Assembly (NCBI GenBank): GCA_005223085.1
Contig: NJBP01000010.1
Span: 1 to 42,656 of the forward strand
Direction: 5' to 3'
Source of the DNA: Candidatus Aerophobetes bacterium Ae_b3b
GTDB lineage: Bacteria > Aerophobota > Aerophobia > Aerophobales > AE-B3A
DNA: 42,656 bases
The notes below the pieces were generated by a model. That model saw nothing but the letters and a program-made list of their open reading frames with translations. It had not been told where the DNA came from and did not search any database. This document shows, one piece after another, positions 1-42,656 of this stretch. How positions within the stretch are numbered: the stretch's first letter is position 1; the number at the start of each line of letters is the position of its first letter. Made by a program: the position numbers and the translations under genes.

Positions 1-38
1 GAGACGTATGGTGATTTGGAGCATTAGAACAAAGAATG

Positions 39-70
39 AAGAGCAGGGCGATTAAGCCCTGCTCTTCCAG
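39..70. terminator. Hairpin, possible intrinsic terminator
   Basis: Perfect stem AAGAGCAGGGC-like arm (39-49) / GCCCTGCTCTT (56-66), 6-nt loop, followed by CCAGTTTT. Confidence 0.5.
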
Positions 71-185
71 TTTTAGACAGTGTTTCCTTTACCGCCCCGA
101 AGAAATTTTTATTAAAATCACTTCCTGTTTTGTCGTCTTCTATAATAAAAGTAAGACATTTACCGCATTCCTCTAAACTAAACCC

Positions 186-620
186 TTATTTTATCAGCAT
201 TCCAACCTGCAAATCAACGACATTTTTCTCTCTTAATTTAGCCAGACTTCTATCGCTCCCCATCGCATAACATAACTCGAACCCCTCCCTACGCCTCAGT
301 GTCTCAATTTTAATAGCTTCAGCCATTATTCCGCACAGAAGTCTCCGAAACGGTAAACCTACGGGCAACCTGTGGGTAACTTCTTTTCTCGCCCAGACCC
401 GAGCTTCTCTTAATTTACGTTGTCCATAGCAGCTACAAAATCCACAATGTTACCACCTGCACCGCATGAGAGGCAGTGCCAGTTGTTTTTAGAGATGTTC
501 ACACAAAAAGCGTTTTTGTTGTAGTGCTTTTCGTCGTGGACAGGACAGAAACAAACCAGCTCATCTTCCTTTCTTTTTAAGGTCCTTAAGCAGCGCATAG
601 TGGTGCAAAACATCTTCCAT
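186..620 (-). pseudogene. Frameshifted CHC2-type (DnaG-like) zinc-finger protein
   Basis: Combined frames read MEDVLHHYALLKDL / KRKEDELVCFCPVHDEKHYNKNAFCVNISKNNWHCLSCGAGGNIVDFVAAMDN / KLREARVWARKEVTHRLPVGLPF...; CPVH...CLSC is the CHC2 signature. Two frame changes (about 575-585 and about 410-420). Confidence 0.7.
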
Positions 621-727
621 ATTTACCTTCTCTTTTATATCTTTGAAGTCCACCCACTCACTTTTTGACTTCATTTTCTCCACATATCACCTCCAACAAA
701 TTTTTGCTTCAGAAAATTTGGGTTGGT

Positions 728-769
728 TTAAGGTAGGTATTTTAAGGTAAGCTTCTTAAGGTGCGAATA
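728..769. repeat. Three tandem 14-bp units sharing TTAAGGT
   Basis: TTAAGGTAGGTATT / TTAAGGTAAGCTTC / TTAAGGTGCGAATA starting at 728, 742, 756. Confidence 0.6.
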
Positions 770-1781
770 TCTGCAAGATATTGCTATAAAGGGTTAGAGT
801 GAATTTTTCAAGAGGCAAACTTGACGGAGAGAAACAAAGTGACATAGTAAAGATAGATAATCATCTTTAAGGGTAAGAAAAAAGGATAAACGGTTATTTA
901 ACAGATCAAAATAACGTGTGTCTCAAGATTAGCCAGGAGACAAAAGGAGGTCTAAATTCAAGTTAAATAACTTAACACCCAGATAACTACACTAGAAGGG
1001 TAGACATGACCTTCCTGTGGGCTTCTTAATCCCTTGAAATGTAACCACAGAAGCTCTCCGATAGACCATTCTACAGCCCAAAAGAGTCCAAAAATCCCCA
1101 ACACACTTCCTGTATCTTCAAGACTTTTTAGCTAATTGGGTGGAAGAAAAGGGTCGGTTTTTACCCATCCGATAGAGAATTTTTCGTCTTTGAAACACGC
1201 TCCTAGTCTATGATAAAAGACACAAAATTAGCCATAATTAACGGCGCTAATCTATTCAATGAGGAAATTTTTATCGTTGATAAGTTTTGACCTTTTCTTT
1301 TGGACTTCCCTTTACCTGTAAAACCATTAATTTATAAGCGGGCTAAATCAAGATTTTATGCTGATTGGCAAGAAAAAAGACACACATAGAGGCTCATATA
1401 GGTACTTTCTCATAGCAAGGCAACCTATAAAACCTGGGTAAAATTAAAGTGTCTCTATCAAGAGATTTTTTTCAATCCAGTTGTGGGATAGAGGGATTTT
1501 TAGGGAGGTGTTAAGGTTGGACGGAGGAAGTATAGCTGGGGTATTTGCACTCTCAAGTGCAATCTGCTGCCATCTTATCTCAAAGACGCACTATGGAGTC
1601 ACAAGAAGCTGGATTACCAATAAATGGTTTTGGGCAGGACTATTTGGAAATCTGCCGGCGCTGGTGGCATTTTTGGGTCATATTTTCCTCTCTCGATAAG
1701 GGATCGGTCTGAAACATATCTTTGCTTAATTTGCGCTGATTTGAACGAGATAGCAAGCGGAGAAACTCTGAAGAGGAGGCG

Positions 1782-2069
1782 ATGCTTTTGGCACTTTGTC
1801 TAACAAAGAATCCGATGAAGCCAGTCAAGTTCTTCCGGGAAGATGAGGGAAGACTAAGATTTTTGGAAAAGGAGGAGATAAAAAGGCTTTATAATACTTG
1901 CCCCGAATATCTCAAACCCATCGTTGCCCTTGCCGTGTGCACTGGAATGAGGAGGGGAGAAATCCTGAACCTCAAATGGCCCGATGTTGACTTCAGAAGA
2001 AAAATCATTACAATACTAAAGACCAAGAGTCAGAGAAAAAGAGAAAACCGAAAAATTGTTCTTTTCTGA
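1782..2069 (+). pseudogene. Tyrosine recombinase/phage integrase fragment
   Basis: FFREDEGRLRFLEKEEIKRLY...LAVCTGMRRGEILNLKWPDVDFRRKIITILKTK matches the first part of the integrase catalytic domain (TGMRRGEI box with first catalytic Arg); lacks the HxxR and Tyr region. Confidence 0.8.
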
Positions 2070-2100
2070 AGCTCTTATAGATAAAGAGTTTCGGTTAACA

Positions 2101-2173
2101 GAGCCGTTAGCTCAGCTGGTAGAGCATCGGCCTTTTAAGCCGAGGGTCGCAGGTTCGACTCCTGCACGGCTCA
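2101..2173 (+). tRNA. tRNA-Lys(TTT)
   Basis: Cloverleaf GAGCCGT...ACGGCTC acceptor; anticodon stem-loop TCGGC-CTTTTAA-GCCGA. Confidence 0.95.
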
Positions 2174-2177
2174 TCCG

Positions 2178-2249
2178 GTCCCCATAGTCTAACGGAAAGG
2201 ACACTGGGTTTTCATCCCAGCGATGGGGGTTCGACTCCCCCTGGGGGCA
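2178..2249 (+). tRNA. tRNA-Glu(TTC)
   Basis: Acceptor GTCCCCA/TGGGGGC; anticodon stem-loop CTGGG-TTTTCAT-CCCAG; GGTTCGACTCC T-arm. Confidence 0.93.
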
Positions 2250-2250
2250 C

Positions 2251-2325
2251 GCGGGGTTAGCTCAGCGGAAGAGCGCTTGCCTTACAAGCAAGAGGTCGTT
2301 GGTTCGAACCCATCACCCCGCACCA
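2251..2325 (+). tRNA. tRNA-Val(TAC), CCA encoded
   Basis: Acceptor GCGGGGT/ACCCCGC; anticodon loop CTTACAA; 3' ACCA. Confidence 0.95.
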
Positions 2326-2447
2326 AACTCAAGGACCATGAATCAGTAAAATTAGATGGGGTTCAGAGGAAGGGATTTCTTTAGATATTGTGGGAAAAAT
2401 CACAATTACCTTTGATACCTGACCGCTGATACGTTAAGGGGGAGGGG

Positions 2448-3164
2448 GTGGGAGAAGAGCTTTTTTTACTTACTGAGCTTCAAGCCCTGGACTCAGAGAT
2501 AGCTAAAAATGAGCAAAGGAAAAAGAAACACTCTCATCAGATTCAACAACGAGAGATCAAAATCAGTGAACTGGAGAAGAATTTATTAAGCAAACAGGAG
2601 GAGTTGAAAGAAATAAAGAAAAAAAGAAGGGCAGAAGAAAGAAGGATAGATGAAGTCGATCTCAAGTTGGCCAAGCATGAGGATGAGAAATACAAAGTCA
2701 AATCACGGGATGAATTTACAGCCTTAGATAAAGAGGTCAGCCACGTAGAGGGTGAAAAAAGGGAAATAGAGGATCTCCTGTTGGAATTGATGGAAAAAGA
2801 GGAAGAATTAACCCAATTTCTTCCTTCTTTTAAGGTAAAAGCGGAAGCAGAAAAGAATGAGCTTGATCGTGAGAAAAAAGTCTTGATCTCCAGTTTAAAA
2901 GAGCTTATCTCTAAGGGAGAGAAATTCCAGGAGGAGCGGGAGAAATTGATCCCTCAATTAGACCCCGTTTTATTGGAGCAGTACGAGAAACTTCGCCAGC
3001 TAAAAGATGAACTAGCTGTGGTCCCCATCAAAGATGGTATCTGCGAGGGCTGTAATGTAAAAGTTCCTCCTTCTTTGATCGGCCGAATTAAAAGGGGCAA
3101 AGAAATCGTCTATTGTGAAAATTGCAATCGGATGCTTTATAATGCCTCACTAAGAAAAGTATAG
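2448..3164 (+). CDS. Coiled-coil C4-type zinc-ribbon protein (DUF164/CT398-like)
   Basis: Long coiled coil followed by CEGCNVKVPPSLIGRIKRGKEIVYCENCNRMLY. Confidence 0.8.
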   Translation: MGEELFLLTELQALDSEIAKNEQRKKKHSHQIQQREIKISELEKNLLSKQEELKEIKKKRRAEERRIDEVDLKLAKHEDEKYKVKSRDEFTALDKEVSHVEGEKREIEDLLLELMEKEEELTQFLPSFKVKAEAEKNELDREKKVLISSLKELISKGEKFQEEREKLIPQLDPVLLEQYEKLRQLKDELAVVPIKDGICEGCNVKVPPSLIGRIKRGKEIVYCENCNRMLYNASLRKV

Positions 3165-3170
3165 GGAAAG

Positions 3171-3620
3171 ATGCGAGTATTGTCTCTAGATTTAGGAGAT
3201 AAAAGTATCGGGTTAGCAGTGAGCGACCTTTCTCAAACCGTAGCCCAAGGGATAGGTCAGATGAGGTGGTCTAATTCTACTCTCAATGAAAGCATAGATC
3301 AAATTAGAAAGCTCCTCTCTCAACATAAGGTAAAAAAGATAGTAGTGGGTCTACCCAAGAATATGAAAGGTGAGGAAGGGTGGCAGGCAAAAAAGGTGCG
3401 TTCCTTTGTCAAAGATTTATCAGCAAGGATAAATATTCCAATAATCTTATTTGACGAGAGACTATCCACGGCTGCTGCGGAGAGAGTCTTAAAAGAGGCG
3501 AAGGTAAGTTTTTCCAAGAGGAAAAAGGTCAGGGACAAACTGGCCGCTACTGTGATTCTACAGAACTATCTGGATTCTCAGAAATACTTGAAGGATAATC
3601 CTCTAGATTCCTTCCTCTAA
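3171..3620 (+). CDS. ruvX: Holliday junction resolvase-like RuvX/YqgF
   Basis: LSLDLGDKSIGLAVSD, VVGLPKNMKG, FDERLST, RDKLAATVILQNYLD. Confidence 0.92.
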   Translation: MRVLSLDLGDKSIGLAVSDLSQTVAQGIGQMRWSNSTLNESIDQIRKLLSQHKVKKIVVGLPKNMKGEEGWQAKKVRSFVKDLSARINIPIILFDERLSTAAAERVLKEAKVSFSKRKKVRDKLAATVILQNYLDSQKYLKDNPLDSFL

Positions 3621-3650
3621 CAAGGGTAAAAGAGAATTACCCTGGTTTCC

Positions 3651-4685
3651 ATGAAAACTTTAAAAATGCAGGATTTCAAGAAATTATGGTGGAAGAATAT
3701 ATGCGTAATAGGAGCGTTTCTTTTAGTAATCTGGTTTGTCTCTCTGATTTTCTTTCCCTCTTATAACCAGGGATCTGTAGAGGTTCTCATTCCTCAAGGA
3801 GCGGACTCTTTGAGGATTGCCAAGATTTTATCTCAGCACCAGCTTATAAAGAGTCCATTTCTTTTTATACTTCTTTCCAAAATCTTCAACTGGGAAAAAG
3901 ACCTTAAGGCAGGTAAATACGAATTAACCTCCTCTAGTCTGATCGAGGTTTTACACCAGTTAAGGAAAGGACAAATCAAGATCTATCGAGTCACTATCCC
4001 CGAAGGTCTTCCCAAATGGGAAGTAGCAAAAATTCTGGGCTCCAAGGGAGTCGTGAAAGAAGATGTCTTTCTCAGGTTAATAGACAATCCCCAAATTTTT
4101 AAGGAAGATTACACTTTTCCACTACCTAAAGAGAGTCTGGAGGGGTACCTTTATCCCGATACCTATTACTTCGTCAGCGATGAAAATTCCCAAGAAGTGG
4201 TGAAAAAGTTCCTGGTTCGATTTGAGGAAGTCGTGGTTCCACTCTATGAAAATTGGAGAGGGAACCATCGCTTCTCTCTGGAAGAGGTAATTACTCTGGC
4301 TTCCATAGTGGAGAAGGAAGCTTGGGTGAGCTCAGAGAAACCTATTATCGCTGCTGTCTTTTACAATCGTCTCCAGAAGGGATTAAGACTGCGAGCAGAT
4401 CCGACTGTGAAGTACGCTTTGGGAAATTTTCGAGAGAGATTAACTCTCAATGACCTCAGAACTCCCTCCACTTACAATACCTACCGTTATTCTGGTCTTC
4501 CACCGGGTCCTATCAGTAGTCCGGGAGAAGACAGCATTTATGCGGTATTGCATCCAGCTGAGGTGGACTACCTCTACTTTGTGGCTAAGGGCAATGGAAG
4601 TCACCAATTTAGTCAGACTTATGAACAGCACCTGAAGGCAGTCTACCAGTATCAAAAGGAACAGGTTAATGATTCACTCCCCTAG
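3651..4685 (+). CDS. mltG: Endolytic transglycosylase MltG (YceG-like)
   Basis: N-terminal TM, LEGYLYPDTYYF, ITLASIVEKEA catalytic region, LRADPTVKYALG, YNTYRYSGLPPGPISSPG. Confidence 0.93.
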   Translation: MKTLKMQDFKKLWWKNICVIGAFLLVIWFVSLIFFPSYNQGSVEVLIPQGADSLRIAKILSQHQLIKSPFLFILLSKIFNWEKDLKAGKYELTSSSLIEVLHQLRKGQIKIYRVTIPEGLPKWEVAKILGSKGVVKEDVFLRLIDNPQIFKEDYTFPLPKESLEGYLYPDTYYFVSDENSQEVVKKFLVRFEEVVVPLYENWRGNHRFSLEEVITLASIVEKEAWVSSEKPIIAAVFYNRLQKGLRLRADPTVKYALGNFRERLTLNDLRTPSTYNTYRYSGLPPGPISSPGEDSIYAVLHPAEVDYLYFVAKGNGSHQFSQTYEQHLKAVYQYQKEQVNDSLP

Positions 4686-5931
4686 AGGAGTAGAGGACCT
4701 ACTTCCTCAGCAAACCCTACAATATCAATGGATTGAAAAGGAGGCTGCTTTCCTTTTTTCCTTGTACGGATATGAGCCGATAAGAATCCCTACTTTTGAA
4801 CGTACCGAGCTTTTCCTTCGCAGTTTAGGAAAAGAAACCGACGCAGGCAAACAGATGTATACCTTCAAGGACAAAAAGGGCAGGAGTCTATCCCTACGAC
4901 CAGAAGCCACCGCCTCCGTTGTACGGGCTTATCTGCAGCACAAACTGTATGGACACTCTGGCGAATGGAAAGTCTACTATATGGGTCCTATGTTTAGATA
5001 TGAGAGACCTCAGGCCGCTCGGCTTCGAGAATTTCGCCAAATAGGAGTGGAGGCAATAGGGGAAATAAGTCCACAGCTTGACGTGGAAGTCATAGAGATA
5101 GGAGCTGAATTCTTTAAAAAAATAGGATTAGCCAATTTTCATATTCAGCTCAATTCCATTGGATGCAAGAGATGTCGTCCAGTTTATGAGGATCAACTCA
5201 AGGAATATTTTAAACTCAATCTAGCCAACCTTTGTTCTAATTGTCGCAGACGCTATCAATATAACATCCTCCGGGTTTTGGATTGTAAGAAAAAGGAGTG
5301 CCAACCCACAATAAAAGGAGCTCCCGTGATTGGAGATTACCTATGTGAAGATTGTCAGGATCATTTCAAAAAAGTAAGGACGGGTTTAAAAGACGCTCAT
5401 ATTGAGTTCAGCATTGATCCCCATTTAGTGAGGGGACTTGACTACTATACCCGGACTATTTTTGAGATTGTCTCATCACTACTGGGACCACAGGCTACTA
5501 TTTGTGCCGGGGGAAGGTATGACGACCTGGTAGAAGAATTAGGAGGCCCCTCTATTCCAGCCATAGGTTTTGCCATAGGAGTAGATCGGTTGTTAGTCGC
5601 CCTAAAAAAAGAGCATAAAGAGCTCCATCCCCAATATTCTTCTGTGATTCACATAGCTACGCTGGACCAGGAAGGGCTTACCGCTGGATACAGTTTGGCT
5701 AGGATTCTTCGCGGTCAGGGAATAAGAACTAGGGTTAACTTTTCCCTAAAGAGCCTCTCTTCTCAGTTAAAGATCGCCGATAAAAGACGAGCTAGATGGG
5801 TTATAATTGTAGGGGGAAAAGAGGTAGAGGAAGGAAAGTTCATTCTCCGGGACATGGAGTCAGGTCACCAGGAGAAAATAGGATGGGATGAAGTGAAACA
5901 TCTTGATCGCAGACTAAAAGGAAACGGCTAA
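4669..5931 (+). CDS. hisS: Histidyl-tRNA synthetase
   Basis: PRGVEDLLP, YEPIRIPTFE, RPEATASVVRAY, GLDYYTRTIFEI, CAGGRYDDLV; overlaps the mltG 3' end by 17 nt. Confidence 0.96.
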   Translation: MIHSPRGVEDLLPQQTLQYQWIEKEAAFLFSLYGYEPIRIPTFERTELFLRSLGKETDAGKQMYTFKDKKGRSLSLRPEATASVVRAYLQHKLYGHSGEWKVYYMGPMFRYERPQAARLREFRQIGVEAIGEISPQLDVEVIEIGAEFFKKIGLANFHIQLNSIGCKRCRPVYEDQLKEYFKLNLANLCSNCRRRYQYNILRVLDCKKKECQPTIKGAPVIGDYLCEDCQDHFKKVRTGLKDAHIEFSIDPHLVRGLDYYTRTIFEIVSSLLGPQATICAGGRYDDLVEELGGPSIPAIGFAIGVDRLLVALKKEHKELHPQYSSVIHIATLDQEGLTAGYSLARILRGQGIRTRVNFSLKSLSSQLKIADKRRARWVIIVGGKEVEEGKFILRDMESGHQEKIGWDEVKHLDRRLKGNG

Positions 5932-5932
5932 T

Positions 5933-7711
5933 ATGAAGTTGAAGCGAGACCACTTTTGTGGAAATTTGAATAAAAAAAACGAGGGTGAAACCATTATTTT
6001 AGCTGGATGGGTGAAAAAAAGGCGAGATCATGGAGGATTGATTTTTATTGATCTAGGTGATAAATCAGGAGTTGTTCAGGTTGTTTTCAATCCCAAGGTA
6101 GATGAAGAAAGTCACCTGCAGGCCCGCAGCTTGAGAGAAGGGTGGGTGATTGCAGTAGGGGGTAAAGTGAGAATACGCCCAATTGAATCGGTAAACCTGG
6201 AGCTCGAGACAGGAGAGATAGAAGTGATAGTGGAAAATCTGGAAATTCTAAATATATCTGAATCTCTTCCTTTTCCTATTCAAGATGAAATTGAGGCAAG
6301 TGAGGAAACCAGACTAAAATATAGATATCTGGATCTACGAAGGTCAGTGATGCAAAGAAATCTTCGCCTGAGATATGAGGTAACTAAACAGGTACGCAGT
6401 TTCCTGGATAAAAAGGGTTTTATGGAAATAGAGACTCCCTTTTTGACCCGCAGTACTCCTGAGGGAGCAAGAGATTATCTAGTTCCCTCTCGGGTAAATC
6501 CGGGAGAATTCTATGCCCTTCCTCAGTCTCCCCAGTTATTCAAACAACTTTTGATGGTGGCCGGTTTCGATCGATACTTTCAGATTGTGAGGTGTTTTCG
6601 AGATGAAGACTTACGAGCGGATAGACAGCCAGAACACACCCAGATAGACATAGAGGCCTCATTCATTGAAGAAAACGACATATATAACCTGGTCGAGCCC
6701 ATGCTGGTTCATGTATTCAAAAAAACCCTGGAAATATCTCTGAAAACTCCCTTTCCTCGTCTTGGTTATGAGGAGGCTATGGATCGATTTGGTATCGATA
6801 AACCCGACACTCGATTTGGATTGGAGTTAAAGAACATCTCTTCTTTAGCTAGCCAGAGTAAATTCCACGTCTTTCATAGGTGTTTGGCCCAGGGAGGAGA
6901 GGTGAAGGGATTGAGACTCCCCGGGGGATCTCATCTTTCTCGGAAAGAATTAGAGGACCTATCCCAGAGGATAGAACCTTACGGAGCTAAGGGATTAAGT
7001 TGGATCCTTCTTACTCCTGAAAAGATAAAATCACCTCTAAGTAAATTCTTCCCTAAGGCTATTCTTTTAAGGATAATAGAGCATATGGACGGGGAAAAAG
7101 GAGATGCTCTTTTCTTTGTAGCCGATAGAAAGGAAGTGGTGGCCACGTCTTTAGCTCAGCTTCGTCTTGATCTGGGAAAAAGGTTTAATTTAATTCCTAA
7201 GGATGTATATCAATTAGTATGGATCGTAGATTTCCCTTTATTTGAGCAAGATAAGGAAGGAAGATTGGCTGCCCGCCATCACCCCTTTACCTCCCCTAAG
7301 GAGGAAGATCTGCCCCTCTTAGAGATTGATCCAGAGAAAGTCAGGGCTCGCAGTTACGATATTGTCTTGAACGGTGAAGAAATTGGAGGAGGAAGTATAA
7401 GAATCCACCGAAGAAAAATCCAGGAGAGAATTTTAGAAATCTTAGGAATAGATTCTCTTCAGGCAAGAGAAAGATTCGGTTTTCTCCTTGAGGCTCTCTC
7501 TTTTGGGGCTCCTCCGCATGGAGGAATTGCCTTGGGGCTAGATCGTCTGGTGATGATACTAGCCAGAGCAGAGTCTATAAGGGAGGTTATCCCTTTTCCT
7601 AAAACTCAAAAAGCCGTTTCTTTAATGACCCAGGCTCCTTCCCCTGCGGATGATGAACAACTTAAAGAACTCCACATAAAGCTTAGAGAAGAGTCATTCC
7701 CGCCCCAATAA
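5933..7711 (+). CDS. aspS: Aspartyl-tRNA synthetase (bacterial type)
   Basis: YRYLDLRR, PFLTRSTPEGARDYLVPSR, FRDEDLRADRQPEHTQID, GGIALGLDRLVM. Confidence 0.96.
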   Translation: MKLKRDHFCGNLNKKNEGETIILAGWVKKRRDHGGLIFIDLGDKSGVVQVVFNPKVDEESHLQARSLREGWVIAVGGKVRIRPIESVNLELETGEIEVIVENLEILNISESLPFPIQDEIEASEETRLKYRYLDLRRSVMQRNLRLRYEVTKQVRSFLDKKGFMEIETPFLTRSTPEGARDYLVPSRVNPGEFYALPQSPQLFKQLLMVAGFDRYFQIVRCFRDEDLRADRQPEHTQIDIEASFIEENDIYNLVEPMLVHVFKKTLEISLKTPFPRLGYEEAMDRFGIDKPDTRFGLELKNISSLASQSKFHVFHRCLAQGGEVKGLRLPGGSHLSRKELEDLSQRIEPYGAKGLSWILLTPEKIKSPLSKFFPKAILLRIIEHMDGEKGDALFFVADRKEVVATSLAQLRLDLGKRFNLIPKDVYQLVWIVDFPLFEQDKEGRLAARHHPFTSPKEEDLPLLEIDPEKVRARSYDIVLNGEEIGGGSIRIHRRKIQERILEILGIDSLQARERFGFLLEALSFGAPPHGGIALGLDRLVMILARAESIREVIPFPKTQKAVSLMTQAPSPADDEQLKELHIKLREESFPPQ

Positions 7712-7874
7712 GATCTTTCCTTAAGTGATTTCTTTTCCATTTTGGGCTAGACTTTATGTAATTTGGTCTAAAAAGCCGTAGCTTGATTTTTCTGAAGATT
7801 TCAATAAAGTGTGAATTAGTCTCGCATAATTTCCTCTTTGTCGATCAAGGAAGTTGTCATAAAAAAGGGGTAAA

Positions 7875-9830
7875 ATGACATTGGAAGGTAAAGTGAAGTA
7901 TATCAAAGTGGTATTGAATCTTCCTTTGAATCAATCCTTTGCTTATAAGGTTCCTGCAGAAGTCAGCTCTCGAGTCAAGATAGGGGGAAAAGTGCTGGTT
8001 CCCTTTAGGAGGAAAATCCTGAGCGGTTTTGTGGTGGACCAGATAGAAAGAGAACAGAGCAGGGGAAATCTAAAGGAAATTATCAAGGTGATGAAAGATT
8101 TTCCTCCTCTAAGTAATAGTTTTATTGAGCTGGGAAAGTGGATAAGTGATTACTATTATTGTTCCTTAGGGCAGGCTCTTCATTCAATCTTTCCCATCCA
8201 GGAGACCTTTAGAATCCAGAGAAGCAAAGAGAGCGAGAGAAAAACTTCTGCTGGTCAAAAATTTGGAAAATTAAGCTCTAGGGTGGGGAAAAATAATGAG
8301 AGCGTTTTTTTTCTTAAAGAAAAAGGGGTCTTTCTTTTTAAAACAGAGGATAATGAGAAAAGGAAATCTTTATACCTTCCCTTGATAAAAAAAACCCTGG
8401 AGAGAGAAAGGCAGGTTATCTTAATTGTTCCTGAAATCAGTTATCTTCCTATTTTGGAAGAGTTGATCCACTCTTATTATGAAGGAGAAATAGCTATTCT
8501 TCATAGTCGCCTTTCCTCCAAACAAAGATATGAAGAATGGTGTAAAATAAGCAGGGGAGAGGTATGGCTGGCCATAGGGACGCGATCAGCCGTATTTGCT
8601 CCCTTTAGCAGATTAGGCTTAATTATAGTTGAAGAAGAAGAGAATTCTGCCTATAAACAGATAGAAGTACCGCGCTATCACCTGCGGGATGTTGCTATTA
8701 AACGGGCAGAAATAGAAGATTTTTCCGTAGTTCTATTCACGGCAAGTCCTTCGTTGGAATCCTGGCATCGGGCAAAAAGGGGAATTTATAAATTTGTTGA
8801 ATTTTCTCGAAATGATAGTAAATCTCGCCAGGTGAGAGTTATAGATATGCGTAAGGAAAAAGATAGAATCTTTTCCTTGACTTTGGAAGAAGAAATAGAG
8901 AAAAATCTAGAGGAAGATAATCCTGTCCTTCTTTTTTTTAATAGACGTGGTTTTGCTAATTTTCTCCTCTGTCATGAATGTGGAAAAGTACCTCGTTGTC
9001 CTAATTGCGATATAAGTTTTACCCTTCATTTGAGGGGTAAGTTAACTTGCCATTATTGCGGTTATGAAGAAAAAGCTCCTCGAGTTTGTCCTTCCTGTAA
9101 GGGGAGCTACGTTCGTGGTGTAGGATTAGGGACAGAACAGTTAGAGATAGAAGTGAAAAAGAAATTTCCCAAAGCTTGTGTCAGGCGCGGTGATCTGGAT
9201 ATCATCAATTCTTCTTTGCTCTATAAAAAGCTAAGGAGTGATTTGATAGAGAAAAAAATTGATATTTTAGTGGGCACCCAGTTGATTATCAGAGAAGAGA
9301 TTTTATCCTGTATAGGCCTGGTAGGTATCATTCTAGCAGATGGTTTACTAAATCTACCTGACTTTAGAGCGGGAGAATATCTTTTCCAACTTCTTACCAA
9401 GATAAAAAGATTAATGAAACCTCAAGGCAGGTTGATTATTCAGACTTACAATCCTACTCACTATACTATAGAAGCATTGGCAGGAAAAGAAGAGAATTTT
9501 TATGAGAGAGAAGCTCAGATAAGGAAAGATTTAGAGTATCCACCCTATCTGCATTGGGTAAGAATCCTTCTAGAGGGAAAAATAAAGACAAAAGTAGAAG
9601 AAACGGCAGAAGCACTGAGAGAAAAAATAGAGGGAGAAGGAATAGAATTTTTGGGCCCTGCTCCCTGTCCTTTTGCTAAAATAAAAGAAAAATATCGCTA
9701 TCATCTGGTTTTAAAAGATAAAAATTTGTCTTCCATAAGGCAAATTCTAGAAAAAAAACTGAACCCTTTATTTAGTGGTATTCAAGGAGTTAGGGGAATA
9801 GTGGATGTAGATCCCTTGCGAACAATGTAA
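7875..9830 (+). CDS. priA: PriA-family primosomal protein N' homologue with degenerate helicase motifs
   Basis: Alignable throughout to PriA (VPEISYLP, GTRSAVFAPF, YKQ...RYHLRDVA, RRGFANFLLCHECGKVPRCPNCD, CHYCGYEE..CPSCKG, LNLPDFRAGE); motifs I, II, V and VI not conserved. Confidence 0.9.
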   Translation: MTLEGKVKYIKVVLNLPLNQSFAYKVPAEVSSRVKIGGKVLVPFRRKILSGFVVDQIEREQSRGNLKEIIKVMKDFPPLSNSFIELGKWISDYYYCSLGQALHSIFPIQETFRIQRSKESERKTSAGQKFGKLSSRVGKNNESVFFLKEKGVFLFKTEDNEKRKSLYLPLIKKTLERERQVILIVPEISYLPILEELIHSYYEGEIAILHSRLSSKQRYEEWCKISRGEVWLAIGTRSAVFAPFSRLGLIIVEEEENSAYKQIEVPRYHLRDVAIKRAEIEDFSVVLFTASPSLESWHRAKRGIYKFVEFSRNDSKSRQVRVIDMRKEKDRIFSLTLEEEIEKNLEEDNPVLLFFNRRGFANFLLCHECGKVPRCPNCDISFTLHLRGKLTCHYCGYEEKAPRVCPSCKGSYVRGVGLGTEQLEIEVKKKFPKACVRRGDLDIINSSLLYKKLRSDLIEKKIDILVGTQLIIREEILSCIGLVGIILADGLLNLPDFRAGEYLFQLLTKIKRLMKPQGRLIIQTYNPTHYTIEALAGKEENFYEREAQIRKDLEYPPYLHWVRILLEGKIKTKVEETAEALREKIEGEGIEFLGPAPCPFAKIKEKYRYHLVLKDKNLSSIRQILEKKLNPLFSGIQGVRGIVDVDPLRTM

Positions 9831-9859
9831 AAAATAGCCTATAGAACCGGAGTTTACTT

Positions 9860-12484
9860 ATGACAGGAAATGAGATTAGAAGAAGGTTTCTCGATTTTTT
9901 TAAGGAAAGGGGCCATCTCATTCAGCCATCGGCGCCCTTATCGATCGATGACCCTGCACTTTTATTTATTATTGCAGGAATGGTTCCTTTTAAGGCATTC
10001 TTTTTAGGGAAAAAGAGACCTCCAGCTTCTCGTCTTGCTTCTTGTCAAGTTTGTTTTCGTACCAACGATCTGGAGAAAGTAGGCCAGACTCCTCACCATC
10101 ATACTCTTTTTGAGATGCTGGGTAATTTCTCCCTGGGTGACTATTTCAAAGAAGAGGCTTGTGAGTGGGGGTGGGAATTTGTTACTAAAGAATTGGGCTT
10201 AAAGGAAAAAAATCTGTGGATTACCATATTCAGAGAAGATGAGGAGACTCACCGGATCTGGAAAAAAATAGGTATTGCTCCCTCAAAGATCTTAAAAAAA
10301 GGTGAAGAAGACAACTTCTGGTCTTTAGGTGAAGTGGGGCTCTGTGGACCGGACACAGAGATTTTCTTTGATAGGGGCCAAAGCTTTGGCTGTGCAAGAT
10401 CAGATTGTGAGCCGGGGTGTGGCTGCTCAAGATGGGTCGAACTCTGGAATCTTGTTTTCATGCAGTTCAATCGAGACAAACTCGGGAGATTCTCTCCCCT
10501 GCCTTCAAAAAACATCGACACTGGAATGGGTTTGGAAAGGACTGCTTCAGTGCTCCAGGGAGTAGAGGACGATTATCAGACTGATTTATTCAGTCCCATT
10601 CTTGATTGGTTGAAAAATCTTCTTCCCGAGAAGATATATGAAGAAAAGAGCTTCAGGACAATCTGTGATCATCTGCGTGCCTTAACCTTTCTCTTGGGAG
10701 AGGAAATTCTACCTTCCAACGTGGGGAGGGGATATGTGGTGAGGAGAATTCTTCGACGTGCTCACCGCCTGGGGAGAAAATTGGGTCTGGAGGATCCTTT
10801 CCTTTATCAGGGCGTAAGTACGGTGGTCAAATTAATGGAAGAACCCTATCCTCATCTAAAAAAGAAGCAAGGCGAGATAGCCTCGGTCATTAAGGCAGAG
10901 GAAGAGAACTTTCGGGATACTTTAAGCAGAGGAATGAGAATTCTAGACGCCCTAATCGGGAATTTAAAAGCAAAGGGAAAGAAACTGATTCCTCCCCGAG
11001 ATGTCTTTCGGCTATACGATACTTACGGTTTTCCTATAGAGCTAACCGCGGAAATAGCTCTAGAGGAAGGGTTAGCCATAGATAAAAAGGCGACTGAACT
11101 CCTGTTAGCAGAACAGAAAAAATGGGGAAGAGAGGATTTTAGAAAAAAGAGACAGGATATGAGACAGTTCACTGCGTCAACTCACCTCACGCGTCTAAAA
11201 GAACAAATGGGAAGAGTAGAGTTTAAAGGATACGAAGCCTTGAGATTGGAGACGACCCTGGTAGGAATTATTAAAAAAAAGAGCTTAGCTAAGGAGTTAA
11301 ATCAAGGGGAGGAGGGAGAACTTATCCTGAAATCCACTCCTTTTTATCCGGAGGGAGGTGGACAAATAGGAGACCAGGGTCTGATATTTACCTCTAACAG
11401 TCGAGCCCAGGTAGTGGATACTCAGAAAATGGATGAGGAGCTCATTCTTCACCGAGTGAAGATGTTAAAAGGTACGCTTAAAAAGGGAGAGGAGGTAGTT
11501 GCCGAGGTTGATAAGGAAAGAAGGAAGGCTATTTCTCGTGCCCATACAGCTACTCATCTTTTGCAGGCAGTCTTGAGGGAGATCTTAGGTACAACTGTCA
11601 AACAAAGTGGTTCTCTGGTTGATGAAGATAGATTACGCTTCGACTTTACTTACTTTTCAGCTATAACCAGGCATGAGCTTCAGAAAATAACCGGTTTGCT
11701 GAACGAGAAAATAAGAGAAGTTCTTCCGGTGATGGTAGAGGAAACCACTCTGGATGAAGCACACCAGAGAGGCGCCATAGCTCTCTTTGAGCCAAAATAT
11801 GAGGAAAGAGTAAAGTTGGTAAATATTGGAGAGTTTAGCAAAGAAGTCTGTGGAGGAACTCACCTTTCTAACCTCGGAGAGATTGGATTGATGAAGATAA
11901 TCAGTGAAACAAGCATAGCCTCTGGTGTAAGGAGGATAGAGGCTTTAGTAGGGGAAAAGGCCCTAAAACAGGGTGAAGAGAAGGAAAATTTGTTAAAAAC
12001 GATAGCTACTAAATTAGGAACTTCGGAGGGTGGGATATTGGCCCGTCTTCAAGAAAAAGAGGAAAGACTTCAGAATCAGGATAGAGAGTTAAAAAGATGG
12101 CAAGAAAAGTCAGTAAATTCAAAGATCACTAAGATGTTAGAGGAGGCTGAGGAGATTGGAGGAGTCAAAGTGGTGAGTGGAAAATGGGATAATTTATCTG
12201 CCGAAATGCTCAGAGAAGTAGCAGAAAAGCTGAAGGCTAAATTAAAAAAGGGCATAGTAGTGTTAGCCTCTGTAAGTCCAAATAAAGCCTTTCTGGTAGC
12301 TACTTCCACCCAAGAGAGCCTCTCCGCTGACAAGATAATAAGAGAAGTCTCGCGTCTGGCAGGGGGAAGTGGGGGAGGAAGATGGGATTTTGCCCAGGGG
12401 GGAACCTCAGAGTCTTTAAAGGTAAGCCCAGCTTTAGAAAAGTTATCTCTTATTGTAAGCCAACTTCTGCACAAGAATCGGTAG
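9860..12484 (+). CDS. alaS: Alanyl-tRNA synthetase
   Basis: RRRFLDFFKERGH, HHTLFEMLGNFSLGDYFK, AHTATHLL editing motif, CGGTHL, GGSGGGR C-Ala motif. Confidence 0.97.
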   Translation: MTGNEIRRRFLDFFKERGHLIQPSAPLSIDDPALLFIIAGMVPFKAFFLGKKRPPASRLASCQVCFRTNDLEKVGQTPHHHTLFEMLGNFSLGDYFKEEACEWGWEFVTKELGLKEKNLWITIFREDEETHRIWKKIGIAPSKILKKGEEDNFWSLGEVGLCGPDTEIFFDRGQSFGCARSDCEPGCGCSRWVELWNLVFMQFNRDKLGRFSPLPSKNIDTGMGLERTASVLQGVEDDYQTDLFSPILDWLKNLLPEKIYEEKSFRTICDHLRALTFLLGEEILPSNVGRGYVVRRILRRAHRLGRKLGLEDPFLYQGVSTVVKLMEEPYPHLKKKQGEIASVIKAEEENFRDTLSRGMRILDALIGNLKAKGKKLIPPRDVFRLYDTYGFPIELTAEIALEEGLAIDKKATELLLAEQKKWGREDFRKKRQDMRQFTASTHLTRLKEQMGRVEFKGYEALRLETTLVGIIKKKSLAKELNQGEEGELILKSTPFYPEGGGQIGDQGLIFTSNSRAQVVDTQKMDEELILHRVKMLKGTLKKGEEVVAEVDKERRKAISRAHTATHLLQAVLREILGTTVKQSGSLVDEDRLRFDFTYFSAITRHELQKITGLLNEKIREVLPVMVEETTLDEAHQRGAIALFEPKYEERVKLVNIGEFSKEVCGGTHLSNLGEIGLMKIISETSIASGVRRIEALVGEKALKQGEEKENLLKTIATKLGTSEGGILARLQEKEERLQNQDRELKRWQEKSVNSKITKMLEEAEEIGGVKVVSGKWDNLSAEMLREVAEKLKAKLKKGIVVLASVSPNKAFLVATSTQESLSADKIIREVSRLAGGSGGGRWDFAQGGTSESLKVSPALEKLSLIVSQLLHKNR

Positions 12485-12560
12485 TCGTGGGCTTATGCAG
12501 CTCGTAGTCTTTAAGTGTCAATCGACTTTTGCACGAAGAAATTGGTAGGTAGCCGCAGGC
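12461..12560 (+). repeat. Imperfect direct repeat at the alaS 3' end
   Basis: CAACTTCTGCACAAGAATCGGTAGTCGTGGGC (12461 on) versus CGACTTTTGCACGAAGAAATTGGTAGGTAGCCGCAGGC (12523 on). Confidence 0.6.
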
Positions 12561-12602
12561 TTTAGCCTGCGTAAGACAGCGCAACCTGAAGGTTGCGGCT
12601 AC
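12549..12602. repeat. REP/BIME-like double-hairpin element A
   Basis: GTAGC-CGCAGGCTTTAGCCTGCG-TAAGACA-GCGCAACCTGAAGGTTGCG-GCTAC: two inner palindromes inside an outer inverted repeat, GTAG foot on both strands. Confidence 0.75.
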
Positions 12603-12629
12603 CATATCTTACTCCCCTTTAATCAAGTC

Positions 12630-12705
12630 TGGAGCTGGCGGAGGGGCTTGAACCCCCAACCTGCTGATTACAGGTCAGCTGCTCTGCCAATTGAGCTACG
12701 CCAGC
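12630..12705 (-). tRNA. tRNA-Thr(TGT), CCA encoded
   Basis: Reverse strand GCTGGCGTAGCTCAATTGGCAGAGCAGCTGACCTGTAATCAGCAGGTTGGGGGTTCAAGCCCCTCCGCCAGCTCCA; anticodon stem GCTGA/TCAGC. Confidence 0.93.
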
Positions 12706-12709
12706 GCGG

Positions 12710-14155
12710 TTAACTTTTAGTTCTCCATACTGTTTCTGCTCTTTTATCCTCAAGCTCAATTCCCAGTTCATCCAGTTTTTTTCTTATCTCATCAGCAAGT
12801 TTCCAGTCTTTCTTCTCTCGCAATTTCTCTCTTATATTAACCAAAATCTCTATTAGCTTTTTCTCTTGCTCTCCCAACCTTTTCTTTTCTTCTTTCTGAA
12901 AGAGTCCCAGGATATCTCCCAGATTTTTAATCTTTTCTCTCGTTTTTAAAAGAACCTGCTGAGAGCTTCCATCCAAAGACCGGCCTTCTCTTAGTAATAG
13001 ATTGGCCTTTTTGACTGCCTCAAAAATGAAGGATAGAGCAGCCGGGGTATTAAAATCGTCATCCATGTCGTGGATAAACCGGGTCCGCATCTTCTTTAAG
13101 TGTGATGAAAGATCCTCTACCAGAAATCTTAGGTTTGAGTCAGTGGTTCTTTGAGATTGTTCTCCCGTTATTTCTTTCATCCGTTTAAGAATATTATAAA
13201 CTCTCTCCAGGGAGGATTTAGCTTCCCTTAGACTACTTTCATGATAATCCAGAGGGCTCCGGTAATGAGCAGAGAGAAGGAAGAATCTTATGGTCTCTCC
13301 GTCGTAATCCTGAAGAGCTTGAGAGAGCGTGAAGACATTCTGGGTTGATTTTGCCATTTTTTGATCTTTCATCTTTACCAAGCCATTATGAATCCAATAC
13401 TTAGCAAATCTTCTGCCCGAAGCTGCCTCTGATTGAGCAATTTCGTTCTCATGATGAGGAAAAATTAAATCTACTCCTCCCCCATGAATATCTATGCTTT
13501 CTCCTAAGAGATTCATAGCCATGGCAGAACATTCAATGTGCCAACCGGGTCTTCCTTTCCCCCAAGGGCTATCCCAGAAAGGTTCTCCCTCTTTCGCTTT
13601 TTTCCAGACCACAAAATCCAAAGGATCTTCCTTTCTTTCGTTCACCTTTACTCTTGCTCCTACCGACAACTCTTTTAGATCTTGACCGGATAGTCTTCCG
13701 TAAGAGGGAAATCCTCTTACTCGAAAGAAAACATCCCCATCCTGAGCATAGGCCAGATTCTTCCTCTCTAGTTTCTTAATTAGATCTATTATCTCTTTTA
13801 TGTATTCAGTTGCGCAAGGATAGTCATTTGCTCTTCTTACTCCTAGAGGCTCCATCTGCTGAAAATACTCCTCAATAAGTCTTCCTGTTAGATCAAAGAT
13901 GGGCGTTCCCAGACTTTTGGCTCGATTGATAACCTTATCATCTACATCAGTAAAATTGGTTACGTAATTTACCTTAAATCCCCGATGTTCTAAATAACGC
14001 CTAATCACATCAAACACTACCGCCGCTCTGGCATGTCCCAAGTGTAACTTATCATAGAGAGTAACCCCACAAACATACATCCTAACCTCGTTATCCTTAA
14101 GGGGTATGAACTCCTCTTTTCTCCTGGTCAGGGTATTATATACTTTCAAAGGCAA
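12710..14155 (-). CDS. cysS: Cysteinyl-tRNA synthetase
   Basis: YVCGVTLYDKLHLGHARAAVVFDVI, GRPGWHIECSAMAM, HGGGVDLIFPHHENEIAQSEA, KMAKS. Confidence 0.97.
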   Translation of the reverse strand: MPLKVYNTLTRRKEEFIPLKDNEVRMYVCGVTLYDKLHLGHARAAVVFDVIRRYLEHRGFKVNYVTNFTDVDDKVINRAKSLGTPIFDLTGRLIEEYFQQMEPLGVRRANDYPCATEYIKEIIDLIKKLERKNLAYAQDGDVFFRVRGFPSYGRLSGQDLKELSVGARVKVNERKEDPLDFVVWKKAKEGEPFWDSPWGKGRPGWHIECSAMAMNLLGESIDIHGGGVDLIFPHHENEIAQSEAASGRRFAKYWIHNGLVKMKDQKMAKSTQNVFTLSQALQDYDGETIRFFLLSAHYRSPLDYHESSLREAKSSLERVYNILKRMKEITGEQSQRTTDSNLRFLVEDLSSHLKKMRTRFIHDMDDDFNTPAALSFIFEAVKKANLLLREGRSLDGSSQQVLLKTREKIKNLGDILGLFQKEEKKRLGEQEKKLIEILVNIREKLREKKDWKLADEIRKKLDELGIELEDKRAETVWRTKS

Positions 14156-14156
14156 T

Positions 14157-14633
14157 TTATTCCTCTTGTTTTACACTGGCAACTGTCCAACAGCAGACCC
14201 CCCTTTTTTCACCTAAAAATCCTAATCCCTCCGAGGTGGTAGCTTTAATCCCGATTTTTTCGGGCTCTATTTCCAAAACATTAGCGATATTTTTTTTCAT
14301 ACGGGGAATGTAAGAGGCAAGTTTAGGTTGTTCAGCTACTAGAGTAGAATCGAGATTATTTACCCCATAACCATTTTTTTTTAGCAGCTGGAGAATCTGC
14401 TTTAACAAAATTAGACTGGAAATCCCCTTGGTGGTAGGGTCATTGTTTGGAAAAAAAGAGCCTATGTCCTTTTTTCCAACTGCACCTAAAAGGGCATCTG
14501 CAATGCTATGCACAAGAACATCGGCGTCTGAGTGCCCAGATAGACCCAGGGAATGAGGAATACTTACTCCCCCCAGGATGAACCTCCTTCCCTTTACCAG
14601 AGGATGTACGTCATAGCCTATACCTACCCTCAT
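14157..14633 (-). CDS. ispF: 2-C-methyl-D-erythritol 2,4-cyclodiphosphate synthase
   Basis: MRVGIGYDVHPL, LSGHSDADVLVHSIADALLGA, DIGSFFPNNDP, KATTSEGLGFLG. Confidence 0.96.
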   Translation of the reverse strand: MRVGIGYDVHPLVKGRRFILGGVSIPHSLGLSGHSDADVLVHSIADALLGAVGKKDIGSFFPNNDPTTKGISSLILLKQILQLLKKNGYGVNNLDSTLVAEQPKLASYIPRMKKNIANVLEIEPEKIGIKATTSEGLGFLGEKRGVCCWTVASVKQEE

Positions 14634-15322
14634 CCCCCTCTTCCTTCTAAAATCGTCTCAGCAAATTTTAAATCTAGAGACGTGGTAATTTTAATGTTTG
14701 TTTCTTCCCCTGGTATTATTTTAACTTTTTCTCCTAATCTCTCTACCAGACCAGCATCATCACTGGCCCACCGTCCTTCCTTTTTGGCTTCCTTATACGC
14801 CTTCAAAATCAAGTCTTTTCTGAATCCTTGGGGCGTCTGGATAGAGTAAAGCCTTCTTCTATTCAAGGTTTTTTTTACTGCATTGCCTTCTTCTGTCTCT
14901 TTTACCGTTTCTCTCATGGGAATTCCTAGAACCACCGCCTTATATTCTTTTGCCTGATTAATTACTCTTTCTATAAGATGGCAGCTTATTAGTGGACGAA
15001 CTCCATCATGGACAAGGACAATATCTGTGCTGGTATCCAACTTCTGCAGCCCTTCAAAAACCGAATCACCTCGTTCTTTGCCCCCTTCCACTATTGCCTT
15101 GACCTTCTTGTATCTGGATGAAGAAATCACTGTCTCCTTTGCATATTTGCTCATCCCCGGGGGAACAACCAGGATAATGTTATTAATTAATTTACATTCT
15201 TCGAATCTTTCTATGGTCCAGGCAAGAAGGAATTTCCCCCCCAGAAGACAGAACTGTTTAGGGCGAAAATCAATAAACCTCGCTCCTTTTCCCGCTGCCA
15301 CAATGATCGTCTCAATTTTCAA
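14630..15322 (-). CDS. ispD: 2-C-methyl-D-erythritol 4-phosphate cytidylyltransferase
   Basis: IIVAAGKGARF, PKQF, VLVHDGVRPLIS, IQTPQGFRKDLI, DDAGLVE; 4-nt overlap with ispF. Confidence 0.95.
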   Translation of the reverse strand: MKIETIIVAAGKGARFIDFRPKQFCLLGGKFLLAWTIERFEECKLINNIILVVPPGMSKYAKETVISSSRYKKVKAIVEGGKERGDSVFEGLQKLDTSTDIVLVHDGVRPLISCHLIERVINQAKEYKAVVLGIPMRETVKETEEGNAVKKTLNRRRLYSIQTPQGFRKDLILKAYKEAKKEGRWASDDAGLVERLGEKVKIIPGEETNIKITTSLDLKFAETILEGRGG

Positions 15323-16356
15323 TTCGCCTTTCCCTTCACTCTTCTCTTTCTCTCCTTGCCAGTCTCATTCTTTATCTCAGTAAATATCATTTTACCAGTG
15401 GTGGTCTGAAGAACAGAGGTAACCAAGACCTGCATCTCCTTACCAATGTACTTTTTTCCTCCCTCTATCACTACCATTGTTCCGTCCTCTAGATAGGCAA
15501 CTCCTTGATTGGGATTTTCTCCCTCTTTAAGGATACTGATCCTCAGGCTCTCTCCCGGTAAAAGAACAGGTTTCAAAGCAGTAGCTATTTCATTTATATT
15601 CATAACTTTTACATTTTGAATTTTAGCTACTTTTTTTAGATTATAATCATTAGTAATTATATCTGCTCCCATTATTTTAGCCAATTGAAGTAGTTTACCA
15701 TCTACTTCAGGTATACCAGGGAAGTCTTTGTCTACAATTTGTGTGGGGATATTTTCCTGACTCTGGAGTCTATTTAACATATCCAGACCTCTTCTACCCC
15801 GAGTTCGTTTGGTAGAGGCCGAAGAGTCGGCGATCTGTTGAAGTTCAGTGAGGATAAAGTTGGGAATGACCAGAATCCCTTCGATGAAACCTATTTCGCA
15901 GAGATCAGCTATTCTTCCGTCGATTATCACTGAAGTGTCCAGGATCTTATATTTTGTCTCCCGACCTTGGGCTTTCTTCCCGGTGAGGCGAGATAAAAAA
16001 TTAGTTATCTCCTCTCCTCTCCTCACAGCCACAGTTAATCCAACGCTGGCAAATATCACGTTAATGAAAAGAAGAATGAAAGGGGCAAGTTGTTTTAGAG
16101 GATCAATTAAAAGAATGGGATAGGCTAAAAGATTGGCCAGAACAACCCCTATCGCCAAACCGAGTCCTCCTATCATAAGCCCTCTTATGGAGGCCCTTAT
16201 AAGGCCCCGTTCAGCAACAACCACGATTGTTGTTATCCACCCCCCCACCAGAGTGGGCATCCATGGATCAAAACCCAGGTTATCTGCTACTCCGTAGCAG
16301 ATAACCCCCACTAATATAACAAACAAAGCACGTAGTCTAACCTGCTCCATTTTCAT
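15319..16356 (-). CDS. Membrane-anchored PIN (PilT N-terminal) plus TRAM domain protein (YacL-like)
   Basis: N-terminal TM segments; KILDTSVIIDGRIADLCEIGF...; GVAYLEDGTMVVIEGGKKYIGKEMQVLVTSVLQTTTGKMIF. Confidence 0.9.
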   Translation of the reverse strand: MKMEQVRLRALFVILVGVICYGVADNLGFDPWMPTLVGGWITTIVVVAERGLIRASIRGLMIGGLGLAIGVVLANLLAYPILLIDPLKQLAPFILLFINVIFASVGLTVAVRRGEEITNFLSRLTGKKAQGRETKYKILDTSVIIDGRIADLCEIGFIEGILVIPNFILTELQQIADSSASTKRTRGRRGLDMLNRLQSQENIPTQIVDKDFPGIPEVDGKLLQLAKIMGADIITNDYNLKKVAKIQNVKVMNINEIATALKPVLLPGESLRISILKEGENPNQGVAYLEDGTMVVIEGGKKYIGKEMQVLVTSVLQTTTGKMIFTEIKNETGKERKRRVKGKAN

Positions 16357-16411
16357 AGATTTTGTCTCCTTGATAGTGAAGAAATCCCGTGACTATCTTG
16401 TCTTTTTCTTA

Positions 16412-17479
16412 TTAACGTTTGACTAACAAGGCTCCGTCTCTTAGCCTTTCCAATTCTCGTTTTATAGAATTAGCCCTTCTTTCTCCGACTTCGTTGATTT
16501 CGGTTAGCTCCAGAACAGTAGAGTTCATAATACTTGGCAGATCTCCCAGAGCCTTTACCACATTCTCTATTACCGCGGAAGGCAGGTGAGGAACCTTGGA
16601 CAAAATCCGATATCCCCGGGGAAAGACAGATAAATCGAGATTTTCAGAACTCGTCCCATAACCTAACGCATTGGTGATGCTGGTTAAATCTAGTAGCTCG
16701 TCCATACTTATCTCTTCCAATTCCAGAAAAACCTGTTCATAATCTTTTTTAGCATAATCTCTTATTATTTGCCTATTTTCATGCAAAGTGTTTCCTATTA
16801 TTTCCTTTAATTGCATCTCTATCAGTCGTGCCTCCTCCCCCAATTCTACCATGTATTTTTCTATTTCCTCCTTTATTTTCTTTATTATCTGGCCTCTCTG
16901 AATAGCCTTTACAACATCTAGTAATCTTACCTCGTCCTGAAATTCCAAAAGTTCCAGCTGCGTTAGAACCTCATGGAAAGTAGCTCGATATCCTTCCAGG
17001 GTTAGCAGAGCTTGATTTGCCTTACTCATAAGTTCTGGCGGAGTCTTTAGAACATACTTCATATTCCCCTGGTAAAGGCTAATTGTTCGACGAGATTGAG
17101 AAATAGCAATTACTGGGCAACTTGTCTGTTTAGCCATTCGCTCAGCAGCTCGATGACGAGTTCCTCTCTCACCTGTGGCAATAAGATAATCAGGGACCAG
17201 TTCAGTATTAGCATACAATATCCTTTTTATATCTTCGGACAAAACAATCGCTCCGTCCATCTTAGCCAGCTCAGCTAGAGAAGTCGGGGTAAGGTGACAA
17301 TTCACTTTAAAGCCCCCCTCAATAGCACCAAGCACCTTTTCTGTATCCCCAACCACGATCAATCCACCGGTACCGGCTTGAAGGATTATCTCGAGTCCCT
17401 GTCCCAGAAGAGCTCCAGGAGCTACCAGTTTAAGAAATTTAAAGAAGTCTTCTTCCTTAACTTTCCCATTTTTGGGCAT
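16412..17479 (-). CDS. disA: Diadenylate cyclase / DNA integrity scanning protein DisA
   Basis: LVVGDTEKV-type start, MDGAIVLSEDI, TGERGTRHRAAERMAKQT (DGA and RHR motifs), helix-hairpin-helix C terminus. Confidence 0.95.
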   Translation of the reverse strand: MPKNGKVKEEDFFKFLKLVAPGALLGQGLEIILQAGTGGLIVVGDTEKVLGAIEGGFKVNCHLTPTSLAELAKMDGAIVLSEDIKRILYANTELVPDYLIATGERGTRHRAAERMAKQTSCPVIAISQSRRTISLYQGNMKYVLKTPPELMSKANQALLTLEGYRATFHEVLTQLELLEFQDEVRLLDVVKAIQRGQIIKKIKEEIEKYMVELGEEARLIEMQLKEIIGNTLHENRQIIRDYAKKDYEQVFLELEEISMDELLDLTSITNALGYGTSSENLDLSVFPRGYRILSKVPHLPSAVIENVVKALGDLPSIMNSTVLELTEINEVGERRANSIKRELERLRDGALLVKR

Positions 17480-17481
17480 AT

Positions 17482-18852
17482 CTAAAGCTCCTTGGTTCCT
17501 CTTTCTAATGCCTCCTTGACGCTGCTTACTTTGATGAGCTTCATTTCAGAAGAGATCTTGGTATCCTTTGATCCAAAATAAGGAATAAGACACCGGTTGA
17601 ATCCGAGTTTCCTTGCTTCTTCTAATCTTTTTTCCATGAATCCCACTGGACGAATTTCTCCGGCGAGCCCTATCTCCCCCACCGCTACCGCTCCTTTTAA
17701 AAAAGGCTTATCTTTGAAACTGGAAGCAATAGCTAAGACTATAGCCAGGTCACAAGCTGGTTCGTCTACTCTCATTCCTCCGGCTACATTCAGGTAAACA
17801 TCTTGATTATAAAAACGCATATTTCCTCTTTTTTCTAATACCGCCAGCAATAAACAAAGCCTGTTATAGTCCATTCCCTGAGTTACTCTTCTAGGAATAG
17901 CAAGAGTTGAGGAGGTTACCAGAGCTTGAATTTCCACCAGGAAACTTCGACTTCCCTCTACAGTTGGCACTACTGCTGTTCCTGAACTATCTCTATCCAA
18001 AGAAGGGTCTCCTAAGAAGAGCTTGGAGGAGTCGAGGACCTCTCTTATGCCATCTTCTTCCATTTCAAAAATCCCAATCTCCGAAGTAGGTCCAAATCTG
18101 TTTTTTACCGCCCGCAAGATTCGGTATCGATAATCTTTCCCCGATTCGAAATAAAGAACTGTATCTACAATATGTTCCAAAACTCTGGGTCCGGCAATGG
18201 CTCCCTCTTTGGTGACATGGCCTATCAAAAAAATAGTTATCTTTTTCTGCTTGGCCAACTTCATCAAATGGGCAGTGGACTCTCTTACTTGAGAAACAGA
18301 ACCGGGAGCAGAACTATAGTCCTCTCTATAGACAGTCTGTATGGAATCTATAATGACTATCTTGGGCTCCAAATCATTAATCTGCTGAGTGATCTCTTCC
18401 AAATTAGTTTCTGAGGAAACATAAAGATAGGCCGAGTCTATTCCTAACCTTGTAGCCCGTAATTTGTTCTGCTCTATGGATTCCTCCCCCGAAATATAAA
18501 GAACCAGAGATTTTGGGGAGCTGAGTCTGTTCGCTATCTCTAGTAAGAGGGTAGATTTTCCGATGCCAGGTTCGCCCCCCACTAATATTAAGCTCCCGGG
18601 AACTACTCCTCCTCCCAGGATCCGATCAAATTCATCTACTCCACTCAAATAGCGCGCCAGGGTAGATCTTTCAATTTCCTTTATAGGCACAGGCTTGCTA
18701 GAGGTGAGAGAGAGACCACGGGTGAAAACTCCTTCTTTCAGCTTTTCCTCAGAGATACTGTCCCATTCACCACATTCAGGACATCGACCAAGCCATTTAA
18801 AAGAGAGATAACCACAATTCTGGCAGACAAATCTAGTTTTCCTCTTCTCCAC
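17482..18852 (-). CDS. radA: DNA repair protein RadA/Sms
   Basis: C4 zinc finger CQNCGYLSFKWLGRCPECGEW, Walker A GGEPGIGKSTLL, KNRFG motif, Lon-like C-terminal domain. ORF track start (18918) overlaps mreB; GTG start at 18852 fits better. Confidence 0.94.
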   Translation of the reverse strand: MEKRKTRFVCQNCGYLSFKWLGRCPECGEWDSISEEKLKEGVFTRGLSLTSSKPVPIKEIERSTLARYLSGVDEFDRILGGGVVPGSLILVGGEPGIGKSTLLLEIANRLSSPKSLVLYISGEESIEQNKLRATRLGIDSAYLYVSSETNLEEITQQINDLEPKIVIIDSIQTVYREDYSSAPGSVSQVRESTAHLMKLAKQKKITIFLIGHVTKEGAIAGPRVLEHIVDTVLYFESGKDYRYRILRAVKNRFGPTSEIGIFEMEEDGIREVLDSSKLFLGDPSLDRDSSGTAVVPTVEGSRSFLVEIQALVTSSTLAIPRRVTQGMDYNRLCLLLAVLEKRGNMRFYNQDVYLNVAGGMRVDEPACDLAIVLAIASSFKDKPFLKGAVAVGEIGLAGEIRPVGFMEKRLEEARKLGFNRCLIPYFGSKDTKISSEMKLIKVSSVKEALERGTKEL

Positions 18853-18854
18853 TA

Positions 18855-19856
18855 TTAATATACCTCTTTTAGCAGATCTATACTTTGCAGAGCTCTTCCT
18901 GTCCCAATGGCTACACAAGAGAGGGGATCATCGGCTAGTTGAGCTTTGATACCGGTTGTTTTCTCTATCAGCTGAGGGAAATTTTTCAATAGACTTCCAC
19001 CTCCGGTGAGGATAATGCCTCTCTCAATTATATCTGCCGCTAACTCTGGAGGCGTCTTTTCCAGAACTGCCTTCACTCCTTCCACAATGGAAGATAAAGG
19101 CTCAGACAGAATTTCGGAGATCTCCTCAGCACTGATCTTAACCCTTTTGGGTAGTCCAGTCACTAGATCCCTACCCCTTACTTCGAATTTTTCCTTCTTA
19201 GGGGGTAAAATGGCGTAGCCTATTTTCGTTTTTATATATTCGGTGGTAATTTCTCCCAGAGCCAGATTATGGTGTTTTCTCATGTACCTACCAATGGCTT
19301 GATCCTGTCTGTTGCCACCTGTACGAAGTGTCTGGGCGGCAACGATATCTCCCATGGAAAGTACGGCAATATCGGTAGTTCCTCCGCCCACGTCAACTAC
19401 CATATTTCCTTGCGGTTTAGCAATGTCTAAATTTGCTCCTATAGCTGCAGCTTTGGACTCGTCGATAAGGAAAACTTTCTTAGATCCAGCTTGAATGGCG
19501 GCATTCACCACGGCTCTTCTCTCCACCGAGGTTCCCCCCGTAGGTATACAGATCATAAGGTAAGGAGGAAAGAAAATCCATCTACCATAAACCTTCCTCA
19601 CATAAAACTTAAGCATACTTTCGACGATCTTATAATCAGCAATGACCCCATTTTCAACTGGTCTTATAGCTGAAATACTGCCCGGTGTCCTTCCCAACAT
19701 GTCCCTGGCTTCGGTTCCAATAGCTAAAATTTTGCCAGATTCTTTATCTATCGCTACTACGGAAGGCTCATTAAAAACTATTCCTTTACCCTCCACATAG
19801 ACTAAACTGTTAGTGGTCCCCAGATCTATTCCAATTTTTTTGCCCACAGAAAACAT
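18855..19856 (-). CDS. mreB: Rod shape-determining actin homologue MreB
   Basis: IGIDLGTTNSLVYVEGKGIVFNEPSVVA, VDVGGGTTDIAVLSMGDIV, ILTGGGSLLKNFPQLI. Confidence 0.95.
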   Translation of the reverse strand: MFSVGKKIGIDLGTTNSLVYVEGKGIVFNEPSVVAIDKESGKILAIGTEARDMLGRTPGSISAIRPVENGVIADYKIVESMLKFYVRKVYGRWIFFPPYLMICIPTGGTSVERRAVVNAAIQAGSKKVFLIDESKAAAIGANLDIAKPQGNMVVDVGGGTTDIAVLSMGDIVAAQTLRTGGNRQDQAIGRYMRKHHNLALGEITTEYIKTKIGYAILPPKKEKFEVRGRDLVTGLPKRVKISAEEISEILSEPLSSIVEGVKAVLEKTPPELAADIIERGIILTGGGSLLKNFPQLIEKTTGIKAQLADDPLSCVAIGTGRALQSIDLLKEVY

Positions 19857-19857
19857 T

Positions 19858-21114
19858 TTAATCTTCCACCCTGGTGATTTTCGCTCCCAGTTTAGATAAT
19901 TTTTCCTCCAATCCCTCGTAACCCCGGTCGAGGTGATGAACGCCGTCGATCTCGGTGGTTCCCTCAGCGGCCAATCCGGCTAAAGTCAAGGCAGCGCCTC
20001 CCCTTATGTCAGGAGTCCTGACCACAGCACCTTTTAGACAGCCCACGCCTTTTGTCCTTACCTGTGACTTGTCTACTTCAATCCTTGCTCCCATTTTCCT
20101 TAGGCCTCGAACGTGAGTGAATCGGCCCTGAAAGATGGTTTCTCTAATTAGGCTGGTTCCCCGAGCCAGACAGGCAAGAGCTGTTATTTGAGGCTGTAGA
20201 TCAGTAGAGAATCCCGGATAGGGAAGTGTTTTTACTCTGATGGGCTTTAAGAGATCTCCTCCCTTGACTCTCACCCAGCGGTCAACAGCCTCTATCTCTG
20301 CTCCCATCTGCCTTAATTTAACAAAAAGCGAGGTTAGATGACTTGAACAGATTTCTTCTAATGATATCTCTCCTTTAGTAATAATGGCGGCTATTATCAA
20401 AGTTCCTGCTTCAATACGATCAGGAATAGTTCTGTGGTGCACGCAGTTAAGCTGTCTTACTCCCTCGATTTTGATCAAGTTTGTCCCCTCTCCCTCAATC
20501 TTGGCTCCGGCATGCTTGAGAAAATTAGCTACGTCTACTACTTCTGGACTAGAGGAGGCATTTCTTATAAGAGTTGCACCCTTGGCTAGACTGGCCGCCA
20601 GCATTAAATTTTCTGTAGCTCCCACGCTGGGAACATTCAAATAGATGCTGCTGCCTTGAAGACTTCCTTTAACGCTCGCCTCAATGTATCCGTTATTTAC
20701 TTCTATCTTGGCTCCCAGTTGTCTTAATCCCTTGATATGTAGATCCACCGGTCTCCTACCTATATCACATCCTCCCGGAAGACAAACCCGAGCATGGCCC
20801 CGACGGGCCAAAAGAGGACCCAAAATTAAGATAGAAGCTCGCAAAAGCTTAACCGGTTCATAAGGGGCCTCATAGTAGAAAAGATGCGTAGAATCGATTT
20901 CTAAAGTTCTATTCTTCCTTCTTACTTTGACCCCTAAACCCTCTAGTACCTGAGTCATGGTCAATATATCAGTAAGATAGGGAACATTTTCAAGCCTTGA
21001 TATCCCCTCCGTGAGCAGGCCCGCGGCCATGAGCGGAAGAGTGGCGTTCTTGGCTCCATTTACCTTTATTTTCCCTTTCAGGGGAAATCCTCCTTCGATG
21101 ACGAACTTGTCCAC
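19858..21114 (-). CDS. murA: UDP-N-acetylglucosamine 1-carboxyvinyltransferase
   Basis: KVNGAKNATLPLMAA, CLPGGCDIGRRPVDLHIKGL (active-site Cys kept), GFSTDLQPQ. Confidence 0.96.
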   Translation of the reverse strand: MDKFVIEGGFPLKGKIKVNGAKNATLPLMAAGLLTEGISRLENVPYLTDILTMTQVLEGLGVKVRRKNRTLEIDSTHLFYYEAPYEPVKLLRASILILGPLLARRGHARVCLPGGCDIGRRPVDLHIKGLRQLGAKIEVNNGYIEASVKGSLQGSSIYLNVPSVGATENLMLAASLAKGATLIRNASSSPEVVDVANFLKHAGAKIEGEGTNLIKIEGVRQLNCVHHRTIPDRIEAGTLIIAAIITKGEISLEEICSSHLTSLFVKLRQMGAEIEAVDRWVRVKGGDLLKPIRVKTLPYPGFSTDLQPQITALACLARGTSLIRETIFQGRFTHVRGLRKMGARIEVDKSQVRTKGVGCLKGAVVRTPDIRGGAALTLAGLAAEGTTEIDGVHHLDRGYEGLEEKLSKLGAKITRVED

Positions 21115-22059
21115 TTACAGCTCCTTCTGGTTTTTGATGATCCTGATCTCCGAGTTTGTAGTCAGCTCCTTCAACCATTCTTGCATACTTTCTTTTCCCT
21201 TTTCTTCTTTTAGATACTCTTCGATTTTCTTCTCACAGTTAATAAAATCAAGCTCTTTTCTCTTTTTTAATTGGATAACGCGATAAAAATCCTCCTTCTC
21301 TTCCTTTACCTTTACTACCTCTCCTTCCTTAAGAGAAAGAATCACCGCTCTTAAACTCGGCTTTATCTCCCTAAGGCTAATCCACCCTAATTCACCTCCG
21401 ACATTATTGTCTAAAGAAAACTTTCTGGCCAGAGCCGCCAAACTTTCCCCTTTTTTTAATTGTTGGAGGACGAGGTCAGCTGTGACCTTACTTTTAACTA
21501 TAATTTGAGCTATTTGGATCTTTCCTGCGTTTGCCAGATTCTTTTTGTGGCTACGATAAAACTGAGCGACTCCCGCTTCTGAAATATCTTGTCCATCTAG
21601 ATATTTCTTTAACTTTAAATAAAACTCTCTTGTTTCCCTATCTTTTATTCTAATGTTCTTATCAATCTTTTCCTCCTTTTGGTGCTTTAGCCTATCTCGG
21701 AAAATTTTCCTTCTTAGCCATTTCTGGTACTCGCTTACGGTCAGTCCGCCTTGAGCTAAAGCTTGCTCAAATTCGGCATCAGAAAAATCTGCTTTAATTT
21801 CAACCAGAGCTTTTTCCACCGTCTCAGAGCTTACCGATATTCCTTCTCTTTCAGCTTCTTGGTAAAGAATGAAATCCTCTATGATATCCTCGAACTCCCA
21901 ATTTCCTCCGCTTAGGAATATTACCTGCTCTAGCTGTCTTTGAGTAATGATTTCTCCGTTAACCACTACTACTACTTCGTCAATCAACTCATCCCCACAA
22001 GCAAACCTGGTCCCTATCACTATAAGAAAAACCACAAAAAAGGAAAAAATCCCATTCAT
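21115..22059 (-). CDS. SurA/PpiC-type peptidyl-prolyl isomerase, exported
   Basis: Signal peptide, DEVVVVVNGEIITQRQLEQ, parvulin core KIQIAQIIVKSK...ARKFSLDNNVGGELGWISL. Confidence 0.85.
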   Translation of the reverse strand: MNGIFSFFVVFLIVIGTRFACGDELIDEVVVVVNGEIITQRQLEQVIFLSGGNWEFEDIIEDFILYQEAEREGISVSSETVEKALVEIKADFSDAEFEQALAQGGLTVSEYQKWLRRKIFRDRLKHQKEEKIDKNIRIKDRETREFYLKLKKYLDGQDISEAGVAQFYRSHKKNLANAGKIQIAQIIVKSKVTADLVLQQLKKGESLAALARKFSLDNNVGGELGWISLREIKPSLRAVILSLKEGEVVKVKEEKEDFYRVIQLKKRKELDFINCEKKIEEYLKEEKGKESMQEWLKELTTNSEIRIIKNQKEL

Positions 22060-22072
22060 CTTACTCTATGCC

Positions 22073-25000
22073 TCACTCAGAGTATAGCACATCTTTGAGC
22101 CGTTGTAAAATCTTCTCTAAAGATACCAAAAGTTCTTTCCCCTCACCTTTTTTAGAGATGATTAAATTTCTCTCATCCAGAGGAAAGGACTGAACTTCAG
22201 GTGAAAGTTTTCTTTGGATCTGAACTCGGCTATCTTGATTAAGGGGGGTGAAAGGAGAGAAAGTAGTCCAGATTTTAGATCCTTTGCTTCTGAGACACAC
22301 AATCCCCAGCTCCTTAGCTATAAGTTTTATTCGCAGGAGGCTAAGGAGATTTTTCGTCTCAGCCGGTAAAGGTCCGTAGCGATCCCGCAGCTCCTCTTTT
22401 AATTTAAGGATCTCCTCATGGTTCCTTATCTCCCCTATTCTTCGATAAAACTCAAATCTCTGTTCTTGGTAAGGCACATAGGAGGAAGGAATCCGAGCTT
22501 CCACCTTTAGATCTAAACTTATGGGTAGAGATGGTTTGACCTTTTCTCCACGTAATTTTTTAATCTCCTCGGAGAGAAGCTCTGAATAAAGAGTAAATCC
22601 TACCGCAGCTATGTGACCGTGCTGTTCTCTACCCAGAAGATTTCCCGCTCCTCTTATCTCCAAATCCTGCATAGATATGCGAAATCCAGAGCCAGGTTCT
22701 TTAAACTGGTTAATAACTTCCAGTCTTTTGCGGGCTTCATGAGTAAGTGATTTAGCTGGAGTAAAGAGAAAATAAGCGTGTCCCCTTAACCTGCCTCTAC
22801 CAACTCTCCCTCTCAATTGATAAAGGTCAGCCAGACCAAATTGTTCGGCTCCTTCCACAATCAAGGTATTTACATTGGGCATATCTATGCCTGATTCGAT
22901 AATGGTAGTGCATGTTAAAACATTGTATCTTCGTTCAAGAAAATCCCGAATAACTTTTTCAAGCTCTCTTGAAGGCATTCTTCCATGCGCCACGGCAACT
23001 TTAATTTGGGGAACCAGCGCCTTTATCTTTTCGGCAACTCTATAAATTCCCTCAATCCGATTGTAAAGATAGAAAACCTGACCTTTCCGCCCCAGTTCTT
23101 CAATTATAGCCCCTCTTATTAGCTCCTCATTATACTCTGCTACCTGCGTTTCCACATTGAGTCTCTCTTTAGGAGGAGTAACGATCATGCTCATCGATCT
23201 GACTCCCATTAACGACATATAGAGAGAGCGAGGAATAGGAGTTGCACTGAGGGTGAGGACATCCACTGAACTTCTGAGTTCTCTTAGCTTCTTCTTTTGT
23301 ATAACTCCAAATCGTTGTTCCTCATCAATGATGACCAGACCTAGATCCTTAAACTCTATGTCTTTTTGTATTAGCCTATGGGTGCCTATGACAATGTCAA
23401 CTCCTCCATTCTTGAGCTCAGCTATGATATCTTTTTGTTCTTTAAGACCTTGAAAACGGGATAGCATCTCGATCCGAATAGGATAAGCTGCTATTCTCTC
23501 TCTGAAGGTTCGGTGGTGCTGTTCGGCCAAAATAGTGGTAGGAACCAGCATAGCTACCTGCTTATTGTCCATTACCACCTTAAAGGCTGCTCGCATAGCC
23601 ACTTCCGTCTTTCCATATCCTGCATCTCCACATACCAGTCTATCCATAGGGCTAGGATTCTGCATATCCTGTTTTACCTCATGAGTGGCTCTTAACTGGT
23701 CAGGGGTCTCCTGATAAGGAAAAGAAGCCTCGAATTCAAGCTGCCAGTCAGTATCAGGAGAGAAGTGATAACCCGGTATCACTTTTCGAATAGAATAAAG
23801 TCGAAGAAGAGAAGAAGCAAGGTCTCGAGCAGCTTTTCTGACTCTTCTCTTGGTTAATCTCCACTGCCCCCCTTCTAGGCTGTAAATGGGAGGCGGGTGA
23901 TCAGAATCTCCCATATATTTATGCAATCGGTCTAGTTGGTCCAGGGGAATGTAAAGTCTATCAGTTCCTTTGTAATTTACCTGAAAATAGTCACATTTTC
24001 TTCCCTGCAGCTTCAAGGTTTTTATCCCACTGAATTTACCTATTCCATGATCAATATGTACCACATAATCGCCTCCTCGAAGTTCGGTCCATCTTTCAAT
24101 CTTCTTTTCCTCTTCACCAACCCATCTCTGCCTTCTTTCTCTATAACGTTTAAAGATATCCTCATCAGTTATAAGGACCTGTTTTACCTCATGGAAAACA
24201 AAACCTCTCCTCAGATCACCCAGAGAAATGAGAAGAGGAGGAAAGTCCTCAGACACGGAAAACTTCTCTTTTAATGGTATTTCGAGATCTCTTTCTTCAA
24301 ATAGCTCCTTCAATCTTTCACCCTGCCCTCGATTGGGGGTCAGAAGAACTATTTTGTATCTTCTTTTTCTCCATGATTTTATGTCCTGAATTAACAAATC
24401 AAAATGACCCTGGTAAGAAGGTAAACAGTTGCAGGAAACTGACATACTCTCCCGGGGCTTCATCCAGGAGGTCTTTCGGGCCAAGGTGGAAAGATACAAA
24501 TGAGGAGACTCCAAAATAGGTTTAAGTGTTTTATCCTCAGGATTTGCCCATTTTTCTGGCCGATCCTGAATCTCGCCCGGTTCATCTAAAATTATAGCAA
24601 AGGAAGGAAAAGCCTCAAATAAAGAATAAAGTCTTCCATCTGTCTTCTTGCTCAAAGCTAGCTCATCTTTAGAAGACAAAACAACCTCTCTTTTCTTTCC
24701 CACGGAGGACTGCGTCTCGGGATTAAATTCTCTAATCGATTCTACAGTATCTCCAAAAAGCTCGATCCTGATAGGTCTGAGGTAAAGAGGAGAATAAAAA
24801 TCTACAATCCCTCCCCGAAAGGAATAATCACCTTTTTCTTGCACCAAGGGAAAAAACTCATATCCTCCTTCAGTCAAGTGTTTTATAAGTGTATCTCGAT
24901 TTACCGTCTTCCCTCTTTTCACTAAAAAACAATCCTCATCCAAGCTAGATGCCTCTGGCACTTTTTGGCGGAGAGCATCTAAAGAGGATACTACCAGGAT

Positions 25001-25294
25001 GTTATCTTCTTTCCTCAATTGATGCAGAATCCTAAGACGTTTTCCAGTTTGGTCCTTTTCTTGAGATGGAAAAAGGGAAATTTTTCCGTCTGAGGGAAGC
25101 AAGGGAAGCAAATCTTGGTAGGTATTCTCAGCCTCTGATTCACTGGGAAGAACTAATAAAAAAGGAACCTTCAACTCTTTACTCAGGAGGGCTACTACAT
25201 ATAATTTAGCCTCCTGAGTCAAGCCGTAAAGCCAATAGGGAATAATTCCTTGTTTTATCTTTTGAAGACATACCTCAAGTTTGTTCCTTGCCAA
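22073..25294 (-). CDS. mfd: Transcription-repair coupling factor Mfd
   Basis: GDYVVHIDHGIGKFSG (RNAP-interaction domain), CGDAGYGKTEVAMRAAFK, DEEQRFGV, TIIESGIDMPN, QLRGRVGR; TTG start. Confidence 0.96.
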   Translation of the reverse strand: MARNKLEVCLQKIKQGIIPYWLYGLTQEAKLYVVALLSKELKVPFLLVLPSESEAENTYQDLLPLLPSDGKISLFPSQEKDQTGKRLRILHQLRKEDNILVVSSLDALRQKVPEASSLDEDCFLVKRGKTVNRDTLIKHLTEGGYEFFPLVQEKGDYSFRGGIVDFYSPLYLRPIRIELFGDTVESIREFNPETQSSVGKKREVVLSSKDELALSKKTDGRLYSLFEAFPSFAIILDEPGEIQDRPEKWANPEDKTLKPILESPHLYLSTLARKTSWMKPRESMSVSCNCLPSYQGHFDLLIQDIKSWRKRRYKIVLLTPNRGQGERLKELFEERDLEIPLKEKFSVSEDFPPLLISLGDLRRGFVFHEVKQVLITDEDIFKRYRERRQRWVGEEEKKIERWTELRGGDYVVHIDHGIGKFSGIKTLKLQGRKCDYFQVNYKGTDRLYIPLDQLDRLHKYMGDSDHPPPIYSLEGGQWRLTKRRVRKAARDLASSLLRLYSIRKVIPGYHFSPDTDWQLEFEASFPYQETPDQLRATHEVKQDMQNPSPMDRLVCGDAGYGKTEVAMRAAFKVVMDNKQVAMLVPTTILAEQHHRTFRERIAAYPIRIEMLSRFQGLKEQKDIIAELKNGGVDIVIGTHRLIQKDIEFKDLGLVIIDEEQRFGVIQKKKLRELRSSVDVLTLSATPIPRSLYMSLMGVRSMSMIVTPPKERLNVETQVAEYNEELIRGAIIEELGRKGQVFYLYNRIEGIYRVAEKIKALVPQIKVAVAHGRMPSRELEKVIRDFLERRYNVLTCTTIIESGIDMPNVNTLIVEGAEQFGLADLYQLRGRVGRGRLRGHAYFLFTPAKSLTHEARKRLEVINQFKEPGSGFRISMQDLEIRGAGNLLGREQHGHIAAVGFTLYSELLSEEIKKLRGEKVKPSLPISLDLKVEARIPSSYVPYQEQRFEFYRRIGEIRNHEEILKLKEELRDRYGPLPAETKNLLSLLRIKLIAKELGIVCLRSKGSKIWTTFSPFTPLNQDSRVQIQRKLSPEVQSFPLDERNLIISKKGEGKELLVSLEKILQRLKDVLYSE

Positions 25295-26369
25295 CTACAA
25301 CCCTTTCCTCCCTTAGTTTTCTTTGAAGAGATCCGATCAGGGGGTCCATCTCTCCATTCAAAATACCTTCCAAATTATGCAGGGTTAAGTGAATCCGGTG
25401 ATCGGTAACCCTGTTTTGTGGAAAGTTGTAAGTCCTGATGCGCTCCGATCTTTCTCCACTTCCAATCTGATTTTTTCTTTGCTTAGAGATCTCTCTTTGC
25501 TGCTCACTTTCTTTTCTCTGAAGGAGCTCAGCCCGCAGGACTCGCATGGCTTTAATTTTATTTTGATGTTGGGATCTTTCATCCTGACATTGGATTATAA
25601 TGCCGGTAGGTCTATGAGTGATTCTTACTGCAGAATCGGTAACATTTACGTGCTGCCCTCCTGCTCCTCGAGAATGAAAGGTGTCTATCCGTAGATCTTC
25701 AGGCTTTATCTCAACTTCTACTTCCTCGGCCTCGGGAAGGACCGCTACCGTTACAGTCGAGGTATGAATTCTACCACTCGATTCTGTAACAGGTACTCTC
25801 TGTACCCGATGCACTCCACTTTCAAAGCGCAGGGTAGAAAAAACATCTCTTCCTTCAATGGCAAAAACCGCTTCCTTAAAGCCTCCTCTATCTGTAGGGC
25901 GGTGATTTATGTTCTCTATTGTCCAACCACGTTTTTCTCCAAAACGAGTGTACATTTTATATAGATCAGCAGCAAACAGAGCCGCCTCTTTTCCCCCTGC
26001 TCCAGCACGAATCTCCACAATTACATTCCGGTGAGAATATCGGTCACCAGGTTTCAAAAGATCTGAAAGTTTTTTCTCTATCTCTGCCAGCTCATTGTTT
26101 AGGCTCTTTTTTTCCTCTTCGGCTAATTCTTTAATCTCTTGAGTCTCTTTCTTATCCTCCAGAATATCCTCTAGATTCGTTATCTCATTTTGAATCTTCT
26201 TATATTTTTGCCAGAGAAAAAAAGTTACTTCTAGTTCTCGATATTCCTTGCTGTATTTTTCTAGAAGCTGTCTATTTTCTAAAACATTAGGATCGGAAAG
26301 AAGTCTACCGAGCTGTTGGTATCGAAATTCGACTTTGTCTAAACTAGCTATCTCGGATCTCTGCATCAA
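25275..26369 (-). CDS. prfA: Peptide chain release factor 1
   Basis: GAGGQHVN GGQ motif, HRVQRVPVTESSGRIHTST, RIRTYNFPQNRVTDHRI. Confidence 0.96.
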   Translation of the reverse strand: MMQRSEIASLDKVEFRYQQLGRLLSDPNVLENRQLLEKYSKEYRELEVTFFLWQKYKKIQNEITNLEDILEDKKETQEIKELAEEEKKSLNNELAEIEKKLSDLLKPGDRYSHRNVIVEIRAGAGGKEAALFAADLYKMYTRFGEKRGWTIENINHRPTDRGGFKEAVFAIEGRDVFSTLRFESGVHRVQRVPVTESSGRIHTSTVTVAVLPEAEEVEVEIKPEDLRIDTFHSRGAGGQHVNVTDSAVRITHRPTGIIIQCQDERSQHQNKIKAMRVLRAELLQRKESEQQREISKQRKNQIGSGERSERIRTYNFPQNRVTDHRIHLTLHNLEGILNGEMDPLIGSLQRKLREERVVVGKEQT

Positions 26370-26414
26370 AGAATCCTTATTATTTAATTACCAGTTTTTT
26401 TAAATTTCAATGCT

Positions 26415-26442
26415 ATTATACACTTGGCAACTCTTTTGTCAA
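26415..26442 (-). promoter_or_regulatory. Sigma70-type promoter for prfA/mfd
   Basis: Reverse strand TTGACA (26442-26437), 16-nt spacer, TATAAT (26420-26415). Confidence 0.75.
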
Positions 26443-26471
26443 TTCCTTCACTTCGCTACCCAGAAATCGAC

Positions 26472-27368
26472 TCAGTCGATTTTCGATCCCGTAATCCTCT
26501 CATAAGCCTCAAGATATCTTTGGGAGGTTTTTTTAATTATAGCAGGAGAAAGAGAAGGAGCAGGGGGAGTCTTATCCCAATCCAGACTTTCTAAGTAATC
26601 TCGCACAAACTGCTTATCAAAATATACCTGGTGATGGCCGGGTCGATAATCTTTCTTAGACCAGAATCTTGAGGAATCTGGAGTTAAGAGTTCGTCAATC
26701 AGGATAACCTTACCCTGATTGAGTCCAAATTCGAACTTGGTGTCTGAGAGAATAAAACCTCTAGACTCTAAATACTTACTGGCTCTTTCGTAAATCTCTA
26801 GACTTATCTTTTCCAATTTCTGTGTTAGTGTGACTCCGATCACTTTCTTCATTTTTTCCTTGGTGATGTTGATGTCATGGCCACTCGCTGCTTTGGTCGC
26901 CGGAGTAAAGATGGGCTGAGGGAACTTGTCAGCTCTTTTCAATCCGGAGGGAAGCTTGATACCTCCTACAGACCTGTGCCTCTTATACTCCTGGTAGGCA
27001 GAACCAGCCAGATATCCCCTTACCACACATTCAATCTTAATGGGTAAGCTCTTTCTCACCAGCATAGATCTTCCTCTAAGAAGATCTCTAAATTCTCTTA
27101 ATTTGGAAGGAAAATCCTCTTCTTTGGTAGTGATTAAGTGATTGGGGATAATGTCTCGGGTAAGATTAAACCAAAACTCCGACAGACCAGTTAAAATTTT
27201 ACCTTTATATGGAATTCCAGCAGACAGCACACAATCAAAGGCTGAGATTCTATCGCTGGCTACTATGAGAAGCTTTTCTTTTAGATCATAAAGATCACGT
27301 ACTTTTCCTTTTTTAAAGATTTTTAATCCAGGAAGATTTGTCTCTAGTACTACTTTATCGGTAGGCAA
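26472..27368 (-). CDS. purC: SAICAR synthetase
   Basis: GKVRDLYDL, LIVASDRISAFDCVL, VRGYLAGSAYQEY, DTKFEFG, LIDELLTPDSSRFW. Confidence 0.95.
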   Translation of the reverse strand: MPTDKVVLETNLPGLKIFKKGKVRDLYDLKEKLLIVASDRISAFDCVLSAGIPYKGKILTGLSEFWFNLTRDIIPNHLITTKEEDFPSKLREFRDLLRGRSMLVRKSLPIKIECVVRGYLAGSAYQEYKRHRSVGGIKLPSGLKRADKFPQPIFTPATKAASGHDINITKEKMKKVIGVTLTQKLEKISLEIYERASKYLESRGFILSDTKFEFGLNQGKVILIDELLTPDSSRFWSKKDYRPGHHQVYFDKQFVRDYLESLDWDKTPPAPSLSPAIIKKTSQRYLEAYERITGSKID

Positions 27369-27398
27369 TTTTTAGATGCTGCTGGATTGATGCCTCAG

Positions 27399-28031
27399 CT
27401 ATTTCTCATCCTGCTCTAACTCGACATTCCAGTAGGCAAGATCCAGAAAGTCTTTCCAACTTTCCTCAACCACGTTGTCGAGAGTGTATCTAACTAAAGA
27501 CCTCCAGTGAGGCCTTTTTGGAGTTCTAATGAGACTCATTCCAGCCTCGGTCAAAGTTCTATTTCCCTTGCGAAGATTACAGGGGACACAGGAACAGACA
27601 ACATTCTTCCAGCTATCCTTCCCTTGTCGGGACAAGGGAACCACGTGATCCAGGTTCAAATCTTGGGACTTAAATTTTCTTCCGCAGTATTGACACGTAT
27701 TTTCGTCCCTCTTATAGATATTTTTGCGGGTAAACTTCACTCTCCGCGGAGGAAAACTATCGTACACGAGCAGGAGTATGACCCGAGGTATCCTAATTTT
27801 ATAGGTAATCGTTCGTAATATCTCGCTATCCTTAGAACGGTTTTGAGAAAAGTCTCTCCAATCCTCAAAACCAAAGGTATAAAAAGAGCCACCTTTTTTC
27901 AGTACTACCTGGGCATGCCTTAGGTAAAGCAGGCAAAGGGCTCTCCTGACCGAACACACGCTAACTACCTGCCATAGCTTATTTAGAACCAATACTTCAC
28001 TACTGAGAACGTCGGTTGACAATGCGATCAA
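27399..28031 (-). CDS. HNH endonuclease family protein
   Basis: RDENTCQYCGRKFKSQDLNLDHVVPLSRQGKDSWKNVVCSCVPCNLRKGNRT. Confidence 0.9.
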   Translation of the reverse strand: MIALSTDVLSSEVLVLNKLWQVVSVCSVRRALCLLYLRHAQVVLKKGGSFYTFGFEDWRDFSQNRSKDSEILRTITYKIRIPRVILLLVYDSFPPRRVKFTRKNIYKRDENTCQYCGRKFKSQDLNLDHVVPLSRQGKDSWKNVVCSCVPCNLRKGNRTLTEAGMSLIRTPKRPHWRSLVRYTLDNVVEESWKDFLDLAYWNVELEQDEK

Positions 28032-28049
28032 CTCCTAATTTTTCGCTTT

Positions 28050-28078
28050 ATAGTAATATAAATTAAAAGGATTGTCAA
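28050..28078 (-). promoter_or_regulatory. Promoter for HNH gene
   Basis: Reverse strand TTGACA (28078-28073), 17-nt spacer, TACTAT (28055-28050). Confidence 0.6.
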
Positions 28079-28117
28079 GAGACGAAATAGTTCTGTTAAT
28101 TAAAAATTACTTTTTAC

Positions 28118-28145
28118 TTGACAACTTCTTTTTATCTGTTATAAT
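28118..28145 (+). promoter_or_regulatory. Consensus promoter for comF-like gene
   Basis: TTGACA, 16-nt spacer, TATAAT. Confidence 0.8.
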
Positions 28146-28168
28146 CTGGACAGTGGGAGTAAACGGAA

Positions 28169-28912
28169 TTGAATTTCAAAGGCCTAGCAAGCGGCCTGTT
28201 TAGTCTTTTTTTGCCGGCAGATTGCAAGATATGCGGCAAAGCTCTTGAACCCTTGAACTTCAGCTATATCTGTGAAAACTGCTGGGACCGCGTAAAATTG
28301 TTAAAGATGCCCCATTGCTCAAGGTGTGCCAAACCATTTCCTGCCTCCCTTGCCTCCCTGGAAGTTCCCTCTCTTTTGTGCACAGAGTGCAGCCAGGACT
28401 CATCGCCCTTTAAGAAAATCTTCGTTCCCACCCTTTACCAAGGAGTGATGAAAGATGCGATCCATCTTCTTAAATATCGCAGAAAGAAAGGGATAATGAA
28501 ACAATTGGAAAAAATCCTCAAGGTCTATTTTTTTCAGACAGACTTTCCTTTCTCGAAATTTGATCTGGTAGTCCCTATCCCTTTACATCGGAAAAAACTA
28601 AGGGAAAGAGGATTCAATCAAGCTGAATTGTTAGCCAGAGTGATAGCTACACATTTTGGCCTCAAATTAGTTAAGAACAATCTCCAAAGAGTCAAAGCAA
28701 CCAAAAGCCAAACTTCATTGAGCAAGAAAAAACGGATAGAGAATATAAAAGGAGCATTTCAATTCAGAAACAAAGGTAAATTCCAAGCAAAAAAGATACT
28801 TTTAGTTGACGATGTCTATACAACGGGAACAACGGTTAGAGAAGCAGCAAGAGTTCTTAAAAAAGCAAAGGCCAGAGAAACTTACATATTTACCTTGGCC
28901 AGAGCTTCCTGA
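28169..28912 (+). CDS. comF: ComF family phosphoribosyltransferase
   Basis: N-terminal C4 zinc ribbon (CKICGKAL..CENCW), VPIPLHRKKLRERGFNQAELLA, ILLVDDVYTTGTT. Confidence 0.93.
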   Translation: MNFKGLASGLFSLFLPADCKICGKALEPLNFSYICENCWDRVKLLKMPHCSRCAKPFPASLASLEVPSLLCTECSQDSSPFKKIFVPTLYQGVMKDAIHLLKYRRKKGIMKQLEKILKVYFFQTDFPFSKFDLVVPIPLHRKKLRERGFNQAELLARVIATHFGLKLVKNNLQRVKATKSQTSLSKKKRIENIKGAFQFRNKGKFQAKKILLVDDVYTTGTTVREAARVLKKAKARETYIFTLARAS

Positions 28913-28921
28913 AAGTCTATG

Positions 28922-28950
28922 TTGACAAACTTATTTTCCTATATTATAAT
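28922..28950 (+). promoter_or_regulatory. Consensus promoter for csp gene
   Basis: TTGACA, 17-nt spacer, TATAAT; about 190 nt upstream of the csp start. Confidence 0.75.
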
Positions 28951-29010
28951 CTCCCATAATTGATTTTGAGTAAATGCTCAGTAAACGCCGTGTCACATTG
29001 GATTTTCAGG

Positions 29011-29054
29011 GTAGCCGCACCCTTTAGAGTGCGCAGGCTAAAGCCTGCGACTAC
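29011..29054. repeat. REP/BIME-like double-hairpin element B
   Basis: GTAGC-CGCACCCTTTAGAGTGCG-CAGGCTAAAGCCTG-CGACTAC; GTAG foot on both strands, two inner palindromes, one identical in core (CGCAGGCT..AGCCTGCG) to element A. Confidence 0.75.
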
Positions 29055-29144
29055 CAAAAATGACGGGGTTCACTGAATACTTACGATTTTGAGGCGTTAA
29101 GAAGACTTTTGCAACGCAGTTTTTGAATTTACAGGAGGTGAAGT

Positions 29145-29348
29145 ATGTCGGAAGAAGGAACGGTCAAGTGGTTTGATGACCGTAAGGGTTATGGGTTCAT
29201 TGAAAGGGAAAATGGCGAGGATGTTTTTGTCCACTTTTCCAACATCGGAGGAGAAGGATTCAGGAGTTTGGAACAAGGCGAGAAAGTTTCCTTCGACGTC
29301 CAGGAAGGTGAGCGTGGTCTCCAAGCGGTTAACGTAGTCAAAACATAA
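29145..29348 (+). CDS. Cold shock protein, CspA family
   Basis: [33 protein letters not shown] aggaggtga. Confidence 0.96.
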
Positions 29349-29498
29349 ATAGCACGCTTGATTTTCCGAACTTTACCCGGCTGAACGGGTATGGTAGAAA
29401 GTGAAGAGTTCAATATTATGATCTTGAAACTTTTATTATAGTTGTTCGGCCGGGATTTGTCTTGATTGTTAAAGATCACCGGGAAGGGAGATAGAGCC

Positions 29499-30035
29499 AT
29501 GCAGGTGGAAGTAAGCAGGACTCACGTTCCAGTGAGCGCGGATTTTGATAAGCATATCAGGAAAAAACTTCAAAAAATAAATAAATACCTGCGGCGGGTC
29601 TTCTCCGCACGGGTAAGGATTAAAGAGGAAAAAAAGAGGTATTTAACTGAGGTTAATGTTGTAGCTGATGGCTTTACCATCCATGGAGATGGATCGAGTC
29701 CTGATTTATATAGCTCGGTGGAGAGTGCCATCGATAAAGTAAACAAACAGGCTAAGAAGTTTAAAGAGAAAATCAAGTCACACAGATCCCGCATGCGGAC
29801 GGAAAAAAGAGGTTTATTGTCCACTATTTCCCAGGAGTCTGTTCATAGCAATTATCCACAGATAACCCACATCACTAGAGCGATTGCCAAGCCTATGACC
29901 GTGGATGAAGCATTTGGGGAACTCTGTTTATCGCAGGATAGATTTTTTTTCTTTCTAAACACCGATACCAACCAGATTAATGTCCTTTACTTAACAGATG
30001 ATGGTAACTTCGATTTAATGGAGCCCCAAATATAA
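29499..30035 (+). CDS. hpf: Ribosome hibernation promoting factor (long form)
   Basis: MQVEVSRTHVPVSADFDKHIRKKLQKINKYL...; C-terminal KPMTVDEAFGELCLSQDRFFFFLNTDTNQINVLY. ATG at 29499 with good RBS preferred over ORF-track start 29466. Confidence 0.92.
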   Translation: MQVEVSRTHVPVSADFDKHIRKKLQKINKYLRRVFSARVRIKEEKKRYLTEVNVVADGFTIHGDGSSPDLYSSVESAIDKVNKQAKKFKEKIKSHRSRMRTEKRGLLSTISQESVHSNYPQITHITRAIAKPMTVDEAFGELCLSQDRFFFFLNTDTNQINVLYLTDDGNFDLMEPQI

Positions 30036-30101
30036 ATATTGATAGTTGAAGTTAGCCCATTTTCATTCTGGAATGCTCACTTCTAACAAAAGGAGGCTAA
30101 G

Positions 30102-30557
30102 GTGCAGATAAAGAGTTTTCTGGATAAAAGAGCTATTAAGGCAAGGTTAGAGTCCCGCACCAAAAAAGAGGTACTAAGAGAGTTGACTGACCTATTGGAA
30201 AAAACCGGTCAGATTACCGATCAAGAAGAGTTTTTAAGAGTCATTCAAGAAAGGGAAGAATTGGGAAGTACAGGCATCGGATATAATATAGCCATTCCTC
30301 ACGCTCGTTGTTCAGGGATCAAATCTCTGGTAGGGGCGTTCGGTATATCCAAGGGGGGTATCGATTTCGACGCTTTAGATAAGGAGCCAGTTAATTTATT
30401 CTTTATGTTAGCTGCTCCCAAAAATGCCGCCGGAGATTACTTAAAAGCCTTGGCGACAATCTCCCGTCTCTTAAGACGTAAAAAGTCTCGCCAGGCCTTG
30501 ATGGAAGCACGGACAGTCGAGGAAATTGAGGAGATCATCGAGGCAGAAGAAGCTTAA
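30102..30557 (+). CDS. PTS fructose/nitrogen-type EIIA (PtsN-like)
   Basis: EREELGSTGIGYNIAIPHARCSGIK with the phospho-accepting His; FFMLAAPKNAAGDYLKALATISRLL. Confidence 0.92.
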   Translation: MQIKSFLDKRAIKARLESRTKKEVLRELTDLLEKTGQITDQEEFLRVIQEREELGSTGIGYNIAIPHARCSGIKSLVGAFGISKGGIDFDALDKEPVNLFFMLAAPKNAAGDYLKALATISRLLRRKKSRQALMEARTVEEIEEIIEAEEA

Positions 30558-30618
30558 GGATATCAAGGAGAAAAGAACGTAGTTAAGTCAGCAACGTGAA
30601 TGGCATAAGGAGTGACTG

Positions 30619-31767
30619 ATGAGTCAAGAAAAGTACTTATTCACTTCCGAATCAGTGACAGAGGGACATCCAGATAAAATCGCTGATCAGATATCGGATG
30701 CTGTACTAGATGCCGTGTTAGAAGAAGATCCTAAGGGAAGAGTGGCCTGTGAGACTTTAGTCACGACAGGTCTCGTTTTTGTAGCTGGAGAGATCACCAC
30801 GAAATGTTACGTAGATATACCCAGGATAGCTCGCCAAACAATAAAAGAGATAGGGTATACGCAGGCAAGTTTTGGTATTGACTATAAGAGTTGTGCAGTT
30901 ATTACTTCAATCAACGAGCAATCACCAGATATTGCCTTGGGTGTGGACCGGGATGGAGCAGGGGATCAGGGAATGATGTTTGGTTATGCTACTACGGAAA
31001 CCCCTGAATTCATGCCTCTTCCCATAGTTTTGGCCCATCGGTTGACGCACAGATTAGCCGAGGTGAGAAAAAAGAAAGTTCTCGCCTATCTTCGACCGGA
31101 CGGGAAAGCTCAAGTCACCGTAGAATATGAGAACGGGGTACCAAAAAAGGTAACCTCGGTGGTTATCTCTGCTCAACATAGTCCTGAGGTGGAAGTAGAG
31201 AATATCGAAGATGAGATAATAGACAAAGTGATAAAGCCCTGCATTCCCGATCGATATAGAAATGAAGAGATGGGTTATTATATAAATCAGACCGGGAGCT
31301 TTAAAATAGGCGGTCCTCAAGCAGACACCGGCCTTACCGGAAGAAAAATAATCATGGATACTTACGGAGGAGTGGGTTCCCACGGTGGAGGATGCTTCTC
31401 AGGAAAAGACCCTAGCAAGGTGGATCGCTCAGGATCTTACATGGCCCGTTATATTGCCAAAAATTTGGTGGCTTCAGGGATCACTGAGAAATGTGAAGTG
31501 CAACTTGCCTATGTGATTGGAAAGAGGGAGCCTGTTTCTCTTATGGTAGGTAGCTTTGGTAGCGGGAAAATCCCGGAATCCAAAATGAAAGAGCTTATCC
31601 GCGATAACTTTGATCTTACTCCAGGGGGGATGATCGAAACGTTGGATCTTCTTCGTCCGGTTTATAAGAAAACCGCCTCCTATGGTCATTTTGGTCGCAG
31701 TGATCCCGAGTTCACTTGGGAGAGGATAGATCTTGCTGAGAGTTTAAGAAAACAAGCCGGGCTATAA
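30619..31767 (+). CDS. metK: S-adenosylmethionine synthetase
   Basis: [59 protein letters not shown]. Confidence 0.98.
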
Positions 31768-31770
31768 ACC

Positions 31771-32523
31771 TCAAGAGTGAATCTCAATGTCTTCTCCGAC
31801 CTTTGCCCCTAAATCCCTGGCAGCAGAATCTTTATTTTTGTCAATCTCCAGATAGCCAGAACTTCCCCTTAAGACAACAAACTCACCGGTCTTTACCCCA
31901 GCAAAGGCTTGAGCAAATTTGGCTTTGATCTTTCTATCTTGATAATGTATAATTACTTTCTTGGCTAAAGGAGAAATTTCTCTTATGGAGGTAATGATAT
32001 TGCCAAATTCATCAATATAAATTATTGAATCTTTTTTGAGCTTTAGTAGTTTGATTTTATCGATTCTTTGGCCAAAATCCTCTATTTTTTCCCCCAATGA
32101 GATATGAGCAGCCAGGGGAGCAAATAGGTCTCTTCCGTGAAATGTGCTGCTAACTTTTTCAAATCTGGAGGGATCAATCTGAATTATGGTTTTGATCCTC
32201 TGGTCTTTCAAGGCCAGGGAAAAAAGACCGTTGTCCGGACCAATGAAATAAAATTTGTCTGTTTTAATAGCCAGGCCGGCTCTGAAGGTTCCTACACCGG
32301 GATCAATAACCCCCACATGAATAGAGCCAGGAGGAAAGCGAGAAGAAACCTGCCAGATTAAAAAAGCCCCTTCTAAAATGTCATAATGTCTGGTATGATG
32401 CCCAATATCAATGATCTGTACCTTTTCGTTTATAGAAAGAATCACCCCCTTCATCTGTCCCCGATAAAGGTCAGAACTAAAATCGGTGGTTAAGGTAATT
32501 ATTGGCGTGGAGGGAATCTTCAT
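31771..32523 (-). CDS. SAM hydroxide adenosyltransferase (DUF62; SAM-dependent halogenase fold)
   Basis: ITLTTDFSSDLYRGQMKGVI, HVGVIDPGVGTFRAGLAIKT, FIGPDNGLFSLAL, STFHGRDLFAPLAAHIS, YIDEFGNIITSI. Confidence 0.92.
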   Translation of the reverse strand: MKIPSTPIITLTTDFSSDLYRGQMKGVILSINEKVQIIDIGHHTRHYDILEGAFLIWQVSSRFPPGSIHVGVIDPGVGTFRAGLAIKTDKFYFIGPDNGLFSLALKDQRIKTIIQIDPSRFEKVSSTFHGRDLFAPLAAHISLGEKIEDFGQRIDKIKLLKLKKDSIIYIDEFGNIITSIREISPLAKKVIIHYQDRKIKAKFAQAFAGVKTGEFVVLRGSSGYLEIDKNKDSAARDLGAKVGEDIEIHS

Positions 32524-34586
32524 TCAAGTTCGGGGAAAAATCTGATTGAATTAATCTCCTCAATCATAGATCTAGATAGGTCGTTAGCCTGGCTTGAATA
32601 TCTTTGAGGAGCTGTACCCTCAAGGAAAGCAAACCAGAGCGTATCCCTAGACTGAGGACTGGCTAGAAGTCCGGTTTCCACATCTATCTTTTTGAAAACT
32701 ATTCCAGAGGGAGAAGGAAAATCCTTTACCGGTTTTTCCTGTAAGGCCCTTTTCATAAACTCTGTCCAGACAGGAATAGCTACTGCACTTCCTGTCATCT
32801 TTTCTCCCAGGGGAGTTGCGTCATCGTTACCTATCCAGACCCCTGCTACCAAGTCGGGAGTAAAACCTATGAACCAGGCATCGATTGTTTTATCGGTAAT
32901 TTTTTTTGCCGGCCATCCCACTGTTCCGGTTTTTCCTGCACAGGGTCTGTTGAATCCTAAGGAGCGTACTCTTCGACCAGTCCCATAATCGATAGTCTTT
33001 TTCAATAGATCAATCATTACAAATGAAGCCTGGGGAGAAAGGACTATTTCTCCCTGGGGAAAATTTTCCTCAATAACCCTTCCTTTTCGATCCTCAACCC
33101 TCTGGATAAAGATGGGTTTGACCTTTATTCCGTAATTAGCTATGGTAGCATAGCCTCTTACCATTTCCAGAAGGCTCAACCCCGAGGTACCCAGAGTGAG
33201 GGTAAGATCATGATTTAAAAGGCCTTCGATACCTAATCTGTGAGCATAATCAATGACTTTGCCCACTCCTACCTCCTGCAGAAGTTTTACCGAGCTAACA
33301 TTAATAGAGTGAGTGAACATTTGCCAAAGATAAACTCTTCCCCAGAAATGTTTTTCAAAATTCTCGGGAGACCAATACTCACCTTCTTCTCTTATTTCTC
33401 CACTTTTTCCTACCTTTTTGGCTCTTCTGAAAAAGATGGGAGCATCGTAGAAGGGACTGACTGAAGTAAATTTTCTACTATCAATAGCTGCTGTATAAGT
33501 AAAAATCTTGAAAGCAGAACCAGTTTGACGACGGGCCTGGGTGGCTCTGTTGAATTGGGATTCAGCAAAATCCCTTCCTCCCACCAGAGCTTTAACCCAG
33601 CCGGTATGGGGGTCAATGGCCAATAGAGCCCCTTGGTGATCATTCTCCTTTAAATATGGTACTAGAGTCTCCTCTGCCTTTTTCTGCAAATCCAAATCCA
33701 GGCTGGTATAGACCTTAAGTCCTGCCCGCCAGAGCCTCCTATATCCATATTTTTTTTCTATTTTCTGACGGACCCATTCCACGAAATAAGGAGCGTGAAA
33801 GATAGCTCCTTTTCTTTCTTTTCCTTTACTTATTGCCACATTTATGAACTCCTCCTTGGTGGTTCTCCACTCATCCTCAGTAATGAAATCAAGCTCCAGC
33901 ATTCTTTTGAGGATTATCTTTTTCCTTTGGTTAGTATGGTCCGGATGATTTAGAGGAGAATAATAGGTAGGATTTCTTGGAATGGTAGCTAAAAAAGCCG
34001 ACTCAGCCAGATTTATTTCACCGACGTTTTTCCCAAAATAAAAGGAGGCAGCTTCTCCTACTCCGTAGATTCCCTTTCCAAAATATATTTGATTAAGATA
34101 CATCTGGAGGATCTCTTTCTTACTGTATCTTCTTTCAATTTGAATGGCTAGAATCGCTTCCTTAAGCTTACGAAGAAAAGTTTTTTTAGGAGTAAGGAAA
34201 AGATTTCTGGCTAGCTGTTGGGTTATGGTGCTTGCTCCTTCTGCCATACTCCAAGTTCTCAGGTCAACCCAGGCTGCCTTAAGAATACGCCTGAAATCTA
34301 TCCCTCGATGTTGATAAAATCTTTGATCTTCGGCGGCAATGAAAGCATTTTGTATCCAAAGAGGAATACGTGCAAGGGTAGCGACTTCTCGTCTTTCCTG
34401 AGAAAACTCTGCTAAGATTTCACCATCACCAGAATATATTCTGGTGATCTGGCTTGGCTGATATTCCTCAAGTTGCTCAATATGAGGAAGATTATAAAGA
34501 TCAGCTACAAAATAACCTCCCAGGATTCCTAGTCCGCTAAAAAAAACCACCAGAGCTAAATAAAGAAGAATCTTTCCCATAGACAT
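32520..34586 (-). CDS. Penicillin-binding protein 1A (glycosyltransferase/transpeptidase)
   Basis: FIAAEDQRFYQHRGID, EGASTITQQLARNLFL, RRYSKKEILQMYLNQIYFG, TGSAFKIFTYTAAID, AGKTGTVGWPAKKITDKTIDAWFIGF. Confidence 0.95.
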   Translation of the reverse strand: MSMGKILLYLALVVFFSGLGILGGYFVADLYNLPHIEQLEEYQPSQITRIYSGDGEILAEFSQERREVATLARIPLWIQNAFIAAEDQRFYQHRGIDFRRILKAAWVDLRTWSMAEGASTITQQLARNLFLTPKKTFLRKLKEAILAIQIERRYSKKEILQMYLNQIYFGKGIYGVGEAASFYFGKNVGEINLAESAFLATIPRNPTYYSPLNHPDHTNQRKKIILKRMLELDFITEDEWRTTKEEFINVAISKGKERKGAIFHAPYFVEWVRQKIEKKYGYRRLWRAGLKVYTSLDLDLQKKAEETLVPYLKENDHQGALLAIDPHTGWVKALVGGRDFAESQFNRATQARRQTGSAFKIFTYTAAIDSRKFTSVSPFYDAPIFFRRAKKVGKSGEIREEGEYWSPENFEKHFWGRVYLWQMFTHSINVSSVKLLQEVGVGKVIDYAHRLGIEGLLNHDLTLTLGTSGLSLLEMVRGYATIANYGIKVKPIFIQRVEDRKGRVIEENFPQGEIVLSPQASFVMIDLLKKTIDYGTGRRVRSLGFNRPCAGKTGTVGWPAKKITDKTIDAWFIGFTPDLVAGVWIGNDDATPLGEKMTGSAVAIPVWTEFMKRALQEKPVKDFPSPSGIVFKKIDVETGLLASPQSRDTLWFAFLEGTAPQRYSSQANDLSRSMIEEINSIRFFPELE

Positions 34587-34692
34587 GAGCTTATTATCTT
34601 TTGATGCCTTTTTTCCTTATTAAAAGCTTTTTCTCTGGCCTTAGGATTCTTGAAATTTTGATACCGTTAACACAGAATAGAAATTTATAAGT

Positions 34693-34720
34693 ATTATATC
34701 CGCTGCTAAGGCAAAGTCAA
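34693..34720 (-). promoter_or_regulatory. Promoter for PBP1A/DUF62 operon
   Basis: Reverse strand TTGACT, 16-nt spacer, TATAAT. Confidence 0.7.
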
Positions 34721-34809
34721 GAATATCTCGGGACTCTTCCCCTCCGTCGCTCTCCCCCTAAATTCAAAACCTGCAGAGCTGACTCGTTAAGGTGACTGAT
34801 ATAAGGCTC

Positions 34810-34869
34810 CTTTGGGGAAAGTCCCTCGATACGTGTATAAATCTTCTAAATACCAGTGCTTCCCCAAAG
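34810..34869. repeat. Inverted repeat, about 10-11 bp arms
   Basis: CTTTGGGGAAAG (34810-34821) / CTTCCCCAAAG (34859-34869) with 37-nt spacer. Confidence 0.5.
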
Positions 34870-34913
34870 AATCAAGACACAGGTGTTTTTTAAAATGTGA
34901 TCTTCTTTAAGAT

Positions 34914-35114
34914 ATGACAGAGCTAATTGTCTTTTTATGCGAAAGTAGTATAATAGGAGAAATCTGTCTAGAGAATGGCGCATTGGATGTCCTGGTAGGT
35001 GAGGATAGGCCAAATCGGGACAAGATCTGGCAAACAAGACAGTGCATTCGGGAGGTCTTGGTCAAACTGAGTCTAATTATGACCGACGAGGATGTAGTGG
35101 TTCCTCGTAGTTAA
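34914..35114 (+). CDS. Small hypothetical protein
   Basis: 66-aa ORF upstream of gpgS; no recognisable family; no strong RBS. Confidence 0.3.
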   Translation: MTELIVFLCESSIIGEICLENGALDVLVGEDRPNRDKIWQTRQCIREVLVKLSLIMTDEDVVVPRS

Positions 35115-35176
35115 GATACTCCTGCTTTTAAGAGGGATTCAGCAAGATAACCAGGAGAGAGGATCTTGTTAGAGCA

Positions 35177-36148
35177 ATGAAAGTAGATGAATGGATCAAG
35201 ATTAATACTTATCATCACTCTTCTTTTTCTAACATAAGTCGGTTGGTTGAGCTGAAGAAAAAGAAGAATCTTACGATTAGCTTAGCTCTTCCAACATTTA
35301 ATGAGGAGGAAACGATCGCCGAAGAAATCAACGTGATAAAGGAAATGCTACAAACGGAGTATCCTTTGTTAGACGAGATTGCGGTCATGGATAGCGGTTC
35401 CACCGATAGAACCAGACAGTTAGCCCGGGAGGCTGGAGCTAAGGTTTATCTGGCTGATGATTGTCTTCCGGAGTTTGGAAGTATCAGAGGTAAAGGGGAA
35501 AACCTTTGGAAAAGCCTTTATGTTCTGGAGGGGGACATCATCGTCTGGATAGATGCCGATATTAAGAACATTCATCCCAAATTTGTCTATGGGACGGTGG
35601 GACCACTTTTAGAATACGATCATCTTAAATACGTCAAGGCTTTCTATGAGAGACCTTTGGTGCTCGGAAAGAAGACAAGACCCTTAGGTGGAGGGAGAGT
35701 TACCGAAATCTTAGTAAGGCCCCTTTTAGCTAATTTTTATCCAGAACTATCCGGTTTTATCGGGCCCTTGTCAGGTGAGTATGCCGGCAGAAGAGAGATT
35801 CTGGAGGCAGTTCCTTTCCGGGTTGGCTATGGAGTAGAAGTAGGTCTCCTTATAGACATTTATGAAAAATGTGGACTGAAAGGTTTGGCACAGGTAGATC
35901 TAGATAAAAGAGTCCACAAACACCAGAGGTTAGCTGCTCTGGGTAGGATGTCATTTGCCATTCTGCACACTTTTTTCACCAGATTAAAAGAGAAAGATCT
36001 TGTGACTTTCAAAGAAGAGATCTCTGATGAGTTTGAGTTGGTCAAGAGACGTGGAGAAGATATCTTTTTAAAAAAGGAAAGATTTCCTCTCATTGAAAGG
36101 CCTCCTATGATCACTGTGGAGCAATATCGACGCAAGAGGGCAAATTGA
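35177..36148 (+). CDS. gpgS: Glucosyl-3-phosphoglycerate synthase-like glycosyltransferase (GT81)
   Basis: LALPTFNEEETI, MDSGSTDRT, GKGENLWKSLYVLEGDIIVWIDADI, GGGRVTEILVRPLL, GFIGPLSGEYAGRREILEAVPFRVGYGVEVGLLIDI, AQVDLDKRVHKHQ. Confidence 0.88.
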   Translation: MKVDEWIKINTYHHSSFSNISRLVELKKKKNLTISLALPTFNEEETIAEEINVIKEMLQTEYPLLDEIAVMDSGSTDRTRQLAREAGAKVYLADDCLPEFGSIRGKGENLWKSLYVLEGDIIVWIDADIKNIHPKFVYGTVGPLLEYDHLKYVKAFYERPLVLGKKTRPLGGGRVTEILVRPLLANFYPELSGFIGPLSGEYAGRREILEAVPFRVGYGVEVGLLIDIYEKCGLKGLAQVDLDKRVHKHQRLAALGRMSFAILHTFFTRLKEKDLVTFKEEISDEFELVKRRGEDIFLKKERFPLIERPPMITVEQYRRKRAN

Positions 36149-36699
36149 AAAGGATAATTTTGGTGCGGCACGGCGAAACAAACTGGAATCGGGAAAATAG
36201 GATTCAGGGGGGAGTTGATATCCCTTTAAATGAGCGGGGAAAGGAGCAAGCAAGAGATATTGCCTTAAGACTGACTCATACAGTCATTCGTTATATTTAT
36301 TCCAGTAGGCTTTCCCGCGCTCTTGAGACTGCTATTGAGATAGCTAAGCTTCACAAATTAGAAGTCCTGACCGACAGTAGGTTGGATGAGCTTAGACAGG
36401 GGAAATGGGAGGGAATGAAGGTCTCAGAAGTGAGAAGATTGTATCGGGATCTTTACTTAAAATGGGAAGAAGATCCTACTTCAGTTACACCTCCAGGAGG
36501 AGAGAGTGTGAGGGAGGCATTCCAAAGAGCGAGGGATTTCTGGACTGAAAATATTCTCCCCAGAGAGGGAACGGGAGTGATAGTCGCTCATAAAGTTATC
36601 AATGCCTTAATAAAATTAGTCTTGAAGAATGATAGTCGCCTCAATCTGCTGTGGGGAAAACTGCCCGAAAATGCCCAAATTGAAAAGTTTTCCTTATGA
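36145..36699 (+). CDS. Histidine phosphatase (phosphoglycerate mutase-like); candidate glucosyl-3-phosphoglycerate phosphatase
   Basis: ILVRHGETNWNRENRIQGGVDIPLNERG, SRLSRALETAI, LDELRQGKWEG, TPPGGESV, VIVAHKVI; 4-nt overlap with gpgS. Confidence 0.88.
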   Translation: MKRIILVRHGETNWNRENRIQGGVDIPLNERGKEQARDIALRLTHTVIRYIYSSRLSRALETAIEIAKLHKLEVLTDSRLDELRQGKWEGMKVSEVRRLYRDLYLKWEEDPTSVTPPGGESVREAFQRARDFWTENILPREGTGVIVAHKVINALIKLVLKNDSRLNLLWGKLPENAQIEKFSL

Positions 36700-36745
36700 T
36701 TTCTGGAAAAACAGTAGCTATACTGCACTACTTATCCTCATTTGT

Positions 36746-37306
36746 CTACTCCTTCTCAAAGAGGATGCCTTGTGGGGAAGTTTCTCGGAGAGAGAAGGGT
36801 GGGGGATTTTCTTTGGGAAGATGCGGTGGGGTATCTTCTTTTGTCTTTTTTTCTGCCGCGGGCTCTTCATAAAAGTCTAATAGTTCAGAATGAGCCGCAA
36901 TTAGAGATCTTAGCTTGGTAAGAAAGAGCTTTTTTTGTCCTTCTAGTTTGGCAATTTCCTCTTTTAGTTTGCCTATTTTTTCCTCACTTTTCTCCGCCAT
37001 TCTTTTGGCTTTTGATTCTGCCTCCTCGATGATTAATTTAGCTCTTTCCTGGCTACTCTCGGTGATTAGTCCGGCACTTCTTTGGGCTGAGATCAGGGCT
37101 TCTTCCAATCTTTCTTCTCTTGAATTATACTTTTCCAACTCTTTTTTTGCTTGATCTAGCTCTTCCGATAGGGCTTTATTTGTCTTTAGAAGCTGCTCAT
37201 AATCTTTTTTTATCTTCCCTAAGAACCCATCTACCTCTCTTTGGTTATATCCTCTAAAGGAAAGCTCAAATTTCTTTTTCTCAATTTCAGAAGGATCTAT
37301 GGCCAT
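36746..37306 (-). CDS. divIVA: DivIVA-domain cell division protein
   Basis: MAIDPSEIEKKKFELSFRGYNQREVDGFLGKIKKDYEQL followed by coiled coil. Confidence 0.9.
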   Translation of the reverse strand: MAIDPSEIEKKKFELSFRGYNQREVDGFLGKIKKDYEQLLKTNKALSEELDQAKKELEKYNSREERLEEALISAQRSAGLITESSQERAKLIIEEAESKAKRMAEKSEEKIGKLKEEIAKLEGQKKLFLTKLRSLIAAHSELLDFYEEPAAEKKTKEDTPPHLPKENPPPFSLRETSPQGILFEKE

Positions 37307-37321
37307 AGTTTTCTTCCTTAC

Positions 37322-38128
37322 CTATCTTCTTAGCTCTCTCGCTCTTTCGGTGCCCCGAATTACCGCCTGAGCTAGACAGCTCTTGAATCCTCCTTTTTCT
37401 AAAACCCTAAGCCCCTCACTAGTAGTACCTCCAGGAGAGACAACCGCTCTTCGAAGCTCATCCAGAGAAATTCCACTTTCTTTAGCCATTTTTGCTGCTC
37501 CCAGGGTAGTCTGTATGGCTAGTCTCGAGGCTACTTCCTTGCTGAGTCCTACCTTTATTCCCCCTTCAACTAGTCCCTCAAGAAGGGTATAGATATAAGC
37601 TGGTCCACTTCCACTTAAGCCGGTTACTGCATCCTGGAGTTCCTCAGGAACTTCTATTATCTCCCCGGCTGCTCCCAGAATTTCCTTTACTGTTCTCACA
37701 TTCTCCTCATTTGTACCTCCGGAAGGAGAAATGGCTGATATTCCTTCCCCCATCAAAGCTGGCGAATTGGGCATAACTCGAACAACCGGAATCTCAAGGC
37801 TCAACTTTTGCCTAATATAGGAGGTGGTAATCCCGGCCACGATGGAGACTATTAGTTGAGAAGACCGAATTTTATTTTTTAAATTTTCTAGAACTTCGGA
37901 AATGTCCTGTGGTTTGACAGCTATGAATATAATATCAACTCCTTTTATCATCGGTTTTATTTTGACCGAAGTATTAACCCCTCTTTCCGAAAAGGAAGAA
38001 AGTTTTTCCGGGATCTTGTCACAAACCCATAAACTCTTAGAAGAGACTAACCTCTTTTCTAGAACCGATCTAATTAAAGCCGATCCCATCCTACCTGCTC
38101 CAATGAAGCCGATTTTCTCTTTTAGCAT
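37322..38128 (-). CDS. proC: Pyrroline-5-carboxylate reductase
   Basis: KIGFIGAGRMGSALI, VRVMPNSPALMGEGISAI, ALTGLSGSGPAY-like TGLSGSGPAYIY, LRRAVVSPGGTTSEGL; ATG at about 38128 before KEKIG is more likely than the track start 38146. Confidence 0.95.
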   Translation of the reverse strand: MLKEKIGFIGAGRMGSALIRSVLEKRLVSSKSLWVCDKIPEKLSSFSERGVNTSVKIKPMIKGVDIIFIAVKPQDISEVLENLKNKIRSSQLIVSIVAGITTSYIRQKLSLEIPVVRVMPNSPALMGEGISAISPSGGTNEENVRTVKEILGAAGEIIEVPEELQDAVTGLSGSGPAYIYTLLEGLVEGGIKVGLSKEVASRLAIQTTLGAAKMAKESGISLDELRRAVVSPGGTTSEGLRVLEKGGFKSCLAQAVIRGTERARELRR

Positions 38129-38129
38129 T

Positions 38130-38366
38130 CTAGTCGTCTCCCTCAAATATAGCTCTACCGAGTCTTAGCATATTTGATCCTTCTTCCACAGCAACAGGAA
38201 AATCATCACTCATTCCTATAGAAAGCCATTTCATTCTCACTTCTGGGATTTTCTCGACTTTTACCAATTCGAATAGTTCTTTCATTCTACGAAAGTAAGG
38301 TCGAGTTTTCTCCGGTTCTACCATGGGAGCGATGGTCATAAGCCCTCGGATAGAAACTCCTTCAAG
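38130..38366 (-). pseudogene. C-terminal remnant of YggS/PLPBP-family PLP homeostasis protein
   Basis: LEGVSIRGLMTIAPMVEPEKTRPYFRRMKELFEL...LSIGMSDDFPVAVEEGSNMLRLGRAIFE is the YggS C terminus; in-frame stop at 38369-38367 and no N-terminal two-thirds upstream. Confidence 0.85.
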
Positions 38367-38382
38367 TTAAGCAGGCAGTCTT

Positions 38383-38410
38383 ACTATAATCAAATCTACG
38401 AGTGTGTCAA
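38383..38410 (-). promoter_or_regulatory. Promoter reading into yggS remnant/proC/divIVA
   Basis: Reverse strand TTGACA (38410-38405), 16-nt spacer, TATAGT (38388-38383). Confidence 0.65.
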
Positions 38411-38735
38411 TATAGTAATAAACAGGAGTTTCCCAAAATTCCAGATAAAATCTTCATTTTTTGTCGCTCAGAAAGTCCTTTTCCACTTTGTCATTTTCAG
38501 AGTTCCTCTTCAATTCAAGATCTTGGGAAAAACCATGTGAAATTTTGGGGAATGTCCAAACCTAGAAAAAATTGACAAAGGAAACGTTGTATGCTAGCCT
38601 CGTCTTGGACCAGGCGAAGGGTTTGAGGCTATTGAGAAGGAGCTAGAGAGAAATGATGATGAACTGGCAGTGGTTCGGGGAAGTCTTTAAGCTAGGGAGA
38701 GAATACCACGGTAAAAACAGACGGAGGCAAAAAAG

Positions 38736-38810
38736 ATGAAGATCCTCATGGTGGATGACAACGAGGAGAATCTCCACCTGCTTGAGACCGTGCTGAAGGG
38801 GAGCGGCTGA
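38736..38810 (+). pseudogene. Truncated response-regulator receiver N terminus
   Basis: [24 protein letters not shown]: canonical REC beta1/alpha1 start then stop, next to the kinase linker in another frame. Confidence 0.7.
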
Positions 38811-38830
38811 TAGAGAGACTTGAGAAGAAG

Positions 38831-40645
38831 ATGCTGGACCTGGAGAAGGCCAACAAGGCACTGAAACAATCGGAGCAGAGATATAGAGAGTTGGTAGACA
38901 ATGCCAATTGTGCGGTGATAGTCATTGAGCCGACGGGCTATTTGAGTTTTGTTAATCCGAAATTCTGCGAGATGATGGGCTACACTATGGAGGAAGTGAA
39001 AAAACTTCACTTGAGCAAGTTGGTTCACCCTGAAGAGTTAGCCATGGTCACGGAAAACTTCAAAAAAAAGCTATCTGGGCAGCAGACTCCTAAAAGTTAC
39101 AAGGTTCGGGCACTGACCAAGCGAGGAGATGCAATTTATGTAGATTATGATTCCGCTGTTATCAAGAGGAAAGGAAGGATAGTTGGGATACAAGCTGTCA
39201 TAAGCGACATCACCGAGAGGAAGAAGGCGGAAGAGGCAGTCCGGGAATCCGAAGAGAAATACAGGATGCTTTTCGAAAACGCCAACGATGTGATTCTCTA
39301 CGTAAACAAGTATGGCAAGATAATCGATATTAACAAGAGAGTCGAGGATATCTTCTGTTACAAGCGGGATGAGGTAGTAGGGAAGAACTTCGTTGAACTC
39401 GGAGTCTTAAGGCCGAAGAATATACCGAGAATAGTTAAGCTTTTCCAAAATTCAATAGAGGGTAAAGAAATCATAAATATATTGGAGTTGGAAGTTAAGA
39501 ATAAAAACGGCAAGATGCTTCCCATAGAAGCGAGTACTAGAGTCATCAAAAGAAACGGTAAAATAGTGGGCACTATGAATATACTCAGGGACATCAGCAA
39601 GCGCAAGAAAGCAGAGGAAGAAGTCAAAGCTAAAAGCCAATTTTTGGAGAGCCTTATTGAGCAATCACCACTTCCAACTTTCGTAATAGACTCAGAGGGA
39701 ATTGTTGTGATGGCCAACAAAGCATTTCTGAAGGCCTACAATGTTCCCAAAAAAGAGGCGGTTCTGGGAATGAATGCCCTAACAGAACCTGCTAATGTGC
39801 GGCAGGGCGTAGTCAAGTACATTAAAGAAGCTTTGAGCGGGAAAATAGTTGAAACACCCGAGATAGAGTTTATTTCACCTTACGAAAATAAAAAGACCGT
39901 TACAAAAAGCAGGTTATTTCCGATATTTGATACAGCCAACACGCTAACAAATGTTGTGGTAATGCATGAAGACATCACCGAGCGCCAGCGGGCGAAGGAT
40001 AAAATCAAAGCATCTCTTAAGGAAAAAGAAGCGCTTCTGAGGGAAATTCACCATCGGGTCAAAAACAATTTGCAGATTATCTCCAGTCTGCTCAATCTTC
40101 AGTCTCAATATATCAAGGGTAAACAGGTCCTCCATGTGTTCAAGGAAAGCCAGAACCGAATCAAGTCAATGGCGCTCATCCACGAGAAACTGTATCAATC
40201 CAAGGACCTGGCGAGGATTGACTTTGCTGAATACGTCCGGAGCCTGGTAGCTGATTTGTTCCGCTCCTATAAAACCGACTCTGTCCTCATTACCCTGAAG
40301 ACAAATATTGATGATGTTTTCCTGGGCATCGATACGGCCATTCCTTGTGGTTTGATTATCAACGAACTTGTTTCAAATTCTCTGAAATACGCTTTTCCGG
40401 AAGACAGGCAAGGCGAAATCCACATTGACCTTCACTCGGAAAAAGAGGGTAAGTTTACCCTGGTTGTCAGCGATAGCGGTGTCGGCTTTCCAAAAGATTT
40501 GGATTTCCGAAACACAGAATCATTAGGCCTACAATTAATATGCACATTAGTAGATCAGCTTCAGGGTACTGTAGGGCTTGATAGAACGGGTGGAACCAAA
40601 TTTACAATTACCTTCACTGAGCCAAAAGATAAGCAGGGAGGTTAA
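38831..40645 (+). CDS. Multi-PAS sensor histidine kinase (HisKA_2 type)
   Basis: Three PAS/PAC repeats ([30 protein letters not shown]..., [16 protein letters not shown]..., [16 protein letters not shown]...), [23 protein letters not shown], HATPase [12 protein letters not shown] / DSGVGFP. Confidence 0.93.
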
Positions 40646-40649
40646 GACA

Positions 40650-42152
40650 ATGGAACCGGCAAAGATCCTGGTTGTTGAAGACGAAAACATTGTAGCCAAG
40701 GATATAGAAACCAGTTTGAAACGTTTGGGATATGCTGTTCCCGCTGTCGCATCCTCCGGAGAGGAAGCCGTTGAAAGAGCAGTAGATACTCATCCGGATT
40801 TAGTGCTAATGGACATTGTGTTAAGAGGGAAGATGGACGGGGTGCAGACAGCTCAACATATCCGTGATCATTTCAATATTCCGGTGGTTTATCTTACTGC
40901 TTATGCAGATGAAAAAACGCTCGAGCGAGCAAAGATGACAGAGCCCTTTGGTTATATACTCAAGCCATTCGAAGAAAGAGAACTGCGTAGCAGTATCGAG
41001 GTGGCTCTTTGCAAGAACAAGACGGAAAGCAAATTGAGGAAGAGCGAGGAGTCGCTTATCACAACACTCAAGAGTATAGGCGATGCTGTGATTACTACCG
41101 ATGTGCAGGGATGGGTAACGTTTATGAATCCCGTTGCCGAAACACTGACGGGATGGAAGCAGGAAGATGCTTTGGGTAAGGATTTGACAGAGGTATTCCA
41201 TATCATAAATGAGAAAACACGTACCCCTATCGAGAAGCCGACAGCGAAGGTCCTCCAGGAAAGCGTTGTTGTCGACCTGGAAAATGATACCCTACTTATC
41301 GCTAAGGATAAAACAGAAACACCTATATTTTACGGCGCTGCCCCCATTAAAGATGAGAAAGGAAACGTTACCGGTAGCGTTTTGGTGTTCCGGGACATGA
41401 CCCAGCTCAAGGAGGCAGAGGAGAATCTCCTCCAATCAGAAAAGCTCAGAGCTTTAGGAGAGATGGTGGCAGAAGTGGGTCATCATTTTAATAACTTTTT
41501 GGCCATTATTCTGTTAAATGCTGAGCTTTTAGAGAAAAAACTAAAAAGATATAGGGCAGAGGGAATCAAAGAGCGCCTGAGGATTATTGTCTGGACCGCC
41601 TATGAGGGAGCAGAAATAGTAAGAAGACTGCAGCATTTCACCCAGAGACAAGTCTCGATCCAGGATTTTACCAGGATTGACTTAAATGAGATCGTAAGGT
41701 CTGCTATGGCCTCTACTTCTCCTCACTGGAAGGATGAAGCCGAAGCCAGGGGAACTAACATTAAGATAAAAGAAAAATTAGGAAAGCTACCCCTTCTTTT
41801 AGGCAGTAGATCTGAGCTAATGGAGGTTTTAACTAACCTGATCTTCAACGCCTTATATGCTATGAGGGAAGGGGGAGAAATTACCATCCGCACCGAGGCC
41901 AGGGGAAATGAGGTCTTGCTTTACTTTACTGACACTGGTAAGGGTATCCCCAAGAGAATAAAGGATAGAATCTTCGATCCCTTCTTTACCACTAAAGACC
42001 CGAAGGCTTCGGGTCTTGGTCTTTCGGTCTGCTATGGGATCATCAAACGCCATAAAGGAAAGATAAAGGTAGATAGCATTAAGGGAAAAGGAACTACCTT
42101 TACCATCAGTATCCCTATTCCTTTGGAAGTTTCTTTAGAGGAAGGAAGCTGA
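40650..42152 (+). CDS. Hybrid REC-PAS-histidine kinase
   Basis: REC ILVVEDENIVAKDIETSLKRLGY...LVLMDIVL...LKPF; PAS; HisKA LGEMVAEVGHHFNNFLAIIL; HATPase LTNLIFNALYAM, DTGKGIP, GLGLSVCYGI. ATG 40650 with RBS gggagg preferred over track start 40578. Confidence 0.92.
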   Translation: MEPAKILVVEDENIVAKDIETSLKRLGYAVPAVASSGEEAVERAVDTHPDLVLMDIVLRGKMDGVQTAQHIRDHFNIPVVYLTAYADEKTLERAKMTEPFGYILKPFEERELRSSIEVALCKNKTESKLRKSEESLITTLKSIGDAVITTDVQGWVTFMNPVAETLTGWKQEDALGKDLTEVFHIINEKTRTPIEKPTAKVLQESVVVDLENDTLLIAKDKTETPIFYGAAPIKDEKGNVTGSVLVFRDMTQLKEAEENLLQSEKLRALGEMVAEVGHHFNNFLAIILLNAELLEKKLKRYRAEGIKERLRIIVWTAYEGAEIVRRLQHFTQRQVSIQDFTRIDLNEIVRSAMASTSPHWKDEAEARGTNIKIKEKLGKLPLLLGSRSELMEVLTNLIFNALYAMREGGEITIRTEARGNEVLLYFTDTGKGIPKRIKDRIFDPFFTTKDPKASGLGLSVCYGIIKRHKGKIKVDSIKGKGTTFTISIPIPLEVSLEEGS

Positions 42153-42412
42153 TCCATTCTCGAAATAAGCCTATACAGGGCCCAAATTTGAACTTTCTCC
42201 AGGGAACGGAAGAATTCCTCACTTGCCAGAGAGCATCTTGATTTTTGCCGGTCTTTGAGAAGATTTCAAGGATGATATAAATAAACTGATCCAATTTTTA
42301 ATTTGCTAAGCCAGTAGGGTAGGGGACTCACCTATTTTTCTCATTTTTTAATCCTTTTTTAATTTTTTGGCGAAAGCCCGCCGGACTATAGCAACAGAAG
42401 CAAAAACGGAAC

Positions 42413-42440
42413 TTGACACTAGCGGAAAAATTATTATACT
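42413..42440 (+). promoter_or_regulatory. Promoter for ROK gene
   Basis: TTGACA, 16-nt spacer, TATACT. Confidence 0.75.
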
Positions 42441-42537
42441 CTAAGTTAGTAAGTATAATTAAGTAAGTTATATTAAAATTTCAAAGAGAGAATGCTGTGT
42501 TTATATAGAGAAGACAGGGAGGAAAATAGGTATCCTA

Positions 42538-42656
42538 ATGGGAATAAGAAATTTGAACGAAGGGCGGGTCTTAAAGACTATTGAGAAAAATGACTCTATT
42601 TCAAGGGCTGATATTTGTAAGGTGATAGGGTTAACCCCTCCCGCCGTCTCGGATAT
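42538..42656 (+). CDS. ROK-family transcriptional regulator, N-terminal wHTH (truncated by window end)
   Basis: MGIRNLNEGRVLKTIEKNDSISRADICKVIGLTPPAVSD; RBS gggagg upstream. Confidence 0.85.
   Translation, partial: MGIRNLNEGRVLKTIEKNDSISRADICKVIGLTPPAVSD

Follow-up and report, generated by a model that had tools for sequence, protein, structure and literature searches.

A PriA without a helicase motor in Aerophobota, probably kept as a fork-binding scaffold, and its counterparts across Bacteria

The only PriA ortholog found in the genome of Candidatus Aerophobetes bacterium Ae_b3b has lost its ATPase motor SPECIFICALLY, as seen when its motifs are compared with those of 66 intact PriAs. Probably, the protein can neither bind or hydrolyze ATP nor unwind DNA and is kept as a fork-binding scaffold that loads DnaB. 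The gene lies in a stretch of 42,656 nucleotides, here called the window, from an assembly of 2.04 Mb that is 88.6% complete. The nearest relative, a genome of the same genus (G001), and a Candidatus Aerophobetes MAG contig, JAUWXE010000062.1 (CSMAG_2676), give the same match (2-766, 93%), in line with placement in Aerophobota. A first, sequence-only reading of this DNA treated the protein as one odd case; instead, the motor is missing throughout the phylum, and the Aerophobota case is one of many in Bacteria. The span given at that time, 8315-9430, covers only the helicase core (aa 148-519), while the full open reading frame runs from 7875 to 9830 on the plus strand. The features of the locus, with the basis for each, are as follows.

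5933-7711, plus strand: aspS, conserved neighbor upstream of priA (open reading frame list, synteny)
7875-9830, plus strand: priA, encoding the motor-dead PriA, 651 aa (open reading frame, TIGR00595 score, single copy)
7905-8195, plus strand: 3′-DNA-binding domain (3′BD), kept, aa 11-107 (PF17764, 86.7 bits)
8196-8324, plus strand: linker, aa 108-150, at the site of the winged helix and the LTxxQ pre-motif helix of ordinary PriA (alignment, pLDDT)
8343-8366, plus strand: former Walker A, aa 157-164, TEDNEKRK for GVTGSGKT, with Arg163 at the Walker Lys position (alignment)
8631-8642, plus strand: former motif II, aa 253-256, EEEE for DEEH (alignment)
8736-8753, plus strand: former motif III, aa 288-293, FTASPS for GSATPS (alignment)
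8970-9098, plus strand: cysteine-rich region (CRR), zinc Cys 366, 369, 375, 378, 392, 395, 405, and 408 (PF18319, Cys count)
9273-9302, plus strand: former motif V, aa 467-476, GTQLIIREEI (alignment)
9348-9371, plus strand: LNLPDFRA block, aa 492-499, nearly invariant (alignment)
9399-9422, plus strand: former motif VI, aa 509-516, KIKRLMKP for QVxGRxGR, arginine finger lost (alignment)
9543-9815, plus strand: PriA C-terminal domain (CTD), kept, aa 557-647 (PF18074, 73.1 bits)
9860-12484, plus strand: alaS, conserved neighbor downstream of priA (open reading frame list, synteny)

Walker A and the arginine finger of motif VI are gone, little is left of motifs III and V, and DEEH has lost its D and H; neither the GxxxxGK[ST] nor the QxxGRxGR pattern of an active SF2 PriA helicase is found, and both Walker A and Walker B are broken in what is otherwise a PriA ortholog, as in a pseudohelicase of the Deinococcus radiodurans type. 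Across 97 positions at least 90% conserved among the 66 intact PriAs, the window PriA keeps 7 of the 24 in the motor motifs (I, II, III, V, and VI) and 65 of the 73 elsewhere (Fisher p 5e-8). The statement that every motif was eroded holds for the eroded motifs quoted in its support but goes too far, as Ia (VPEIS), Ib (GTRSAVFAPF), IV (NRRGFA), IVa (GLGTEQLE), and LNLPDFRA are still present and motif II retains two of its acids. Given those acids and the several intact motifs, some residual nucleotide binding may persist. The motor motifs are intact in the same genome's Mfd (window 22073-25294, minus strand) and RecG (outside the window), and thus motor loss is not genome-wide.

The TIGR00595 priA profile scores 470.7 bits against a cut-off of 230.35, making it a member of the ortholog family, and PRK05580 models fit far better than PRK14873 models (NCBIfam). 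A check for a second intact priA, suggested at the outset, returned no other match above the TIGR00595 cut-off in the 88.6% complete assembly. The 3′BD (PF17764), zinc ribbon (PF18319), and C-terminal domain (PF18074) are all matched above their Pfam cut-offs; DEAD, ResIII, and Helicase_C, which score strongly in intact PriAs, have no match in the window PriA even at E<=10. Motif reading and a cysteine count bear out the earlier claim that all eight zinc cysteines and LNLPDFRA are kept. The claim of an end-to-end alignment to PriA is right for most domains but not for the winged-helix domain and the LTxxQ helix before motif I, which are absent, about 40 variable residues standing in their place. 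The winged helix is a feature of E. coli PriA, and other short PriAs that were aligned are also short-linkered, so we do not treat it as defining.

The predicted structure is consistent with this picture. An AlphaFold2 model (pLDDT 83, pTM 0.85) has the PriA fold, and every one of its nine top PDB matches is a PriA, with the fork-bound E. coli structure 8fak and a winged-helix deletion (6dcr) ranking first. Residues 110-145 are unstructured in the model, with pLDDT below 30 over most of the stretch. In an identically modeled intact control from Thermoanaerobacter (L028), the winged helix is ordered and the helix after the P-loop starts at the Walker Lys; in the window model, this helix starts at aa 160, three residues ahead of Arg163, which stands at the equivalent position. 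Given this early onset, the prediction is that no phosphate-binding loop is left.

The same state is found across the phylum. A priA match is present in 15 of 17 Aerophobota genomes, and wherever the gene is long (14 genomes, namely that of the window and those of L088-L100), Walker A, V, and VI are missing and the eight zinc cysteines kept; fragments from a genome of the same genus (G001) agree where they overlap. The assemblies are metagenome-assembled genomes (MAGs), about 70-93% complete, and while a second priA could be missed in a single one, it could not plausibly be missed in all. Motor loss is at least as old as the common ancestor of the sampled Aerophobota. That the frame was intact, with aspS and alaS alongside and no decay, had been noted for the window alone; open frames, synteny, and dN/dS extend this to the phylum, with aspS and/or alaS adjoining priA in 14 of 14 other genomes. 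Selection for a motor-dead PriA had also been proposed, and the dN/dS check is in line with it, giving purifying values comparable to those of the neighbors: in the nearest pair, 0.18 for the C-terminal and 0.25 for the N-terminal piece of priA, 0.19 for alaS, and 0.16 for aspS, and in wider pairs with usable dS, about 0.15-0.27 for priA (NG86). The former first lobe, at 0.11-0.33, is similar to other PriA domains. Within Aerophobota, column entropy is 2.06, 1.08, and 1.43 bits for motifs I, III, and VI (0.20, 0.24, and 0.53 in intact PriAs), and the CRR (0.97 bits), LNLPDFRA (0.05 bits), and an aromatic-rich loop are tightly held; a GTxLxIKEEI-like block is conserved at former motif V. As read from these alignments, drifting motor motifs beside a tight CRR and LNLPDFRA are the pattern of a protein retained for binding rather than catalysis.

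How might such a protein act? We observed motif loss, domain retention, purifying selection, synteny, the predicted fold, and the presence of DnaB and DciA; we infer that the window PriA lacks ATPase activity, binds forks, and recruits DnaB. Probably, the ability to translocate along and unwind DNA went with ATP binding and hydrolysis. The 3′BD would take the 3′ end of the leading strand, and the former helicase lobes, CRR, and CTD would hold the fork and lagging-strand single-stranded DNA (ssDNA); the fork-bound complex would then recruit DnaB, probably together with DciA, to lagging-strand stretches that are single stranded to begin with. By analogy, the parts kept are those that serve fork binding and DnaB loading in E. 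coli and D. radiodurans. When E. coli PriA binds a fork, the CRR swings to form a pore around the lagging-strand ssDNA, and docking sites are exposed; K230A PriA, which has no ATPase, loads DnaB with PriB, DnaT, and DnaC, and PriA-PriB restart in vivo does not need helicase activity (PMC10175261). K230R (priA300) PriA supports SDR initiation, and motor mutants of E. coli PriA suppress recG defects (PMC7326373). D. radiodurans, which has no PriB or DnaT, has a PriA with no ATPase or unwinding activity that binds ssDNA, forks, and DnaB (PMC4504706). In Aerophobota, DnaB is strong in 15 of 17 genomes, DciA is found in 16 of 17, and DnaD is found in none of the 17, which is replication machinery of the DnaB/DciA type; judging from gene presence, the partner of PriA would be DnaB with DciA.

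It is possible, although we lean against it, that PriA is a scaffold and that a separate helicase (UvrD/Rep-like, RecG, or another) clears the nascent lagging strand, as the sequence-only reading proposed. A UvrD-family gene is found in most Aerophobota genomes and RecG in that of the window, and the D. radiodurans authors raised the same possibility (PMC4504706). However, the UvrD family gave no match in two genomes estimated at 90% (G010) and 92% (G014) completeness, and we have dropped it as a universal partner of motor-dead PriA; in addition, the E. coli motor is dispensable at forks with ssDNA lagging arms, where K230A loads DnaB (PMC10175261).

We also looked for motor-dead PriAs across Bacteria. 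Of 290 genomes sampled from the whole domain, 274 had a PriA match, and the low scorers among these were searched again and their sequences retrieved and read. A motor-dead or half-eroded PriA is carried by at least 36 of the 274, which represent Aerophobota and about 23 other families. The count is a minimum because only some of the high scorers were read (about 60), all of which proved intact. The 36 break down into 8 from Aerophobota, 26 from 21 other families, and the half-eroded pair G053 and G061; L008, outside the sample, is another motor-dead PriA, and the least certain calls are G051 and G262. The two classes are clear: GK[ST] and GRxGR are found in 66 of 66 intact rows and motif VI in 0 of 37 dead rows, with the eight zinc cysteines surviving in 35 of the 37. 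Each dead genome has one PriA match, a few in split pieces. We found no published survey of motor-dead PriAs or of their recurrence across Bacteria in the literature searched, within which subscription journals are thinly covered. The Aerophobota PriA is a further, thoroughly stripped case of a kind of pseudohelicase already described in Deinococcus-Thermus, and the recurrence across Bacteria is new here.

The half-eroded PriAs of G053 (L102) and G061 (L119) keep GPPRTGKT or GPPRSGKT, have DGEE or ESEE at motif II, and have lost V and VI, possibly as an intermediate or as a form that binds ATP without hydrolysis. L158, the priA of G081, is motor-dead and seems to be without the entire cysteine-rich region, a gap that an alignment effect could explain. 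Reduction has gone further in the priA of a 0.6-Mb genome (L151, in G209), where four of the eight zinc cysteines are missing along with the motor. Open frames of about 2465-2605 aa across rpoB in G053, G061, G081, G138, and G268 suggest an rpoB-rpoC fusion; these apparent fusion lineages are deep and also have a motor-dead or half-eroded PriA.

Two possible generalizations did not hold up. DciA does not explain motor loss: 23 of 28 dead genomes have it, as do 43 of 52 intact ones, so there is no association. In a gapped alignment, nearly every lineage (17 of 20) seemed to have Arg or Lys at the Walker Lys position; with ungapped spacing, the counts are 8 of 19 for Arg and 9 of 19 for Arg or Lys. 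Even so, Arg replacing the Walker Lys across dead lineages, as in Deinococcus, could represent a shared lock or simply the easiest first substitution.

That leaves the question of how often the motor was lost. With 68 genomes in an RpoB tree, the intact or dead label needs 12 changes in a quick version and 11 in a careful one (bootstrap range, 10-12), of which well-supported branches force 8 and 5, respectively; this count would fail if dead or intact priA had been transferred. The RpoB tree was built because the PriA gene tree, which gives 5 changes, is unresolved, with long dead branches joined, and does not reject a single dead clade (AU p 0.456); we have set the gene tree aside as a counter of losses. 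There were probably several independent motor losses in Bacteria, with Aerophobota one of them. The early claim of independence from Deinococcus is made plausible by the RpoB tree, but the PriA gene tree is compatible with a shared origin. We consider it rather unlikely that every motor-dead PriA traces back to a single ancient loss, or to a few, passed on vertically or by transfer, in which case Aerophobota would not be independent: the gene tree allows this but is dominated by its long dead branches, and the RpoB counts and the presence of dead and intact PriAs in sister rows (G100/G113, G262/G132, and G202/G115) speak against it. The loss may predate the phylum, as dead G138 and G268 group with Aerophobota on the quick RpoB tree (98 support), a grouping that the careful tree does not settle.

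One can envision, at even odds in our judgment, that the motor has been lost repeatedly in Bacteria, perhaps ten or more times, while the zinc-dependent DNA clamp was kept, so that what selection maintains in PriA is at its core a passive clamp that recognizes forks and loads DnaB, with the helicase optional; Arg for the Walker Lys in many dead lineages might form a salt bridge locking the lobes in a DNA-gripping state.

The remaining alternatives fare less well. It is improbable that PriA has left replication restart for another job at forks, such as fork protection or interplay with SSB or RNAP; with motor and winged helix lost, restart on duplex arms is impossible as known, but the 3′BD, CRR, and CTD surfaces with which PriA contacts forks and primosome partners are still under constraint, and a second priA was not found. 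A cryptic active helicase using ATP through an unusual site is harder still to credit. Motif II acids and Ia, Ib, IV, and IVa are partly kept and a basic residue is often at the Walker Lys position, but no Aerophobota genome has a P-loop glycine pattern or an arginine finger, the P-loop is predicted to be a helix, and in E. coli the single K230R change already abolishes ATPase (cited in PMC4504706). Finally, the lost motifs might have indicated a pseudogene, a decaying gene, or an assembly artifact, which is refuted by the same state in all sampled genera, with open frames and a whole-gene dN/dS of about 0.17-0.27; phylum-wide motor loss under purifying selection is neither decay nor artifact.

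In 2015, the D. radiodurans paper argued that conservation of the helicase motifs elsewhere suggests that unwinding by PriA matters in nature, and it named Deinococcus-Thermus as exceptions (PMC4504706); the present survey adds many more motor-dead lineages. As the motor is wholly or partly absent from one entire phylum and from about 23 families beyond it, it appears more dispensable in nature than the textbook enzyme suggests. The question becomes a comparative one, namely under what circumstances a cell can do without unwinding by PriA and what loads DnaB in that case. Motor-dead PriAs also offer naturally occurring separation-of-function variants with which restart could be dissected in DciA-using bacteria, a large group. 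Under TIGR00595, automated annotation continues to label them "replication restart helicase PriA."

Among known systems, actinobacterial PriAs are annotated as being without helicase motifs. Motor motifs are also missing in G123 and G252, which we take as actinobacterial from resemblance only; such PriAs, matched by PRK14873 models, are much more divergent than the window PriA. The E. coli deletion protein 6dcr, one of the two best fold matches, is likewise without a winged helix, but its motor is intact. E. coli K230A and K230R are also ATPase-less PriAs that assemble primosomes and load DnaB (PMC10175261, PMC7326373), a role that by analogy the window PriA would share. Those proteins carry one engineered substitution in a complete helicase and work with PriB, DnaT, and DnaC, whereas the Aerophobota loss is natural, multi-motif, and ancient, with DciA instead. 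Closest is D. radiodurans PriA, an ortholog with degenerate Walker A and B and with its DNA-binding parts kept, in which Arg replaces the Walker Lys (PMC4504706), as does Arg163 in the window PriA. The two proteins belong to different phyla, and biochemistry exists for the D. radiodurans protein while the window PriA is known from sequence; set against the published description, the window PriA is also without the P-loop glycines, motif VI, and the winged helix.
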